From: an uncultured Candidatus Saccharibacteria bacterium
GTDB lineage: Bacteria; Patescibacteriota; Saccharimonadia; Saccharimonadales; Saccharimonadaceae
Assembly: GCA_945873065.1 (NCBI GenBank)
Contig: CAMCBN010000002.1
Span: forward strand, 1-64,000
Length of the DNA stretch: 64,000 nucleotides
Direction of reading: 5' to 3'
Shown: positions 1 to 64,000 of the stretch, one piece after another
Layout of the letters: every line of letters starts with the position of its first letter
Numbering within the stretch: position 1 is the stretch's first letter
The notes under the pieces: model-generated
Told to the model about the DNA's origin: nothing
Database searches by the model: none
What the model saw: the letters and a program-made list of their open reading frames with translations, nothing else
Made by a program: the position numbers and the translations under genes

Positions 1-2
1 AC

Positions 3-716
3 GTCGGTGTGGAGAGTGAGGTAGGGGTTGATGGAGAGCTTGGAGCGGAGTCCGAAACGGACGAGGATGCTCTGTCGCTCGATATATCACCACAGAGTGC
101 AGACGAGACTGCTGCTGAGATTGACGACGGCTCGCTAGGCGTCGACGAACAGGCGGCCATCGAAGACGTCGCCGCTCTTGAAGACGCTGCCAGCATAGAA
201 GATGAGGGCAATGTCGACTTGGATGCTGTGTTGTCCGCTGAGCCCGAGGTGGAGGATCAGATGGGCGCAGTAGATGGCAACGATGACGAGCTGGACTTCG
301 TATCCGAGGCCGAGGTCGCGGAACTAGAGGCTTCGCTCTCCGACAGCGACGCGGCGCTTGACGACGACTTTCTATCACTGGGCGAGCATGACGACATGGC
401 AGTGCAAGACTCACCATCGGCTCTCGATGACACCACCGACCTTCAGGATGACTTCTTGGACGCAGACGACACTAGTAGCGTCGACAGCGTCTATGATGAT
501 TTCCTCTCCATGGATGACCTGGCTGTAGATGAGGAGGATTTGCCGGATAGCGCCGTAGACGCCGGCGACGAACTAGGATTCAACGAGCCGGCAGATGTCG
601 GCCTTGACGCCGGCAGCGATGGTTTTGACATAGATGCAGACAGCGATGCAGATGCAACTGACATGGATGCCGATGACGACGGTGACGTGTCAGAGAGTGG
701 AGGTTTCTCCTTATGA
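3..716 (+). CDS. very acidic low-complexity protein, 3' part (element-encoded)
   Basis: The reading frame is open from the left window edge, so the true start probably lies outside; the first in-window start codon is a GTG at 9. The product is almost entirely Asp/Glu/Ser/Ala/Val with no recognisable domain, transmembrane segment or cysteine, and is probably disordered. Its TGA stop overlaps the ATG of the coupling-protein gene (ATGA), implying translational coupling and a shared role in the element. Because such composition gives open frames easily, function cannot be assigned. Base composition is GC-rich, unlike DNA right of 8.76 kb. Confidence 0.6.
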   Translation, partial: VGVESEVGVDGELGAESETDEDALSLDISPQSADETAAEIDDGSLGVDEQAAIEDVAALEDAASIEDEGNVDLDAVLSAEPEVEDQMGAVDGNDDELDFVSEAEVAELEASLSDSDAALDDDFLSLGEHDDMAVQDSPSALDDTTDLQDDFLDADDTSSVDSVYDDFLSMDDLAVDEEDLPDSAVDAGDELGFNEPADVGLDAGSDGFDIDADSDADATDMDADDDGDVSESGGFSL

Positions 717-2299
717 ACGAACTATTCGCGCTATCTCGCGCCCTGCTCTCGAGTGGCAAGGGTGCCTATCTTGGGGAGGATAGCGAAGGCAGCTTGATCT
801 ACCTCCCCAAGGAGCAAACACTAACTGTACTAGGAGCTCCTCGGTCTGGCAAGTCGACTCGCGTATTTGTCCAGTCCATCGCCGCATTTCCAGGCCTTGC
901 CGTGTGTACGTCGACACGAGCGCCTGGACAGCAGCAGCACCCAGACATCATCGAGGTCACCGAGTCTGCCCGTCAGCAGCTGGCGGATGTATCAGGCGGC
1001 AACGTGGTGCACGTCGCGCTTAATCCGGCATCACCCACCCACTACAAGTCTTGGAACTTCTTGGAGGGGTGCAAAGACTGGAAGGTTGCTGAGGAGCGCG
1101 CCAGATTCTTCGTGTCAGCTAGCCTGGTGGGTGAACACACCGTCAACAACGCCGACTTCTTCCGCGGTGCAGCCATCCAGGCTTTGGCACCAATCATGAT
1201 GGCATGTGCTTTAAATCGTAAGCCCGCTAGCATGTTCGCAGAATTGGTGCGTAAGATGCGGCTACGCAGTTCGGGATCTGACACTGACGTATTTGATTCG
1301 ATGGGCACCCTTAAGAATGCTTTCAAGAGGAAGCGAGGGACAACACATCCCGCGAGCCTTGCGTTGGCGAACTTTCTCTCGAAAGATAAGATCTCCGACG
1401 AGACGCGGCAGAATGTGATGGCGGTGATTGGCAATGTCATACTTCCATCGATCGAGCGATGCTGTCCGGATGGACGCGATGAGTTCACGCTATCGGAACT
1501 CTTCAACGGTGATTCGACGCTGTATCTGCAGGCACGTTCTGGCAATACACAAATCGTTGCACCCTTTGTTGCAGCGCTGGTCGGCTCGCTAGTGACTCAG
1601 TGGCGCACCACGGCGGTAGAAGAGCGCCCAACCGGGTGCATGCTTGCCCTGGACGAGGTGGCAAACATCGCCCCCATCCATACCCTGCCCGAGATCATGT
1701 CTACAGCCGGCGGCGATGGCATTACGGTTGTTCTTGGCGTGCAAGACGTCCAGCGCATGGATGCGATCTGGCCTAGCGAGGGCTACGGCATCGTGGAGGG
1801 AGGCAGCCAGTTGCTCCTACCTGGCTACCGCGATGCTGCCTACCTGCAGCGCATCTCTGAGCTCACTCCCTTAGTCAATCGCTACCACACGAACGTCTCG
1901 GTCGATCACGAAGCGCTCAAAGCCGTCCCACATCGCGGCATCACAACGACTGACCTGATCGAGTCGGCAACACGGCGAGCTCGGAGCGTTGAGCGTGTCG
2001 ATCCACGCATCCGTGGCCTGTGCGACCAACACTTTCTTCGCATGGAACGCGCCAACATGCTGATGAAGGGGCAACAGATTGGCAAAATCGGCGACTCATT
2101 CGAAGAGTGGGCGCAGCACTACAACAGTGTCGTGTCGATCGACCATGTCGGCACTCTGCGGCACGCCCTTGAGCCCCACGAGCTCTTCGAGTTGCCACAC
2201 GGCCAAGCGCTCGCCATCTCCGGCACAACCATGGCCATGCTCAAGCTACCCGGCTGGTGGGAGTCGCCCTTGTGGCGGGACGTGCTTGGAGTGTCCTGA
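713..2299 (+). CDS. TraG/VirD4-type conjugative coupling ATPase (TraM-recognition domain)
   Basis: A 528-residue P-loop ATPase of the type IV coupling protein class, which brings DNA-relaxase complexes to a conjugative channel. Walker A is GAPRSGKST at residues 41-49, and a Walker B-like stretch LALDEVANIAP begins near residue 311, followed by a conserved GVQDVQRM segment typical of the TraG/TraD C-terminal half. The N-terminal membrane helices of VirD4 are absent, so it may be a soluble form or anchored by a partner. It starts at an ATG overlapping the upstream stop. The style resembles actinobacterial ICE proteins (inference). No relaxase, VirB4 or integrase is visible in the window, so only part of the element is present. 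Confidence 0.8.
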   Translation: MNELFALSRALLSSGKGAYLGEDSEGSLIYLPKEQTLTVLGAPRSGKSTRVFVQSIAAFPGLAVCTSTRAPGQQQHPDIIEVTESARQQLADVSGGNVVHVALNPASPTHYKSWNFLEGCKDWKVAEERARFFVSASLVGEHTVNNADFFRGAAIQALAPIMMACALNRKPASMFAELVRKMRLRSSGSDTDVFDSMGTLKNAFKRKRGTTHPASLALANFLSKDKISDETRQNVMAVIGNVILPSIERCCPDGRDEFTLSELFNGDSTLYLQARSGNTQIVAPFVAALVGSLVTQWRTTAVEERPTGCMLALDEVANIAPIHTLPEIMSTAGGDGITVVLGVQDVQRMDAIWPSEGYGIVEGGSQLLLPGYRDAAYLQRISELTPLVNRYHTNVSVDHEALKAVPHRGITTTDLIESATRRARSVERVDPRIRGLCDQHFLRMERANMLMKGQQIGKIGDSFEEWAQHYNSVVSIDHVGTLRHALEPHELFELPHGQALAISGTTMAMLKLPGWWESPLWRDVLGVS

Positions 2300-2543
2300 C
2301 GCTTGCCGGAACTACCGTCATAGAACTACCACAGTAGGCACCTGCGGCCTCTTGATCGTTGCAAAGTTTACGTCGGCACTTGTGAAATACTCCAGAAGAC
2401 ATGCGAAGTCTCACCTACTCGAGACATCGGAAATTTGAACGATTGACATATAACAGATTGGTTGCGGACATGGGTGCAGACCTCAGCATCGCTTGACGTT
2501 CCGTTATACTCGGCCACACTAAAGAGACTTAGGAGGTAGCACC
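2300..2543. other. intergenic region before the DUF2188-like ORF
   Basis: This stretch has no supported gene. It contains a candidate -35 TTGACA (around 2444-2449) and a TATACT at 2505-2510, but neither is paired with a good partner at normal spacing, so the promoter of the following small ORF is not resolved. A strong Shine-Dalgarno AGGAGG lies at 2531-2536. Confidence 0.4.
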
Positions 2544-2765
2544 ATGCCAGCCAATGTCGAAACATACAGCGAGGACAATCGATGGAAGAATCGCGTCCTA
2601 GGCAATAAGCGGGCTAGCAACACGTTCGACACCAAGGCCGAGGCGCAAGCCAAGGGACGTGAAATGGCCTAAATACTCCTTAGCGAGCATATCATCAAGA
2701 AGCGAGACGGCACCATTGGTGAGCGCAACTCCTATGGCAATGATCCTTACCCACCAAAGGGCTAA
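2544..2765 (+). pseudogene. DUF2188-like small protein interrupted by an in-frame stop
   Basis: From the ATG at 2544 (7 nt after AGGAGG) the frame gives 42 residues, then TAA at 2670-2672, then continues in the same frame for 30 more residues to a second TAA at 2763-2765. Both halves together look like one DUF2188-type protein. The first half carries W-K-N-R, the FDTKAEAQAKGREMA helix segment, and the second half carries EHIIKKRDGTIGERNSYGND, which is the usual end of that family. No frameshift is needed, so a single nonsense codon separates the halves. It is either a recent pseudogene, a sequencing error, or two separately translated pieces. Confidence 0.7.
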
Positions 2766-2809
2766 CTGAAACTGACCTCACCAAAGTACGACAGTAACTC
2801 TGCGATAAG

Positions 2810-2855
2810 GCGGGCACATTCTCCTTGGCCAAGGAGGATGTGCCCGCTCTCTCTC
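2810..2855 (+). terminator. intrinsic terminator after the DUF2188-like ORF
   Basis: GCGGGCACAT (2810-2819) pairs with ATGTGCCCGC (2838-2847), and inside it CTCCTT pairs with AAGGAG around a GGCC loop. One opposed pair is mismatched. A pyrimidine tract TCTCTCTC follows. The tail is not a pure T-run, but the stem is very strong. Confidence 0.65.
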
Positions 2856-3152
2856 GTGGGTTCGAGGCGATGAGTTACAAGTTGATGACGCGGCACAGGC
2901 GGTCTGTCACTGATAGCTTTCGGAAACACAAAGTAACCAACTTATAAGCGGTAATTTAATGTCTTAATCGACGACCTTCGATACACCTACCCAAAGGTCG
3001 ACAAATTGCCTCGGGTATGGGCGACAAAATGGCAGTGGTGCTAGGTCGCACGTGCATGGCGCTATGCTTGCGAAGGCGTCCGCTTCGGCAGGAACACCGA
3101 AGCCTCCAACGTCTCCGCTCGCTGCTTGTTCAAACTAAAATAGGAGAAAACC
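2856..3152. other. non-coding stretch, possible gene remnant
   Basis: I see no supported gene here. A short open frame ending in TAG just before the next RBS (about 3048-3140) encodes a composition resembling a protein C-terminus but has no start and is preceded by a stop. It may be a decayed gene tail. An AGGAG at 3142-3146 serves the next gene. Confidence 0.3.
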
Positions 3153-3923
3153 ATGGCCAACGAGGAACCGCTCTACCGCGCCATCGTCCCCGAAGGAACC
3201 CACCTCGCACGCTCGAACAACACCGAAGGTGCGTTCCGAGGTGCCGTTCTTGACGACGAGACCAACCAGGTAAGTGGGCAGGCTGAGCTGGTTGAAGTTG
3301 ATCGTGATGAGGATGATGAATCGAATGAGTCCTCCGATTTGAGCACTGCAGTTGCTATGTTGGCAGTCGCGGGAGCGTCCATCGCAGGCACCATTTTTGT
3401 CTCAGCGGTTGCTCCCAAGATTAAGACTTGGTGGGGCGACACGGCGTATCCATCATTGAAGGCAAGGCTCGGATCGCTGCTCACTCAGAAGAGTCAGGAG
3501 GAGCAGGTGGAGATTGGGGCGGCGATCGATAGCACGGCGTTGGCGAAAATTTCATCTGCCGATGCATCGACTGAGCTATCCATCGCGATGGCTGATCTGA
3601 ATTTTGTTATGAGTAGCGAGGAAGCGCAGCAGAGGTTTGTCACGCTTCTGCTTGCTGCGGCCGTTGCGGCCCATGAGCTTCGTACGCTCAAGAATGCGTC
3701 AATTGCTGGTGAGTCCGAACGCCAGCAAATTCAAGAACTGCTCGACAAATTTGCCGACGAATCAGTGGTCAGTCTTGCGAACAGGGTGTTTGACTCCAAT
3801 ACTGGGCTAGCTGTGGTAATGGATGCGGCCTTACAGAGGGTTCTTGGCCAAAGTGGACAGAACGATGGAGCGTATCTGCCACTGCAACGTGACCATTTCC
3901 ACGAGCTGCTGCAGCTGTCGTAG
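3153..3923 (+). CDS. hypothetical protein with one membrane helix
   Basis: A 256-residue protein of unknown family. It has an acidic N-terminal 60 residues, one hydrophobic helix near residues 66-88 followed by W-W, and then an Ala/Leu/Glu-rich helical region. Start ATG 3153 is preceded by AGGAG with 6 nt spacing. It stands alone between the terminator at 2810-2855 and the convergent XRE pseudogene. Its base composition matches the left arm. I do not recognise the family and assign no function. Confidence 0.65.
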   Translation: MANEEPLYRAIVPEGTHLARSNNTEGAFRGAVLDDETNQVSGQAELVEVDRDEDDESNESSDLSTAVAMLAVAGASIAGTIFVSAVAPKIKTWWGDTAYPSLKARLGSLLTQKSQEEQVEIGAAIDSTALAKISSADASTELSIAMADLNFVMSSEEAQQRFVTLLLAAAVAAHELRTLKNASIAGESERQQIQELLDKFADESVVSLANRVFDSNTGLAVVMDAALQRVLGQSGQNDGAYLPLQRDHFHELLQLS

Positions 3924-3933
3924 GAGACGCAAT

Positions 3934-4246
3934 CTACTCACCCACCCCTCCCACCAACTCCTCCACCCGCACATCCAGCGCCGTCGCCAGGGCGATGAGG
4001 GTGCGCAGGCGCGGGTTCATCGGGGTGCCGGGGCGGGACTCGCCTTTCTCGAACTTTTGGTAGGTGTAGGTGGAGATGCCGGCAGCATGGGCCATGGGCT
4101 TCTTGGCTGAGGCCCTTGGCGATGCGGGCGCGCTGCAGCCGCAGGCCAAGCTGGCGGGCGATGGGCCACCACTGCTCGTCTTGGCTGGTGGAGGAGGAGT
4201 CGCGCACGGCACCAGCGTCGAGCGGGTGCCTACTTGGCACCACCAT
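3934..4246 (-). pseudogene. XRE-family HTH regulator with a frameshift
   Basis: Two overlapping minus-strand frames each hold half of one Cro/CI-type regulator. The upstream frame gives QLGLRLQRARIAKGLSQE, the first helices of an XRE domain. The downstream frame gives MAHAAGISTYTYQKFEKGES and then LRTLIALATALDVRVEELV, the recognition helix and final helices. Joining them near 4096-4104, by skipping one base in the GCCAAGAAGCCCATGG stretch, restores a continuous HTH with normal spacing. The frame-A ATG at 4246 lies within a 14-bp palindrome. Either a real frameshift or a base error; as read it cannot make a complete regulator. Confidence 0.75.
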
Positions 4247-4256
4247 ACATGTATGG
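4243..4256. promoter_or_regulatory. perfect 14-bp palindrome, candidate XRE operator
   Basis: CCATACATGTATGG is a perfect inverted repeat overlapping the start codon of the divergent XRE gene and lying about 110 bp before the DUF4209 gene. XRE regulators commonly bind palindromes beside their own start, so it is a candidate autoregulatory operator that could also control the right-hand gene pair. This is inference from position and symmetry. Confidence 0.45.
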
Positions 4257-4366
4257 CAATCTAGAGATGTCAGCCGAGATGGAGGGAGGTGAGCGTCATG
4301 GGTGGCGACTGACCACGCGCCCCACGTAGGGGCTACCCCATCTGTATTACCGTAAGTTGGAAAGAC

Positions 4367-6253
4367 ATGGACTATAGCGAACTCGACCAGTACTCAAAGA
4401 GTGATATCACGCAGATTGCCGATGTCATTAACATCATCGCCGCCGAAGCAAACAAGCCGTGGACGATCCTTCAGAGGCTCGGCGAGCGAAAGCTTGATGA
4501 ACCAGACCTTAAAAATAATCCTGTGCTTCCATACGCTGAGCGGGCACTTGCTTACAGTTTTGTTGAGGACAAGAAGAATCCTGGGGCCGTGGTGCTTGGC
4601 GTACGTCTATCCTGCGCAAGCGATGAGTGGCCGCTAGCATTTAAAGATGTTTCCTCAATCGAAAAACAAGTTTGGTGCGAAATTGCAGAACAGTGCACAC
4701 ATCATCTAGCGAAGGCACACATGCTAGATGTAGCACTATCATGTGGCGCAATCCGTGGGCGCGACGTCGCTAAGGAGGTCGCCGAGCTCTATCTGACCGT
4801 TGCTCAAGATGTCAACATAGAAATATACTATCGAGGCGGCTGTCTACGTCGTTGTTGGAGTATTGCTCGTTCATATGGTTTGCATACATTAGAAGCGCAG
4901 GCAAAGAGTGCGTCCTGTCAGATGGCACACCAGATGGTGCAACTTATGTTCAAGCCACCTGAAATCCCCACAGGAATCCTGCTGCAGCCGTTTGAAATAA
5001 TTACTGTTCTCCCGCAGTGTGGCGAATTTAACAATCCCAGTCGGCAAGACGTGCAGACTCTACTAAAGCAGGTTCGCTCTCGGTCGGCAACCAACGTGTC
5101 GACCCTTGAAGGTGTATCCGAATTGCTTGTCAGAGTGGCGAGCACAGATTCTGAGCGCGACGAAGCACGCCGCTCGCTGATAGAAAATTACCTTGCTTTA
5201 GGTGAAGATGCAAAAGGGATGCTTGCTTCTTCATATTTTGAGAAGGCGGCCGGAAATGCCAATAAGTACGGTTTCACTGATTTAAGAGATCGCGCAGTAC
5301 AGCGGTTGCAGGCCGTACCGTATGAAGACCTCGGCATGCAAACACTTCCAATTGAGTTACGAATCCCCTGTTATGCCATTGATGCAACGCTGGATCACTA
5401 TCGGCATTCGCGAGATGGGCTTTCTGCGCTTGACATCTGGCTAGCTGGCGCGTCCCCCACCGGCTCTTACGAAAGTAACGTTGCTTTTGCCAAGGAAAGT
5501 ATGGATGGCTCCATTATTGCTGCGGTAACCAGAACCACTTTCTACGGAAACATGCCGACACGTACGAGTGCAGGCGTTGAAAGTGCGGTCGTCGAGGCAA
5601 CTGAGCGGCAGGAACTGATCAACGTGGGACTTTATGGGCAGACGCTTGCGCATGAACTTAAGGCGATTAAGTATCAATACGGTATCGTCACGCCCACACA
5701 AATTACTGCTCATCTGGTACAGACCTATCGATGTGACTCGCAACTTGCTCTTGCGCTGGGGCACGCCATCGTTAGTTTCTGGGACGAGCGCTACACCGAC
5801 GCTGGACGCGCTGCTTTTCCTCTCGTCGAAGCAGGAGCTCGAGGCGTTCTGCTATTGCTTGGTGACCCACTGTATCGGATCCAAACAGGCAACGCTGGCG
5901 GGCACTTCCCGTCACTCGAAAAGTACGCTGAAAAACTTGAGCAGCATGACTTCGACATCGATTGGCTTCGGTGCATCCGCAATCCTGTCGCCAAGTGGCG
6001 CAATGCTCTCGCTCATGGTCATCGGCTTGAACTAGCAGACTATGAGGCGGCCGTGCTGCTGCGTACCGCCGCGCTGCTCGTCGTCTTGACGTCAGGTAAT
6101 TCTTCCGAAAAAGACAAAGAGGAAATCGAAATGAGTCTTCGCGACCCGGTGCATTGGGCGGCCAACCAAGCCGAACTCATGCAAAAGTGGGAACAAGTAT
6201 GGGCGCCAGTATGGGAGCCCAAAATTGGCACAACTGATCTAAAGGAGTCATGA
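4367..6253 (+). CDS. DUF4209-type protein with C-terminal RNxxxHG motif
   Basis: A 628-residue, mostly helical protein without signal peptide or membrane segments. Near the C-terminus, residues 545-551 read RNALAHG, matching the RNxxxHG signature of Pfam DUF4209 and also the R-x4-H pattern of HEPN nucleases. The function of DUF4209 is not established. A weak GGAAAG precedes the ATG at 4367. The stop overlaps the next start (ATGATGA), so the two proteins are coupled and may form a complex. The upstream XRE gene with palindrome, the mobile-element context and the HEPN-like motif suggest a defence or toxin-type module (inference). Base composition is intermediate between the flanking TraG region and the right-hand chromosome. 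Confidence 0.7.
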   Translation: MDYSELDQYSKSDITQIADVINIIAAEANKPWTILQRLGERKLDEPDLKNNPVLPYAERALAYSFVEDKKNPGAVVLGVRLSCASDEWPLAFKDVSSIEKQVWCEIAEQCTHHLAKAHMLDVALSCGAIRGRDVAKEVAELYLTVAQDVNIEIYYRGGCLRRCWSIARSYGLHTLEAQAKSASCQMAHQMVQLMFKPPEIPTGILLQPFEIITVLPQCGEFNNPSRQDVQTLLKQVRSRSATNVSTLEGVSELLVRVASTDSERDEARRSLIENYLALGEDAKGMLASSYFEKAAGNANKYGFTDLRDRAVQRLQAVPYEDLGMQTLPIELRIPCYAIDATLDHYRHSRDGLSALDIWLAGASPTGSYESNVAFAKESMDGSIIAAVTRTTFYGNMPTRTSAGVESAVVEATERQELINVGLYGQTLAHELKAIKYQYGIVTPTQITAHLVQTYRCDSQLALALGHAIVSFWDERYTDAGRAAFPLVEAGARGVLLLLGDPLYRIQTGNAGGHFPSLEKYAEKLEQHDFDIDWLRCIRNPVAKWRNALAHGHRLELADYEAAVLLRTAALLVVLTSGNSSEKDKEEIEMSLRDPVHWAANQAELMQKWEQVWAPVWEPKIGTTDLKES

Positions 6254-7923
6254 TGACAAAGCACAGTGAACTGGACAACGATGAACGCATGCAGATCAGG
6301 GGTCGACTCAAGCAAGAGCAGATGATCGAATCTGCCTTCACGAACGGCGATGGCCCATGGACAATTGTGTATGACGACTGGCGTTTCGACAATAATGACA
6401 ACGGCGGTCGATACATGGCGTTTGCTCAGCCGAGGATGCGCGACAAGATCCTTTCGCACGCTGGTTGGGATTTTACAAAGGGAGACGGCCACCCTGGATT
6501 CAGAACCAGTCACGACGACACAGAGTACTATCGAAGTAGCCACGCACCAGAATTTGAGCCGCTCGTAATTTGTCACTACTTTTACGGCGTTGTTCCTGAT
6601 GTGCTGTATATTTCAGAAGAGTTCAGGCTGTTGATGAATCTGTGGCAAGATCCAAAGTCTGGCGACTACTATGAAATCAAAGATGACGGCTCAAAGAATC
6701 TTGCCATTAGATATAAAGGCAAGCGAATCGAAGTGCGGACACCACTATTGAAGCGCTATATGGCGGCTCGGCAACTGGATGCCGTGCTATTCATCGATAC
6801 ACGGACATCTGTTGAATACGGTGGCGATGTCGCGGATTTTTCGGATCTCGAGTTTGAAGGACAAATTGATGATGAGCTCATGTATCTCTCGCGAAGTGTT
6901 GGCAGGTCACCGCTTAGTGATGCACGTGTTGGCTCACTAGTATTCGCTAAGCGGATCCTTCCCGCTCCGCCTCAGGAAACCTGCGGAATCTGGCCCTGGG
7001 ACGAGACCGATCCGTCGGACTACCCAGAGTTCATCATTGGCGAAGACGAGTACGGTAAACCGGTCAAGTATACATGCGATCCAGATCGTCTTGCCAACTA
7101 CTTCGGCAAAAATCCAGACGCGCCACATTATCTCACGCCAGTATTCTTCAAACCAGAGGTGCTCCAGAAGTACTATGACGACTCTGACTTGTACACGGTG
7201 AGTGATGGGCATTTGTCCTGCGCTTCCATGTGGGGCGTTAAGATTGACAATGGCAACCCAAATTGCGTCGTCGTGTTTCTTGGCGATATCGGTCGCGACA
7301 TTCCTGAAAGCCACTGGGCTCACTGGCTCTCACACAACGTACCACCGACACAACGCATGAGCGATGTAGGTGTGCGACGAGCCTTCTTCGGGCAGTTTGC
7401 AGAAAGTGAGAACCCAGAACACCGCTTCAAGCTGGCGTACGACCAATTGCAGAACTCGTGGGAAGATCACTGGGGATGGCGGCTCCATCGCAAAGCAGAA
7501 GGGCCGGACGCTGGCGTGCTTCAGCGTCTGCGCATCCCCGTCAACGACACCGACGCAGAACTGCGCGCGCAGTTGATCAACCTCGCACTTGTCTTGGTGG
7601 ATTACCTCAATGAGAAGCAGGTGGCCTCGTACCTCTCAGACGCCAAGGGAGACAAAGGCATCGCCAAGCTCAAGAAATTCCTCGAGGCCCAGTCATACCA
7701 ACATACCGAACGCGACGTCCGCCTTCTGCAAAGAATCCAGAGGATGCGCTCCCGTATTGGGGCGCATTCGTTAGGTAGTAGTGGACAGGCCTATCTCGAG
7801 GAAGAACTCGGGAAGGACACTCCGCAGGAGTACATCGCACGCCTCATGACCGAAGCAACGCAAATGCTGGATAATCTCAGGGCGTTTGCGGAGAAGCGGC
7901 CGTTGCAAGATTCAGACTCATAA
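6250..7923 (+). CDS. unknown protein coupled to the DUF4209 gene; HEPN-like C-terminus
   Basis: A 557-residue soluble protein whose start ATG overlaps the DUF4209 stop. The N-terminal half (to about residue 380) is rich in aromatic and acidic residues and I recognise no family. The last 150 residues are helical and contain RMRSRIGAH, in which R500-x5-H506 fits the R-x4-6-H spacing of HEPN RNases. No signal peptide or membrane helix is present. With its partner it forms a two-gene unit in which both products end in a HEPN-like motif, an arrangement I do not recognise as a named system. The RNase role is inference from a short motif only. Confidence 0.65.
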   Translation: MMTKHSELDNDERMQIRGRLKQEQMIESAFTNGDGPWTIVYDDWRFDNNDNGGRYMAFAQPRMRDKILSHAGWDFTKGDGHPGFRTSHDDTEYYRSSHAPEFEPLVICHYFYGVVPDVLYISEEFRLLMNLWQDPKSGDYYEIKDDGSKNLAIRYKGKRIEVRTPLLKRYMAARQLDAVLFIDTRTSVEYGGDVADFSDLEFEGQIDDELMYLSRSVGRSPLSDARVGSLVFAKRILPAPPQETCGIWPWDETDPSDYPEFIIGEDEYGKPVKYTCDPDRLANYFGKNPDAPHYLTPVFFKPEVLQKYYDDSDLYTVSDGHLSCASMWGVKIDNGNPNCVVVFLGDIGRDIPESHWAHWLSHNVPPTQRMSDVGVRRAFFGQFAESENPEHRFKLAYDQLQNSWEDHWGWRLHRKAEGPDAGVLQRLRIPVNDTDAELRAQLINLALVLVDYLNEKQVASYLSDAKGDKGIAKLKKFLEAQSYQHTERDVRLLQRIQRMRSRIGAHSLGSSGQAYLEEELGKDTPQEYIARLMTEATQMLDNLRAFAEKRPLQDSDS

Positions 7924-8094
7924 CCATCGAAGATGTCTTCTTTGGAAAATGGTGTTGTTGGCGGCCTTCTCATAGGCATGGGGTCCAGTTGCCGTCTAAC
8001 AACCTTCATCCGGCCAGTGGCGAAGGCTATCAGCGCTTCATATGGCTCTGGGCGCTCTTTGACGATGGAGGCACTGCGCTCACCGCCGCTCTCG

Positions 8095-8730
8095 TCAGTC
8101 CTTGCGAGCAGCCGCCAGGTGACGCCCGATGGTCATACCACTGAAGCCCAGCCGCTTGGCGATCTCAGCGATGGTCAAGCCTTGCTGGCGGAGGAGGATC
8201 GCCTGGGCACGGTCTTCGTCGGTGAAGCGGCGGTGGCGTTCCAGCCCTGTCTGCCCGCGCAGCCGGTAGACCGTCGAGCGGTTGACGCCCGTCTGCCGGA
8301 CGATCTCCTTGACGGGGACGCCAGTGCGGTACAGGTCGACCACCTGCTGGCGCTGCTCCGGCGTCAGGGGCCGGAACTTCGTCTGCTTGATGCGGTCGAC
8401 CACACGCGGCGACCGTGGCACTGTGTCGGGTGCATCACTCTCACCGTTCGGCCGCTCCCCCACGCTGCTGTCCGATGCGGTGCATCGTCGTTGCAGGGAC
8501 TCACCTTCTGGCTCTGCCGCATCTGCCCCGTGAAACGGCCTGGACTCGTCCGCATCGCCCACTGCGCCATCTGACCCGTCAGTAGCCGGCAGATGCGCTA
8601 CATTGGGGCTGGTACACACCTGGCCGTCCTCACCGGCGGCCAGCTTCCTTCGGAAGTCCAGCAGCACCATCAGGTTGTTAGGGTCAATGGTGCGGAGTTG
8701 TACCACGATACTCGTATATGTAATTCGCAT
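8095..8730 (-). CDS. double helix-turn-helix protein (recombinase/transposase-type HTH)
   Basis: A 211-residue product with two consecutive HTH segments in the C-terminal half: LTPEQRQQVVDLYRTGVPVK followed by GVNRSTVYRL, and TDEDRAQAILLRQQGLTIAE followed by FSGMTIGRHL. These resemble the Hin/resolvase and IS-type HTHs. The middle region is low-complexity and polar. No serine-recombinase or DDE catalytic domain is present, so it may be a regulator or a DNA-binding accessory of the element. Only a weak Shine-Dalgarno precedes the ATG at 8730. The start lies almost at the composition change around 8.74 kb, so the N-terminus could be artificial if the junction is an assembly join. Confidence 0.6.
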   Translation of the reverse strand: MRITYTSIVVQLRTIDPNNLMVLLDFRRKLAAGEDGQVCTSPNVAHLPATDGSDGAVGDADESRPFHGADAAEPEGESLQRRCTASDSSVGERPNGESDAPDTVPRSPRVVDRIKQTKFRPLTPEQRQQVVDLYRTGVPVKEIVRQTGVNRSTVYRLRGQTGLERHRRFTDEDRAQAILLRQQGLTIAEIAKRLGFSGMTIGRHLAAARKD

Positions 8731-8771
8731 TGGGTGGGATCTTTCTTAAGACGGCTTCAGTTAATAAATAC

Positions 8772-8800
8772 ACGCTCACCCTATAGGGTGAGCGTTTTAT
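8772..8800 (+). terminator. perfect stem-loop terminator, possibly of a lost chromosomal gene
   Basis: ACGCTCACCC (8772-8781) and GGGTGAGCGT (8786-8795) pair perfectly around TATA and are followed by TTTTAT. It lies 15 bp after a TAATAA double stop at about 8758-8763, as at a normal gene end, but no plus-strand gene leads into it. This suggests that the gene it served was cut off at the junction with the left arm. Confidence 0.7.
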
Positions 8801-8881
8801 TGGAGCGAGAGAGTGGGGGTGGAGGAGGCCAAACACCGTGTAGATTACGTTAAGTATCGGAGTTGCAGTGAACTAGCGGTG

Positions 8882-8910
8882 TGGACAACAGTGTGGATAT
8901 TTGGTATACT
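8882..8910 (+). promoter_or_regulatory. promoter of tRNA-Glu
   Basis: -35 TGGACA (8882-8887), 17-bp spacer, -10 TATACT (8905-8910), ending 8 nt before the first base of the tRNA. Confidence 0.75.
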
Positions 8911-8918
8911 TTTTAGGC

Positions 8919-8993
8919 GGCCTCATCGTCTAGCGGTTAGGACACTGGGTTCTCATCCCAGCAACCCGGGTTCGATTCCCGGTGAGGTCACCA
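8919..8993 (+). tRNA. tRNA-Glu (anticodon CTC), CCA encoded
   Basis: The acceptor stem GGCCTCA pairs with TGAGGTC (one G-T pair). The D arm is GTC/GAC, the anticodon stem CTGGG/CCCAG carries loop TTCTCAT with anticodon CTC (Glu), and the T arm CCGGG/CCCGG carries TTCGATT. Discriminator A is at 8990 and a genomic CCA at 8991-8993. I found no duplicate of its 3' end in the left arm, so it is not shown to be an integration site. Confidence 0.95.
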
Positions 8994-9010
8994 TAGTATA
9001 GTTGTATAAT

Positions 9011-9040
9011 ACAGTTTGCTAGTTCGGTGAGCTGTTTTTT
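9011..9040 (+). terminator. possible terminator after tRNA-Glu
   Basis: ACAG and CTGT with an inner CT/AG pair form an imperfect stem followed by TTTTTT. The stem is bulged and the assignment is weak. Confidence 0.35.
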
Positions 9041-9094
9041 GATGGCTTTAAATTGCCAATTGTGAGCTGGGTAGAGATGATGTTTGTCCTTTGT

Positions 9095-9106
9095 TATACT
9101 AAAAAG
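9095..9106 (+). promoter_or_regulatory. extended -10 directly before the transglycosylase start
   Basis: TGT-TATACT (-10 at 9095-9100) places the expected transcription start on the A of the ATG at 9107. No Shine-Dalgarno is present, so the mRNA is predicted to be leaderless. Confidence 0.7.
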
Positions 9107-9853
9107 ATGGTGAAGAAGCGATGGAATAAAAGACTACATCGATGGGCGCGAGCCAATCGAGTATGGCTGGTCACTGGGGTAGTGATTATTATGCTAATAG
9201 GCGGTGTCTATATGATGTGGCGATGTGACATGTTAGCTCATCTCGTTAGAACTTCACAAGCCTCTTCTATCGCACCACTGACGAATCAGGATAGCACCTT
9301 ACCAGCTTGGATGCCGGACACCGTTAAGCATTGGCGGGAGGAAATTGTCAAACAAGCTAAGAAGTATAGTATTTCGCCGCAGTTGATAGCGATTATCATG
9401 ACACTAGAGTCTGGTGGCGACCCTAAGGCGCACAGTGGTGTGGCTAGTGGCCTGATGCAGGTCACCGACAGTACTGGCAAAGAAATCGCGGTAAAGTTCG
9501 CCCGTCCACCCCGCACAGTTTACGATTTATACGACCCAGCCACTAGTATTGCTTTTGGCGCTGCTTACTTAGCGTATTTGCGTGATCAGCTATGTATGCC
9601 TATAGGTACATTGTCCGAGAATGAATGTGTTGAGTTGGTAGCTGCGGGCTACAACGGTGGCCTTGGTGCTGCTAATAATTTATATTATGGCCGTGGCCTG
9701 ACCAGCATCGAAACTCTTAGCTATAGCCGTGATGCTATGAATTTGTGGCGTGAACGGCGGAGCGCTAGTAGCCCTACCTTTGAACGTTGGTTTGACCGCG
9801 GCGGTAGGGTGTTGGTGGAGCGAGCACGCGCTTTTCTTTTGCGAAATAAGTAG
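9107..9853 (+). CDS. membrane-anchored lytic transglycosylase (SLT domain)
   Basis: A 248-residue protein that should cleave peptidoglycan glycan strands outside the membrane. It has a basic N-terminus, one transmembrane helix near residues 19-38, and an SLT/GEWL-type domain from about residue 75. Catalytic Glu101 lies in TLESGG, followed by GLMQVT (115-120) and the later AAGYNGG motif. The start at 9107 is chosen over the upstream TTG at 9053 because the TATACT box at 9095-9100 lies inside that longer frame and points to 9107. It stands between tRNA-Glu and the exopolysaccharide operon and is one of several wall hydrolases in the window. Confidence 0.9.
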   Translation: MVKKRWNKRLHRWARANRVWLVTGVVIIMLIGGVYMMWRCDMLAHLVRTSQASSIAPLTNQDSTLPAWMPDTVKHWREEIVKQAKKYSISPQLIAIIMTLESGGDPKAHSGVASGLMQVTDSTGKEIAVKFARPPRTVYDLYDPATSIAFGAAYLAYLRDQLCMPIGTLSENECVELVAAGYNGGLGAANNLYYGRGLTSIETLSYSRDAMNLWRERRSASSPTFERWFDRGGRVLVERARAFLLRNK

Positions 9854-9905
9854 ACTATATAACACCTCTCAAAACGCTTATGGTCAACGATTTATACGTG
9901 ATATT

Positions 9906-9934
9906 TTTGTATATGTCAAAATTCATGCTACAAT
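9906..9934 (+). promoter_or_regulatory. promoter of the exopolysaccharide operon
   Basis: A -35-like TTTGTA (9906-9911), 17-bp spacer and extended -10 TGC-TACAAT (9929-9934). A second TATAAT at 9966-9971 lies too close to the Shine-Dalgarno AGGGGG (9973-9978) to serve a leadered message, so the upstream box is preferred. Confidence 0.55.
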
Positions 9935-9983
9935 CGATATTGGGTAGGCAAACAATACGAGAACATATAATAAGGGGGATTTT

Positions 9984-10580
9984 GTGAAAGACGCTACTTT
10001 TTACAAGTTATCACATTACTTTATAAAGAAATGGCTAGTAATACTCGTTGCTGCCCTCATCGGTCTGGCTGTAGGTGGTGTATATACCTTTTTTGTTCAG
10101 CGGCCACAGTACAAAAGTTCAGCTGTAATATTATTGACCGATAGTAACCATCCCGAAAAAAACCAAAGCTCAGCTACGCTTAATACATACGCGAATTTAT
10201 TTACCTCCCGGCGTGTTTTAGATCCGGTCATCGACAAGGTGCACTACGAGGGTAGTTATCAGAAGCTACTAAGTAGAACTGTAGTCAAAAATATCAAGAA
10301 TACTGATATGATCACCGCCTCAATAAGTGATGGTGATGCAAAAATGAGCACAATGTTATTGCAGGCCGCCATTAAGGAATTCATGGTCCAGAAGGAATTG
10401 CTATATGGTAAGAAACCTACGCAGATAAAGGTAGTCGATGCGGTCAATACGCCGAGCGAGCCATCTAACATTGAGCCAGCAAAACAAATAGGATTTACGG
10501 TGTTGGTCGCTATAGGGTTGTCTGTCATCGGTGTGCTTATTGCCTATGACGTACAAATGTCTCGCCGCGCCACTAACTGA
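9984..10580 (+). CDS. Wzz/YveK-type polysaccharide chain-length determinant
   Basis: A 198-residue inner-membrane protein with the Wzz topology: one helix near residues 15-37, an external domain, and a second helix near 165-187. The segment RPQYKSSAVILLTD after TM1 and PSEPSNIEPAKQ just before TM2 are the typical Wzz proline-rich and strand motifs. In the family it controls polymer length and export together with a tyrosine kinase. No kinase domain or partner kinase gene is present here. The start is GTG, 5 nt after AGGGGG. It is the first gene of the operon. Confidence 0.85.
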   Translation: MKDATFYKLSHYFIKKWLVILVAALIGLAVGGVYTFFVQRPQYKSSAVILLTDSNHPEKNQSSATLNTYANLFTSRRVLDPVIDKVHYEGSYQKLLSRTVVKNIKNTDMITASISDGDAKMSTMLLQAAIKEFMVQKELLYGKKPTQIKVVDAVNTPSEPSNIEPAKQIGFTVLVAIGLSVIGVLIAYDVQMSRRATN

Positions 10581-10659
10581 AACGTAAACATTGTTCAAGT
10601 GACAATGTAGATAACAATCATATAACTATACAAAAACTAAAGAGGGTTAAGGGGGTGCC

Positions 10660-11274
10660 ATGTATAGGAAATATGGAAAACGTATTGGGGATGTTATCAT
10701 CGCGACAATTGCACTGATCATTCTCGGCTTACCAATGTTAATTATAGCCATTGCCGTCCGGCTGACGTCTAGGGGGCCTGTATTATTCCGGCAAAAGCGC
10801 TTTGGCAAGAATAAAAGGTTATTCACAGTGTATAAATTTCGGACAATGTCTATTAAGGCACCAAAAAATATGCCAACAAACAGTTTTTCAGATGCAGCTA
10901 GCTATATTACGCCACTGGGGGCTATTTTGCGCAAATTGTCGATAGATGAGTTGCCGCAGATATTCAACGTGCTCAAAGGTGATATGAGTATTGTCGGTCC
11001 GCGGCCGGTCATCAAGACAGAAACGAACCTTATCAAATTACGCCAAAAATATAATGCAAATTCTGTCAAGCCAGGAATTACTGGTTGGGCACAAGTGAAT
11101 GGTCGTGATGAACTAGACGACGATCGTAAAGCGGCGATGGATGGGCAATATGTTAACAAACTCAGCTTTTTGACTGATGTCAAAATTATCTTCAAAACAG
11201 CTGTTGTAGTAATATTGATGGCTGGTCAAACTGAAGGAAGCGAACGGGCTTTGGAGGCAGATGATGCCAAGTAA
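10660..11274 (+). CDS. undecaprenyl-phosphate sugar phosphotransferase (initiating PGT)
   Basis: A 204-residue small monotopic phosphoglycosyl transferase that transfers a sugar-1-phosphate to undecaprenyl phosphate and starts repeat-unit synthesis. It has a membrane helix near residues 12-34, KFRTM at 59-63, the catalytic Asp-Glu pair in DELPQ (96-100), GDMSIVGPRP, and PGITGWAQVNGR. It matches the catalytic core of the WcaJ/PglC family, without the large N-terminal membrane domain. AAGGGGG precedes the ATG. The 3' end overlaps the next gene by 14 bp. Confidence 0.92.
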   Translation: MYRKYGKRIGDVIIATIALIILGLPMLIIAIAVRLTSRGPVLFRQKRFGKNKRLFTVYKFRTMSIKAPKNMPTNSFSDAASYITPLGAILRKLSIDELPQIFNVLKGDMSIVGPRPVIKTETNLIKLRQKYNANSVKPGITGWAQVNGRDELDDDRKAAMDGQYVNKLSFLTDVKIIFKTAVVVILMAGQTEGSERALEADDAK

Positions 11275-12379
11275 GGGTAAGGTGTTGTTCACCTCTCATA
11301 CAGCTAATTTCCAGAAGTTCAATCGACCATTTATGCAAATGCTGCGCGATCAGGGTTGTGAAGTGCACTATGCTTCGATGGGAGAGGAGGAGATCCTCGA
11401 CTGCGATAAATCATTCGTGGTTTCGTTCACTCGTAATCCACTCAAATTGAGTAATGTGACTGCTTATCGTCAGCTCAAAAAGATCATTGACCGTGAAAAT
11501 TACGACATAATCCACACACATACTCCGATGGGCAGCGTCGTAACTCGCCTGGCCGCACGAGGTGCTCGGCGGCGAGGCACTAAGGTAATCTATACGGCAC
11601 ATGGGTTTCACTTTTTCAAAGGTGCACCGTTGTTGAATTGGTTGGTATATTACCCAATAGAACTAGCGATGGCGCACCTTACTGATATGTTGATCACGAT
11701 TAATAGTGAAGATTATTCTCGCGCCAAGCAACACTTTGCGACCAATGTCGCATATGTTCCTGGAGTGGGCGTTGATCCGAAGAAGTTTGATATAGTGCTG
11801 AGCCGAGCGACGAGAGACAAGATACGCGCTCAGCTTGGTCTTGCGCCAGATGATTTCGTGCTAATATATGTAGCCGAATTATCAAAACGCAAGAACCAAA
11901 AATGGCTCCTCAGGACACTACGTGATACACTGCAACAACACACACGTATGCATCTGTTACTTGTTGGGGCCGATAGCATGAATGGTTCACTACAGAAGAT
12001 AACCAAGGAATATTCTTTAGATCGACAGGTTCATTTTTTGGGTTATCGTAACGACATACCAGAGTTACTTAAAGTGGCTGACCTGTACGTATCATCATCA
12101 ACGCAAGAGGGGTTGCCAGTCAACATATTAGAGGCGGTGATCAGTCGGCTGCCCATAGTTGCGCTGGATTGTCGGGGCTGTGCAGAGTTGTTGTCGCTTG
12201 TAGGTGATAAGCCTGTTCGGCGGGCGGTCGATTTTCAGTCTGCTGTAGAGTGGCATGAACAACATCACCTAGCTGCTGTTGATTACGATACATCGGCTGT
12301 GTATCAATATACGCTATCGGCCATTATCAATGAGATGAAACATTTTTATCAAATTACTAGGGATGAGGATCGTGTATGA
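11261..12379 (+). CDS. GT4-family glycosyltransferase (EpsD-like)
   Basis: A 372-residue GT-B fold glycosyltransferase. The N-terminal domain has the THTPMGSVVTRLAAR and YTAHGFHFFKGAP segments seen in EpsD/CapM-type enzymes. The C-terminal domain has EGLPVNILEA, the E-x7-E sugar-nucleotide motif. It should add a sugar to the lipid-linked repeat unit on the cytoplasmic face. An alternative ATG lies 3 nt downstream. Its stop overlaps the next ATG (ATGA), showing operon coupling. Confidence 0.9.
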   Translation: MMPSKGKVLFTSHTANFQKFNRPFMQMLRDQGCEVHYASMGEEEILDCDKSFVVSFTRNPLKLSNVTAYRQLKKIIDRENYDIIHTHTPMGSVVTRLAARGARRRGTKVIYTAHGFHFFKGAPLLNWLVYYPIELAMAHLTDMLITINSEDYSRAKQHFATNVAYVPGVGVDPKKFDIVLSRATRDKIRAQLGLAPDDFVLIYVAELSKRKNQKWLLRTLRDTLQQHTRMHLLLVGADSMNGSLQKITKEYSLDRQVHFLGYRNDIPELLKVADLYVSSSTQEGLPVNILEAVISRLPIVALDCRGCAELLSLVGDKPVRRAVDFQSAVEWHEQHHLAAVDYDTSAVYQYTLSAIINEMKHFYQITRDEDRV

Positions 12380-13623
12380 ATAAAGATACGACTACAGCAA
12401 TTATAACGACTGGCCTCTTACCTGTGCCATCTGTATTGGGTGGTGCTGTCGAGAGCTTGACGCAAAATTTCATTGATGAAAATGAACGACAAAAAAAGGC
12501 TCAACTCGTGGTATATAGCGTGTTTACACCAGAAGCAGCGAGTCGGGCTGATCAGTACGATCATACTGATTTTGTTTTTATAAAAATACCAAAGTTCGTG
12601 GCCTGGCTTGATCGTATTGTTTATGGCATATTACATATCTTGATAAAAACACAGCGCATCTCGTCTTTTCGGGCTGGCTTTCAGCGGATATATTTTATGC
12701 AGTCGGTTTCTAGGCGGATCGCCAAAAATAATCATGAGAAAATTTTATTCGAGAATGCTATCGTTCAAATGCATTTGTTGCGCTGGCACCGTAATAGTCG
12801 GCGTTATGAAGGTAGGGTGTATGTCCATGTTCATAATGAGATAACTAACTTTTTCGGGGTACGCCGATACTTGGCAGACGCCAACGTCATCACTGTGAGT
12901 GAGTTTGTAAAAAATAGTTTGATAGCTAAAATGAATTCGAGCAACGACAGGCAGTTACCCCGGAGCATATCAGTTTTGCGAAATGCTGTTGACAACAAAA
13001 AGTTCACAGCTATCACCAGGGTAAATGCATCAAGGCAACTACATCATAAATATAATATAGCAGCATCAAAGAGAATACTTTTATTTAGTGGTAGATTAAC
13101 GCCAGAAAAGGGGATTGATGTTTTGATCAAAGCACTTGGTCGTATCGAAAACGATAATTACCAGCTGCTTGTGGTCGGTAGCTCTTTCTTTGGTACGGAC
13201 ATCACCAGTCCGTTTTTGAAGGAGCTTCGCCAGCTAGTGCAGCCATACCTTGAGCGTGTGACATTCACTGGGTTTGTCGATTATAGTCAAATGCCGGTGA
13301 TATATCGTGGTGCTGATATAGCGGTATTGCCATCGGTATGGAATGATGCCGCTCCATTGACGGTCATCGAATCGATAACTGCTGGCCTGCCAGTCATTAC
13401 CACGAACAGAGGTGGTATACCAGAATATGCATCAGACAAGACAGCTATATTACTCGAGACCGATGATCATCTAGAACGAAACTTAGCCCAAGCGATCGAT
13501 AAGTTGTTGGTCGATGAGAATACGCTGCAAGATATGCGTCAGTCGAGCCGGGTTGTGGCAAAGAACATGACTCTTAATGGATATTATAATGACCTATTGC
13601 GAAAGTTAGATGTTGATGATTAG
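12376..13623 (+). CDS. GT4-family glycosyltransferase
   Basis: A 415-residue GT-B enzyme. FSGRLTPEKGIDVLIKAL opens the C-terminal Rossmann domain and PSVWNDAAPLTVIESITAG contains the E-x7-E-like nucleotide-sugar site. The N-terminal GGAVESL is the acceptor-side glycine loop. Substrate is unknown. It is coupled to the upstream gene by ATGA and overlaps the polymerase gene by 14 bp, with no separate promoter. Confidence 0.9.
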   Translation: MNKDTTTAIITTGLLPVPSVLGGAVESLTQNFIDENERQKKAQLVVYSVFTPEAASRADQYDHTDFVFIKIPKFVAWLDRIVYGILHILIKTQRISSFRAGFQRIYFMQSVSRRIAKNNHEKILFENAIVQMHLLRWHRNSRRYEGRVYVHVHNEITNFFGVRRYLADANVITVSEFVKNSLIAKMNSSNDRQLPRSISVLRNAVDNKKFTAITRVNASRQLHHKYNIAASKRILLFSGRLTPEKGIDVLIKALGRIENDNYQLLVVGSSFFGTDITSPFLKELRQLVQPYLERVTFTGFVDYSQMPVIYRGADIAVLPSVWNDAAPLTVIESITAGLPVITTNRGGIPEYASDKTAILLETDDHLERNLAQAIDKLLVDENTLQDMRQSSRVVAKNMTLNGYYNDLLRKLDVDD

Positions 13624-14740
13624 TCGTAATTGTATAAAGAAAGCACTGTCAGTGGCATTAATATGTGTGATGTTGCTGTATTATTACTTGTACACATTGT
13701 TACCACACCTAACGGCCTTGCTGCCATTTATTCTAATCGTCGGAATTGTTTTGTCGGGGGCTGTCATCATCGACACGTTATTAACGAACAGCGAGTCTCA
13801 GCGTTATGCGAGATACGTGTCGGTTTATATTATTCTTTTGGGTATTTCGGTAATATTGCAGTGGCCTAATGTTGCTTGGCTAGTAGCGGCATCTGTTGCT
13901 TTGTTGGCATTGTCTAGGGATGAGTTTATCAAAGTATTTTTCTATGGGTCGGTAGCGTTGTATTCGTTGGTTATTATTATGGCGCTATTAGGGTATTTGC
14001 CGATGGTCTATGTGGGCTTTGATGGTGCTGAGTCTGAACGGTATGGTATGACTAAATACACGTTGGGTTTTGATGGGCCAAATCAAGCATCGTTATCATT
14101 TTTTGCGTTATTGCTGAGTGGTATGTATTTATATGGCAAGAGTCGTGTGTTTACACTCGCTGCACTGGTGTTGTGTTGCGTCGTGGGGATAATGACAGGT
14201 AGTCGTACTGGTTTTTTGGTGAGTTTGATTTTTGTGCTGGTATTTCGCTATATGATGATTGCCAGGCCCGCATATAAAAAGCCAGTTTTTCTGCAGCATC
14301 TATTTTGGGTTGGATTTGTAGTATCTTGCGTATTGGCGGTTTCGCTCACAGATAGCAGTATAGCGAATCGGTTATTGTCGGACCGACCTATGTTGGTGAA
14401 TGATTATCTTCACTCTTCGTATGTGCCGTCTTTGCTCGGTACGGATGAGGTGTACAACAAAGCTGCCTATCAGACTCCACCACTTGATAATTTCCCAGTA
14501 TATATTTTTGCTAGATATGGTGCTGTCGGGTTTCTGGGCCTTGCGTATATATTTTGGGCCGGTATGCGCAGGGAGCGCGATGTCAGAATACACGTAGTGT
14601 TTGTCTTTATCATGATATATGGGCTATCAGAGGCATTTTTCGATATACCAGCTAAGAATTTTGTTTTACCGATACTTATAACAACAGTACTATGCCAGAA
14701 AGGAGTTATCAATGGCGACAAACCCAGCACCACTAGTTAG
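13610..14740 (+). CDS. Wzy-type polysaccharide polymerase
   Basis: A 376-residue polytopic protein with about ten hydrophobic helices and one long loop between the late helices (around residues 245-300), as in O-antigen polymerases. GSRTGFLVSL in the middle resembles the conserved polymerase/ligase motif. Its position between glycosyltransferases and a Wzx flippase supports the role: linking flipped repeat units outside the membrane. Low sequence conservation in this class keeps the call topological. It overlaps genes on both sides. Confidence 0.8.
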   Translation: MLMISRNCIKKALSVALICVMLLYYYLYTLLPHLTALLPFILIVGIVLSGAVIIDTLLTNSESQRYARYVSVYIILLGISVILQWPNVAWLVAASVALLALSRDEFIKVFFYGSVALYSLVIIMALLGYLPMVYVGFDGAESERYGMTKYTLGFDGPNQASLSFFALLLSGMYLYGKSRVFTLAALVLCCVVGIMTGSRTGFLVSLIFVLVFRYMMIARPAYKKPVFLQHLFWVGFVVSCVLAVSLTDSSIANRLLSDRPMLVNDYLHSSYVPSLLGTDEVYNKAAYQTPPLDNFPVYIFARYGAVGFLGLAYIFWAGMRRERDVRIHVVFVFIMIYGLSEAFFDIPAKNFVLPILITTVLCQKGVINGDKPSTTS

Positions 14741-15710
14741 TGTGATTGTCCCTGTATACAATATGGAACAATATGTGGCTGAATGCTTAGACAGTATTAT
14801 TCATCAAACTTATCATAATATAGAAATCATAGTCGTCAATGATGGTTCTTCTGATAGCTCGTTGGCTATAGTTTCGGAAATAGCCAAGCAAGATCAGCGC
14901 ATCACTGTTATAGATAAACGCAATGGTGGAGTTAGTTCGGCGCGTAACGCTGGTATATCAGCGCTAAACGGCAAATACGTCACATTTATAGATGCTGATG
15001 ATGCTATACACCCAGCATATGTAGAGACGCTTGTCACGGATGCATTAAGGCATGGGGCGGATGTTGTCAGCACGCCAAAACATTTATTGGGTAGTGAACG
15101 ACGTGTCGCATTCTTACAGGCAGATATCTCAGATGAACCACCGAGTGTTTTTGCGCCGATGGATGCTTTGACAGCCTTATATAATGGACGTCTCGAGCGA
15201 GGTAATAATGGGTGTCAATTGCTACGAGTAGACACCCTAAAACAGCATAATTTATTATTTGATACTACTATGGCTATTGGTGAAGATTTTGATTTTTTGG
15301 CGCGGACAATTATCATATCGACTCATGTTGTCGTTGATAATCGAGCCTTGTATTATTATCGGGCCAATCCTGGCAGTGCAGTACATCAAGCATTTAATAT
15401 ACGTCATTATGAAGCCATCAAAAATATGCAAGCAGCTGGCCGTGCTTTACCACATCCTTCTAGGCAATTGGTCGAGGCTATGGATAATAACTTATTCGTC
15501 GCTTCAGCTTCTTATGGTGCGCTGATGTACGCGAGTAGAGCACAATTTCGAAAGGAATTTGCAGAGATCAAGCACACTATTAGGCGCCTAAAATGGCGGG
15601 TTGTCTTTAGCAAAGGCATCAAATACAGTGGTAGAATTCGAGCGTTGCTTATCATATGTTTTGGAGTAAATCTTGGCTTGATTATTATTAGAAAACTCAT
15701 CAAAATTTAA
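14712..15710 (+). CDS. GT2-family glycosyltransferase
   Basis: A 332-residue GT-A enzyme beginning with VSVIVPVYNMEQYVAECLDS, followed by IIVVNDGSSD, GVSSARNAG and the DxD-type FIDADDA metal/nucleotide site. The C-terminus carries a short hydrophobic segment that may hold it at the membrane. Shine-Dalgarno AAAGGAG lies within the overlapping end of the polymerase gene. The transferred sugar cannot be told. Confidence 0.92.
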   Translation: MATNPAPLVSVIVPVYNMEQYVAECLDSIIHQTYHNIEIIVVNDGSSDSSLAIVSEIAKQDQRITVIDKRNGGVSSARNAGISALNGKYVTFIDADDAIHPAYVETLVTDALRHGADVVSTPKHLLGSERRVAFLQADISDEPPSVFAPMDALTALYNGRLERGNNGCQLLRVDTLKQHNLLFDTTMAIGEDFDFLARTIIISTHVVVDNRALYYYRANPGSAVHQAFNIRHYEAIKNMQAAGRALPHPSRQLVEAMDNNLFVASASYGALMYASRAQFRKEFAEIKHTIRRLKWRVVFSKGIKYSGRIRALLIICFGVNLGLIIIRKLIKI

Positions 15711-15727
15711 AAAAGGAGGATTACCCA

Positions 15728-16858
15728 GTGAAGAATATCGGTATTATGACCTTTCATAGATCGCATAACTGCGGTTCGATTATGCAAGCGTATGCTTTGC
15801 AGCGAGTGTTGGCAAAGCGCTATAGTGTAAAAGCTGAGTGTATTGATTTTTCAAGCCCAGGCCAGCAAAAATTGTATTCCATTTTTAATGGTGAAATGAC
15901 AGCAAAAGGAGTGCTTCGTAACGCCGTAAGAGCGTCTATATACAATCGATTAAAAGAGAATGCTAATAGTTACGACAAATATATTAAACGTATGATCATA
16001 ATGTCGCCTAGGAAGTTTCATTCTCAGGCTGATTTGAATGATGCTCGTTTTACTTACGACGCATACATCACGGGGAGCGACCAGGTGTGGAATATTGCGA
16101 TTGCTGATTATGATCCGGCATATTTTTTGAATTTTGTCAAAGGTGCGGCACTTAAGATAGCTTATGCTGCTTCTTTTGGTGCGCGTCGTATAACAAAAGA
16201 AACAGGCAATCCAGACGAAATCGGCGCCATGATACGCGACATTGATGCCATTTCGGTGCGAGAGCCAAATGGCAAAACTTGGTTGCAGGAGGATTTCGGG
16301 ATCGAAAGTACGGTGGTATTAGACCCAACACTCTTACTAGATAGTATCGACTATACAGATGCAGAGGAAACTGTCAGGGGTCAAACGGCAGATTTTTTGT
16401 TCGTTTACGCTACAAGTGTCTCAAAGAAATTCGAACGTCAAATACAACATTTAGCAAACAAAGAAGGGCTAAAGGTAGTTATTTGGCAACCAGATACATG
16501 GCTCAAGCTCGGCGGATTTGCCAAGGGGTATATATTACCTAAAGCAGAAAACCCAGGTAAATATTTGTGGTATATAAAACATGCTCGTTATGTATTTACG
16601 GCGTCATTTCATGGTGTAATTTTTTGTGCGCAGTATCGAAAAAATTTTTGGATATTGCGGAATCAGGGCATGGACTACCAAAGAGACGACCGAATCCTTT
16701 CGCTTGTAGATCGCTTGGGTCTATCGGATAGGTTATTAGCAGAAGACAATACGACAGAATTGGATACCCCCACTACATACGAAGAATTTGAGCGAGAATT
16801 AGCTAAGCACAGAAGGAAGTCGTTTCAATTCCTTGATAGGGCAATGCGTCGAGTATGA
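15728..16858 (+). CDS. polysaccharide pyruvyl transferase family protein
   Basis: A 376-residue member of the PF04230 family (CsaB/WcaK-like), which adds pyruvate ketals from PEP to polysaccharide sugars. The visible motifs are TFHRSHNCGSIMQAYAL at the N-terminus, ITGSDQVWN, and TASFHGVIFC near the C-terminus. It starts with GTG after AAGGAGG. Pyruvylation would make the polymer acidic and can create a binding site for S-layer-type domains; the latter is inference. It overlaps the flippase gene by ATGA. Confidence 0.88.
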   Translation: MKNIGIMTFHRSHNCGSIMQAYALQRVLAKRYSVKAECIDFSSPGQQKLYSIFNGEMTAKGVLRNAVRASIYNRLKENANSYDKYIKRMIIMSPRKFHSQADLNDARFTYDAYITGSDQVWNIAIADYDPAYFLNFVKGAALKIAYAASFGARRITKETGNPDEIGAMIRDIDAISVREPNGKTWLQEDFGIESTVVLDPTLLLDSIDYTDAEETVRGQTADFLFVYATSVSKKFERQIQHLANKEGLKVVIWQPDTWLKLGGFAKGYILPKAENPGKYLWYIKHARYVFTASFHGVIFCAQYRKNFWILRNQGMDYQRDDRILSLVDRLGLSDRLLAEDNTTELDTPTTYEEFERELAKHRRKSFQFLDRAMRRV

Positions 16859-18279
16859 ATAGAGCGACTGAATTATTAAAAAATACAGTACTGTTAACTA
16901 TCAGTAAGATCGCGACGCAGGCGATATCGTTTTTGTTGGTCCCTTTATACACGTTTTATTTGTCGGCGAGTGACTACGGGCAGGTCGATCTTATCATGAC
17001 TTATATATCGTTGTGCGCGCCGATCATCTCTGTTCAGTTAGAATTTGCGGCATTTCGGTTTGCGATAGATTTGCGCGATGATACCAGGGCGTTGAGCGGT
17101 GTTTTGTCAACGATTTTTGGCATAGTTATACCGGTGATGGGGGTAGCTATTGTAGGATTTGCTATAGTGGCTTTGTTTGTCGAGGTGCCATATGCTGTAT
17201 TGATATGTCTAAATGTTGTAGCATCTGTCGTATCAGCTATACTGTTGCAATTTATGCGAGGAGTGGGTGATACAAAGAGCTTTTCTCTTGCTAGTTTGGT
17301 GATCGGTGCTTTGACTACCGTGTTATCATTTGTGTTTGTAGCTATATTGCATATGCCAGCCTTTAGTTTGATGATATCGTTGGTGTTGGCAAATGGTGTT
17401 GGGATAGTATATTTAGTATTTGCGATAAAGAAAAAAAGACACATCCATCTATGGCACGGAGAAAAACAGGCGTCATTACGGTCGGATATGTTGCGGTATG
17501 CAATACCTCTTTTACCTAACAATGTTGCTTGGTGGGTGCTAAATGTATCTGACCGAACGATTATTTCGATATGTATAGGTGCTGCAGCAAATGGAGTTTA
17601 TGCGATAGCAAATAAATTTGCCTTTGTACCGAGCATTTTGTTCGGGATATTTAATATGAGTTGGAGTGAATCAGCGTCTTTGACTATTCACTCTGAAGAT
17701 AGGGACGCGTATTTTTCGCGCGTGTCTGATGTGTGTTTGAGGGTGTATTCGTTCGGAACAGTTATATATCTGCTAGTACTTGATATGTTTTATCCGTATA
17801 TCGTTGGGTCGGAGTATAGTGAGTCAAGAGAGTTGGTGCCTATTCTCGTGATCGGTGCTTTTTTCCAGGCGATACTGGGGAACTATTCTGCAATATATAT
17901 TGCGAAGAAAAAGACGAAAGATGTAGCTAGTAGTTCTATAGCTGCTGCAATTATCAATATTATGATAAATATAGCCTTTGTGGGGGTGATCGGTGTATAT
18001 GCTGCTGCAGTCTCTACCGCTATAGCGTTTGCGTCCATTACTGCCATACGACACTTTCATGTTCAGCGTTATGTCAAGATAAAATATCGCTCAATGAGCT
18101 TGATTAGTTCTGGTGTAATACTTATAGTGGGTTGCGTGACTTACTATATGACGTTGCCAATGTATGCGGTTGCTTTGGTATGTTTGGTGCTGATATTGAT
18201 GGGTGTTGTTTTGAATCGCGATTTTATTACGGTGATATTAGCTTTGCGCGGAAAGAAGCGATATAAGAATGAAGGCTAA
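16855..18279 (+). CDS. Wzx-type polysaccharide flippase (MATE/MVF-like)
   Basis: A 474-residue protein with about 12-14 membrane helices, opening with TISKIATQAISFLLVPLYT, the usual start of Wzx/RfbX proteins. It moves lipid-linked repeat units across the membrane. It completes the transferase, flippase, polymerase and chain-length set, so this operon is a Wzx/Wzy-dependent pathway. The end overlaps the VanZ gene by 11 bp. Confidence 0.9.
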   Translation: MNRATELLKNTVLLTISKIATQAISFLLVPLYTFYLSASDYGQVDLIMTYISLCAPIISVQLEFAAFRFAIDLRDDTRALSGVLSTIFGIVIPVMGVAIVGFAIVALFVEVPYAVLICLNVVASVVSAILLQFMRGVGDTKSFSLASLVIGALTTVLSFVFVAILHMPAFSLMISLVLANGVGIVYLVFAIKKKRHIHLWHGEKQASLRSDMLRYAIPLLPNNVAWWVLNVSDRTIISICIGAAANGVYAIANKFAFVPSILFGIFNMSWSESASLTIHSEDRDAYFSRVSDVCLRVYSFGTVIYLLVLDMFYPYIVGSEYSESRELVPILVIGAFFQAILGNYSAIYIAKKKTKDVASSSIAAAIINIMINIAFVGVIGVYAAAVSTAIAFASITAIRHFHVQRYVKIKYRSMSLISSGVILIVGCVTYYMTLPMYAVALVCLVLILMGVVLNRDFITVILALRGKKRYKNEG

Positions 18280-18781
18280 CACTGGCAAGACAAAAGAAAG
18301 CTATATATTTTTTGCTGTAAGTAGTGTTTTGGTGTTACTATGGATGACTCTTATATATACATTGTCGAGCCAGCCATCAGGAGTGTCAAATAGCCAAAGC
18401 GATTTGATCGTCTCTCCCTTGCGTCAGGTATTGCCTAGTGCAAGCCATGCGGTGCTTACGTTTATCGTCCGAAAGGGGGCGCATGTTTTTGCCTATTGTG
18501 TATTGGGTGGTCTGGTGTATAACGCGGTACAGCAAGGTGTTATTTGTAGTCGTGCTAATTTACGTGAGCACGCTGGTAGTACGCGGGTGTCGCGCTTTGG
18601 GTTGGCTATATGTGCGACAGTTATATGTTCGCTATATGCTATGACTGACGAGATTCATCAGTTGTATGTGCCCGGTAGGAGTGGTGAGGTGCGAGATATT
18701 TTGATCGATAGTATAGCGGCAGTAATCGGAGTGCTTGTAGCGTTTTTTGTATACTGGCGGATTATACGGGTTGATGAATAG
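18269..18781 (+). CDS. VanZ-family membrane protein
   Basis: A 170-residue protein with four hydrophobic helices and the VanZ signatures KGAHVFAYCVLGGL and DEIHQLYVPGRSGEVRDILI. The molecular role of VanZ proteins is unsettled; some give low-level glycopeptide or lipopeptide resistance. Here it sits exactly between the polysaccharide genes and the acyl-carrier genes, overlapping both neighbours, so a role in envelope lipid or glycan handling is a reasonable guess only. Confidence 0.85.
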   Translation: MKANTGKTKESYIFFAVSSVLVLLWMTLIYTLSSQPSGVSNSQSDLIVSPLRQVLPSASHAVLTFIVRKGAHVFAYCVLGGLVYNAVQQGVICSRANLREHAGSTRVSRFGLAICATVICSLYAMTDEIHQLYVPGRSGEVRDILIDSIAAVIGVLVAFFVYWRIIRVDE

Positions 18782-19370
18782 GTTTAGTTGGAATACACAG
18801 GACTATTTTGCACATGATAGGCCGCTGTATATTTGTTTCGCCGATAAAAGTCTTGTAGCAAAACAACATCAAGTATCTCTGCCTGTGCATTACCGTGGGT
18901 CAGCTCGCGATGAGTCGCGATATGCGTATACGGTATTAGCTAATTTGTTGCGCTATGTAGGTCTTGTGTATCGAGCGCAAGATATCATAGTTTCCCCCGC
19001 TGGTAAACCGTATCACGCCCAAAACGATTATTATTTTTCTTACGCTCATTCGTTTGGGCAGATAGTTTGTGTGATAGGTGATCGACCACTAGGTGTAGAT
19101 ATAGAGCGGTCACGGCCAGAGCTGATGGCTATACGATCTAAAGTACTGACAAAGCAAGATGTGGCACAAAAAACACCTCTTCTCTCGGCCTGGGTCGTAA
19201 AGGAGGCGTATAGTAAGTTGCTTGGCGTTGGGCTTGGCTTGTCGTTTTCACGGATATCTGTTGAAGCTATTTATCAGAAGTGCCACTGTGTAATGGGCTA
19301 TACGAGTGATTATCGGTGGGCGGTTTGCTATAGCGGTCGGTCGCTTCCGTTAAGGTTCGTGAAATTGTAA
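18774..19370 (+). CDS. 4'-phosphopantetheinyl transferase (Sfp-type)
   Basis: A 198-residue enzyme that moves phosphopantetheine from CoA to a serine of carrier proteins. Visible are GKPYH (78-81), the FSYAHS segment (88-93), the Mg-binding GVDIE (D109, E111) and WVVKEAYSKL with W140, K143 and E144. Length and motifs fit Sfp rather than the shorter AcpS. The start at 18774 (MNRFSW) gives an 8-bp overlap with VanZ and removes an unlikely upstream extension. The ACP it should activate is encoded next, 87 bp downstream. Confidence 0.85.
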   Translation: MNRFSWNTQDYFAHDRPLYICFADKSLVAKQHQVSLPVHYRGSARDESRYAYTVLANLLRYVGLVYRAQDIIVSPAGKPYHAQNDYYFSYAHSFGQIVCVIGDRPLGVDIERSRPELMAIRSKVLTKQDVAQKTPLLSAWVVKEAYSKLLGVGLGLSFSRISVEAIYQKCHCVMGYTSDYRWAVCYSGRSLPLRFVKL

Positions 19371-19400
19371 CAAAAAGCTAGTACTATTTTTGATAACTGG

Positions 19401-19406
19401 TATAAT
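19401..19406 (+). promoter_or_regulatory. extended -10 for the ACP-FabD-FabF-ligase operon
   Basis: TGG-TATAAT at 19398-19406, about 50 nt before the ACP start, which has its own AGGAGG. The four acyl genes can therefore be expressed apart from the polysaccharide operon. No good -35 is seen. Confidence 0.6.
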
Positions 19407-19457
19407 ATCTGGCGTACAGGGTTACCAAGGGTATTCCATTAACTAACAGGAGGGCGT

Positions 19458-19697
19458 ATGTTCGACAAGATACAAACGATTATACACGACGAATGCGGTG
19501 TAGCGCGTGAGGATATTGTGCCTGAGGCGGATTTACGAGGTGATTTGGGTATCGATAGTATGGCAGCAGTGAACTTGTCATTTGAGATAGAAAACGCTTT
19601 TGGCATAGTTATTTCCGACGAAGAATTAGCGACTCTTACCACGGTAGCAGACATCGTGGCATTAGTAGAGGCGAAACAAGAAAAACCAAACGATTGA
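19458..19697 (+). CDS. acyl carrier protein
   Basis: A 79-residue ACP. Ser34 in GIDSMAAV is the phosphopantetheine site (DSM rather than the commoner DSL). The four-helix pattern and acidic composition are typical. AGGAGG lies 5-10 nt before the ATG. Discrete ACPs are unusual in Saccharibacteria, which generally lack a full fatty-acid synthase (established for the group from genome surveys). It is followed by FabD, FabF and a ligase, so it is most likely their shared carrier. Confidence 0.93.
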   Translation: MFDKIQTIIHDECGVAREDIVPEADLRGDLGIDSMAAVNLSFEIENAFGIVISDEELATLTTVADIVALVEAKQEKPND

Positions 19698-19718
19698 TTT
19701 ACGGAGTATTATTATATA

Positions 19719-20681
19719 ATGCAAAAAAAAGAGAGGGTAGCCATCCTGTTTCCGGGTCAGGGTGCGCAGTGTGTTGGTATGGCGCAGGATTTTTATGAAC
19801 AAAGCGAAGTTGCGCGCCGTATTTTTGACGATACAGCATGTGATTTTGATGATAATATCACAGCACAAGAGCTTTGTTTTCACGGGCCAGCAGAAACTTT
19901 GCGTAATACTCGTTATAGCCAAGCATGTATCTTTTTGGCAAGTATGGCCATAGCTGAAACCTTAAGGCAGTATGGTTTGCAAGCTGATGCGGTGGCAGGG
20001 GTGAGTCTCGGTGAGTATAGTGCGCTATGCTACGCGGGAGCTTTTTCGGTGCAGGAGGGAGTCGATATATTGAAAGAGCGTGGGCGAATTATGGACGAAA
20101 AGATACCGCATGGCACGACGATGTCAGCAGTGTTGGGGTTGACAGCTGAGGAGTTGCAGGCATATTGTCGACAAGTTTCTACTGATGATGATCCGTGTGA
20201 GATCGCTAGCTATATCACGCCACAACGGACAGTGATCGCTGGTACAACAATGGCGATCGAGCGAATGAAGGAAAAGTGTTCCGGTAGCGGCAAACGGGTG
20301 CGGGTGATACCAATAGAGGTGTCGGGGGCGTTTCACTCACAGCTGGCACGATCGGCGGCAGATGATTTTGCTACAGTATTACAAGACTATCCAATTCGTC
20401 GGCCAGATATCCCGGTTTATTACAATGTCGATGGTAAAACACGAGATAGTATCGTTTCTGATTTTGTAAAGATAGAGGCGGCTCAGCTATACACAAGCGT
20501 ACAATTTGTCAAAACCATTGAGTCGATGTATAGCGATGGTATTCTTCGGTATATTGCTGTTGGCCCAGGTGCGACTATGGCGGGTGCAGTGCAAGATATA
20601 TTGCAATCCCATCAAGATACTATTGTCCAAAAAGTGAGTACGTACGATGAGATAAGCCAAACCGTGGGTGAAGGAGATTAA
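19719..20681 (+). CDS. fabD: malonyl-CoA:ACP transacylase (FabD-like)
   Basis: A 320-residue acyltransferase. FPGQGAQ opens the fold, Ser96 in GVSLGEYSA is the nucleophile, RGR (121-123) is the carboxylate-binding arginine region and His206 in GAFHSQL completes the dyad. The arginine suggests a malonyl-type substrate. In the usual pathway it loads malonyl on ACP for condensation. A GGAG lies rather far (13 nt) from the ATG. Whether this organism makes malonyl-CoA cannot be seen here. Confidence 0.9.
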   Translation: MQKKERVAILFPGQGAQCVGMAQDFYEQSEVARRIFDDTACDFDDNITAQELCFHGPAETLRNTRYSQACIFLASMAIAETLRQYGLQADAVAGVSLGEYSALCYAGAFSVQEGVDILKERGRIMDEKIPHGTTMSAVLGLTAEELQAYCRQVSTDDDPCEIASYITPQRTVIAGTTMAIERMKEKCSGSGKRVRVIPIEVSGAFHSQLARSAADDFATVLQDYPIRRPDIPVYYNVDGKTRDSIVSDFVKIEAAQLYTSVQFVKTIESMYSDGILRYIAVGPGATMAGAVQDILQSHQDTIVQKVSTYDEISQTVGEGD

Positions 20682-20683
20682 GC

Positions 20684-21916
20684 ATGAAACGGCGAGTTGT
20701 AATCACAGGATTAGGCGCAGTGTCACCTCTAGGTGGTGATATCGCACGGTTGTGGCGTGGTGCGTGTAAAGGAGAAAGTGGTGTGGGGTCGATCACCGCC
20801 TTTGATACAACCTATAACCCAATAAAGATTGCTGCTGAAGTACGCGATTGGCATCCCGAGCAATATATCGAACCGCGAAGTCTCCGGCATAACGCTCGTT
20901 TTATCCAATTTGCTCGGGTGGCGGCACAGCAAGCCTACCAGATGAGTGGTTTGACGGAGGCTAGATTAAATCGTGACCGTTTCGGTGTATATGTATCATC
21001 TAGTGTAGGTGGTATAGACATGCTCGAGAAGGTCAGTCGATCGTTTCGGGTAGATGCGCCGAGTCGAGTCCCGCCATATTTAATACCGAATGTTATGCTA
21101 AATCTGGCGTCTGGTACTATCGCAATCGACTTACAGGCGCATGGCCATAACATCGCGACAGCATCAGCTTGTGCCTCAGGAGCGAATGCTATCGGCGAAG
21201 CGTTTCGAGTCATCCAGCGGGGAGAACAAGATGTGATGTTGGCCGGTGCGGCCGATGCGGCTATTACACCATTGTCACTGGCGGGTTTTGCTGCAATGAG
21301 AGCTATGTATACTGGTGATGACCCAAGTCGAGCCAGTATACCTTTTGACGCTGAGCGATCAGGTACGGTAATGGGGGAGGGGGCTGGTGTGATCGCATTA
21401 GAAGAGCTCGAACATGCTCGAGCTCGTAATGTACCGATTATTGCCGAATTGGTCGGGTATGGTACGAACTGTGACGCTTATAGTATCGCTACACCGGAGG
21501 TAGAAGGGAGATCTGTTGGGAGAGCGATGCAACTAGCACTTGATGACGCAAGGATTGTTGCGGCCGACATTGGATATATTAATGCTCACGGTACATCGAC
21601 AATATTAAACGACAAAACTGAAACGCTAGCTATTCATCGAGTATTTGGTGAGTTGACAGAGGTGCCTGTATCTTCGACAAAATCGATGACTGGACATATG
21701 CTTGGTGCGAGCGGTGCGGTGGAGGCGATAATCACCACGAAAGCACTGCAGGATGGTATTGTGCCACCAACGGCAAATTATCGCGTGCCCGACCCCGATT
21801 GTCGCTTGAATATTGTGACAAAGTGTCAGCGCGCATCGTTTCAGTACGCTTTGACAAATTCATTTGGTTTTGGTGGGCATAACGCATGTTTGGTGTTAAA
21901 GAAATGGCTAGATTAG
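20684..21916 (+). CDS. fabF: beta-ketoacyl-ACP synthase II (FabF-like)
   Basis: A 410-residue condensing enzyme with an intact Cys-His-His triad: C163 in TASACASG, H302 in NAHGTST and H338 in KSMTGHMLGASGA, with K333. NSFGFGGHN closes the active site. It should perform decarboxylative condensation of malonyl-ACP with an acyl primer. It starts 2 nt after the FabD stop and overlaps the ligase gene. No ketoreductase, dehydratase or enoyl reductase gene is nearby, so its product would remain a beta-ketoacyl unit unless processed elsewhere. Confidence 0.93.
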   Translation: MKRRVVITGLGAVSPLGGDIARLWRGACKGESGVGSITAFDTTYNPIKIAAEVRDWHPEQYIEPRSLRHNARFIQFARVAAQQAYQMSGLTEARLNRDRFGVYVSSSVGGIDMLEKVSRSFRVDAPSRVPPYLIPNVMLNLASGTIAIDLQAHGHNIATASACASGANAIGEAFRVIQRGEQDVMLAGAADAAITPLSLAGFAAMRAMYTGDDPSRASIPFDAERSGTVMGEGAGVIALEELEHARARNVPIIAELVGYGTNCDAYSIATPEVEGRSVGRAMQLALDDARIVAADIGYINAHGTSTILNDKTETLAIHRVFGELTEVPVSSTKSMTGHMLGASGAVEAIITTKALQDGIVPPTANYRVPDPDCRLNIVTKCQRASFQYALTNSFGFGGHNACLVLKKWLD

Positions 21917-23583
21917 AGATTGTTGACACATTACAAAAAATGTTTCGACGTAGTGTATTATTGTACAATGAAGATACTTTTTGTATCTATATTGACGAAC
22001 GTGGTCGGCGACGCGAAATAACATATCGACAGTTTGGAGAAGATGTCATTGCTTTGGGGATTGCTTTAAAAGGACGTCGGCGCAATCTTTATGGGCGACA
22101 GATTGGTGTGGTCGGCCCGAATTCGTACTGGTGGGTAGTGACGTATATGGCAGTGATAGATAATGGTGGTATTATCGTGCCGCTTGACAAAGAATTGACA
22201 AAAGAAGAGCTCGCAGACTGCTTGCAGCGCGTAGAATTAAGCAAGCTGTTTTATGCACCAACAGCTGAGTTGAATAAAAAGATTAATACTGTGAAGGAAG
22301 AAAACACCTCATGTGAATATATCCCATTTTGGCAGGAGTATGAAGATAAAGCATCGGTATCGGTGCGGAGCTTGATACGAGATGGCAACAAGCGTCGGGC
22401 ACGACAATACGGACGTACGGTAGAACCGCCTTTTATACAGCCCGATGCATGTGCCGCATTGCTTTTTACCTCTGGTACAACCTTTCGGTCAAAAATCGTC
22501 ATGCTATCGCAGCGGGCGATTGCATTGAGCGTACAACACGAGGCGACACCGTACAAGGTTTCTGGGCGCGACACATTCTTTTCTATTTTGCCACTTCACC
22601 ATATGCTTGAGTGTAGCACAGGTTTTTTCGCGCCAATGTGTTTTGGCTCGTCGATATACTTCAGTCGTGGTGTGCGCTACACAGGCGCAGAGCTTAAGCG
22701 GGAGCGGCCAACATTTATTATTTGTGTGCCACGTTTGCTTGACGTGATACATAATAAGATATGGGCTGGTCTGACGACGCGTAAACTTACTTCATTGGTA
22801 CAAAAAATATTGAGTGTATTGCGCTGGTGTCGGACCGATTCGTATGGGCGCTGGTTGCGTCAGCGACTATTCTGGGGGGTTTATAGACAGTTTGGTGGAA
22901 AAATCCGAATAATGGTGTGTGGTGGTGCGCAGGTAGACCTGTCAACTGTCCGTAATCTCACGCAATTTGGTTTCCCTGTTTACCAGGGGTATGGTTTGAC
23001 AGAATTTTCGCCAACAGTATCTTCGACAACGCCAGATCGTGATGATATAGATTCGGTTGGCTGGCCGATTCAAGACACGACACTTCGCATCATTGACCCT
23101 GACAAAAAGGGAGTTGGTGAAATTGTTGTAGGTGGACCATATATAATGCTTGGCTACTATAACGATCCAGGCCAAACTGAAGCTGTCTTGCGTGATGGTT
23201 ATCTTTATACTGGCGATGTCGGATACATAAAGCCAAATGGTGCGCTCAAAATAGTTGGTCGCAAGAAGAATGTAATTATCACGAGTGGTGGCAAGAAGAT
23301 TTATCCAGAGGAGATAGAAGCTTTGCTGCAAAAATGCTCTGTCATAAAAGAAGTCGTTGTATTAGGAGAGCAAACTCGGTATTCTCAGCGAGTATGTGCA
23401 CACATCGTATTACATCACGCAGGGACACAGGCAATGCGAGAGTTATACCAAAATGAAGCTCGTAGTAATATACAAAGGATAAATGATCAATTAGCGCCGT
23501 ATGAACGTATCAACAAGATAGTTTTTCGTGATCAGGTGTTCGAGCGAACATCAACGCAAAAGATCAAACGACATAAAATTTAA
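21886..23583 (+). CDS. acyl-adenylate-forming ligase (acyl-CoA/acyl-ACP synthetase-like)
   Basis: A 565-residue ANL-superfamily enzyme that activates a carboxylic acid as acyl-AMP and passes it to CoA or a carrier protein. The phosphate-binding loop reads LFTSGTTFRSKIVM (193-206), where the usual TSGTTGxPKG has G-to-F and PKG-to-SKI changes but keeps the lysine. YGLTEFSP (369-376), YTGDVGYI (441-448), GRKKNVIITSGGKKIYPEEIE (458-478) and the C-terminal TQKIKR lysine are present. An internal ATG at 21904 is an alternative start with less overlap. In this operon it probably loads a scavenged fatty acid onto the ACP (inference). Confidence 0.85.
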   Translation: MFGVKEMARLEIVDTLQKMFRRSVLLYNEDTFCIYIDERGRRREITYRQFGEDVIALGIALKGRRRNLYGRQIGVVGPNSYWWVVTYMAVIDNGGIIVPLDKELTKEELADCLQRVELSKLFYAPTAELNKKINTVKEENTSCEYIPFWQEYEDKASVSVRSLIRDGNKRRARQYGRTVEPPFIQPDACAALLFTSGTTFRSKIVMLSQRAIALSVQHEATPYKVSGRDTFFSILPLHHMLECSTGFFAPMCFGSSIYFSRGVRYTGAELKRERPTFIICVPRLLDVIHNKIWAGLTTRKLTSLVQKILSVLRWCRTDSYGRWLRQRLFWGVYRQFGGKIRIMVCGGAQVDLSTVRNLTQFGFPVYQGYGLTEFSPTVSSTTPDRDDIDSVGWPIQDTTLRIIDPDKKGVGEIVVGGPYIMLGYYNDPGQTEAVLRDGYLYTGDVGYIKPNGALKIVGRKKNVIITSGGKKIYPEEIEALLQKCSVIKEVVVLGEQTRYSQRVCAHIVLHHAGTQAMRELYQNEARSNIQRINDQLAPYERINKIVFRDQVFERTSTQKIKRHKI

Positions 23584-23617
23584 TGACGTTGAATTGTTCG
23601 ATAAAATAGCACAAATG

Positions 23618-23811
23618 TTTGTATATTGTTCGATGAAATGTTACAATACGACAGGGGGGTACGAAGGTACTCTAGGTAAGATACAGTTATGATTAGCTGA
23701 GCGTGTCCTTTTACGCGCGAGCAGGGGAGCCGACTGAGGTATTCTATTAGAGATCCCCTAATTCTGCTTACTCTTCGGGCTTATTACAAAAACTGGTATA
23801 ATGTATACGCA
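23618..23811 (+). ncRNA. possible structured transcript or long leader before pyruvate kinase
   Basis: A promoter-like TTTGTA (23618-23623), 18-bp spacer and TGT-TACAAT (23642-23647) open a region with no ORF. Downstream, GCGT/ACGC (23701-23716) forms a small hairpin. AGCAG-GGGA (23720-23728) can pair with TCCC (23754-23757) and CTGCT (23764-23768) with a bulge. There is no clear T-run terminator. I match it to no known RNA family. Pyruvate kinase has its own leaderless -10, so this could be an independent RNA. Confidence 0.3.
23797..23802 (+). promoter_or_regulatory. extended -10 before pyruvate kinase
   Basis: TGG-TATAAT ends 9 nt before the ATG at 23812. No Shine-Dalgarno is present, so a leaderless or nearly leaderless mRNA is predicted. 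Confidence 0.7.
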
Positions 23812-25245
23812 ATGAATAATTCTACAAAACGAACGAAGATTCTGGCGACTCTGGGGCCAGCAACCAATACACCAGAGATGATAGAACAACTTATCCGTGC
23901 TGGGGCGAATGGTTTTCGGCTCAATTTCAGTCATGGCTCGTATGAGGAACGGATAGACCAAATCAAATGGATACGCGATGCTAGCAAAAAGGTCGGTCGT
24001 ACGGTTGCGATCCTTCAAGATCTACAGGGGCCGAAGATTCGTCTTGGTGTCCTTAAGGATAATCACTTTGACGTAAAAGCTGGCGACGAAATAATCCTGG
24101 ATCATGCAGTGCGAGAGCACGATGGTAGCAATCGATTGCCTATTCAGTATAACCTGGCTGACAAAGTGAAGGTTGGTGAGCCAGTTTATCTATTTGATGG
24201 CAAGCTTCGTGGCGAGATGATCGAGCGTGTGAGCGACACGGCCATCAAAGTTCAGCTGAGTAACAATGGTTTTTTGATGAGTCGTAAGGGGCTGAATCTA
24301 CCCGATACCGATTTTGGCGGTGATATTTTGACACCAAAAGACTTGGCTGATATTGAGTTTGGTGCCGATAAAGATATTGATTTTGTAGCACTCAGCTTTA
24401 TTCAGAGTGCACACGACATTAATAATCTGCGACAGATTTTGCTGAGTCATGGCTCGACCGCGCAGATTATTGCAAAGGTCGAAACCAAGGCAGCTATCGA
24501 ACCAGAGACCCTAAAGGCGATCGCTAAGGCAGCTGATGGCATAATGGTGGCACGTGGTGACTTGGCGGTCGAAACCAGTCCAGAAATAGTGCCGATCGTC
24601 GAGCGAGAGGCGATTCGTCTATGTCGAAAATACGGTAAGTTGTCGATTGTAGCGACACAGATGCTAGCCAGCATGGTAGATAGTCCTGAGCCGACGCGTG
24701 CCGAGGTGAGCGATGTAGCTACGGCAGCTATTCTCGGTACCGATGTGGTGATGCTGTCAGACGAGACCGCTAATGGTAACTATCCAGTCGATGCAGTGCA
24801 AGTCATGGCTAACACAGTTCGTTATACTCAATCGCGCTGGCCAATGAACGATATGCCGATCGAGGAAGGCCGCACCAACCGCCGTTTGAATGCTATTGCG
24901 CACGCTGCTGTAGCGGTAGCAGCGAGTGTCGAGGCAAATGTGATCGTCGCAGAGACCCGTACTGGGGCTACGGCAGCTAGGATCGCGGCATGTCGGCCGG
25001 AACTGCCGATCGTTGCTGTGACACCCGATCCTCGGGTGGCGCAACAGCTAGCGTTGTCATACGCAACGCGTAGTTTCGTTCGGCCAGATAGCGAGACTCT
25101 TGGTAGTGACCTGACACAAGAGTTGCTGGACAACAATATGTTTGGTGACGATGTGCATGACGTAACAGCTATCATTATCAGTGGTCGGCAGCCAGGTATG
25201 ACTGGTGGCACTGATACGTTAGGTGTGCGTCGATTCGAGCGTTAG
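23812..25245 (+). CDS. pyk: pyruvate kinase
   Basis: A 477-residue enzyme converting PEP and ADP to pyruvate and ATP. TKILATLGPATN at the start, RLNFSHGSYEE, LQDLQGPKIRLG, the KVETKAAIE lysine segment, VARGDLAVE and ATQMLASM are all present, followed by the C-terminal allosteric-type domain. The full length suggests a working last step of glycolysis. It is monocistronic: a -10 just before it and a strong terminator just after it. Confidence 0.97.
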   Translation: MNNSTKRTKILATLGPATNTPEMIEQLIRAGANGFRLNFSHGSYEERIDQIKWIRDASKKVGRTVAILQDLQGPKIRLGVLKDNHFDVKAGDEIILDHAVREHDGSNRLPIQYNLADKVKVGEPVYLFDGKLRGEMIERVSDTAIKVQLSNNGFLMSRKGLNLPDTDFGGDILTPKDLADIEFGADKDIDFVALSFIQSAHDINNLRQILLSHGSTAQIIAKVETKAAIEPETLKAIAKAADGIMVARGDLAVETSPEIVPIVEREAIRLCRKYGKLSIVATQMLASMVDSPEPTRAEVSDVATAAILGTDVVMLSDETANGNYPVDAVQVMANTVRYTQSRWPMNDMPIEEGRTNRRLNAIAHAAVAVAASVEANVIVAETRTGATAARIAACRPELPIVAVTPDPRVAQQLALSYATRSFVRPDSETLGSDLTQELLDNNMFGDDVHDVTAIIISGRQPGMTGGTDTLGVRRFER

Positions 25246-25262
25246 TCCACGGGTAAATTTCG

Positions 25263-25300
25263 AAAACAACTTTATCATTAATTTGATAAAGTTGTTTTTT
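25263..25300 (+). terminator. intrinsic terminator of pyruvate kinase
   Basis: AAAACAACTTTATCA (25263-25277) and TGATAAAGTTGTTTT (25284-25298) form a 15-bp stem around a 6-nt loop, merging into a T-run. Confidence 0.9.
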
Positions 25301-25347
25301 GTACATCAGTTTTGAAAAAATCAGAGGTACTGTTGCTAGCCGATGGT

Positions 25348-25376
25348 TTGCGTTGTGTTAGAAAGTGCGATACACT
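25348..25376 (+). promoter_or_regulatory. promoter of the acidic tail-anchored protein, with long leader
   Basis: -35 TTGCGT (25348-25353), 17-bp spacer, -10 TACACT (25371-25376). The ATG is at 25550, so the leader is about 165 nt, unusually long for this genome. GTGCGT near 25475 and ACGCAC near 25517 could close a stem within it. No known riboswitch is recognised. Confidence 0.5.
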
Positions 25377-25549
25377 GGGGGAAACAACATAAGCGATACA
25401 TTGTGGGCAAAAGATTGATCAGCAATAGAGAAGTCTATCATATCTCGGTGTCGAGGGGCGGTTTGCTGTGTCAGTGCGTGGGTCTTTGTCTACAAGATGG
25501 TCACTTTGCTGGCCAATACGCACAAACACAAAAAGGAATCAAATAAACC

Positions 25550-28500
25550 ATGTCAGATATTGATTTTGACGAGCTCGACCGCGCAGTACATGATCTTATG
25601 CAGCAGTCTGGACGGGCGACTAGCGCCTCGCAGCAGAGCAATGTTATTGAGGATAATTCTACACCAGCATCAACAGTGATAACACCAGCGGTTGATGACA
25701 ACACATCGACTAACGATTCTGCGACCTCATCTGATGACGTAGTAGTTCCAGAAATAGATAGCGCAGATAAGCCTGAGATGAGTACAACTATCTCTTCGGG
25801 TGTCGTAGACGTCACTCAGAAAGATGATCCGTTTGCCGCTATCGGAGAAGGTGGGCAGGATACTCAAAAATCTGATTACGAGCATGGTGCGCTACAAGAT
25901 TTTTTGCAAGATACATCGGCGTGGGCTTCTGACATTTCCTCTAAGGCTGATGCTTCCACTAATGATACTAATGATAGCGTCACTACGGAGGTAAATGACC
26001 CTTCTTCGTCTACGTCGGGGCAGGATCAATCTCAGGCTGTCGATCATCCATCAAGTCTTGTTGAGCAGGCTTTACAGTCTCTTCGGCAAAGCTCAAATTT
26101 GCCGAAGCAAACATCAGTAGGTGATACTTCTGATCATATTGCCAACAAAGATAACGAATCTCAGGGACTAGCTTCTACTGCTTCGGGCGATACGACTAAT
26201 CAGGCTGACGATATAGATAGCGAAAACAATAGTTTACCTGATTCGACTAAGTCAGAGTCGTTGGATGTAGACGTAAATGAGTCAGATGTGAATGATTCGC
26301 TGGCAGAGCAGGTTTTGGCGTCGGAGCGAGAACCCGATTCTGGGTTGACCTCTGGGGCGGCTGCAGATAACGCTACTGACATTGATGTAAATTCAAATGG
26401 CAGTGATCTTGCAGCACAGGCGAGTTCAGCTGTTGATTCGTGGCCCTCATTTGATTCTGTCGATGACGCTTCTGATCAGTTAATGCATAGCTTGGATGAC
26501 ATTATTACGCCAGCTTTCTCAAAGGAAGAGCCGCCGCGGTCTGATGATACGGGTTCGGCTATTACAGCGCCACAGTCAGCGTTTCACGAAGAAGACGAGA
26601 GTAATAAAGACGGTGTTGCCTCTTCTTCGCCGGATGTGCCCGGTGTCGATAGCGGCAATGCTACGTTGACACAAGAGAATTCTGCCACCAATAATGCTAC
26701 ACCTCAGACAGACAGTGGAGTTTTTGATGATGTCACGACTGGGCGTAGTGAGGTTTCCTCGGAAGAAGATAATAATAGTGCCGAAAAGTCCCAAAAAAAT
26801 AATCTTGAAGCTTTGACGATAGATGCTATTGAGGCTGAACAACCGACTGGTACTTATGGTAACGCAATTCGGACAGTTTCCTCAGAAGTGAGTTCGTCGT
26901 CTAAGCACCAAGACTCCTCCTCTGTGCCAACACGTCCTGAACCAGCGATCGTAGTGTCGCCTCGATCAGATTCACAGACGCCTGTGATGGCCGATGAATC
27001 GCAAGGGGATAGTGGGGATAGTGTCGAAGTAAATACTGCCGATAATGAAGAGTCGCCGCGCTGGACGAAGACGCGTGATGGTGAACCACTTGAGTCTACT
27101 GGAGTGGCATATGATGAAGATGAGGCGAGCGATCTAGATTCCTCGATGTATACTCCTGCTTCCATATCGGAGCTACCACATGTTGACGCGATATCATCGC
27201 GAGCGACAGCGAATAGTTATAGGCCAGATGTCGTAATGGTCGAGGGTAATGACACGACTGAGGTGGAAACCTCCAAAGTTAATGTTTCAGATAACCAGAC
27301 TCAGGAGGATTCGACGAAAAGTAAGGATGACGTATCTACCAGCGTAGATCTACCAGCAGACGCATGGCCGGAATTTACAGAAAAGCAATCGGAGTATCCG
27401 GACAGTGTGTCACAGCATGCATATGCGATAAGTAGCTTTAGCGACAGGAGCAATGTCGCGGTGAAGGGGGGCGAGATAGAGCCGACAGTATCTGGCAGGA
27501 ATGAGTCCTCTCGTGATGAATCTCCAGCGCAAATTATTACCACACATTCGCGTCCTCTGATCGATGATAAGCGTGCTGGATCGATAGTTGAATCAAGAGA
27601 TCAGAGTGCTAACTCCAGCCAATCAGATACTGACAATCAACCCAATCAAGTGAATCAAGGTCAGTCGATAGTACAGCGACCACGAGGTCGATTTATGGAT
27701 ATAGTAGCTGGCCCGGGGGCGACTGCGAACACGCTTGATCGGGAGGCGAAAACCTCAGTGCGTCGTCATGGCAAAATTATTACTCCGCTCGGAGCGGCGG
27801 TAGGGTCTGCTGCACCTGTCGTTGGTATGGATATCCACCCTACGAACAAGGGAGCCCGTCGGACTGTTACGAATTCATCTGAGCCTACCGTTGCACCAAC
27901 TCAGCCAACTTATGTGAAAGTTGATACTACCACAGATAATGATCAGCCACGACCGCAGGTTCAATCATTGACTGCAAGCCAAGAAGTAATGTCGGGAGGT
28001 GACATACAACATGCCACCCGTACTAGCGGCCATGATAAGACTGATGATTTGTCGGATGTTAATGTCTTGGCGTCGGCTACAGAGGAGGTGGGTGCATCGG
28101 TGCATGACAGTCTTCAGCCTGGTGATGAGAAGCCGCTTGATCACAATACACCTTTTTTACCTGATGCTATTGTCGAGAAGCGCCCACTAAATAGCGATGC
28201 TTCAACTGATGCTACTATGTCAACAGTAGGTATCACTGCAGTGCCACCAGCGCCAGAACCTCTTTTTGGTGGTGGAGATTCGATGATGGGGTCGGCAGAG
28301 CAGTTTATCGATGCGTTGAGTAGTGATGATATGTCAGTGAAGTCTGATGAATCTTATGATCATGCAGGAAGTTATCGCAATAATTCTCAAGATAATATTA
28401 ATGATGAGCCTGCGACAACTAATCCTGATGCTGGGTGGTATCTCCAAGAGGACGGGGATGACCCATCTACTACCCCTGTTTCATCGTATGATACAGTGGT

Positions 28501-28930
28501 GGATTCGCCGCAGAATCAACCCTGGCCATCAATACCTGAGGTATATGAACCAGACCGTAATGAGGTCGCTATAGCCGCAGAGGAACTGCCACTGCCTGAT
28601 ATTACTTCAATAAACCAAGCAGATGAAGGTATTGATTCGCGCACAGCTTGGCAAGATGATGATTTTGGACGAGTCGGCAATTTCGAGGAGGCTGCAGCGA
28701 CAACCCAAAATGGTGATACGGCATTAGCACTTCATCAGGCCCTTCAGGATAGCCATGATGATCGACCAGCCGCACCAGTATATAGCGACGAGGAATATAC
28801 TCATCCGCACGACAAAAAGGCTCGACGTCGCCCAGAGCAAGCGGCGGGGTGGATTTGGCTGCTATGGGTCGTTCTCTTGTTGGCAGTTGGAGCAGGGCTC
28901 GGTGCAGCTTACTTTGCGCTGTTTGGTTAA
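25550..28930 (+). CDS. giant acidic disordered tail-anchored protein
   Basis: A 1126-residue product dominated by Asp, Ser, Glu, Thr, Asn and Gln, with almost no predicted order and no cysteine-rich or enzymatic domain. The only hydrophobic stretch is at the extreme C-terminus (about residues 1102-1124) after the basic HDKKARRRPEQ, so a tail anchor with the bulk in the cytoplasm is predicted by positive-inside. There is no signal peptide. The N-terminus SDIDFDELDRAVHDLMQQ is the only part that looks like a folded helix. AAGGAA precedes the ATG at some distance. It lies just upstream of pcrA, which has its own -10. Function is unknown. Confidence 0.85.
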   Translation: MSDIDFDELDRAVHDLMQQSGRATSASQQSNVIEDNSTPASTVITPAVDDNTSTNDSATSSDDVVVPEIDSADKPEMSTTISSGVVDVTQKDDPFAAIGEGGQDTQKSDYEHGALQDFLQDTSAWASDISSKADASTNDTNDSVTTEVNDPSSSTSGQDQSQAVDHPSSLVEQALQSLRQSSNLPKQTSVGDTSDHIANKDNESQGLASTASGDTTNQADDIDSENNSLPDSTKSESLDVDVNESDVNDSLAEQVLASEREPDSGLTSGAAADNATDIDVNSNGSDLAAQASSAVDSWPSFDSVDDASDQLMHSLDDIITPAFSKEEPPRSDDTGSAITAPQSAFHEEDESNKDGVASSSPDVPGVDSGNATLTQENSATNNATPQTDSGVFDDVTTGRSEVSSEEDNNSAEKSQKNNLEALTIDAIEAEQPTGTYGNAIRTVSSEVSSSSKHQDSSSVPTRPEPAIVVSPRSDSQTPVMADESQGDSGDSVEVNTADNEESPRWTKTRDGEPLESTGVAYDEDEASDLDSSMYTPASISELPHVDAISSRATANSYRPDVVMVEGNDTTEVETSKVNVSDNQTQEDSTKSKDDVSTSVDLPADAWPEFTEKQSEYPDSVSQHAYAISSFSDRSNVAVKGGEIEPTVSGRNESSRDESPAQIITTHSRPLIDDKRAGSIVESRDQSANSSQSDTDNQPNQVNQGQSIVQRPRGRFMDIVAGPGATANTLDREAKTSVRRHGKIITPLGAAVGSAAPVVGMDIHPTNKGARRTVTNSSEPTVAPTQPTYVKVDTTTDNDQPRPQVQSLTASQEVMSGGDIQHATRTSGHDKTDDLSDVNVLASATEEVGASVHDSLQPGDEKPLDHNTPFLPDAIVEKRPLNSDASTDATMSTVGITAVPPAPEPLFGGGDSMMGSAEQFIDALSSDDMSVKSDESYDHAGSYRNNSQDNINDEPATTNPDAGWYLQEDGDDPSTTPVSSYDTVVDSPQNQPWPSIPEVYEPDRNEVAIAAEELPLPDITSINQADEGIDSRTAWQDDDFGRVGNFEEAAATTQNGDTALALHQALQDSHDDRPAAPVYSDEEYTHPHDKKARRRPEQAAGWIWLLWVVLLLAVGAGLGAAYFALFG

Positions 28931-28963
28931 GTCGATAGAATAGGCAAGGCTGTGGTCGTCGCG

Positions 28964-28969
28964 TATAAT
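28964..28969 (+). promoter_or_regulatory. -10 box before pcrA
   Basis: TATAAT ends 7 nt before the ATG at 28977. An earlier in-frame ATG at 28968 overlaps this box and cannot be the start of a message made from it. Confidence 0.7.
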
Positions 28970-28976
28970 GGTATCT

Positions 28977-31118
28977 ATGGACATTCTTGATGGATTAAAT
29001 GATGCGCAACGATCTGCGGTATTGGCGACTGAAGGTCCAGTATTGATCTTGGCTGGAGCTGGTAGCGGTAAGACCAAAACGCTGACGCACCGAATCGCAT
29101 ACCTACTCACACAACAGTCGGTATGGCCCAATGAAATATTGGCGGTGACGTTTACTAATAAGGCAGCCCGCGAAATGCGTCAACGATTGTGGCAGATTAC
29201 AGATGGTATGTCTCGGGGTATTGGCGACAAAAAGTCTGAGATTAGTGACCTGCCACGGTCTTTTATGCCGTGGATGGGGACGTTTCATGGTATTTGCGTG
29301 CGGATTCTTCGACGCGATGGTGAGGCTATAAGCATACCGCGTAACTTTATCATTTACGACGAAGATGATCGTCGAGGTTTGATCAAGCAGGCAATGAAGC
29401 AATTGTCTATCAATAATAATCAGATAAAACCACAGGTAGTGAGCGCAGTTATCAGCAAGGCAAAGAATCAATTAATCACACCATCTCAGTACGCTACTGA
29501 TGCTAGGTATCCATTCCAGCAGGCGGTAGCGCAAATATATGAGCGATATGAGCAGCTTCTGGCTGAAGCGTGTGCGTTAGATTTTGATGACTTGCTCATT
29601 CAGACAGTGCGGTTGTTACGCGAAAAAACAGAGGTGAGACAGCGCTACCAGCGACAATTTAAACATGTTTTGATCGATGAATATCAGGATACAAATGCGG
29701 CACAATACCAAATTGTACGTCAACTGGTCGGGCCACAGCGTAATATTTGTGTGGTGGGCGATGATTGGCAGTCGATTTATAGTTGGCGAGGGGCTGATTT
29801 TAAGAATATTCTAAATTTTGAGCGTGATTTTCCTGGCGCGCTAGTCGTGAAGCTGGAACAAAACTATCGTTCTACTGGCGCGATCCTTGAGGCTGCTGGT
29901 AATGTGATCCGCAAGAATCAGCACCGTACCGACAAGAAATTGTGGACCGCAGCTGGTGCTGGTGCGCCAGTGCAGCTGCAGCCAGTACACGATGAAGCAG
30001 ACGAAGCGTACACTATCGCTAGCCGGATTAGTGCACAGGTAGCTATAGGTGCTAGACAATATGCTGACTTTGCTGTGCTATACCGAACAAATGCACAGAG
30101 TTACGCATTTGAGCGAGCGTTCAACCAACACCGCATACCATATCAGCTCGTAGGTGGGGTGCGTTTTTATGATCGTAAGGAGATTAAGGACGTTTTGGCA
30201 TATTTGCGATTGATTTTTCAGCCAAATGATCGGGCAAGTTTCAGTCGCATAGCAAACGTACCAGCGCGAGGTATTGGCGCTACTAGTTTGGAAAAATTTC
30301 TGATATGGCAGAATAACAGTGGTCTTGATATCGTAAGTGGGCTAGTTAATGCTACTCAGGCTACTACGTTGACCTCACGGGCACAACGAGCATTATCTGA
30401 GCTCGGACAACAGTTGCGTATGTTTCAAGCTCGGGTCGAAGAGGGTATAGCACCGAGCCAACTAATTGATGATATTTTGACAAAAACAGATTATCGCGAA
30501 TATATTATTGACAGTTCACCGCAGGCTGAAGACCGTCAGGCCAACCTCGAAGCATTGATGGCTGACGCTCAAACTTTTATGAGTGTTGCTGATTTTCTCG
30601 AGGAGGCAGCTCTGATGTCTTCGGTGGATCGGTCGACAAATGGCCAGGCGGTAACCCTAATGACTTTACATGCGGCAAAAGGATTAGAGTTCCCAGTAGT
30701 GTTCATGGTGGGTATGGAGGATGGGTTGTTTCCGAGTAGCCGGGCGTTGGAAGAAGGAGTGACTGCACTCGAAGAAGAACGCCGCCTCTGTTATGTCGGT
30801 ATGACGCGAGCACGCGAGGAGTTGACGTTGACATACGCGCAGAGCCGACTGCAGTTTGGTAGTCGTAGCTACAATCCACCATCGCGTTTTCTTGAGGATA
30901 TGGGGATCGGTGTATATGAAGCACCTGAGCGAGATGTCTCCCTAGAAGTTGATGTAGTCGATGATGTTATGCCGTTTGATATTGGCGACCGGGTACGTTC
31001 ATTGCAGTTTGGTGCAGGGGAGGTGGTCGATGTTGATGGTATGGCAGTAAGTGTTCGATTTGATGGTGGTAGCATGAAAAAATTAAACGTTCAATATGCT
31101 AGATTAGAGCGCTGTTAA
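28977..31118 (+). CDS. pcrA: ATP-dependent DNA helicase PcrA/UvrD
   Basis: A 713-residue superfamily-1 3'-5' helicase for nucleotide excision repair and replication-conflict clearance. It begins MDILDGLNDAQ, typical of PcrA. Motif I is AGAGSGKTKTL, with FTNKAAREMR (Ia), IDEYQDTN (II), GDDWQSIYSWRGAD (III), QNYRST (IV), TLHAAKGLEF (V) and YVGMTRAREEL (VI). The start is fixed by homology and by the -10 position. Complete length including the short C-terminal Tudor-like segment. Confidence 0.96.
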   Translation: MDILDGLNDAQRSAVLATEGPVLILAGAGSGKTKTLTHRIAYLLTQQSVWPNEILAVTFTNKAAREMRQRLWQITDGMSRGIGDKKSEISDLPRSFMPWMGTFHGICVRILRRDGEAISIPRNFIIYDEDDRRGLIKQAMKQLSINNNQIKPQVVSAVISKAKNQLITPSQYATDARYPFQQAVAQIYERYEQLLAEACALDFDDLLIQTVRLLREKTEVRQRYQRQFKHVLIDEYQDTNAAQYQIVRQLVGPQRNICVVGDDWQSIYSWRGADFKNILNFERDFPGALVVKLEQNYRSTGAILEAAGNVIRKNQHRTDKKLWTAAGAGAPVQLQPVHDEADEAYTIASRISAQVAIGARQYADFAVLYRTNAQSYAFERAFNQHRIPYQLVGGVRFYDRKEIKDVLAYLRLIFQPNDRASFSRIANVPARGIGATSLEKFLIWQNNSGLDIVSGLVNATQATTLTSRAQRALSELGQQLRMFQARVEEGIAPSQLIDDILTKTDYREYIIDSSPQAEDRQANLEALMADAQTFMSVADFLEEAALMSSVDRSTNGQAVTLMTLHAAKGLEFPVVFMVGMEDGLFPSSRALEEGVTALEEERRLCYVGMTRAREELTLTYAQSRLQFGSRSYNPPSRFLEDMGIGVYEAPERDVSLEVDVVDDVMPFDIGDRVRSLQFGAGEVVDVDGMAVSVRFDGGSMKKLNVQYARLERC

Positions 31119-31141
31119 CACTGGTAGGTCGGCTGCGTCGA

Positions 31142-31171
31142 TTGACAGTACGGCGTATGTCGTGATATCAT
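31142..31171 (+). promoter_or_regulatory. promoter of the Rpf-like gene
   Basis: -35 TTGACA (31142-31147), 18-bp spacer, extended -10 TGA-TATCAT (31166-31171). The predicted start of transcription is about 8 nt before the ATG at 31187. Confidence 0.65.
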
Positions 31172-31186
31172 AGGCGGTATATACGT

Positions 31187-32359
31187 ATGGTGAAATCTAA
31201 TATTTCTATAATACGACCGTCAACATTTCTCATCGCGAGCGGTATTGTATTGTTGATCGGTGCGATCGTATGGCGTTTTCCTTTAGTGCACGCAGAGTCG
31301 CATCAGATGTTGGCTGGTGAGAAGGTGCTGACGATCCATGATGGTAATCAAAAGCGTGGGTTTTATACAAAAGCATCGACGTTGCGCCAGGCTTTGCAAG
31401 ATGCGGGCGTACGGATCGACACAAACGATCGCACTGAACCAGAGCTGGATACCGTCTTAGAGGCGCCCTCGTATGAGGTGAATGTTTATCGAGCACGGCC
31501 AGTAGTGATCCGTGACGGTGTAGCAGACACGACAATTATGACAGCATATCGCACAGGCAAGCAGATCGCTAAGCATGCTGGTATGACAGTTCACGATGAA
31601 GATGTAATATCGTTGGTACCATCTAAAGATATTATTGCTGATGGTGCAGCTGAGGTAATGAAGATCAAGCGGGCTACACCATTGACGTTGATATTTTATG
31701 GCAAAAAAGTCGAGGTGTACACTATGGAAAAAACAGTGGCAGCTATGCTACAAGCCAAGAAAATCACGCTCGGCAAAGACGACACGCTGTCGGTTGCAGC
31801 TAACACGCCTATTACGGCAGGTATGACTGTCGAGTTGTGGCGCAATGGCAAGCAGATGGTTACCGTAGAGGAGGAAGTCGACTTTAAGACTGAACAGGTG
31901 AAGGATGCCGATCGTAAATTAGGACAAAAAGAAGTCAAAACACCAGGTAAGAAAGGTAAAAAAGCAGTAACGTATGAGATCATCATGAAGAATGGTCGCG
32001 AAGAGTCACGCCGACAGATACACAGTGTCGTAGTGCAAGAGCCAGTCACGCAAGTCGAGGTTGTCGGCACTAAGCGAGATGAGTCGAGTGTGAACACGAC
32101 CTTTAGTGGTGATTTTGCTGGAGCATTAGCAAAATTACGCAGCTGTGAGGGTAGTTATACGTCGAATACCGGTAATGGGTATTATGGTGCTTATCAGTTT
32201 GATATTCGTACATGGGGTGGATATGGTGGTTATACACGAGCATCAGATGCGCCTGCTGCCGTGCAAGATCAAAAAGCTTGGGAGACCTATCAACGTCGTG
32301 GTTGGCAACCATGGCCTACTTGTAAAAACAAGATGGGGCTGCAGGATATTTATAGGTAA
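31187..32359 (+). CDS. Rpf-like muralytic protein (DUF348-G5-transglycosylase)
   Basis: A 390-residue exported protein: basic N-terminus and signal/anchor helix (about 10-35), DUF348 repeats (about 45-200), a G5 domain (about 215-295), and a C-terminal resuscitation-promoting-factor-type domain. Glu321 in RSCEGSY, NTGNGYYGAYQF, TW and the paired Cys320/Cys379 are as in RpfB. Rpf enzymes cut peptidoglycan and are typical of Actinobacteria, the known hosts of Saccharibacteria, so it could act on the host wall or on its own wall (inference). A paralogue with a different C-terminus follows directly. Confidence 0.9.
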   Translation: MVKSNISIIRPSTFLIASGIVLLIGAIVWRFPLVHAESHQMLAGEKVLTIHDGNQKRGFYTKASTLRQALQDAGVRIDTNDRTEPELDTVLEAPSYEVNVYRARPVVIRDGVADTTIMTAYRTGKQIAKHAGMTVHDEDVISLVPSKDIIADGAAEVMKIKRATPLTLIFYGKKVEVYTMEKTVAAMLQAKKITLGKDDTLSVAANTPITAGMTVELWRNGKQMVTVEEEVDFKTEQVKDADRKLGQKEVKTPGKKGKKAVTYEIIMKNGREESRRQIHSVVVQEPVTQVEVVGTKRDESSVNTTFSGDFAGALAKLRSCEGSYTSNTGNGYYGAYQFDIRTWGGYGGYTRASDAPAAVQDQKAWETYQRRGWQPWPTCKNKMGLQDIYR

Positions 32360-32373
32360 TTGCGTGGATACGC

Positions 32374-32379
32374 TATAAT
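32374..32379 (+). promoter_or_regulatory. -10 box before the DUF348-G5-3D gene
   Basis: TATAAT ends 9 nt before the ATG at 32389, with no Shine-Dalgarno. Confidence 0.65.
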
Positions 32380-32388
32380 TAAAAGACG

Positions 32389-33441
32389 ATGAAAGACCGA
32401 ATGCGATATACGTGGAATCATCGGTGGCAGATGATGGTTTGTTTGGCTGTGACATGTAGTGTGGTCGGTTGTATTGTGATGGTTGGTTATGTTTCGGCGC
32501 GAAGTGGCAGGCAAGCACCACATGATCGTCTCGTTGCTGTCGTTGATCGTGGTATCGAGCGAACAGTGTATGTCAAAGCTCAAACCGTTCGCCAGGCTTT
32601 ACAGGCAGTACATATTGCTATTGATGAAGCGCATGATCAGGTTCGGCCATCACTTGACACTTTATTGAGTGACTCTACAACGACGATCACCATAACACGA
32701 GCTCAGATGGTGACGGTCGTCGATGGTTCGCGGCGCACGAAGATTTTTACTGCTAGTCGCACACCACAGCAGATCGTGCGGCAGGCTGGGTTGATGGTTT
32801 ATAAAGAAGATACGATGACAATGTCTAGATACCTCGCAGATGTTGGGCTTGATGGACCCAGCGCCTTACTGACAATAATACGGTCACCACAGCGTACTGT
32901 AACAAGTGAAGAGTCGGTAGCCTTTCCTGTAGAGACGATCCGTGACAAATCGCGTTTTATTGGCGATAAACAAATCAAACAGGCCGGCCAGATCGGTGTT
33001 CGTACGATTACCTATACGGTTTCGGTAGAGAATGGTGTTGAGGTTAGTCGAAAAATTCTTTCAAGTATAGTGATAAAGCAACCAGTTAAACAAATCGAGG
33101 TCGTTGGAGCCAAGCCGAAAAACCCACTTACCAAGGCAAAGGGGGCGCACGTTTTCACCGACAGCAAGGGTGTAGCTCATCGTGAGACTTACTATGATTT
33201 GCCGATGAATGTAGCTATGGGCAACTGTGGTGGTGGATCGTATACTATTCGTGAAGATGGCGCTAAAGTCGACAAGGATGGCTATATTCTGGTAGCGGCA
33301 AATTATAACAACTACCCACGTTGCTCGGTGGTAGAGACCAGTATGGGGCCGGGCAAGATTTACGATACAGGAGGTTTTGCAGTGCGGCATCCGCATGGTT
33401 TCGATTTGGCGACAGACTGGACAAAGGCAGATGGGCGGTAA
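32389..33441 (+). CDS. DUF348-G5 protein with 3D-like C-terminal domain (YabE-like)
   Basis: A 350-residue exported paralogue of the preceding gene. It has an N-terminal membrane/signal helix (about 15-35), DUF348 repeats, and a G5 region with the same RDKSRFIGDKQIKQAGQIG-type linker. The C-terminus (about 250-350) instead ends in a segment with NYPRCSVVETSMGPGKIYDTGG and HGFDLATDW, resembling the DTGG and final Asp motifs of 3D/MltA-like glycan hydrolases. The match is partial, so enzymatic activity is tentative. The end overlaps the ksgA start by 11 bp. Confidence 0.8.
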   Translation: MKDRMRYTWNHRWQMMVCLAVTCSVVGCIVMVGYVSARSGRQAPHDRLVAVVDRGIERTVYVKAQTVRQALQAVHIAIDEAHDQVRPSLDTLLSDSTTTITITRAQMVTVVDGSRRTKIFTASRTPQQIVRQAGLMVYKEDTMTMSRYLADVGLDGPSALLTIIRSPQRTVTSEESVAFPVETIRDKSRFIGDKQIKQAGQIGVRTITYTVSVENGVEVSRKILSSIVIKQPVKQIEVVGAKPKNPLTKAKGAHVFTDSKGVAHRETYYDLPMNVAMGNCGGGSYTIREDGAKVDKDGYILVAANYNNYPRCSVVETSMGPGKIYDTGGFAVRHPHGFDLATDWTKADGR

Positions 33442-34255
33442 AGCAAGACGAATGGCGATGCATCAGTCGGGTAGGCGCCAGATAGGACCAAAAAAATCGT
33501 TGGGTCAGCACTGGTTGCGCGATCCAGATGTTTTGACGAGTATCGCTGAAGCAGCAAAGTTGACCAGCGATGATCTGGTGTTAGAGATTGGGCCCGGTTT
33601 AGGCACGTTAACTAGTCGATTATTGGCACGAGCGGGACGGGTGGTAGCAGTAGAGTTTGACGCAGATCTAGCTAACAAGCTGCCCGGACAATTTCCTGGT
33701 AAAAATCTTGAGGTTATATGTCAGGATATTCTACAGTTTAATCCGATGAGCTTGTCGCATAATTACAAGATTGTAGCAAATATTCCTTACTATATCACTA
33801 GCAAGATTATTCAAAAATTTTCTGAGTGTACAAACCCTCCCAGCGCGATGGTGTTGTTGGTACAAAAAGAGGTCGCTGAGCGTTTAGCGGCTAGTCAGGG
33901 GCAGTATAGTGTTCTAGCTGTGGCAGCACAGGTATTTTATGAGGTGGAGTTGGGGCAGGTAGTATCGGCTGAGCTATTCACCCCACCGCCCAAGGTAGAT
34001 TCGCGGGTGGCGGTATTGTGGCGCCGCGACCAGCCATTAGTGCCAATGAGCGAACGTTCCGAATTCTTTCGGGTTGTCAAGGCTGGGTTTTCTGCAAAGC
34101 GTAAGAAGCTGCGCAGTTCGATAGCAGGAGGGTTGAGACTAGACAAAGCGGTGGTCGAGGAGTCGTTGCGGCAAATAGGTATTTCTCTAGACGCTCGGGC
34201 TGAAGATGTGACTATCGATCAATGGCGGGAGTTAGCACGGCACATATTGAGATAA
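33431..34255 (+). CDS. ksgA: 16S rRNA dimethyladenosine transferase
   Basis: A 274-residue rRNA N6-adenine dimethyltransferase. PKKSLGQHWLRD at the start, EIGPGLGTLT (SAM loop), VEFDADLA, the catalytic NIPYYIT and the FTPPPKVDSRV segment are all clear. It dimethylates two adenines of the 16S 3'-terminal hairpin during ribosome assembly. The ATG at 33431 overlaps the upstream stop region; an ATG at 33452 is also possible. It probably shares transcription with the G5-3D gene. Confidence 0.95.
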   Translation: MGGKARRMAMHQSGRRQIGPKKSLGQHWLRDPDVLTSIAEAAKLTSDDLVLEIGPGLGTLTSRLLARAGRVVAVEFDADLANKLPGQFPGKNLEVICQDILQFNPMSLSHNYKIVANIPYYITSKIIQKFSECTNPPSAMVLLVQKEVAERLAASQGQYSVLAVAAQVFYEVELGQVVSAELFTPPPKVDSRVAVLWRRDQPLVPMSERSEFFRVVKAGFSAKRKKLRSSIAGGLRLDKAVVEESLRQIGISLDARAEDVTIDQWRELARHILR

Positions 34256-34392
34256 ATGTAGCATAAACCTAAGTGTGGGTAGTAAGTAAGATAGTTGTCG
34301 AGATTACAGCAGGTGACGACCAGGTATGGTTTGACTATAGCCAGTTTTGTGTTATTATCGTACAATATACAAGTTGTAAGAAGGAGAGAGAT

Positions 34393-34716
34393 ATGCTTTG
34401 GTTTGGCAAAAATAAACGGCGCAAATTATCATATGAGATGGGTGGTGCTGGTGATCCGCTTTTGGGGTTATTAGCATATTTTCAGGGTAAAGTTTTGGTA
34501 AATCCAGCTACCGATAATGCTACTGTAGAACTTGATCTTGACGATCATGCTCGTATAACCAGTGTGCGTGGTCAGATGCCGATTGTGCCGACCAAAGAAA
34601 TGATTGCGCAGGCGAACCAGATTTCGGCGCCATTGGCTGGGCAGGGTATTGCGACGTTAACCATGAATTTTCGGCAAGGTAAGGCCAGTACTGATATCAA
34701 GTATAAAAACTCCTAG
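34393..34716 (+). CDS. conserved-looking small hypothetical protein
   Basis: A 107-residue protein of unknown family. The N-terminus is basic (WFGKNKRRKLS), with no membrane helix and no cysteines. The centre has LLAYFQGKVLVNP and alternating strand-like segments. The ATG at 34393 follows AAGGAG by about 7 nt, and TACAAT at 34361-34366 is a plausible -10. The longer reading from a GTG-type start at 34273 has no signals and crosses that promoter, so it is rejected. Confidence 0.65.
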   Translation: MLWFGKNKRRKLSYEMGGAGDPLLGLLAYFQGKVLVNPATDNATVELDLDDHARITSVRGQMPIVPTKEMIAQANQISAPLAGQGIATLTMNFRQGKASTDIKYKNS

Positions 34717-34770
34717 CCCTATGAGCAAGGCTACGCGGTAATTTATATTAAACCATTTGATCATCGCGGC

Positions 34771-35817
34771 CTACTGCAGAGCAGAGCCTCTTTGTGCTTC
34801 TTCTTCGGTAAAGTAGTAGGTGTTCTTCAGTAGTTTTGCTATGTCTGATTTTGAAAGATTTTTGTTGGCCGATGCGAGAGATTGCGCTTTCTTCTTGGCT
34901 TGGTCAATGTAGTCGGCGTTTAGGTTTGCGACAGCATTTTTAGCCTCATCTTCGGTGAAGCGCAGTCCAGGATTTTGTCGATCTAAGCCGGTGGTGAGAT
35001 ATTTGATAAGTCCCTTCCTAGAGTATCCGCCCCGATTGATGGCAGCCTGAGCGACAATATTGGCGTGGTTGGCGAAGTCAATACGGATACTCTCGGTCGC
35101 TGTCGTAGAATCTTCGTATGAAACATGTTTTTCTTGCATAGCCTCCATTAGTTTGGCGCGCGAAAGATGTAGACGCAATGCTTCTCGGATAACGCCGACA
35201 GCTGTTCTGTTAATGTTACGGATCCAACGTCCTTCTGCGTCAACGATATAATTATCGGGGGTAGCAGTGCTAGTGAGCATAACGCCATCACTGCCAACAT
35301 AATAATCACCCACCCATTGATTGGTCAGTAGATATCCTTTATCGTTAAAGTAATACCACTTATCGTCGATCTTCTCCCAACGCTTGGTCGGATAAGAACC
35401 ATCAGGGTTTTGATACCATGTACCAGTTGTATCGCTGCGCCAATTAGGGTTTTTGGCGGAGGGAGACGATGGCGATTGGTTTTTTGTGCGGTGTGTTTTT
35501 TGGGGCTGTGTGGTATTTGACACCTTAACACCATCTTTGCCAACATACGAATCACCGACCCATCGGTTGACGACTATATAGCCATTACCATCGAAATAAT
35601 ATTGCTTACCATTGATAGTCGCCCAAGTTTTGGTAATATAAGAACCATCGGCATTACGGTAGCGATAGCCGTGGTGGTCTTGTTGCCACATGCCAGTGGA
35701 TGTTTTTGGTGTAGTAAGTGCAAAAAATAGGTGAATGATGACAAATACTACAGATAAGATAGTAACACCGACAAGAGATATCTTGACTGGCTTTGGAAGA
35801 GATTTGACTATATGCAC
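34771..35817 (-). CDS. membrane-anchored surface protein with CW-binding-type repeats and Ltp repeats
   Basis: A 348-residue protein. One transmembrane helix (about 12-33) is followed by two copies of a roughly 40-residue W/Y/G-rich unit (WATINGKQYYFDGNGYIV... and WEKIDDKWYYFNDKGYLL..., each ending WVGD-YVG-DGV), like choline/glucan-binding repeats, separated by a Ser/Pro/Lys linker. The C-terminal third carries two Ltp-type helical units (AAINRGGYSRKGLIKYL, then TEDEAKNAV; and NKNLSKSDIAKLLKN, then TEEEAQRGS), as in PF07553 host-cell-surface-exposed lipoproteins. Ltp from a streptococcal phage blocks DNA entry (known). Here it may serve host binding or phage exclusion (inference). Confidence 0.8.
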   Translation of the reverse strand: MHIVKSLPKPVKISLVGVTILSVVFVIIHLFFALTTPKTSTGMWQQDHHGYRYRNADGSYITKTWATINGKQYYFDGNGYIVVNRWVGDSYVGKDGVKVSNTTQPQKTHRTKNQSPSSPSAKNPNWRSDTTGTWYQNPDGSYPTKRWEKIDDKWYYFNDKGYLLTNQWVGDYYVGSDGVMLTSTATPDNYIVDAEGRWIRNINRTAVGVIREALRLHLSRAKLMEAMQEKHVSYEDSTTATESIRIDFANHANIVAQAAINRGGYSRKGLIKYLTTGLDRQNPGLRFTEDEAKNAVANLNADYIDQAKKKAQSLASANKNLSKSDIAKLLKNTYYFTEEEAQRGSALQ

Positions 35818-35823
35818 GGCTTT

Positions 35824-35829
35824 ATTATC
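35824..35829 (-). promoter_or_regulatory. extended -10 before the Ltp-repeat protein
   Basis: On the minus strand TGG-GATAAT ends 6 nt before the ATG at 35817, placing transcription start on the start codon. Confidence 0.65.
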
Positions 35830-35901
35830 CCAGTGCGAGATAGATAAGTCAAACGAGCAGTGTCGGAAATTCGGAGTATTCTACGGTCAATAGCTGCATG
35901 C

Positions 35902-35907
35902 TATAAT
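35902..35907 (+). promoter_or_regulatory. extended -10 before metG
   Basis: TGC-TATAAT ends 6 nt before the ATG at 35914, with no Shine-Dalgarno. It rules out the longer reading from 35860. Confidence 0.75.
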
Positions 35908-35913
35908 ACCCCT

Positions 35914-37416
35914 ATGACGAAAACCAACGCTTATATTACCACCGCTATCCCTTATGTTAATGGCAAACCACACATTGGCAATGCTCTTGATTATTTATTG
36001 GCAGATATCTGGACACGCTATCAAAAGCAAAACGGCCGCCAAGTACGGTTCCAGGTGGGTACAGATGAGCATGGTAACAAGATCGCTGCAAAAGCTCGAG
36101 CAAATAATCTTGACCCACAAAGCTATGTTGATGGTATGTATGGTAATTTCAAAATACTGATGGGCGCGGTTGGTGCAGAATATACAGATTTCGTGCGCAC
36201 AACTGACCAGCATCACGTTGCGGCAGTACAGTATATTTGGCGACGACTGAGTCAGGCTGGTTTGATTTATAAGCATACTTATGAGGGTTGGTATTGTATG
36301 GGTCATGAGGCGTTCTTTACCGACAAAGAAGTGCATGATACTAGTGGTATATGTCCTGACCACCAAACACCATATGAGCGTGTATCGGAGGAAAATTATT
36401 ACTTACGAGCTAGTGCTTTCACGGAACGAATTCGCCAGGCGATTGAGTCTGGGAAAATGAAGATTGTGCCAGAGTTTCGCAAAAATGAATTTCTCGAATT
36501 AATCAAAAATGGTGTACAAGATGTGTCGATTAGTCGTCCGCGTAAGAACCTGAGCTGGGGTGTGTCGGTGCCAGACGATGACACACAGGTGATGTATGTG
36601 TGGATTGATGCATTAGCAAATTATATTACGGTCCTGGGCTACCCAGACAATCCCGAATGGCAAACATATTGGCCGGCTGATGTGCAGGTCATAGGCAAAG
36701 ATATTTTGCGGTTTCATGCGGGGATTTGGCCAGCCATGCTCCTGGGTCTTGATTTGCCACTACCCAAGGTATTATTGGTACATGGGTTCGTCCATGTTGG
36801 TGGAGCGAAAATGAGTAAGACAGTCGGCAATGTTGTCGATCCGATGGAGATTATACAAAATTATGGCGCCGATGCTTTTCGTTATTTCTTTGCGCGACAC
36901 ATTCCTACGCAAGAGGATGGCGATTTCACCTGGGAGAAGTTCGAGAATGCCTATAATGGTGAATTGGGGAATGATTTAGGTAACCTGGTCCAGCGCGTCG
37001 CGGCGATGATCACGCGATATCAAGCGGGAGTGATCGGCAATGCACCACAGGCTGAGCACGACATGACAGGTTATCGCGATGCGATGCAGCATTTGCAATT
37101 TAGTCAAGCCCTCGATGATGTGTGGAGTTCTGTGCGTAGCCTTAACCAATATTTAGAAAGGGTCAAGCCGTGGCAGATCGCTAAGCAGCGTGCTAACGAT
37201 CACGACGCAGAGGGGCATCTCAACGAAGTGCTAGCCTACGCTGCAAGTACGTTATTGCAGATAGCTGATGAGCTGGTACCATTTATGCCAACTACAGCCG
37301 AAGCGATCCACTCCATATTTGCGACGGGTATAGTCCCGGCCCAGATAACACCGTTATTCCCCAAGATCTACTTACACACCAGTAACCCACAGGCTCCCCA
37401 AGACACCAGAAAGTAG
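35914..37416 (+). CDS. metG: methionyl-tRNA synthetase
   Basis: A 500-residue class I synthetase charging tRNA-Met. TTAIPYVNGKPHIGNAL contains the HIGH motif and AKMSKTVGN the KMSKS-type motif (Thr in place of the last Ser). The long zinc-knuckle insertion and the C-terminal tRNA-binding domain of some MetRSs are absent, giving the short bacterial form. The start follows the -10 box and the conserved N-terminus. TatD follows after 8 bp, so they are probably co-transcribed. Confidence 0.97.
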   Translation: MTKTNAYITTAIPYVNGKPHIGNALDYLLADIWTRYQKQNGRQVRFQVGTDEHGNKIAAKARANNLDPQSYVDGMYGNFKILMGAVGAEYTDFVRTTDQHHVAAVQYIWRRLSQAGLIYKHTYEGWYCMGHEAFFTDKEVHDTSGICPDHQTPYERVSEENYYLRASAFTERIRQAIESGKMKIVPEFRKNEFLELIKNGVQDVSISRPRKNLSWGVSVPDDDTQVMYVWIDALANYITVLGYPDNPEWQTYWPADVQVIGKDILRFHAGIWPAMLLGLDLPLPKVLLVHGFVHVGGAKMSKTVGNVVDPMEIIQNYGADAFRYFFARHIPTQEDGDFTWEKFENAYNGELGNDLGNLVQRVAAMITRYQAGVIGNAPQAEHDMTGYRDAMQHLQFSQALDDVWSSVRSLNQYLERVKPWQIAKQRANDHDAEGHLNEVLAYAASTLLQIADELVPFMPTTAEAIHSIFATGIVPAQITPLFPKIYLHTSNPQAPQDTRK

Positions 37417-37424
37417 AATGATCT

Positions 37425-38261
37425 ATGGAGGGTAAAAAAGTAAAATCAAATTCACTCCTAGCGATTGACTCTCACTGTCATTTACAAAGTAGTGAATTTT
37501 ACGACGATGAAACACGCGAAAGTGCTTACCGACAGTCGATTGATGCTGGCATCGGTATGATTTGTGTCGGTACCGATGTACGTAGCTCATACGAAGCGGT
37601 AGAATTCGCGCGAACTCATGATGATTGCTGGGCGATAGTAGGCATTCATCCGCATGACGTAGAAAAAGAAGGTGATGATGGAGTCGCAGCGATTGAGACA
37701 TTATTAAGTCAGCGTGCTGCAGATATGCATGGCCGGCCAGTCGTAGTCGGGGTAGGTGAGATTGGTCTGGATTATTTTTATGACAATAGTCCGCGACAGG
37801 CTCAGCGCGGAATGCTGCAGCGGCAATTAGTTTTGGCTCGTCGGTATGATGTGCCAGTGAGTTTTCATGTTCGTGATGAAAAAAGTGGCAATGGCGCTGT
37901 ATGGCGCGATTTTTGGCCAATTTTTGATGAAATGCCCGTACGTGGCGTGCTGCATAGCTTTACCGATACAGAGGAAAATCTTCGTCAGGGGTTACAGCGA
38001 GGGTTGTACATCGGCGTTAATGGCATCAGTACATTCACAAAAGACAGTACTCAACAGCAAATGTATGCTGATCTTTCACTTGATTCTATGTTGATCGAGA
38101 CCGATGCGCCCTTCTTGACTCCACATCCATTCCGTGGTAGGATTAACGTACCAGCTTTTGTGGTAGAAGTAGCTCGCGACCAAGCGATGAAGAAACATCG
38201 ATCGGTTGACTGCGTCTACGACATAACACAAGCAAACACCCGGAGGTTATTTCATTTATGA
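37425..38261 (+). CDS. tatD: TatD-family metal-dependent deoxyribonuclease
   Basis: A 278-residue TIM-barrel hydrolase. DSHCHL is the first metal site (usually DTHCHL), GEIGLDY the glutamate site, with FHVRDE, LHSFTDT and ETDAPFLTPHPFRGR the later ones. The family has 3'-5' DNase and DNA-repair or turnover roles. It commonly follows metG, as it does here. Its stop overlaps the next start (ATGA). Confidence 0.93.
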   Translation: MEGKKVKSNSLLAIDSHCHLQSSEFYDDETRESAYRQSIDAGIGMICVGTDVRSSYEAVEFARTHDDCWAIVGIHPHDVEKEGDDGVAAIETLLSQRAADMHGRPVVVGVGEIGLDYFYDNSPRQAQRGMLQRQLVLARRYDVPVSFHVRDEKSGNGAVWRDFWPIFDEMPVRGVLHSFTDTEENLRQGLQRGLYIGVNGISTFTKDSTQQQMYADLSLDSMLIETDAPFLTPHPFRGRINVPAFVVEVARDQAMKKHRSVDCVYDITQANTRRLFHL

Positions 38262-38731
38262 GCAGTGAGGAACTTTCTTCAGCGCCACTACGTATAGATC
38301 ATACTCAGAACAATACCGCGTCAGGTGACGCGTTTGGTATGTCTGAAGGTTACATCAATCCTGATATGCCAACACTTGATCAGCTACACGATATGCGCCG
38401 TAAGAAGAGGGTCCGTGATGCGCTTGGTGGCGTTGCCGCTGCATATAAAGAGTTAGATAAAGCGAATAAGCCGGCCAAGCCAGAGCAAGTTTCTACAGTA
38501 GAGGCGATGAAGTACCTTAGGAGTGTTGGTAATGGTATTTTGCTTTTGCGTAAGTGGATGTTAAGACACAGAGGTAGCCAAAGAGCCGAGGACATTCTTG
38601 ATCCAGACAAAAATGTTGGTGCTGTGGGTAGCGTAAACGAGAGTACATTTGACGGCGATATTGATCTAAATCGTTGGTCGCAAGTGATGGATAAAGACGC
38701 GGCTAAAAAAGATTGGACTCTAGCTGCCTGA
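38258..38731 (+). CDS. hypothetical protein in the metG-tatD operon
   Basis: A 157-residue soluble protein of unknown family. The first 45 residues are polar and probably disordered; after that come helical, basic segments (DMRRKKRVRDALGGVAAAYKELDKANK and VEAMKYLRSVGNGI). The start overlaps tatD by ATGA and the stop overlaps the next gene by one base (TGATG), so it is tightly co-translated. Function is not inferable. Confidence 0.75.
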   Translation: MSSEELSSAPLRIDHTQNNTASGDAFGMSEGYINPDMPTLDQLHDMRRKKRVRDALGGVAAAYKELDKANKPAKPEQVSTVEAMKYLRSVGNGILLLRKWMLRHRGSQRAEDILDPDKNVGAVGSVNESTFDGDIDLNRWSQVMDKDAAKKDWTLAA

Positions 38732-39201
38732 TGGTTCAGCACAAAAAACGACCCAGTAATCTTCTTAGTAAGGCGTATGCATTGTTGCTCGGCGATGATG
38801 CTAAGCAGCCACAGTTTTTGAAAAACATAACGAAGCGCCCTCTCAAGCGTTATACCGAGCGGGAATTGGTTTTGCTAGAGAGTGAAATCGGTGCAGAGTT
38901 GTTTGGGCCGGTTGAGAAGGGGCACCATCGTGAATTTTTCTGCCTAGACGAGAAGACTTGGATGTGGCACGAAGAGTGGATAGACAGCAAACGACATCTT
39001 CAGGCAAATACGATTCGCTACGAAATCACCGATGAGGGTGTGCTCAAGGTCCAAGAAGGTGCCCGGTATAGTTATTTGCAGGGTGACGAGTTGCGCAATT
39101 TTATCGTGGCGACGAGGATGTATTACGAACGGGTCGCACGAGAGTTGTATAACGTCGATCCAAACACTGGTCAATATATGCCACCAGATGACGAGAGATG
39201 A
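38731..39201 (+). CDS. hypothetical protein in the metG-tatD operon
   Basis: A 156-residue protein without membrane segments. The central part YTERELVLLESEIGAELFGP and EFFCLDEKTWMWHEEW followed by TIRYEITDEGVLKVQEG looks like a folded alpha/beta domain, but I do not recognise a family. The ATG at 38731 shares one base with the preceding stop; the TTG at 38713 is a less likely start. It ends 12 bp before the leaderless cysteine desulfurase gene. Confidence 0.75.
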   Translation: MVQHKKRPSNLLSKAYALLLGDDAKQPQFLKNITKRPLKRYTERELVLLESEIGAELFGPVEKGHHREFFCLDEKTWMWHEEWIDSKRHLQANTIRYEITDEGVLKVQEGARYSYLQGDELRNFIVATRMYYERVARELYNVDPNTGQYMPPDDER

Positions 39202-39207
39202 TATACT
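39202..39207 (+). promoter_or_regulatory. extended -10 before cysteine desulfurase
   Basis: TGA-TATACT ends 6 nt before the GTG at 39214, so the message should begin at a GTG start codon. Confidence 0.65.
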
Positions 39208-39213
39208 GAGATA

Positions 39214-40377
39214 GTGAATACTGATATTATATATTGTGATCATGCAGCAGCGACACCTCTTGATGAGCGTGTTTTGATGGCTATGCAACCATATTTTGCT
39301 GAGCAATTTTATAATCCGTCAAGTCCATATGCTCCTGCGGTACGTGTAAGGCAGGCGTATAGGCAGGCAAAGCATCGGTTGGCGATGGCTATCGGTGGGC
39401 AGGCAGATGACATTATCATGACAGCGGGTGCGACAGAATCGATCAATCTCATATTCGGTGGTGTGCAAGGTCATGTGGTGACAGCAAATATTGAGCATCA
39501 TGCTGTACTAGAAGCAGCGCGGCGATGTGACAATTTTACCACTGTAGCCGCGAGTTCAACAGGAAGGGTTGATCCAGAGGCAGTTGCTCGTGCATTACGC
39601 CCCGATACGGTGCTGGTGAGCATCGCTTTGGCAAATAATGAGTTAGGAACCATACAGCCACTACGCGAGATAGCTACAGTCGTGCAGAGTGAGAGGCGTC
39701 GTAGAGCCGAGGCTGGTGAGTCGACACCGATTTATTTGCATAGTGACGCATCACAGGGTGTTGGTCAGTGTGATGTGACAGTAGCCCGACTGGGTGTCGA
39801 TGCTTTGACACTAAATGCAGGCAAAATATACGGTCCAAAGCAAGTTGGTTTATTGTGGCTTGCACATCATGTGCGACTCGATCCATTGATCGTAGGTGGC
39901 GGGCAGGAGCGTGGCTTGCGTAGTGGTACAGAAAATGTTGCTGGGGCGGTCGGTTTTGCTAAAGCACTCGAATTAGCTCAGGCGCATCGTAAATCCGAAG
40001 TTCAGCGATTAGCTTCGTTACGAGACACTATGCAGCGAGTGATTTGCGCTGCTATACCACAGGCGATTGTGTCTGGTGATTTGCAGCATAGGTTGGCTGG
40101 GCATCTTCATATTGCTTTCCCGGGGGTTGACGCAGAGCGGTTACTATTTATACTTGAAACAAAAGGTGTTTTGGTAGCTACAGGTAGTGCGTGTGCGGCC
40201 AATAAGGGTACACGTAGTCATGTTTTGACAGCTATTGGGTTGTCTCCAGAAGTAGCCGATGGCAGTGTACGGATTAGTCTTGGACGGCTTTCGACAGAAG
40301 AAAATTGCCATCAGGCGGCTGAGTATATTATTGCAGCAGCGCAGCAAGAGTATCAGCGCACAGGGGGGTATTTATGA
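39214..40377 (+). CDS. cysteine desulfurase (NifS/IscS family)
   Basis: A 387-residue PLP enzyme that takes sulfur from cysteine onto an active-site cysteine. Visible are CDHAAATPLDERV, the ATESINL loop, the HSDASQGVGQ PLP site, the Schiff-base lysine in NAGKIYGPKQVG (about residue 204) and the sulfur-carrying cysteine in GSACAANKGTRSHVL (about 325). It lies one gene before MnmA, so the main role is probably sulfur supply for tRNA 2-thiouridine. No Fe-S scaffold gene is nearby. GTG start, predicted leaderless. Confidence 0.94.
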   Translation: MNTDIIYCDHAAATPLDERVLMAMQPYFAEQFYNPSSPYAPAVRVRQAYRQAKHRLAMAIGGQADDIIMTAGATESINLIFGGVQGHVVTANIEHHAVLEAARRCDNFTTVAASSTGRVDPEAVARALRPDTVLVSIALANNELGTIQPLREIATVVQSERRRRAEAGESTPIYLHSDASQGVGQCDVTVARLGVDALTLNAGKIYGPKQVGLLWLAHHVRLDPLIVGGGQERGLRSGTENVAGAVGFAKALELAQAHRKSEVQRLASLRDTMQRVICAAIPQAIVSGDLQHRLAGHLHIAFPGVDAERLLFILETKGVLVATGSACAANKGTRSHVLTAIGLSPEVADGSVRISLGRLSTEENCHQAAEYIIAAAQQEYQRTGGYL

Positions 40378-40976
40378 AAATAATTCGATGGATGGTAGGG
40401 GTGTTTGTTGGTATCATAGCGCTGGTATGGATCGGTGGTATGTATCTGACACGAGATGATCTATCTGTTTGTCAAGTCGGCCCTAGTAGTAGCGATGCCT
40501 GTCAGGCAGCTGATGCGATTGTCGCTGTTAGCGGTGGTGACACCCAGGCCCGTACTGCAGAAGCGATCAGGTTGTACAAAAGTGGTTGGGGGCGATTTAT
40601 TGTTTTTTCTGGAGCTGCCGCTGACAAAACTGGGCCGAGTAATGCCGAATCAATGCGTCGTCAAGCTATAGCAGAAGGGATACCTAAAAATGTTATTCTG
40701 ACAGAAGAATTAAGCGAAACAACACGGCAAAATGCTATGAAAACAGGCGAATTACTGCGCCAAAAGAATCTTGAGTCGATCATTTTGGTGACAAGCGCTT
40801 ACCATTCGAGGCGTGCCTCTCTCGAATTTGCGCGGTATATTCCACAAGTTCGTGCTAGGAGTCACCCGGTAGCTACTGATAATCAGTGGAGTCATACGTG
40901 GTGGTTGACACCAAGCGGTTGGCAGTTGACGATTCAAGAGTTAGTCAAGATCATTTGGTTTACGATGGAGAAATAG
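40374..40976 (+). CDS. DUF218 (YdcF/SanA-like) membrane-anchored protein
   Basis: A 200-residue protein with one N-terminal membrane helix (about 5-25) and a DUF218 domain: ADAIVAVSGGDTQARTAEAIRLY, FSGAA, EELSETTRQNA and VTSAYHSRRASLEF. Relatives such as ElyC and SanA affect envelope integrity and lipid-carrier metabolism; the exact reaction is unknown. The start overlaps the desulfurase stop (ATGA). The stop is immediately followed by the mnmA start. Confidence 0.85.
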   Translation: MKIIRWMVGVFVGIIALVWIGGMYLTRDDLSVCQVGPSSSDACQAADAIVAVSGGDTQARTAEAIRLYKSGWGRFIVFSGAAADKTGPSNAESMRRQAIAEGIPKNVILTEELSETTRQNAMKTGELLRQKNLESIILVTSAYHSRRASLEFARYIPQVRARSHPVATDNQWSHTWWLTPSGWQLTIQELVKIIWFTMEK

Positions 40977-40978
40977 CG

Positions 40979-42049
40979 ATGAAACAGCGTGTTTATGTCG
41001 GAATGAGTGGTGGTGTTGACAGTAGTGTATCGGCAGCGCTTTTGCTAGAGCAGGGCTACGATGTAACGGGCGTATATATGAAAAACTGGAGTCGGGATTT
41101 GCCCGGTATGCAATGCCCATGGGCGGAAGATTTGGCTGATGCAAAGCGAGTGGCAGTGCAGCTAGGTATCGACTTCAAGGTGTTTGATTTTGAGAAAGAA
41201 TATCGAGATAAAGTCGTCGATTATATGCTCGACGAATACCGTGCGGGGCGCACGCCAAATCCGGACATCATGTGTAACCAAGAGGTGAAATTCCGGTTGT
41301 TTGTCGACACTGCACTAGCTGATGGTGCAGACTTAATCGCTACAGGGCACTATGCTAGAGTACGATACTCAACGCAAGCGTCATTGCTCACGGCGAAAGA
41401 CAAGAATAAAGACCAGACTTATTTTCTCTATCGTGTGACGAGTGGGGCGCTAGCTAAGACGCTTTTCCCGCTGGGTGATTTCACGAAGCCTGAAGTGCGC
41501 GATATGGCGAAAAAGCGTAACTTGTGGACAGCGCACAAAAAAGAATCTATGGGTGTATGCTTTGTTGGTAACGTTGGGATGCGTGAATTTCTTAGCGAAT
41601 ACATTACCACACACCCAGGCGATATCATCGAGAAAGAGTCGGGCAAAAAACTCGGCCGGCACGATGGCGCGATTTTTTATACGCTCGGCCAGCGCCACGG
41701 TTTGAATGTTGGTGGTGGATTGCCATATTATGTCGTTGGTAAAGATATGGATAAAAACGAAGTTTACGTCAGTAGAAATATTCACGATGAAGCAATGTGG
41801 CGTACAGAGGTACCATTGTCAAATATTCATTGGATCGGTGCGGCGCCAGCTAACGGTGAGAAGGTGCAAGCCAGATTGCGTCACCGTGGCGCATTGCTCG
41901 CAGCCACACTTGATGGTGATATCTTACATCTGGTATCGGGTGAGCGTGCTGTTGCGCCAGGACAGTCGGCAGTATTGTATCGCGGCGAGGAGTGTCTGGG
42001 TGGTGGTATTGTTGTGTCGGCGAGCGAGTCTAGTCTTAGCCTTAGCTGA
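40979..42049 (+). CDS. mnmA: tRNA-specific 2-thiouridylase MnmA
   Basis: A 356-residue tRNA modification enzyme that thiolates U34 of Lys, Glu and Gln tRNAs. GMSGGVDSS is the ATP-pyrophosphatase loop. The catalytic cysteines lie in DIMCNQEVKF and MGVCFVGN, with GHYAR and GQRHGL further on. The start at 40979 (MKQRVYVGMSGG) follows a GGAG; the longer upstream reading overlaps the DUF218 gene and is not conserved-looking. Paired with the desulfurase two genes upstream. Confidence 0.96.
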   Translation: MKQRVYVGMSGGVDSSVSAALLLEQGYDVTGVYMKNWSRDLPGMQCPWAEDLADAKRVAVQLGIDFKVFDFEKEYRDKVVDYMLDEYRAGRTPNPDIMCNQEVKFRLFVDTALADGADLIATGHYARVRYSTQASLLTAKDKNKDQTYFLYRVTSGALAKTLFPLGDFTKPEVRDMAKKRNLWTAHKKESMGVCFVGNVGMREFLSEYITTHPGDIIEKESGKKLGRHDGAIFYTLGQRHGLNVGGGLPYYVVGKDMDKNEVYVSRNIHDEAMWRTEVPLSNIHWIGAAPANGEKVQARLRHRGALLAATLDGDILHLVSGERAVAPGQSAVLYRGEECLGGGIVVSASESSLSLS

Positions 42050-42127
42050 CTAATTGACTAATTAATCATACTAGAATCGCGCGACCAGGTTGCTATCCTA
42101 CTGCGAAAAGTAGATGAGAATATGTGC

Positions 42128-42133
42128 TATAAT
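42128..42133 (+). promoter_or_regulatory. extended -10 before alaS
   Basis: TGC-TATAAT ends 7 nt before the ATG at 42141. Confidence 0.7.
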
Positions 42134-42140
42134 TACCTCT

Positions 42141-44024
42141 ATGAATGCTCAAGATATCCGTAATAAATACCTCGATTTTTATGCAAAACAAAATCACGCT
42201 ATTGTTAAGCGTGCGCCACTGATTCTTCATAACGATCCGACGACGCTATTCACTGGCGCTGGGATGCAGCCGATGATCCCTTATCTGCTAGGTGAAGTAC
42301 ATCCACAGGGCAAGCGTATCGCTGATAGCCAGACATGTCTGCGTGCGCAGGATATTGAGGATATTGGCGATAATCGCCATACGACCTTTTTCGAAATGCT
42401 CGGCAACTGGAGTTTGGGTGATTATTTCAAGCGCGAGCAAATCAGCTGGATGTGGGAATTCTTGACAGAGGTGGTTGGACTTGATCCGAATAAACTTTAT
42501 GTAACGTGTTTCATCGGTGCACCCGAGTATGGTATTGATAAAGATACCGAAGCAGCGGAAATTTGGCGCGAGAAGTTTGCTGCCGAAAATATCAAAGCAC
42601 AGACAGCAGATATTGGTTCGGAGGAACAAGGTGCGGCGCGCGGCGTTCGTCCAGGTGAGCGGATTTTCTTTTACGATGGCAGCAAGAACTGGTGGAGCCG
42701 CAATGGTTCACCTGAGACTACACCAGTTGGTGACCCGTGTGGACCGGACAGTGAAATGTTCTACGAGTTTGATTTTATTGAGCACGATCCAGCGTTTGGT
42801 GAGCACTGCCACCCAAACTGTGATTGTGGTCGCTTCATGGAGATTGGTAACAATGTTTTCATGGCATATAAGAAAGTGGCGGAAGGGAGATTTGAACCAC
42901 TAGAGAAGCCAAATATAGACCACGGTTCGGGTCTGGAGCGGATTGCGGCAGCAGCCAATAATGACCCAGATGTTTTCAAGGTAAGCTTGCTCTGGCCGAT
43001 CGTCGAGAAGTTAGAAAAAATGAGCGGCAAAGAATACGACTCGCACACAGCGTCGATGCGAGTGATCGCCGACCATTTGCGTGCCGCTACCTTTATGGCG
43101 GTTGATGGTTGCGTGCCGAGTAATAAAGAGCAGGGTTATGTTATGCGCCGTTTGCTCAGGCGGGCGATTCGTTATAGTTTTGATCTCGGCATTGAGCAGA
43201 ATTTCCTTGAAGAAGTAGTGCCGGTTATCGCCGACCTGTACGAAAATGATTTTCCAGAAGTTAAGGCGAATCGCGAACAAATCATCGCGGTGCTCGCCAA
43301 GGAAGAAAAAGCCTTTCGCCAGACGCTGCGCAAAGGCCTCAAGCAAATGCAAAAATATACAGCTGATGGCTTGACGGGCACCGAGTTATTTACCTTGTAC
43401 GACACGTTTGGTTTTCCAGTTGAATTGAGTACCGAGGAAGCATATAAGCAGGGAATTAATTTGTCGGAAAATTGGCGAGCAGAATTTGATACAAAAATGG
43501 ATGAGCAGCGCCAGCGCTCCAAGACTGCGCGCAAGGGGCAATTCCATGGCGGTTTGGAGGGTACGGATCCAATTCACCTAAAATACCACACGGCAACGCA
43601 TTTATTGGGTGCAGCGCTGCGTAAAGTCTTAAATGCGCCAGATTTGCAACAACATGGCAGCAATATCACGGCAGAACGGCTGCGCTTTGATTTTAATCAC
43701 GACAAATTGACGCCGGAAGAAAAACAAGCAGTGGAAGATCAAGTTAATACTTGGATTGACGCTGATTTACCGGTCAGCTATAGAGTCTATCCGACGGAGG
43801 AAGCATTAAAACTGGGTGCAATCGGCGCTTTCGGCGAACGCTACGGCGACGAAGTCAAAGTCTATTCCATCGGTGAAGCCGAAGACAGAATTAGTTTTGA
43901 AGTTTGTGGCGGTCCGCACGTTGAACGTACAGCCGAGTTGAAAGAAGACGGCAAACGCTTCAAGATCACCAAAGAAGAGTCGAGTTCAGCGGGTATTCGG
44001 CGGATTAAAGCTGTCTTAAAGTAG
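42141..44024 (+). CDS. alaS: alanyl-tRNA synthetase, short form
   Basis: A 627-residue class II synthetase. The catalytic core (FTGAGMQPMIPYL, TFFEMLGNWSLGDYFK, GSGLERIAA) and the editing domain (HTATHLLGAAL zinc-binding HxxxH, and VCGGPHVERT at the CxxxH site) are present. The protein ends right after the editing domain, lacking the DHHA1/C-Ala extension of usual AlaRSs of about 870 residues. CGGPH replaces the usual CGGTH. No stop-codon damage is seen and the frame simply ends, so it looks like a natural short form. Leaderless start. Confidence 0.95.
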   Translation: MNAQDIRNKYLDFYAKQNHAIVKRAPLILHNDPTTLFTGAGMQPMIPYLLGEVHPQGKRIADSQTCLRAQDIEDIGDNRHTTFFEMLGNWSLGDYFKREQISWMWEFLTEVVGLDPNKLYVTCFIGAPEYGIDKDTEAAEIWREKFAAENIKAQTADIGSEEQGAARGVRPGERIFFYDGSKNWWSRNGSPETTPVGDPCGPDSEMFYEFDFIEHDPAFGEHCHPNCDCGRFMEIGNNVFMAYKKVAEGRFEPLEKPNIDHGSGLERIAAAANNDPDVFKVSLLWPIVEKLEKMSGKEYDSHTASMRVIADHLRAATFMAVDGCVPSNKEQGYVMRRLLRRAIRYSFDLGIEQNFLEEVVPVIADLYENDFPEVKANREQIIAVLAKEEKAFRQTLRKGLKQMQKYTADGLTGTELFTLYDTFGFPVELSTEEAYKQGINLSENWRAEFDTKMDEQRQRSKTARKGQFHGGLEGTDPIHLKYHTATHLLGAALRKVLNAPDLQQHGSNITAERLRFDFNHDKLTPEEKQAVEDQVNTWIDADLPVSYRVYPTEEALKLGAIGAFGERYGDEVKVYSIGEAEDRISFEVCGGPHVERTAELKEDGKRFKITKEESSSAGIRRIKAVLK

Positions 44025-44127
44025 GAGATTTGGCTTAGCTATATCTCCTGGTATTTGACAATGAGGTTGTTGTTGACGTGGATAATCTTTAGCGATTTCA
44101 CCCTAGCCGGCAAGCCCAATAATGGTA

Positions 44128-44133
44128 TATAAT
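44128..44133 (+). promoter_or_regulatory. -10 box before the PilM/FtsA-like gene
   Basis: TATAAT ends 11 nt before the ATG at 44145. Confidence 0.55.
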
Positions 44134-44144
44134 AAGAAGCGAAT

Positions 44145-45410
44145 ATGGTACTCGATAGATTTATCAAACGAACAGACAACACTGGTGGTGACTATGTCGT
44201 TGGCCTTGACATTGGTACAGAATATGTTAAAGCTTTACTAGCACGAGTTAACGGTGATGATATAGAAATTATCGGTGTTGGCCGCAAACATCAGGACCGT
44301 AGTGACATGTATTCGGGCGCTATAGCTGATATTGCCGCTGTGGTGCGTAATTGTGAGGATGCTCTAGCTGAGGCAGAGGAAGAGGCTGGCGTACAGGCAC
44401 GTCGAGCAGTGATCGGTATTGCGGGTGAGCTTGTCAAGGGTGTGACTAACACCATTCGTTATCGCCGCCCTCAGCCTGACCGTCCGCTAGATGAGACCGA
44501 GATGGAGTTTATTATCGAGAAAGTGCAGGATAGGGCTGCTGTGAAGGCGCAGCGACAAATCGCTCTCGAGACAGGTAATCAAGATGTCGAGGTGAAACTA
44601 GTCAATTCTGCATTGGTGAGTATCCACATTGATGGGTATAAGGTCAGTAATCCGATTAGCTTTCAGGGTAAGGATGTGGCAGTGCAGATTTATACAGCGT
44701 TTGCACCTATGGTGCACATCGGGGCGCTGGAGCGAGTCGCCGACGAGTTGTCGTTGGACTTGATCGCTGTGGCTGCTGAGCCTTTTGCGGTCAGTCGAAG
44801 CGTACTAGGTACTGATGCAAATAGTTCGTTTACTGCTATTTTAGCTGATGTTGGTGGCGGCACCACTGACATTGCAGTGGTGAATGATGGCGGTGTCGAG
44901 GGGACCAAGATGTTTGGTATTGGTGGGCGGAGTTTCACTAATACTATCGCGAGTGAGTGTGCGATCAGTCATGGCGAGGCCGAAAAATTGAAGTTAGCGC
45001 TGTCGCAGCAGACTGCACCAAAGCCAGAGTTAAAAAAACATCTAGATATAGCTATCGATAAAACACTTGACGTCTGGCTGGCTGGCGTAGAGTTGGCGCT
45101 GAGCGAATTCGACTCGGTCGACCATTTACCGAACCGTATTTTACTTTGTGGTGGTGGCGCGAGTCTACATCCGCTCGTACAGGCGCTTGAAACGCGCGAT
45201 TGGTATACGACGTTACCGTTTACGCGGCGGCCGGTAATACAACATATTACGCCAAAAGATGTCATGGGCATAAAAGATACTACACAGAAGGTGAACGATC
45301 CGTCATTTATCACAGCGATGGGGCTATTACGCGTAGGGTATGATACCATGGTAGGTGCTAGCGATACGGAGACGCTACGCCATAAGTTGAATAGGATATT
45401 GAGAATCTAA
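44145..45410 (+). CDS. PilM/FtsA-like actin-fold ATPase
   Basis: A 421-residue protein with the actin-like ATPase fold. YVVGLDIGTEYVKAL is phosphate loop 1, an SHS2-type insert is around 90-180, ADVGGGTTDIAV is phosphate loop 2 and LCGGGASLHPLVQAL the adenosine motif. It resembles both FtsA and PilM. The C-terminus lacks a clear FtsA-type amphipathic membrane helix. The next gene starts right after its stop and encodes a single-pass membrane protein, which recalls the PilM-PilN arrangement (inference). Confidence 0.85.
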   Translation: MVLDRFIKRTDNTGGDYVVGLDIGTEYVKALLARVNGDDIEIIGVGRKHQDRSDMYSGAIADIAAVVRNCEDALAEAEEEAGVQARRAVIGIAGELVKGVTNTIRYRRPQPDRPLDETEMEFIIEKVQDRAAVKAQRQIALETGNQDVEVKLVNSALVSIHIDGYKVSNPISFQGKDVAVQIYTAFAPMVHIGALERVADELSLDLIAVAAEPFAVSRSVLGTDANSSFTAILADVGGGTTDIAVVNDGGVEGTKMFGIGGRSFTNTIASECAISHGEAEKLKLALSQQTAPKPELKKHLDIAIDKTLDVWLAGVELALSEFDSVDHLPNRILLCGGGASLHPLVQALETRDWYTTLPFTRRPVIQHITPKDVMGIKDTTQKVNDPSFITAMGLLRVGYDTMVGASDTETLRHKLNRILRI

Positions 45411-47024
45411 ATGCAAAAAGACGTCATTTATATTGATACAGAAGATGATATAACTGCGGTTGTTGGCAAAATAAAGGCCTCGCCACAGAAGATTATCGCA
45501 TTAGTGCCACCTAATCGTTTGGGAGCTTTGCAAAGTGCAGTTAATTTAAAGCTAATTCAGCGTGCCGCCGACCAAGAAGGTAAGCGGATCGTTATTATTA
45601 CAGGCAATCAAGCTTTGGCGGCGTTGGCAGCATCGGCGCATATTCCAACAGCGCGGACATTGCAGAGCCGGCCAGAGATGGCTGAAGTGCCAGCGCTTGA
45701 GGTAGACGACGAAGACGTTATTGATGGTAGTCAGGTTGAAGCGGAGCCAGCTACGACACCGAGTGAAGAGACTACACCAGATGCAGTACAATCACCTAAA
45801 TCTTCAGAGGGTAGCTCTGGCAAAAAGCCAGGTTCGGCAGCGGCAGATTTAAAGAAAAAAGTCAAAGTGCCCGATTTCAAAAAGATGCGCAAGAAATTAT
45901 TGATCGGTGGTTGTGTGGCGGTCTTGTTGATAGTATTTTTGGTGTGGGCAATCTTCTTTGCGCCTAGCGCCACGATAAAGATCGTAGCACGTACCTCAGA
46001 TGCAGCACTAAACACCCAGGTAACACTCGGTAATTCACTCCAGACAAGTCTTCGTGAAGGTACGATCAAGACAGTTGCTAAGACAACGACAAAAAATATA
46101 GCGATAGATTTCACAGCGACTGGTAAAAAAGACGTTGGTGAGAAGGCTACAGGCACGGTGCGATTTACGCCATCGACTTTTGCAGTGATGCGTGATGGTG
46201 CGACGATCCCATCTGGAACGACAATTTCGACGAGTAGCGGTTTACAATTCACTACTAACGAATCGGTGACTTTTGATAAAGACTCACCAGGCTCTGAGTT
46301 AGTCCGTGGTAAGACAGTTAAGGTAACGGCGGTTGCGAGTGGCCAGAAATATAACGGAGTATCTGGGTCGGGTAATGGGCCATCAGACTTTCTAGTCTCC
46401 TTCGCCGAAAGCACCTCGGGTGGCACCGACAAGACTATCACTGTTGTCCAAAAAAGCGATGTCGAACAGGCTCAAAACAAAATGAGCAGCTCGCTTGATT
46501 CTGACAATATCAAGAAAGAGTTAGCTTCACAGTTTGGCAATGGTGATATAGTTTTGCAGGATGCTTTCCAGGAGGACAAAAGCGGCGTTAAGCCAACCAT
46601 CGCTATCGGCGATGAAGCCTCTGAAGGCAAGGCTCAATTGGCAGGCCCAGTCAAGTATTCATTGTTTGGCATCGAGAAAAATGAAGCTAATACTTTTCTT
46701 GATGAGTATTTCAAACAACAGATTGATGGTAAGGCTAACCAACAGGTGCATAGTAACGGGCTGAGTAAAGTTTCGATAACCAATGTATCAGCGCGTGATG
46801 GCGGCTATACGGCAAATATGACGACTAACGGTAAAATCGGCCCTAAAATCGATAGCAATGAGCTAAAAGACTTTGCGAAAGGTAAGCGTTATAGCGAAAT
46901 TCGTTCTCATGTCGAGGAAGTCGAGGGTGTTGAATCGGCTGACGTATCATTCTCACCATTTTGGGTCCAGGCTGCTCCAAACAATACAGACAAAATAACG
47001 GTAAAGTTCGACGTTAATGAATAA
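45411..47024 (+). CDS. single-pass membrane protein with baseplate-J-like external domain
   Basis: A 537-residue protein. An N-terminal globular domain (1-90, IDTEDDITAVVGKIK... ending IITGNQALAALA) is followed by an acidic/Ser linker, a basic KKLLIGG stop and one membrane helix (about 165-185), then a large outside domain. That domain contains ATGTVRFTPSTFAVMRDGAT, IPSGTTISTSSGLQF and the VTAVASGQKYNGVSG region, which match the baseplate J/gp47-like fold found in many patescibacterial proteins. It begins directly at the end of the PilM-like gene and overlaps ruvX. The role is unknown; the pair may form an envelope-spanning machine. Confidence 0.75.
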   Translation: MQKDVIYIDTEDDITAVVGKIKASPQKIIALVPPNRLGALQSAVNLKLIQRAADQEGKRIVIITGNQALAALAASAHIPTARTLQSRPEMAEVPALEVDDEDVIDGSQVEAEPATTPSEETTPDAVQSPKSSEGSSGKKPGSAAADLKKKVKVPDFKKMRKKLLIGGCVAVLLIVFLVWAIFFAPSATIKIVARTSDAALNTQVTLGNSLQTSLREGTIKTVAKTTTKNIAIDFTATGKKDVGEKATGTVRFTPSTFAVMRDGATIPSGTTISTSSGLQFTTNESVTFDKDSPGSELVRGKTVKVTAVASGQKYNGVSGSGNGPSDFLVSFAESTSGGTDKTITVVQKSDVEQAQNKMSSSLDSDNIKKELASQFGNGDIVLQDAFQEDKSGVKPTIAIGDEASEGKAQLAGPVKYSLFGIEKNEANTFLDEYFKQQIDGKANQQVHSNGLSKVSITNVSARDGGYTANMTTNGKIGPKIDSNELKDFAKGKRYSEIRSHVEEVEGVESADVSFSPFWVQAAPNNTDKITVKFDVNE

Positions 47025-47427
47025 TCGTAAAACATTGCTCGCTCTCGACGTAGGGGAGCGACGCATCGGTGTAGCTTTGGCGGATCCTTCTGTGCGAATT
47101 GCTATACCCTATGATACTATTGAAGTGGATGGTAGTGAGCTCGATCAGATAGCCCGGTTGGTAGCGAGTGAGTCTGTCGGTATTGTCGTCGTTGGATATC
47201 CACGGAATCAATCAGGGGAACCAACAGCACAAACCGCTTATGTTGAGCGGTTCACCGCACAGTTAACGGATATCGCGCCTCGATTGGCTTTTCAGGATGA
47301 ATCGTTGACTAGTGTCAAAGCAGAAGAATACCTTCGTGCGCAAGGGCAGCCATACGATAAAGGTGCGATCGATGCAGTAGCTGCCAGTATTATTTTGCAG
47401 GACTATTTGGAGACACACTATGAATGA
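47017..47427 (+). CDS. ruvX: RuvX/YqgF pre-16S rRNA nuclease or Holliday-junction resolvase
   Basis: A 136-residue RNase-H-fold nuclease. ALDVGERRIGVALADP is the first acidic motif, VVGYPRNQSGEPT the second and FQDESLTSVKAEEYL the third, ending with KGAIDAVAASIILQDYL. The family matures 16S rRNA 5' ends and has been called a resolvase. It overlaps both neighbours. Confidence 0.93.
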   Translation: MNNRKTLLALDVGERRIGVALADPSVRIAIPYDTIEVDGSELDQIARLVASESVGIVVVGYPRNQSGEPTAQTAYVERFTAQLTDIAPRLAFQDESLTSVKAEEYLRAQGQPYDKGAIDAVAASIILQDYLETHYE

Positions 47428-48874
47428 CAGTGACAAAAATGATTTTCGGCGACGACCAGGACGTGGTTTTCGACCGGAGATGGATGAAATGCTATCGAGT
47501 CAACGGACTCCGATATACTCCCAACAGGAGACACCACAGTCGGCGACATCGATCCCAGTAAATCAGCAGCCGATACAGGATAGCTCGCGCAACCTCGCTT
47601 CGAGTGAATCTAGAGAAAATATATTACCATTACAAGATCATAGCTACGATCGTCAATCTACCGAGATAACTGATGAGGACCTTCCGCCTACTAGCATTGA
47701 TCTAGACAGTTTGTATTCGCTAGATATTGATAATACAACGCCCGACACACCTTCGAAACCGCGTCGGTTTGGCGGGAGGAAGCACCGTAGTAACCCATTG
47801 CGTCCGCCCAGAAAGCGTCGTGGCCTAATCGTTTTCGTAGTATTAATGATAATAATGATCGTAGCGGCTGTTGTCGGCTATATGTGGTACAAGAAGAGTC
47901 TCACCCCTGTCGATGCTAATAATACGTCTCAGTCTTTAGTGACGATAACGTCGGGTGCTACGCCAGGGGCTATCGCTGACACGCTCAAGCAAAAAGGCCT
48001 GATCCGTAATACATGGACGTTCGAGATATACACTCGCACTAAGGGTGTGCGTGATCAGTTGCAGGCCGGGACCTGTCGGTTATCTCCATCTCAGTCGATG
48101 CCAGATATTGTCAATAAATTAGCTCAAGGCTGTCACGAGACTCGCATGGTCACTTTTTTGCCAGGTGGTACAGTAGTTGACTCAAAATATAAACCACAAG
48201 CACAAGACGCGACTAACGCATTGAAGCGAGCTGGATATAGTGACGCAGAAATCAAAGCGGCTTTGGCGAAAACCTACACTTCACCGCTGTTTGCTGATAA
48301 ACCAGTCGGTACATCACTTGAAGGTTATATATATGGTGACACCTACAGAATCCCCATCGTAGAGGGTCCCGAGGCGGCATTACAGGCGGCGTTTGGTCAC
48401 ATGTATCAGCATATACGAGATAATGGTCTGGTAGAGAAATTTAAAGCCCAAAAACTCAACTTATATCAAGCGATCACATTAGCCTCTGTCGTACAACGGG
48501 AAATGGGCTGTGGTAACGGTAGCGAGGCATGTCATCAGATACAGCGCCAGATTGCTCAGGTGTTTTACAAGCGTTTACGTGAAAATAAGCCGCTTGGTTC
48601 TGATGTGACATTTATTTATGGGGCGGATTTACTAGGTGTACAACCGACAGTCAATGTAGACTCGCCGTACAACACTCGCACTAAGGTAGGATTGCCCCCA
48701 GGGCCGATAGCTTCTCCGGGGATAGGTGCGCTCAAGGCTGTTGCCGATCCGGCGCCAGGGCAGTATGAATTCTTTGTCGCAGGTGACGATGGCAATGTTT
48801 ACTTCGCAAAAACGAACACTGAGCATCAGGCGAATATTAAAAAATACTGCAAAAAACTTTGCGCAGAATTTTAA
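47420..48874 (+). CDS. mltG: endolytic murein transglycosylase MltG
   Basis: A 484-residue protein with a long polar cytoplasmic N-terminus (about 1-130), one membrane helix (about 135-157), a LysM-like part and the YceG/MltG catalytic domain. Glu361 in ASVVQREMG corresponds to the catalytic Glu; the preceding position, usually Glu, is Gln. TNTEHQANIKKYC near the end is the usual closing motif. MltG cuts nascent glycan strands to set their length. The ruvX-mltG pairing is common in bacteria. Confidence 0.93.
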   Translation: MNDSDKNDFRRRPGRGFRPEMDEMLSSQRTPIYSQQETPQSATSIPVNQQPIQDSSRNLASSESRENILPLQDHSYDRQSTEITDEDLPPTSIDLDSLYSLDIDNTTPDTPSKPRRFGGRKHRSNPLRPPRKRRGLIVFVVLMIIMIVAAVVGYMWYKKSLTPVDANNTSQSLVTITSGATPGAIADTLKQKGLIRNTWTFEIYTRTKGVRDQLQAGTCRLSPSQSMPDIVNKLAQGCHETRMVTFLPGGTVVDSKYKPQAQDATNALKRAGYSDAEIKAALAKTYTSPLFADKPVGTSLEGYIYGDTYRIPIVEGPEAALQAAFGHMYQHIRDNGLVEKFKAQKLNLYQAITLASVVQREMGCGNGSEACHQIQRQIAQVFYKRLRENKPLGSDVTFIYGADLLGVQPTVNVDSPYNTRTKVGLPPGPIASPGIGALKAVADPAPGQYEFFVAGDDGNVYFAKTNTEHQANIKKYCKKLCAEF

Positions 48875-48904
48875 ACTATGATATACGACCCCTGTTAAGG
48901 TATA

Positions 48905-48933
48905 TTGACTTTATAGCGTATTCGTAGTATCAT
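48905..48933 (+). promoter_or_regulatory. promoter of the LysM-CHAP gene
   Basis: -35 TTGACT (48905-48910), 17-bp spacer, -10 TATCAT (48928-48933), followed by a leader of about 200 nt or more before the coding region. Confidence 0.6.
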
Positions 48934-48939
48934 GATCAA

Positions 48940-49139
48940 CAGAATCGTTGGTGGATAGAAGTATTGACAGGGGGTGTTTTCTACCGATGATGTACCTTTA
49001 TTTGTCGTACGGGCATCGAAAATAATCTTATAATATTATTACATAATAAAATAGGTCGACATGTATGCCCTGTTCTGTTTAGCAGAAGAAAGACAAAGGA
49101 GGTTGGCGTACTTTAGTAATAAAGTACAGGAGAACGATC
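48940..49139 (+). promoter_or_regulatory. structured leader of the LysM-CHAP gene
   Basis: GGGCAT (49011-49016) with the following CGA can pair with TCG and ATGCCC (49065-49070), enclosing an AT-rich segment. A perfect hairpin GTACTTTA-GTAA-TAAAGTAC (49108-49127) lies between two Shine-Dalgarno-like sequences, AAAGGAGG (49096-49102) and AGGAG (49128-49132). I match it to no known riboswitch, including the c-di-AMP type that often precedes wall hydrolases. Confidence 0.45.
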
Positions 49140-49265
49140 ATTCGTCAACAACAAGCAGCCGATCAGGCTTCACAACTCGAACTTGCACCGATTACTGTAC
49201 GTAGTAAACGGCTTCAACCATTTTATTCACTTGTTTCGCCGGTTCGTATATCGGCGTATGCGGGT

Positions 49266-50372
49266 GTGTTTATCTTGGTTGTTTCACTAGTAGCGATGAG
49301 CTATCAGCCAGTATTAGCAGATACCGCTGCTCTTGCTAGTGTTACACCGGTTAGTACAACACGACAGACAGCAGCTACTCCATCAGTGGCGGGTGTCGAT
49401 AAGGTTGTCGCGACAAATGTAGCGACAACTATCGCTGAAAGCGCAAATTTGCCAGTCGCGAACAACGTAGCTAGCTTATCGCAGTCGCTTTCGGTGGAAA
49501 ATTCATTTACTCAAACGAGCGCTAATACGATTAGTAAGCCACAAATTATTCAACCAACGACAGATAACCGAGCGATTAAGAAATACAAAGTAGTAGCAGG
49601 CGATACTGTGCCAGCGCTTGCTCAGAAGTTTAATATTAGCGCACAGACGATCAAGTGGGTCAATAATCTAACGAGTGATGCTCTTGAGCCTGGTAAGGAA
49701 CTTATTATTTTACCAACGAATGGTATTCTTTACACTGTGAAAGATGGTGACACTCTTGATGGTATCGCTGCAAAGTACAAGGCCAACAAAGAACAGTTGA
49801 CGCTATTCAATGACCTTGAGCTAACTACCAGCTTGACGAAAGGACGCCAGCTGATTATTCCTGATGGGTCGCTCCCTACAGAGGAGCAGCCTGGATATGT
49901 AGCGCCACAGGCGGCAAATTCTTGGCGATCGAGCACGAGTAACGGTTATAGTAATAGCGCAGCAAGCAGTAACGGTACTGGCAGTTATGGTGCGGCCGTC
50001 GGATCGGCTCGTGCTTGGACTGGTGGCGGCGATGGTGGAGGTTATGCTTGGGGTAACTGTACCTTTTATGCTTATGAGCGTCGGCTTCAGCTTGGTCGGC
50101 CAGTTGGTCGGCAGTGGGGTAATGCGGCGACCTGGGCGAGTTATGCTCGTGCCTCGGGCTACGGCGTAGGTAGGACACCAGCGGTCGGTGCGGTTATGCA
50201 AAATGGTGGCGGCTATGGTCACGTTGCGATTGTTGAGAGTGTTAATCCAGGTGTCTCGGTGATCATTAGTGAGATGAATGGCTATCGCTGGGGTGGTGGT
50301 TTTAACAGAGTAGGTACTGGTGCGATCCCTTGGAATGAGGCAGTAGGTGGTAGGTATCAATATATTTACTAA
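49266..50372 (+). CDS. secreted LysM-LysM-CHAP peptidoglycan hydrolase
   Basis: From the GTG at 49266 the product is 368 residues: a hydrophobic export segment ending near VLADTA, two LysM domains (YKVVAGDTVPALAQKF and YTVKDGDTLDGIAAKY), a Ser/Gly/Asn-rich linker and a C-terminal CHAP domain with the Cys in GNCTFYAYERR and the His in GYGHVAIVE. It should bind and cut peptidoglycan peptides outside the cell. The frame is open upstream without ATG/GTG/TTG and adds a basic segment before the helix. AGGAG at 49128-49132 points to an ATT at 49140 (or ATC at 49137), so a non-AUG start with 42 more residues is possible. Confidence 0.9.
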   Translation: MFILVVSLVAMSYQPVLADTAALASVTPVSTTRQTAATPSVAGVDKVVATNVATTIAESANLPVANNVASLSQSLSVENSFTQTSANTISKPQIIQPTTDNRAIKKYKVVAGDTVPALAQKFNISAQTIKWVNNLTSDALEPGKELIILPTNGILYTVKDGDTLDGIAAKYKANKEQLTLFNDLELTTSLTKGRQLIIPDGSLPTEEQPGYVAPQAANSWRSSTSNGYSNSAASSNGTGSYGAAVGSARAWTGGGDGGGYAWGNCTFYAYERRLQLGRPVGRQWGNAATWASYARASGYGVGRTPAVGAVMQNGGGYGHVAIVESVNPGVSVIISEMNGYRWGGGFNRVGTGAIPWNEAVGGRYQYIY

Positions 50373-50391
50373 AGGCTTCTGATTTCGTGAT

Positions 50392-50423
50392 ACGTGTCTC
50401 TGTTGTTGCAGAGGCACGTTTGT
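50392..50423 (+). terminator. terminator of the LysM-CHAP gene, overlapping the obg promoter
   Basis: ACGTGTCTCTG (50392-50402) pairs with CAGAGGCACGT (50409-50419), 11 bp with one G-T pair, then TTTGTT. Its T-tail runs into the extended -10 of obg. Confidence 0.75.
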
Positions 50424-50429
50424 TATACT
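50424..50429 (+). promoter_or_regulatory. extended -10 before obg
   Basis: TGT-TATACT ends 9 nt before the ATG at 50439. Confidence 0.7.
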
Positions 50430-50438
50430 AAGAGTACG

Positions 50439-51755
50439 ATGTTTGTTGATACAGCAAAAGTAACAGTACGGGCTGGTAAAGGTGGTGATGGTGTCGTCTC
50501 GTTTCGGCATGAGATTTATATAGATAAAGGTGGTCCTGATGGCGGCGATGGCGGTCGTGGTGGAGATGTTGTATTTGTCGCAACAGAGCAGCTCAATACA
50601 CTACTTAACTTTCGTTACAAACCAGAGCTCAAGGCGGATGATGGTCGCTCTGGTAGCAAGCGGAAGATGTCTGGCCGATCGGGTAAGGCTCTAGTAGTTA
50701 AAGTTCCAGTAGGTACTATAGTAAAACGTAATGGGCGAGTTATTGCTGATTTGGTCGACCCTGGTAAAGAGGTTGTTATCGCTCGCGGTGGCGATGGTGG
50801 TTTTGGTAATGCACATTTTAAGTCCAGTACGCGCCAAACACCGCGCATGGCAGAACTGGGCGAGGCCGGTGAGGAATTTGAAGCGGAGCTAGAGCTGAAG
50901 CTGCTCGCAGATGTTGGCCTGGTTGGCTTTCCGAATGCTGGTAAATCGACATTTTTGAGCGTGGTGTCAAACGCGCGGCCAGAAATTGCTAATTATGAAT
51001 TTACGACACTCACGCCAAATCTCGGGGTGGCTGATGTTGATGGTGGGTCAATTTTGATCGCTGATATCCCAGGGTTGATTGAAGGGGCGAGCGAAGGCAA
51101 GGGTTTGGGTGACCAGTTTTTGCGCCACGTTGAACGCACGGCAGTACTGCTTCATATGATCGATACCTATAGCGATGACCCAGCTGAAAAATATCTGACA
51201 GTTCGCCGCGAGTTGGAAAAGTATAGCCAGGAGCTAGCGGTGCGGCCGGAAATTATCGTGCTCACAAAGTGTGAAGGGCTTGATGATGAAATTGTTGCTA
51301 TGCAATCAACCGCCTTGCAAAACGTGGTAAACGGCGCACCGGTGTTAGCGATATCGTCGCAGACCCACGCCGGCGTCAAGGAGTTGCTGCGTCTGGCGCG
51401 GCGCGAGGTTGAGGCTTATCGAGCCCGCGAGGTGAAAGCGGTTGAGGAGGCGACTGATGATACCGTGCCAGTTATTTCGCTGGATGCGGCGCAGTTGGCT
51501 GACGGCTGGAACGTCGAGGAATTGCCAGAAGAGACAAATGAAACTGGCGAAACGGTTAAAGTATTCTTAGTGACTGGCGCTAAAATTGAAAAGTTTGCAC
51601 GCCGTACGAATTTTGATCAATTTGAAGCAGTCAATCGCCTGCGCGATATTATGAAAAAACTTGGCATTACGCATGAACTGATTCGTCGTGGTGCCGAGGG
51701 AGGCAGCCGCATTGTCATTGGCGATTCTCAACCATTTACACTTGTTGAGCGGTAG
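50439..51755 (+). CDS. obg: GTPase Obg/CgtA
   Basis: A 438-residue ribosome-associated GTPase. The Gly-rich Obg fold (FVDTAKVTVRAGKGGDGVVSF, DGGDGGRGGDV) is followed by the G domain with GFPNAGKST (G1), DIPGLIEGAS (G3) and LTKCE (G4, variant of NKxD with T in the first position). A C-terminal OCT domain ends the protein. It acts in 50S assembly and stress control. The start at 50439 is fixed by homology and promoter position. Confidence 0.95.
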   Translation: MFVDTAKVTVRAGKGGDGVVSFRHEIYIDKGGPDGGDGGRGGDVVFVATEQLNTLLNFRYKPELKADDGRSGSKRKMSGRSGKALVVKVPVGTIVKRNGRVIADLVDPGKEVVIARGGDGGFGNAHFKSSTRQTPRMAELGEAGEEFEAELELKLLADVGLVGFPNAGKSTFLSVVSNARPEIANYEFTTLTPNLGVADVDGGSILIADIPGLIEGASEGKGLGDQFLRHVERTAVLLHMIDTYSDDPAEKYLTVRRELEKYSQELAVRPEIIVLTKCEGLDDEIVAMQSTALQNVVNGAPVLAISSQTHAGVKELLRLARREVEAYRAREVKAVEEATDDTVPVISLDAAQLADGWNVEELPEETNETGETVKVFLVTGAKIEKFARRTNFDQFEAVNRLRDIMKKLGITHELIRRGAEGGSRIVIGDSQPFTLVER

Positions 51756-51798
51756 CTGGATTTTGGGTAGTTAAATTCTTTAGAGAGGAGGCGGAGCA

Positions 51799-52437
51799 AT
51801 GACTTTTGATTTTAAGAAAGAGTATAAAGAATTCTATATGCCAAAGAATGAACCTTCCATAGTCAGAATTCCAACGACGAATTATATAGCGGTCAAGGGA
51901 AGTGGGGATCCTAATGTTGATGGTGGTGAATATAAGCAATCAATAGGACTGCTTTACGGAATAGCGTACACCATTAAAATGAGTAAGAAAGGTATTCGTC
52001 AAATTGACGGATATTTTGACTTTGTTGTGCCGCCGCTTGAGGGATTTTGGTGGCAAGATAAAATTAAGGGTATCGATTATGCGCATAAAGAAAATTTCAG
52101 GTGGATTTCGGTTATTCGATTGCCTGATTTTGTTACAAAAGAAGATTTCGACTGGGCTATTTCTGAAGCGACAAAGAAAAAGAAAGCAGATTTTTCAAAA
52201 GTGGAATTTATGACATATGATGAAGGATTATGCGTTCAATGTATGCATATAGGTCCTTACGACGACGAGCCATCCACTGTTTCACTCATGCATGATTATA
52301 TTGAAAGCCGGGGATATGTTTTAGACATCACAGACGAGCGCTTGCATCATGAAATATATTTGAGTGACGTGCGAAAAGTGCCAGTCAAAAAGCTCAAGAC
52401 TGTAATTCGACATCCGATCAGGGAGCTTTATAAATAA
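51799..52437 (+). CDS. GyrI-like small-molecule-binding protein
   Basis: A 212-residue protein with the GyrI/AraC-effector-binding fold: an N-terminal TTNYIAVKGSGDPN segment, a central WWQDKIKGIDY, and a C-terminal FMTYDEGLCVQCMHIGPYDDEPSTV followed by HHEIYLSDVRK. Relatives bind hydrophobic drugs or other small molecules, some with hydrolase activity. AGGAGG precedes the ATG. It is more AT-rich than its neighbours and reads like Firmicutes-type genes, so recent acquisition is possible. There is no DNA-binding domain. Confidence 0.8.
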   Translation: MTFDFKKEYKEFYMPKNEPSIVRIPTTNYIAVKGSGDPNVDGGEYKQSIGLLYGIAYTIKMSKKGIRQIDGYFDFVVPPLEGFWWQDKIKGIDYAHKENFRWISVIRLPDFVTKEDFDWAISEATKKKKADFSKVEFMTYDEGLCVQCMHIGPYDDEPSTVSLMHDYIESRGYVLDITDERLHHEIYLSDVRKVPVKKLKTVIRHPIRELYK

Positions 52438-52509
52438 TAAATAACACTTTGTCTGTAATAGTTTTTGGGCCGTGGGGTGCTAGGATTATATGGTATGTTA
52501 AATGCGTAG

Positions 52510-52515
52510 TATAAT
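52510..52515 (+). promoter_or_regulatory. -10 box before the ExoI gene
   Basis: TATAAT ends 6 nt before the ATG at 52522, placing transcription start on the start codon. Confidence 0.7.
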
Positions 52516-52521
52516 AGTTAT

Positions 52522-53940
52522 ATGGCGCAAACATTTTTCTTTTACGACCTCGAAACTAGTGGTCTAAATCCGCGACAGGATCGGATTATGCAGTTCGCGG
52601 GGCGGCGTACTGATATGAATCTCAGACCGGTTGGCGAGCCGGTCAATATCTTGGTGGCGCTAAATGACGATACTTTGCCCAGTCCAGATGCACTGATAGT
52701 GACGGGTATTACACCGCAAAAAACAGTTGAGGAAGGTTACTCGGAGGCAGAATTTGCGCGGATATTAAGTGAGAAGATCTTTACGCCTGATACTGTCGCG
52801 GTTGGGTTCAATAACGTGCGATTTGACGATGAGTTTGTACGGCATCTACTGTGGCGAAATTTTTATGATCCGTATGAATGGAGCTGGAAAGATGGTCGGT
52901 CGCGTTGGGATATGCTGGATGTGGTGCGGATGACGCGGGCGCTCAGGCCGGAGGGGATCAGTTGGCCGGTGGACGAGAAAGGGCAGGCGACGAATCGCCT
53001 GGAGCTGATCACCAAGGAAAATGGCATTGCGCATGAAAATGCCCACGATGCGATGAGCGATGTCAATGCGTTGATCGATGTGACGAGATTAATTCGTGAC
53101 AAGCAACCACAGTTATTCAATTATTTGTACAGGCTACGCGATAAAAATGAGATAAAAAAAATAGTCAACCTTGATGATAAAAAACCATTTGTCTATGCAA
53201 GTGGCCGGTATGATAATCAGTGGAATAAAGCGACAGTAGCGTTACCAATTGCACCAGCTCCAAACGGTAATGTGCTGGTTTATGATTTACGCTATGATCC
53301 GACACCATTTGTTAAGCTAGATTCGTCCGATCTTGCTAAGAAGATATTCGCTACCTGGCAGGAGCGGCAGGCGGAAGATTTTGTGAAGTTGCCAGTCAAG
53401 GTTTTGCAGTATAATCACTGCCCAGCAGTGGCGCCGTTAGGTGTTTTGGAGCAGAGTGATGGTTGGCGAAAAATTTCGCTAGATGTAGCGACTATACAAA
53501 AACACCGAAAGATTTTGTTGGCACATCCGGATTTTGCAGAAAAGTTATGCAGGATTTTTGAGAACAAGCCTGAATTCAAAAAAATGCCTGACCCTGAGGC
53601 ACAGTTATATGATGGTTTTTTGAATGACCGTGATCGAGTGCGTGTCGAAGCGGTGCGCAATGCTAGTGAACGTGAATTGACCAACTTTCATCCAAATTTT
53701 ATAGACAAACGCTTGCCTGAGTTGTTGGTTCACTACAAAGCGCGCACCTATCCAAACACCTTGAGTGAAATAGAGAGTCGGGCTTGGGAGTCTTGGCGTA
53801 CTGAACGTATTCGATCACAACTACCGCAGTTTATGCAGTCGCTTCAACGGTTGATGCGGTTGGATGATGGTAATGAGTTTATTGTTCAAGAATTGCAATT
53901 ATGGCTGGAGTCGGTGCTGCCAGCCGATTATTCTGATTAG
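52522..53940 (+). CDS. sbcB: exodeoxyribonuclease I (SbcB-like)
   Basis: A 472-residue 3'-5' single-strand exonuclease. FYDLETSGLNPRQDRIMQFAGRRTD carries the first acidic pair (D9, E11), FNNVRFDDEFVRH the second, and NAHDAMSDVNALI the third DEDDh motif. The SH3-like and C-terminal helical regions of ExoI follow. It degrades single-stranded ends in repair and recombination. Leaderless and monocistronic. Confidence 0.92.
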   Translation: MAQTFFFYDLETSGLNPRQDRIMQFAGRRTDMNLRPVGEPVNILVALNDDTLPSPDALIVTGITPQKTVEEGYSEAEFARILSEKIFTPDTVAVGFNNVRFDDEFVRHLLWRNFYDPYEWSWKDGRSRWDMLDVVRMTRALRPEGISWPVDEKGQATNRLELITKENGIAHENAHDAMSDVNALIDVTRLIRDKQPQLFNYLYRLRDKNEIKKIVNLDDKKPFVYASGRYDNQWNKATVALPIAPAPNGNVLVYDLRYDPTPFVKLDSSDLAKKIFATWQERQAEDFVKLPVKVLQYNHCPAVAPLGVLEQSDGWRKISLDVATIQKHRKILLAHPDFAEKLCRIFENKPEFKKMPDPEAQLYDGFLNDRDRVRVEAVRNASERELTNFHPNFIDKRLPELLVHYKARTYPNTLSEIESRAWESWRTERIRSQLPQFMQSLQRLMRLDDGNEFIVQELQLWLESVLPADYSD

Positions 53941-53993
53941 ACCTAGACTCATGCTACAGGCACTCGGGATGTAGTCATTTGATTTGTCGCTAA

Positions 53994-54193
53994 CTATAAT
54001 ATGCCATAACCAATTAGGCCATCATATTGCCGACTGCGATTAACGAAGACTCAAATGTGCAGCTATTCTCACCGCCGCCAATGATCATCAGAAAATTGAT
54101 TATGTTGGTGTGCTCCTGAGAATTGAAGAGGTTTAATACATCACTAGTGTGGGCTAAGGTGTGTAGCGATCCCTGCTCTGCGAGCTTTGGCAT
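53994..54193 (-). pseudogene. decayed CHAP amidase C-terminus
   Basis: On the minus strand, one frame gives SDVLNLF, then EHTNII and IGGGENS, matching GDVAIYR, GDHTQIV and VGGNENF of the intact amidase at 55758-56417. After a frameshift, the next frame gives VFVNRSRQYDGLIGYGIL and a TAG (53994-53996), matching VFANTKKQYDGLLGYGTPD. The first frame ends early at a TAA. The part upstream of the His motif, including the active-site Cys region, is missing or unrecognisable. It is a remnant of a duplicated amidase. Confidence 0.75.
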
Positions 54194-54248
54194 AGTCGGA
54201 TTCGCTGTGCTAATACTTTGATGATGTGGCGGTTTTTTTACTGACGCT

Positions 54249-54275
54249 TGGACTACCTGGACTACCTGGACTACC
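54249..54275. repeat. three tandem copies of a 9-bp unit
   Basis: TGGACTACC is repeated three times without change, in non-coding DNA between the amidase remnant and the DsbA-like gene. Confidence 0.9.
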
Positions 54276-54339
54276 GATCAGTACTGGATGATTTTTGGTG
54301 TGGCGGGATAATGACGATAAGAGTAAATAGTTCGTGAAC

Positions 54340-55050
54340 TTACTGGACGCCACCAGCTTTTAGCACAGAGTTTATACCGTTTTGTCCACCGCTGAAGCCG
54401 CTAGTAATGTAGTCGTTGACAACCATGTAGGGTAGACCATTCACACCTAACTTTAAGGCTCGATCTGTGTTATTGGCGATCTCTTCTTTGTGTTTTTCGT
54501 TTTTGACACAGTCACGAAAAGTATCGACGTTCATGCCAATAGCTTGTGCAGATGTCGTGAAGTAATCTATTGGCAATAAGGGGATCTCTTTTGGTATAGC
54601 GACATTTTTCACGCCGATGCCTCTATCGAAATAGTCGGCCTTGATGCGTGGTACGATGTGATGGGTGTATTGCCAGTACTTGTTTTGATCGGCAGCGCAG
54701 TAGGCAGCTTCAGCGCCTTGCTCGGTGTTGGGGACTTTATCTTTGAGTATGGTGACTACACGGTGCTCATAGCGTAGCTTTCCTGAAGCGATATATTTGT
54801 CTCTAAAGGATGATTCGCTGGTAGCTTTTTCGACTTCGGAACAAAATGAACAGAAGTAATCAGTGTAATCGATCAGGGTGTTTTTGGCATCTTTGTCACC
54901 CTGTGACATGGCTGCGACCCATGGCTGTCCTTTACCAATATGTTTGTTAGGTGGGCGATTGATAATATTATAGATGAATAGTCCGACGATCGCTGCAATG
55001 ACTATATAGAGTGCTATACGGATCGGCTCGATACCTTTTTGATATGTCAT
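54340..55050 (-). CDS. DsbA/DsbG-like membrane-anchored thiol oxidoreductase
   Basis: A 236-residue protein with one N-terminal membrane helix (about 12-30) and an external thioredoxin-fold domain with helical insert (Thioredoxin_4 type). The active site is CSFC (Cys67, Cys70) and the cis-proline is in NGLPYMVV. It should form or isomerise disulfides in exported proteins. Its start overlaps the upstream membrane-protein gene by ATGA, so the two are co-made and probably work together. Confidence 0.9.
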   Translation of the reverse strand: MTYQKGIEPIRIALYIVIAAIVGLFIYNIINRPPNKHIGKGQPWVAAMSQGDKDAKNTLIDYTDYFCSFCSEVEKATSESSFRDKYIASGKLRYEHRVVTILKDKVPNTEQGAEAAYCAADQNKYWQYTHHIVPRIKADYFDRGIGVKNVAIPKEIPLLPIDYFTTSAQAIGMNVDTFRDCVKNEKHKEEIANNTDRALKLGVNGLPYMVVNDYITSGFSGGQNGINSVLKAGGVQ

Positions 55051-55649
55051 GATTCTTTCTCCTGTTTAGACAATGTCGTGTAGATGTAGGCTATTTGGCC
55101 AGATTTGTAAAGTGATACGATGCTAAGAATAAGTGCTGCTACCAGAATGATACCACTAGCTATATTAGCAGCGGTTGCCGCTGCAGCTCCAGAGAAAAAT
55201 AGTGCAATTATTGGTAAGATGAGCGATGTACCGCATGGCACACAGCCAAGCCCTATCGCTGCGGCTACAGAGGCGAGCCCACTGAGGCCGAGCTGGTTGG
55301 CTGTTGTCGCTTGATCGCGTTTATTTCTCCTCGATGTAAATATAACAACTGACAATGATAATCCCTGCATGGCTGATACTAGCAAAAGGAGCGCGCCATT
55401 TAGTGTAGTGATACTCTGCCGAAATAATTCGGCGTACATCGTACCTAGCAATACTAGTTTATCAAGGAAGGGTAGGCGTGACAGGAAAAGCGAGCCATAG
55501 AATTGCGCATTAATAGCCAGAAAGATCGCGCCCGCAAAAAGTAAGAAAACACCCACTGTCAGTGTCGCGTAGCGTGGTAGCAACAACAATCTTCCGATAC
55601 CGCGGAGAGCGGCTATGGTCGATTCTTTGTAATGTCGCAGATGTCCCAT
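55047..55649 (-). CDS. polytopic membrane protein with CVPC motif, DsbA partner candidate
   Basis: A 200-residue protein with about five hydrophobic helices. Cys136 and Cys139 in GLGCVPCGTSLILP sit at the start of a helix, as do the CxxC or CP pairs of CcdA/DsbD and related electron carriers. Overall it does not match DsbB or VKOR in an obvious way. Overlap with the DsbA-like gene supports a role in keeping that protein oxidised or reduced (inference). The minus-strand TATACT lies exactly 6 nt before the ATG. Confidence 0.8.
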   Translation of the reverse strand: MGHLRHYKESTIAALRGIGRLLLLPRYATLTVGVFLLFAGAIFLAINAQFYGSLFLSRLPFLDKLVLLGTMYAELFRQSITTLNGALLLLVSAMQGLSLSVVIFTSRRNKRDQATTANQLGLSGLASVAAAIGLGCVPCGTSLILPIIALFFSGAAAATAANIASGIILVAALILSIVSLYKSGQIAYIYTTLSKQEKES

Positions 55650-55655
55650 GTATAT

Positions 55656-55661
55656 AGTATA
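55656..55661 (-). promoter_or_regulatory. -10 box before the CVPC-DsbA operon
   Basis: On the minus strand TATACT ends 6 nt before the ATG at 55649. Confidence 0.65.
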
Positions 55662-55757
55662 GCGCTTTGTGTACGTTTGTACAGGGGTGAAGCGCGGGTT
55701 GGCGGATGTAGAAGCCGCGATTGTATTTGATTAGCCTTCGGCAAGATAATCGCGAAG

Positions 55758-56417
55758 TTAATCTGGCGTGCCGTAACCAAGCAGGCCATCGTACTGCTTT
55801 TTGGTGTTAGCAAAAACGCGTATTTTAAAATTCTCATTACCACCAACGGTTGTCAAAACGCCATCATTTTCTTTTAGCACTATTTGTGTGTGGTCGCCAA
55901 ATATCGGTGAACTGCGGTAAATCGCCACATCGCCAGGGCGCGGCGTGTAGCCAGAATTGACGGACTTGAATCTCCCTATTTGCTGATAGTATTCACGTAA
56001 GGTGATGGTGCCGGGGATGCGCCAGCTGCTTGTGTGTGGGTTTTTCAATTGGTTGCCACTTTCTTTGTAAACCCAACTAACGAAATCGGCACACCATGGT
56101 TCTTGTATACCTTGACTATATTTGGTGCCGGGTGGATTGGTGGCGAATTCTTGGCGAGCTACCTGGATGACTCTTTGTCGTACGGGACTAAGCTTGCTGG
56201 TGTCGATATCGGGAAAATGAGACTCGCCTTTAGAGTGATCAAACTTTACGACGGTGGTGGCTGAATGAAATTTATCTGCTACTTTATCAAATATCCTACC
56301 CCATCCGATCACACTACCGGCGATAATCACCACTAACACCACGACGCCAATGACTGATAATGTGATCGTGATTGCTGATCTCTTGCCTAATGATCGGATG
56401 ATTGCCTTAATCTTCAT
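55758..56417 (-). CDS. membrane-anchored CHAP-domain amidase
   Basis: A 219-residue protein with a basic N-terminus, one membrane helix (about 15-38) and a CHAP/NlpC-like domain: Cys109 in EPWCADFVSWVY, His176 in FGDHTQIV and a closing QYDGLLGYG. It probably cuts peptidoglycan peptide bonds outside the membrane. The longer reading to 56786 is antisense to the ABC gene and crosses two promoters, so the start is set at 56417, 7 nt after a minus-strand TATAAT. A decayed second copy lies at 53994-54193. Confidence 0.88.
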   Translation of the reverse strand: MKIKAIIRSLGKRSAITITLSVIGVVVLVVIIAGSVIGWGRIFDKVADKFHSATTVVKFDHSKGESHFPDIDTSKLSPVRQRVIQVARQEFATNPPGTKYSQGIQEPWCADFVSWVYKESGNQLKNPHTSSWRIPGTITLREYYQQIGRFKSVNSGYTPRPGDVAIYRSSPIFGDHTQIVLKENDGVLTTVGGNENFKIRVFANTKKQYDGLLGYGTPD

Positions 56418-56424
56418 GGCGTTC

Positions 56425-56430
56425 ATTATA
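56425..56430 (-). promoter_or_regulatory. extended -10 before the CHAP amidase
   Basis: On the minus strand TGC-TATAAT ends 7 nt before the ATG at 56417. The opposite-strand ABC promoter lies 42 bp away. Confidence 0.7.
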
Positions 56431-56471
56431 GCATAATTATTCTCTACGCTTGTAAAATTCAGGGGGGCTGG

Positions 56472-56477
56472 TATAAT
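56472..56477 (+). promoter_or_regulatory. extended -10 before the ABC exporter operon
   Basis: TGG-TATAAT at 56469-56477. The coding start chosen is at 56551, so a leader of about 65 nt results. It contains a hairpin TGCGC-GAATA-GCGCA (56518-56532) just before the Shine-Dalgarno region. Confidence 0.65.
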
Positions 56478-56550
56478 GGAAAACATAGGTAAGGTAGGTT
56501 GGATTATATTATTAAAATGCGCGAATAGCGCAGAAAGGAAGTGGAAGTAT

Positions 56551-57315
56551 ATGATCCAAACCAAACCTATTATTAACGTTAGCCATCTCGTCAAGACATA
56601 TGACGGTAAGAACGTAGTGAATAACATATCGTTTACGGTGTCAGAAGGCGAAATTTTCGGCATCCTCGGGCCAAATGGCGCGGGCAAGACGACGACGCTG
56701 GAGATGATCGAGGCGCTCAGGACGATCGACGGCGGCCGGGCGGAAATTGATGGCATTGATGTGGCGAAAAATCCAAAGAAGATCAAAGAAATTATTGGTA
56801 TTCAGCTGCAGGCGACGACATTTTACGACAAGCTGAATCTGCGCGAGCAATTGAAATTATTTGCCAGCCTTTACGGCGTAAAAGTCGATGCCGACGCGTT
56901 GTTGGCTAAAGTCCAGCTAACCGAAAAAGCCAAAAATTACGTTGAGCAGTTGTCTGGCGGGCAAAAACAGCGCTTCGCCATCGCATCGACGTTAGTGAAT
57001 CATCCGAAAGTGCTGTTTTTAGACGAGCCGACGACCGGCCTCGATCCGCAGGCGCGCCGCGACATGTGGGATTTGATCAAGCAGATTCGCGATGAAGGCA
57101 TCACTGTGGTGCTCACCACCCACTACATGGATGAGGCGGAAATTCTCTGCGACCGCTTGGCGATTATGGATGCAGGCAAGATCATCACCATGGATACGCC
57201 GCAAAATCTCATTCAAGCTCTGCTAAAGCGCGGCTTCAAGAAAAAGCAGGTGGTCGAGCAGGCTAACCTGGAAGATGTGTTCATTGACTTAACAGGAAAG
57301 GCGATTCGGGAGTAA
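56551..57315 (+). CDS. ABC-2 exporter ATP-binding protein
   Basis: A 254-residue ABC ATPase of the DrrA type. GPNGAGKTT (40-48) is Walker A, QLSGGQKQRF the signature and [12 protein letters not shown] Walker B, followed by the switch TTHYMDEAE. The start MIQTKPIINV is chosen by homology and the GGAAG region before it; an ATG at 56476 would add 25 residues but overlaps the -10. The permease gene starts 2 bp after the stop. Substrate unknown: drugs, lipids or polysaccharide are all possible. Confidence 0.93.
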   Translation: MIQTKPIINVSHLVKTYDGKNVVNNISFTVSEGEIFGILGPNGAGKTTTLEMIEALRTIDGGRAEIDGIDVAKNPKKIKEIIGIQLQATTFYDKLNLREQLKLFASLYGVKVDADALLAKVQLTEKAKNYVEQLSGGQKQRFAIASTLVNHPKVLFLDEPTTGLDPQARRDMWDLIKQIRDEGITVVLTTHYMDEAEILCDRLAIMDAGKIITMDTPQNLIQALLKRGFKKKQVVEQANLEDVFIDLTGKAIRE

Positions 57316-57316
57316 T

Positions 57317-58423
57317 ATGAAACGATATTTTACAGGAGTTCGGGGTATTGTAGTCAGTATATTTAAGCGCTTTATGCGCGACAAAATGGCGCTATTTTTC
57401 ACCTTTTTGTTCCCGCTCATTTTCCTATTAATTTTTGGCTCGATTTTTAACAATAAATCGATCTCCTTTGACGTGGCGATTATCAACCATTCCCAAACCG
57501 AATTTGCCAAAAAATTTGTTGAAGGCGCGAAAAGCGACGATAAGCAGTTATTGAAAATCAAAGATGTTAACGGTATAGATCAGGCGCGCGAAAAACTGAA
57601 GCGCTCCGAGATCAACGGTATCATCGTATTGCCGGAAGATTTCGGTAAAGCCGGCGCTGATCATCGTCCAAGCGGTACGATGAAGGTGCTTTACGCTAAA
57701 GGTTCCGACCAGGCTGGTTCAGCTCTCAGTGCGCTGCTCGGCCAGGTGACTGACGAGATCAATAAGCGTATGGGCCAGCCAGAAGCGCCGTTTAAGGTCG
57801 CGAGCGAAGAAGTCGGCGACAAAGCGCTAAGTAATTTTGACTATACCTTTACGGGACTGCTGGCGTTTAGCTTGATGAGCATGGGTCTGTTCGGTCTGGC
57901 GAATCAAATGCCGAGCGAGAAGCAACGCGGTTCGTACCGCCGCCTGCGCGCGTCGCCATTTACCTCGGGGCAGCTGCTTTTGGGAACAACCCTCGTCTAC
58001 ACCGTGATCGCTATGATTAGCGCCGCATCAATGATGTTGGTTGGAGCGTTGGTATTCAAGTTCCAAATGCGCGGTGATTGGCTGGTATTTATACCATTCT
58101 TGGCGCTAGCGGCCGCGATGATGACCAGCCTCGGCCTGATGGTTGGCTCGTGGGCAAAAAACGAAAATCAAGCGGCGCCGCTGGTGAATTTGGTCTCCTT
58201 CCCAATGATGTTCTTATCGGGCGCATTCTTCCCGGCCTATCTCTTCCCAGAGTGGCTAAAAAACATCAGTCAATTCATCCCAATGACGTATGTAGTTGAC
58301 GGTTTTCGTTTGATCATGACCGAGAGCGCCGGCTTTATCGCCGCTGGCACGCAGTTTATCGCTGTCGCCGTAACAACCCTGGTCGTTTACATTATTTCTA
58401 TTCGTATTTTCCGCTGGGAATAG
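57317..58423 (+). CDS. ABC-2 family exporter permease
   Basis: A 368-residue membrane protein with the ABC-2 layout: one helix near 25-47, a large external loop (about 50-175), then five helices. The region LLAFSLMSMGLFGLANQM and the later FPMMFLSGAFFPAYLFPEW are typical of DrrB/YhgE-like permeases. It pairs with the preceding ATPase as a two-gene exporter. Confidence 0.92.
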   Translation: MKRYFTGVRGIVVSIFKRFMRDKMALFFTFLFPLIFLLIFGSIFNNKSISFDVAIINHSQTEFAKKFVEGAKSDDKQLLKIKDVNGIDQAREKLKRSEINGIIVLPEDFGKAGADHRPSGTMKVLYAKGSDQAGSALSALLGQVTDEINKRMGQPEAPFKVASEEVGDKALSNFDYTFTGLLAFSLMSMGLFGLANQMPSEKQRGSYRRLRASPFTSGQLLLGTTLVYTVIAMISAASMMLVGALVFKFQMRGDWLVFIPFLALAAAMMTSLGLMVGSWAKNENQAAPLVNLVSFPMMFLSGAFFPAYLFPEWLKNISQFIPMTYVVDGFRLIMTESAGFIAAGTQFIAVAVTTLVVYIISIRIFRWE

Positions 58424-58458
58424 ACGATTTCGGCGTGCGGCATACTCTCGTGGTGGCA

Positions 58459-58487
58459 TTGACAGAGGTAGTTTTGTGGTGTAGAAT
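58459..58487 (+). promoter_or_regulatory. promoter of the leader peptide-MFS unit
   Basis: -35 TTGACA (58459-58464), 17-bp spacer, -10 TAGAAT (58482-58487). It is the best -35/-10 pair in the right half of the window. Confidence 0.8.
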
Positions 58488-58495
58488 ATCATTTT

Positions 58496-58588
58496 ATGTG
58501 TGAAAATTCTCAATCATTAGAGGCAGTGTCGCTAGTCTCGAAATCTTATGAGTGTGCAACTGGTGGCTTGCAAGGAGGTGTGAAATAA
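58496..58588 (+). CDS. 30-residue leader peptide coupled to the MFS exporter
   Basis: An ATG 8 nt after the TAGAAT box opens a 30-codon frame that begins MCENSQSL and ends GGLQGGVK. Its TAA stop shares its last base with the ATG of the exporter (TAATG), and the exporter's AAGGAGG lies inside its last codons. The spacing matches the leaderless genes of this chromosome. Such an arrangement could make exporter translation depend on ribosome movement over the leader, as for resistance-gene leader peptides (inference). Confidence 0.5.
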   Translation: MCENSQSLEAVSLVSKSYECATGGLQGGVK

Positions 58589-60252
58589 TGCTACATCATT
58601 TACCGTTGCACAATAAGTTGATTGTCATGTTCTCGGTGATGAGCGCGCTATTCTTGGTGGCGCTCGACCAGACGATTATCTCCACGGCGTTGGGGGCGAT
58701 CGTTAAAGAATTTAATAGTTTTTCGAGCCTCGGTTTTATTGTCACGGCGTATATGTTGACCACGACAGTGACGGTGCCACTAGCCGGTAAGCTAAGCGAT
58801 ATGTATGGGCGTAAACCGCTCTTGCTCAGTGGTGTGGCGATTTTTACGATTGGCTCGTTGCTGAGTGGTGTGAGCTCGAGCGTCGAGTGGTTGATCGTCT
58901 GGCGGGCCTTGCAGGGTATCGGTGGTGGTGTCATCACAGCGAATGCTTTTACGATTATCGGCGACCTTTTCCCAGTGAATGAGCGCGGTAAATGGCAGGG
59001 GCTGTTTGGAGCAGTATTTGGCATGAGCTCGGTGATCGGGCCGTTGCTGGGTGGTTGGTTGACTGATGGCGCGTCGTTTTTTGGTATGACGACCGATTGG
59101 CGTTGGACGTTCTTTATCAATGTGCCGATCGGTGTAATTGCAACCATGGCACTGATTCGCTATTGTCCACAAATAAAGCACGAGACAACACACAAGCCAG
59201 ATTACCTTGGTGCGGTACTGATCACGATCGCACTGGCGGCGTTGGTGTTGGCGGTAGATAATACCGAGACGATTTTCAAGGGTTTAATCGACGGAGGGGT
59301 AGCACTGGGTCTCATCAAGACGGTGCTATTTACGATCTCGGCAATTGCAACGGTGCTGTTCGTCTGGGCGGAAAAGCGGGCCAAGCACCCGACATTACCA
59401 CTGCGATTTTTCCGCAACAAGACTTATAGCCTCATTTTGATCGTTGGGCTGTTGTTTGGCGCGGCGTTCTTAGGAGTAATTTTGTACCTGACGCAGTTCA
59501 ACCAACAGGTGTTTGGTGCGACTGCATCGCAGGCTGGGCTGATGTTGCTACCAATGGTGGCGGGTATGACTATTAGTTCACTGTCGACTGGGCAGATCGT
59601 CAGCCGTATTGGATCATACCGTCGCTTTATATCGGTAGGCTGTGCGATCGTGGCGTTGGCTGTATTGTCGCTAATCACGCTCCAGCCAAGCTCGCCGTAT
59701 TGGCACGAAGCGATCATTATGTCGATCGTCGGCCTCGGTATGGGTATGTGTATGCCGATTCTGAGCCTAGCGGTGCAAAATGAATTTACCCAGAAAGATT
59801 TGGGCGCAGCGACATCGAGCGTGCAACTGTTTCGCGGGCTTGGCTCGACAGTTGGTACGGCGATTTTTGCTAGTGTGTTGACGGCAGGGATTATAAGTAG
59901 TCTTGGTGATGTGAATAGTATGCCGTACATCCAGACGCTGCGTAAATCACCGCAAGCGGCACAGATGCTAGAGGGTGATTTGAACTCAGATAAGTTGCTG
60001 CAAATTAATAGCCAACGCGACACGATTCTGAAAGGTGCTGAGCAAGGTATGACGAAATTGCCAGCGCCGCTGCGCGATAAAGCCATCAAGCAGCTCAAAG
60101 CACAGCAGGACGATTACAATACCAAAATTTTGCAGGCGTTTAGCGACTCGCTGCATCATATTTTCATCATTAGCGCTTCATTGATGGCGGCGGGGTTCGT
60201 AATGACGCTGTTTTTGCCACACAAAAAATTATCGTCACGTCAAGATCGATAA
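58588..60252 (+). CDS. MFS multidrug exporter (EmrB/QacA, 14-TM type)
   Basis: A 554-residue DHA2-family transporter with about 14 helices. FLVALDQTIISTALGAI in TM1, the loop motif GKLSDMYGRKPLLL and the motif-C region FGAVFGMSSVIGPLLGGWL are clear. It should export drugs or hydrophobic compounds using the proton gradient. AAGGAGG precedes the ATG at 58588. A start at 58552 would overlap the leader peptide in another frame and has no signal. Confidence 0.93.
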   Translation: MLHHLPLHNKLIVMFSVMSALFLVALDQTIISTALGAIVKEFNSFSSLGFIVTAYMLTTTVTVPLAGKLSDMYGRKPLLLSGVAIFTIGSLLSGVSSSVEWLIVWRALQGIGGGVITANAFTIIGDLFPVNERGKWQGLFGAVFGMSSVIGPLLGGWLTDGASFFGMTTDWRWTFFINVPIGVIATMALIRYCPQIKHETTHKPDYLGAVLITIALAALVLAVDNTETIFKGLIDGGVALGLIKTVLFTISAIATVLFVWAEKRAKHPTLPLRFFRNKTYSLILIVGLLFGAAFLGVILYLTQFNQQVFGATASQAGLMLLPMVAGMTISSLSTGQIVSRIGSYRRFISVGCAIVALAVLSLITLQPSSPYWHEAIIMSIVGLGMGMCMPILSLAVQNEFTQKDLGAATSSVQLFRGLGSTVGTAIFASVLTAGIISSLGDVNSMPYIQTLRKSPQAAQMLEGDLNSDKLLQINSQRDTILKGAEQGMTKLPAPLRDKAIKQLKAQQDDYNTKILQAFSDSLHHIFIISASLMAAGFVMTLFLPHKKLSSRQDR

Positions 60253-60348
60253 ACGATTCCATCTCCTTGTTTTTTGCGAGAAAAATGGCGCTAGCTATCA
60301 GGTGGAGTACTTTGGCAGTATAGAGTGTGGCAAAGAGCGCAAAACGTT

Positions 60349-60378
60349 TTGACGCATCATTAATAGTGATGCTAGAAT
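60349..60378 (+). promoter_or_regulatory. uvrA promoter with palindrome in the spacer
   Basis: -35 TTGACG (60349-60354), 18-bp spacer, extended -10 TGC-TAGAAT (60373-60378), ending 8 nt before the ATG. GCATCATTA and TAGTGATGC around a central A (60354-60372) form a 19-bp inverted repeat with one mismatched pair, filling the spacer. It is a likely repressor-binding site. Confidence 0.65.
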
Positions 60379-60386
60379 GAGATGAT

Positions 60387-63200
60387 ATGTCAGATAGTAT
60401 CAAAATAGTTGGCGCGCGTCAAAATAATCTGAAAAACGTGGATATCGAAATCCCGCGTGATAAGTTCGTTGTGGTGACTGGGCTGAGTGGCAGTGGCAAG
60501 TCGAGCTTGGTTTTTGATACGATTTACGCCGAAGGGCAACGTCGCTACGTCGAAAGCCTCAGTAGTTATGCGCGGCAGTTTCTCGGTATCATGGATAAAC
60601 CAGATGTCGACTCGATCGAAGGCTTGAGCCCAGCAATTTCAATTGATCAAAAGTCAACCAGCCGCAATCCGCGTTCAACGGTGGCGACGGTGACGGAAAT
60701 TTACGACTATTTGCGTTTGCTTTACGCGCGCGTCGGCGTGCCACATTGTCCAGTTTGCAGCAAACCAGTACAGCGTCGTACGGCGCAATCGATTATCGAT
60801 GAGATCATGAAACTTCCTGAGGGGGCCAAGTTAATAATTTTAGCACCGATTGTTAGCCAAAAAAAAGGTGAGTTCGCGCATATCCCGGAGCAATATATGC
60901 GCAGCGGTTTTGCGCGGGCACGGGTTGATGGCGTAGTGTATGCACTTGACGAATTTCCAGAGCTGCAAAAGAGTTACAAGCATAATATCGAGCTAGTGGT
61001 CGACCGTCTGGTGTTGCGTGCGGGTATGGTCTCGCGGGTGTCGCAATCGGTCGAGCAGGCATTGGAGTTGGCGCACGGTGTGGTGCAAATTTTGGACGCC
61101 GATAGTGGTGAGATTGTAACACTGAGTCAGCGCTATGCTTGCGTTGATCATCCGGGCGAGGAAATTCCCGAACTTGAACCGCGTCTGTTTAGCTTTAATG
61201 CGCCGCAGGGAGCTTGCCCGGTTTGTACTGGCCTGGGGACGCGTATGGAAATTGATCCAGATTTGGTATTTAATAAAAACTTGACGATTGCCGAAGGCGC
61301 AATTCGTCCATATAATCGCCTCAATGTCGATAATTTCTATATGAAGAAAATATCGGCGGTGGCACAGGCGCATGGTTTTAGTACGCAGACGCCAGTTGGT
61401 CAATTATCAAACGAAGCTAAACAAATTATCCTGTACGGTACTGGCAAGCAGAAATATCGCATGGAGCTAGCGGGTGGGCGGCATTATGATACGACATACG
61501 AAGGTGTGATTCCGAACCTGGAGCGCCGCCACCGTGAGACCGACAGTGAGTTTATGCGCAAAGATATCGAGCGTTTCATGCGCGAGCGAAAGTGTACGGC
61601 GTGTCATGGTGCGCGGCTCAAGCCAGTGGTTTTGGCGGTGACGGTCAATGATCTGTCGATTATGGATCTGTGTAATCTCGATGTGGCAAATGCGCTTGAT
61701 GTTTTCTCGCAATTAAAATTTAGCGACGATGAAATGAAAATCGTTAAACTGGTAATCAAGGAAATTACCGCGCGGCTAGGATTCATGAACGACGTTGGTT
61801 TGAGTTACCTGGAGCTTGGTAGGGCGGCTAATACGCTTTCGGGCGGTGAGGCGCAGCGGATTCGTTTGGCGACGCAGATTGGTTCTGGCCTGCAGGGCGT
61901 GCTGTATGTGCTAGACGAGCCATCAATTGGTTTGCACCAGCGTGATAATGATCGTTTGATCGCGACACTTAAGCATTTGCGTGACCTTGGTAATACGGTG
62001 CTGGTAGTTGAACATGACGAGGACACGATTGCATCAGCGGATTATCTGGTTGATGTTGGGCCGGGCGCTGGCGTGCATGGTGGCGAAATCGTGGCGGTGG
62101 GTACGCCGGCGGAAGTGGCGAAAAATCTAAATAGCATCACGGGGCGCTATTTGTCAGGCTCGGAGAAAATTCCTGTGCCGAAAAAACGTCGACTAGTCAA
62201 AAAAGACCACAAACTAATCGTTCGCGGCGCGCGCGAAAATAATCTGAAAAATATTGATGTTGAATTCCCGCTTGGTGTGATGACGCTGGTGACGGGCGTG
62301 AGCGGCAGTGGTAAATCAACGCTTGTCAATGATATTGTGGCGAATGAACTAACGGCGCGATTGCACCGGGCACAAACTGTGCCGGGCGCGCACGATAAAA
62401 TCGATGGAATTAAGCAGCTCGACAAAACTATCGTTATCGATCAATCAGCGATCGGCCGCACGCCGCGTTCCAATCCGGCAACTTACACTGGTGTTTTCAC
62501 GCAAATTCGCGAACTGTTTGCTGGCACGCCAGAAGCGAATATTCGTGGCTATAAGCCTGGGCGATTTAGCTTCAATGTGAAAGGTGGTCGCTGCGAAAAT
62601 TGTCAGGGTGATGGTGTCATTAAGATTGAAATGCACTTTTTGCCTGATGTTTATATTCAATGTCCCGAATGTCATGGCAAACGTTATAATCGCGAGGCGC
62701 TGGAAATTAAGTATAAGAATAAGACTATCAGTGATATTTTGGAAATGACAATTGAGCAGGCTTGTGAATTTTTTGCCAATATTCCAGCAATTTCGCGTAA
62801 GCTCGAAACTATTAACGACGTCGGCTTGGGTTATGTCAAATTGGGTCAACCAGCGACGACATTTAGCGGTGGCGAGGCGCAGCGTATCAAATTAGCTACG
62901 GAATTATCCCGCCGCTCGACAGGTAAAACTTTGTACATTCTCGATGAGCCGACGACTGGCCTACATACTGCCGATGTGCGCAAGCTGCTTGAGATTCTGC
63001 AAAAATTAGTGGATGGTGGCAACAGTATGATTATCATCGAGCACAATCTAGAAGTCATCAAATGCGCCGATTGGATCATTGATATGGGCCCAGAAGGCGG
63101 TCAGGGCGGCGGACAGGTTGTTGCAACTGGTACACCAGAGGATGTGGCAAAAAATGCTGCTAGTCAGACAGGTAAGGACCTGCGGAAGCTTTTGACTTGA
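60387..63200 (+). CDS. uvrA: excinuclease ABC subunit A
   Basis: A 937-residue full-length UvrA, the damage-recognition ATPase of nucleotide excision repair. It has two ABC modules: [10 protein letters not shown] and [10 protein letters not shown] Walker A loops, and signatures in [13 protein letters not shown] and [13 protein letters not shown]. Zinc-binding pairs are CPVC and CTAC in the first half and CENC/CPEC in the second. An ATG at 60382 is too close to the -10, so 60387 is taken. UvrA is a classic damage-induced gene in many bacteria, which gives the palindrome in its promoter special interest. Confidence 0.97.
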
Positions 63201-63274
63201 GGCAGGTTAAAGCTCGTATTTTGATACCAAAATAGAAAATCGGACTACACTACTATTTGTGGTATGGTGGATAG

Positions 63275-63931
63275 TTAAGATGGGTTTTTGTTTTTCTTTT
63301 TCGTAAATAAAACTCTAAATTGCTTCTTCAGGGCGGTGCGATTTGATGGATTTTTGATGGCGTGAATAATCATCGGTGATACCGACAAGAAAATAATAAT
63401 AATTGCAGCAACTTCGATGTTGATACCGGCTTTGGTCAGAATTTCACCAGCGTAAAACCCTAAATATACAAATAAGGAAGACCATAGAGCACCACCGATT
63501 AAATTGAATAGTAGAAAAGTATTGTAGTGCATTTTACTAGCGCCTGCTACGATTGGCGCGAAAGTTCGTACGATTGGCACAAACCGTGCTAATACGATAG
63601 TGACTGAACCATGCTTGTCATAAAACTTCTCGGTTTTTTCTAGGTATTTTTTCTTAAAGAAGCGTGAATTGTCTTTTTCGAATAGTTTTCTACCTACTTT
63701 GTGCCCAAAACTATAGCCAACGCTATCACCCAATACGGCAGAAATAAATACCAGCAAAGCAAATAAATGAATATTTATCGGCAATATATTCTGTTGGACC
63801 ATATATGCTGCAGTGAACAGTAAACTGTCGCCCGGAAAAATGAAACCGATCAGCAGGCCAGATTCAGCGAACACAACTAATAATATTATCGGCACACCAA
63901 GGTGAATGATGAGGTTTATAAATGCTTCCAT
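63275..63931 (-). CDS. DedA-family membrane protein
   Basis: A 218-residue protein with about five hydrophobic segments and the SNARE-associated/DedA signatures: FAESGLLIGFIFPGDSLLF, SVGYSFGHKVGRKLFEK, RFVPIVRTFAPIVAGASKM and the NLIGGALWS segment. DedA proteins are implicated in undecaprenyl-phosphate or phospholipid recycling across the membrane, which fits the polysaccharide and wall genes of the window. The ATG at 63931 is preferred over a TTG two codons earlier because of the -10 spacing. Confidence 0.93.
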   Translation of the reverse strand: MEAFINLIIHLGVPIILLVVFAESGLLIGFIFPGDSLLFTAAYMVQQNILPINIHLFALLVFISAVLGDSVGYSFGHKVGRKLFEKDNSRFFKKKYLEKTEKFYDKHGSVTIVLARFVPIVRTFAPIVAGASKMHYNTFLLFNLIGGALWSSLFVYLGFYAGEILTKAGINIEVAAIIIIFLSVSPMIIHAIKNPSNRTALKKQFRVLFTKKKNKNPS

Positions 63932-63939
63932 ATTCAAAA

Positions 63940-63945
63940 ATTATA
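63940..63945 (-). promoter_or_regulatory. extended -10 before the DedA gene
   Basis: On the minus strand TGC-TATAAT ends 8 nt before the ATG at 63931. Confidence 0.7.
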
Positions 63946-64000
63946 GCATATTTGATTGCAAAACTAATATGATAAAATAGAGTCACAGAACTCCGTAAAG

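Follow-up and report, generated by a model that had tools for sequence, protein, structure and literature searches.

Introduction

Mobile elements that use tyrosine integrases to target tRNA genes insert at the 3' end of the gene and leave the tRNA intact. Self-splitting integrases are, according to a 2021 review, exclusively archaeal and of the tyrosine type (PMC8371274). In these suicidal (SSV-type) integrases the attP site lies within the integrase gene, and insertion at a tRNA splits that gene so that each end of the element keeps one part; the catalytic domain is found in the C part, and the core has 40-50 bases (PMC8371274; Badel et al. 2020). The large serine recombinases of phages and ICEs (phrog_95; PF00239 + PF07508 + PF13408) act at a short core with half-sites on both sides, and a survey of these enzymes mentions no tRNA targets (PMC10083194).

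We analyzed a window of 64,000 nucleotides that forms the start of contig C2 (166,787 bp) in the genome of an uncultured Candidatus Saccharibacteria bacterium (six contigs, 853,655 bp), a tiny parasite. The window opens with one end of an integrative element that, as we hold with high confidence, inserted at the CCA end of tRNA-Leu(TAG), carries attP inside its own serine recombinase gene and splits this gene upon integration. An attP within the gene and a split to opposite element ends are thus features in common with the archaeal suicidal integrases, whereas a tyrosine integrase (Phage_integr_3) and an archaeal host are not: the enzyme is a bacterial serine recombinase with its catalytic domain in the N part, and the core has four bases. 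It works like an archaeal suicidal integrase and is not one. Its domain order and its short core flanked by half-sites are those of the phage and ICE large serine recombinases, to which the family adds a C-terminal HTH-HTH extension, an in-gene attP and a tRNA CCA target. With the tyrosine-integrase tRNA elements it shares insertion at the tRNA 3' end and an intact tRNA, but the enzyme is of the serine type and only the CCA end, not a long tRNA segment, is common.

Results

The GC content falls from 55.5% in positions 1-8703 to 46.3% in 8704-64000, a step of about nine points that is completed within 200 bp of 8.7 kb. Positions 7985-8703 are homologous (90.6%) to contig C13 of a genome of the same genus, G012, and the homology ends at 8703, inside the ACCA at 8702-8705. 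This ACCA is the true border, about 30 bases to the left of 8731-8800. The initial annotation had noted a sharp change near 8.74-8.76 kb; the change is real, as the GC step, the HTH open reading frame at the border and the hairpin attest, but the junction itself lies at the ACCA. Two features noted previously were seen again: the HTH frame that begins at the boundary and, after its start, a perfect hairpin followed by a run of T. The attR core matches, base for base, the CCA end that tRNA-Leu(TAG) has in attL on contig C6; the junction copy in G012, which reads GTAC followed by TGACG and lacks the full ACCA, counts against the assignment. The features of the window are collected in Table 1.

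Table 1. Features of the attR region and of the part of the element contained in the window.
Feature	Position	Strand	Evidence or remark
Acidic protein gene, C-terminal part (603 aa in G012), cut by contig end	1..716	+	
VirD4/TraG-type coupling ATPase	713..2299	+	PF12696, PF02534
Element protein of unknown family, conserved in G012	3153..3923	+	
Cro/C1-type HTH regulator	3934..4212	-	
628-aa protein of unknown family	4367..6253	+	
557-aa protein	6250..7923	+	Distant relatives (24-34%) on Pseudomonas, Rhodococcus and Streptomyces plasmids
C-terminal (HTH-HTH) half of split large serine recombinase	8095..8705	-	Domains, family tails, in-frame fusion (GVVVQLRTIDPNNLMVLLDF...) with N half on C6
attR crossover core ACCA (TGGT on - strand)	8702..8705	.	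End of G012 homology at 8703; same core and phase in both recombinase halves
B' side: chromosomal 3' flank of target tRNA gene, including terminator	8706..8801	+	Relatives with tRNA-ACCA and then a terminator directly
Rho-independent terminator (cgctcaccc-tata-gggtgagcg + TTTT)	8773..8798	+	Most likely that of tRNA-Leu(TAG), now displaced
tRNA-Glu(CTC), next chromosomal gene, intact, not the target	8919..8993	+	

The HTH frame as listed spans 8095-8730 (minus strand) and reaches 8730 only because the chromosome-side sequence that supplies its first nine or so codons (8706-8730) stays open. When the recombinase on contig C6 is cut at TGGT, the complement of ACCA, and joined at TGGT to the HTH frame of the window, the resulting fusion (...GSYRGVVVQLRTIDPNNLMVLLDF...) runs for 754 codons without a stop, and the boundary HTH gene is thus the C-terminal part of a recombinase. 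The earlier remark that no integrase is seen does not hold at genome scale: contig C6 has the recombinase of which the HTH gene is the other half.

On contig C6, tRNA-Leu(TAG) lies 7.8 kb before the contig end and terminates in ...CATCCGCACCA, directly followed by CGACTCCCC...; the order in attL is tRNA-Leu(TAG)-ACCA-CGACTC... and then the serine recombinase, oriented towards the tRNA, whose frame is open through the tRNA border and continues for 88 bases past the CCA end. The gene (C6:82915-84600) has the Recombinase (PF07508, E 5.6e-11) and zinc ribbon (PF13408, E 4e-07) domains and matches phrog_95 (E 2.3e-45). The N-terminal Resolvase catalytic domain is absent from this copy and present in relatives (G148, G068), so we regard the C6 gene as a truncated member of the large serine recombinases.

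The acidic gene is divided between the contigs, with its C-terminal part at the start of the window and its N-terminal part at the end of contig C6; contig C11 of G012, which has it as a single 603-aa gene, bridges the two. The adjacency of C6 and C2 would follow from the recombinase frame, the core and this bridge, the halves of the element lying on different contigs. On our best explanation of the whole, which we consider very probable, the element measures about 17 kb, with window 1-8703 as its right part and C6:83,000-90,742 as its left part. Among ICE hallmarks it has a coupling protein; no relaxase or VirB4 occurs among the scanned genes, with about 0.5 kb or more absent between C6 and C2.

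Contig C13 of G012 carries matches to both Gabija proteins (GajB, E 4.6e-229; GajA, E 2.8e-169), whereas the homologous genes beside the C6 recombinase (C6:86745-89293, corresponding to L033:7745-10293) are broken. Together with the lost catalytic domain, these broken Gabija-like genes indicate that the element is decaying in the window's genome, where the copy looks immobile and is probably unable to move by itself. In G012, GajB is full-length and GajA is interrupted by a frame break (L040:1650-4956), and a small contig of the same genome (G012:C14; L041:2518-4815) encodes a 766-aa AAA_13 ATPase that matches the candidate defence family PDC-S06 (E 2.7e-132).

The 95-bp attL sequence is repeated without a difference at tRNA-Leu(CAG), at 97.5 kb of C2, which makes tRNA-Leu(TAG) a likely, not a proven, partner of the attR in the window. 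An origin of the window's attR from an element copy other than that at tRNA-Leu(TAG) is in keeping with these two identical attL flanks and with the alleles of the acidic gene at both ends of C2, but we judge it unlikely, given that G012:C11 joins the end of C6 to the start of C2 and that the other attL lies on the wrong side and has a decayed recombinase. The tRNA-Leu(CAG) locus (C2:97539-97625; L111:5540-5626), where the 95-bp flank is followed by the decayed recombinase, is a second, older insertion of the same element. The acidic-gene alleles at the two ends of C2 (window 1-336; C2:166458-166787, or L021:10459-10788) are inverted relative to each other and 88% identical, with the first 55 bases identical and the differences frame-preserving, and the right-end copy breaks into chromosomal sequence after 330 bp; they likely represent two element copies with a common collapsed repeat.

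We surveyed recombinases of this type in 151 genomes of the bacterial family, and a profile search with the HTH tail found further copies in 394 genomes; the genomes compared were mostly drafts. Across the 151 genomes these recombinases sit directly 3' of many kinds of tRNA gene, and all 20 recombinase frames with an adjacent antisense tRNA extend beyond the CCA end. Within the clade of the window's element, which targets tRNAs for Leu, Arg, Ala, Met, Pro, Gln, Ser and Ile, the core stands in a single codon phase, NTG GYN, in 13/13 N parts. Seven more distant serine recombinases (L077-L083, ~24% identity) run into tRNA genes as well; in four of them (L077-L079, L082) the core stands in a different phase, and these fall outside the claim. 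Of the 25 HTH tails examined, 24 open their homologous part with TGGT in the clade's phase, and a conserved half-site (~TGGTGGACCTATCGGAACCTTACTCGAAC) comes next. A terminator-like hairpin is found in 16 of the 25 attR flanks of related elements, as against 7% of shuffled sequences. In four genomes (L170 in G116, L171 in G150, L172 in G049 and L169 in G275) several HTH tails stand in tandem with a few kb between them, which would suit repeated insertion of elements at a single tRNA.

Both halves were found on the same contig in four genomes, G014 (6.99 kb), G122 (16.5 kb), G164 (21.6 kb) and G158 (5.4 kb), at opposite element ends and on the same strand, and in each case they fuse in frame without a stop; counting the pair from the window and C6, five of five pairs do so. 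Genome G068 has an unsplit gene of 749 aa with the order Resolvase-Recombinase-Zn ribbon-HTH-HTH, and the N part in G148 has all the canonical domains (Resolvase, Recombinase and Zn ribbon). The HTH gene at the boundary could instead be an independent regulator or a recombination directionality factor at the element end, with no part in the integrase: after integration it has an open frame of its own, and translation from codons near the core is possible. The single core phase of the HTH tails and N parts, the five stop-free fusions and the unsplit protein of G068 speak against such a role, which we consider very improbable, and for a recombinase tail.

If the flanks outside the G164 element are joined at ACCA, the predicted uninterrupted site is tRNA-Ile(GAT)-ACCA-CTAGGTGGTGTTTTTT, which 21.6 kb occupy in that genome. 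Three genomes of the same genus as G164 (G019, G150, G171) have this tRNA-Ile site empty, matching the reconstructed attB across ACCA with one base different in the stretch given, and in all three a terminator stands directly 3' of the tRNA. For the tRNA-Leu(TAG) locus itself no empty site was found in relatives, because the DNA downstream is rearranged in them. Nor could the missing neighbour be located through the FAD-oxidase gene that lies 3' of tRNA-Leu(TAG) in G006, since in G000 and G012 that gene has been relocated to a place upstream of recG. A search for a long duplicated tRNA 3' end at the far element ends gave chance matches only, as a four-base core predicts; the pattern ACCA-N-ACTC is far too common for locating att sites.

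On the chromosomal side, a TAATAA stop at 8762-8767 and the terminator had been read as the remnant of a truncated gene. A truncated chromosomal gene was rejected: no open frame runs into the TAATAA, which ends no gene because an in-frame TAA (8747-8749) precedes it by 15 bases. The segment corresponds to a natural tRNA 3' flank, as at element-free tRNA genes in relatives, and in three congeners (G004, G006, G009) a terminator lies within about 10 bases after tRNA-Leu(TAG). The terminators directly 3' of the empty tRNA-Ile sites argue in the same direction, and the orphan terminator of the window is thus most likely the tRNA's own, moved away by the length of the element. The initial annotation was right in seeing no repeat of the 3' end of tRNA-Glu, for tRNA-Glu is not the target; the core is shared with tRNA-Leu(TAG) on C6, at its CCA end.

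An actinobacterial origin of the element was likewise rejected, the close homologues among the genomes and plasmids searched being Saccharibacterial only. Window 1-4004 matches contig C11 of G012 at 88-89%, and the element DNA overall matches that genome at 88-91%. A scan of 84,980 species genomes with the coupling protein, covering close relatives only, returned a single relative, a Saccharibacteria MAG (JAUMZP010000007.1; 93% protein identity), and plasmids gave no close match. For the "actinobacterial-type" DNA of the earlier description no actinobacterial source was found in these searches. That the contig is a chimera joining Saccharibacteria DNA to DNA of an actinobacterial host might be suspected from the element's location at a contig end, the GC step and the 55-base words shared by contig ends, which are typical of a de Bruijn assembler stopping at repeats. 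We regard this as exceedingly unlikely: the junction falls exactly on a tRNA CCA core and in the recombinase frame, which is not expected of a random contig join; this genome itself contains the partner half with its tRNA; a second Saccharibacteria genome has the same element and HTH end; and both sides of the junction have Saccharibacteria homologues, rather than different organisms meeting away from a recombination site. The boundary is an att site at which an integrative element of Saccharibacteria is inserted, and it interrupts no protein gene; of the readings originally offered, insertion is borne out, and chimera and gene truncation are not.

Discussion

The split structure, its core and phase, its recurrence across the family and the empty sites are direct observations, and from the in-frame pairs, the unsplit G068 gene and the empty tRNA-Ile sites it follows that attP lies inside the integrase gene and that integration splits it. 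In the mechanism that we consider most likely, the circular element would encode a full-length recombinase, and attP, located between the coiled-coil region and the two C-terminal HTH domains, would recombine with the CCA end of a tRNA gene. The exchange, at the four-base core ACCA/TGGT, would leave the tRNA whole and cut the recombinase gene in two. The N part then reads into the antisense strand of the tRNA, and the HTH part ends up at the opposite end, next to the terminator displaced from the tRNA. The excised circle would restore the full enzyme, with the junction ...GTCGTGGTACAACTCCGC... in frame; no circular form was encountered.

Loss of the HTH tail may reduce, stop or redirect the activity of the recombinase. 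The split may even be a built-in switch, in which the N part, itself a complete serine integrase, would swap its HTH tail for a tRNA-encoded tail and thereby change the direction of the reaction. The N part keeps Resolvase, Recombinase and Zn ribbon in relatives such as G148, and both halves remain open in many genomes; the C6 copy of the window's genome, without a catalytic domain, speaks against it. Retention of all canonical domains in intact relatives makes the switch about as credible as plain loss of activity, and we put its chances somewhat below even. Equally tentative is the broader view that bacterial serine integrases became self-splitting by convergence, that the universal CCA core opens many tRNAs to them and that the trade of tails serves as a directional switch without a directionality factor.

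A bacterial serine version would imply that the self-splitting strategy evolved independently of the archaeal tyrosine integrases. The open-access literature yielded no example of a serine integrase whose own gene contains attP, which does not prove priority. The unsplit protein was compared with 50,697 phage records, of which 251 matched the canonical part, and with 72,556 plasmid records, of which 87 did (338 in all); none covered 80% of the protein. Viral contigs, queried with three recombinase sequences and with the HTH half, gave no relative. The family offers pairs of natural attachment sites whose tiny core sits at the CCA ends of tRNAs, and its compact enzymes make the purpose of self-splitting testable. 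For Saccharibacteria, which are hard to manipulate genetically, it defines the exact borders of mobile elements, including those that carry Gabija.

Lastly, such elements are a possible reason for contig breaks at tRNA genes in Saccharibacteria. A single 3' flank is common to three tRNA-Pro genes (C1 end, C3 start and C3:4142-4217; L029, L024) and looks like the half-site and terminator of another element, and a 48-bp 3' flank is common to tRNA-Leu(TAA) and tRNA-Gly(TCC) (C4 end and C5 start; L031, L026). Several contig breaks of the window's genome fall at tRNA-linked repeats of this kind.
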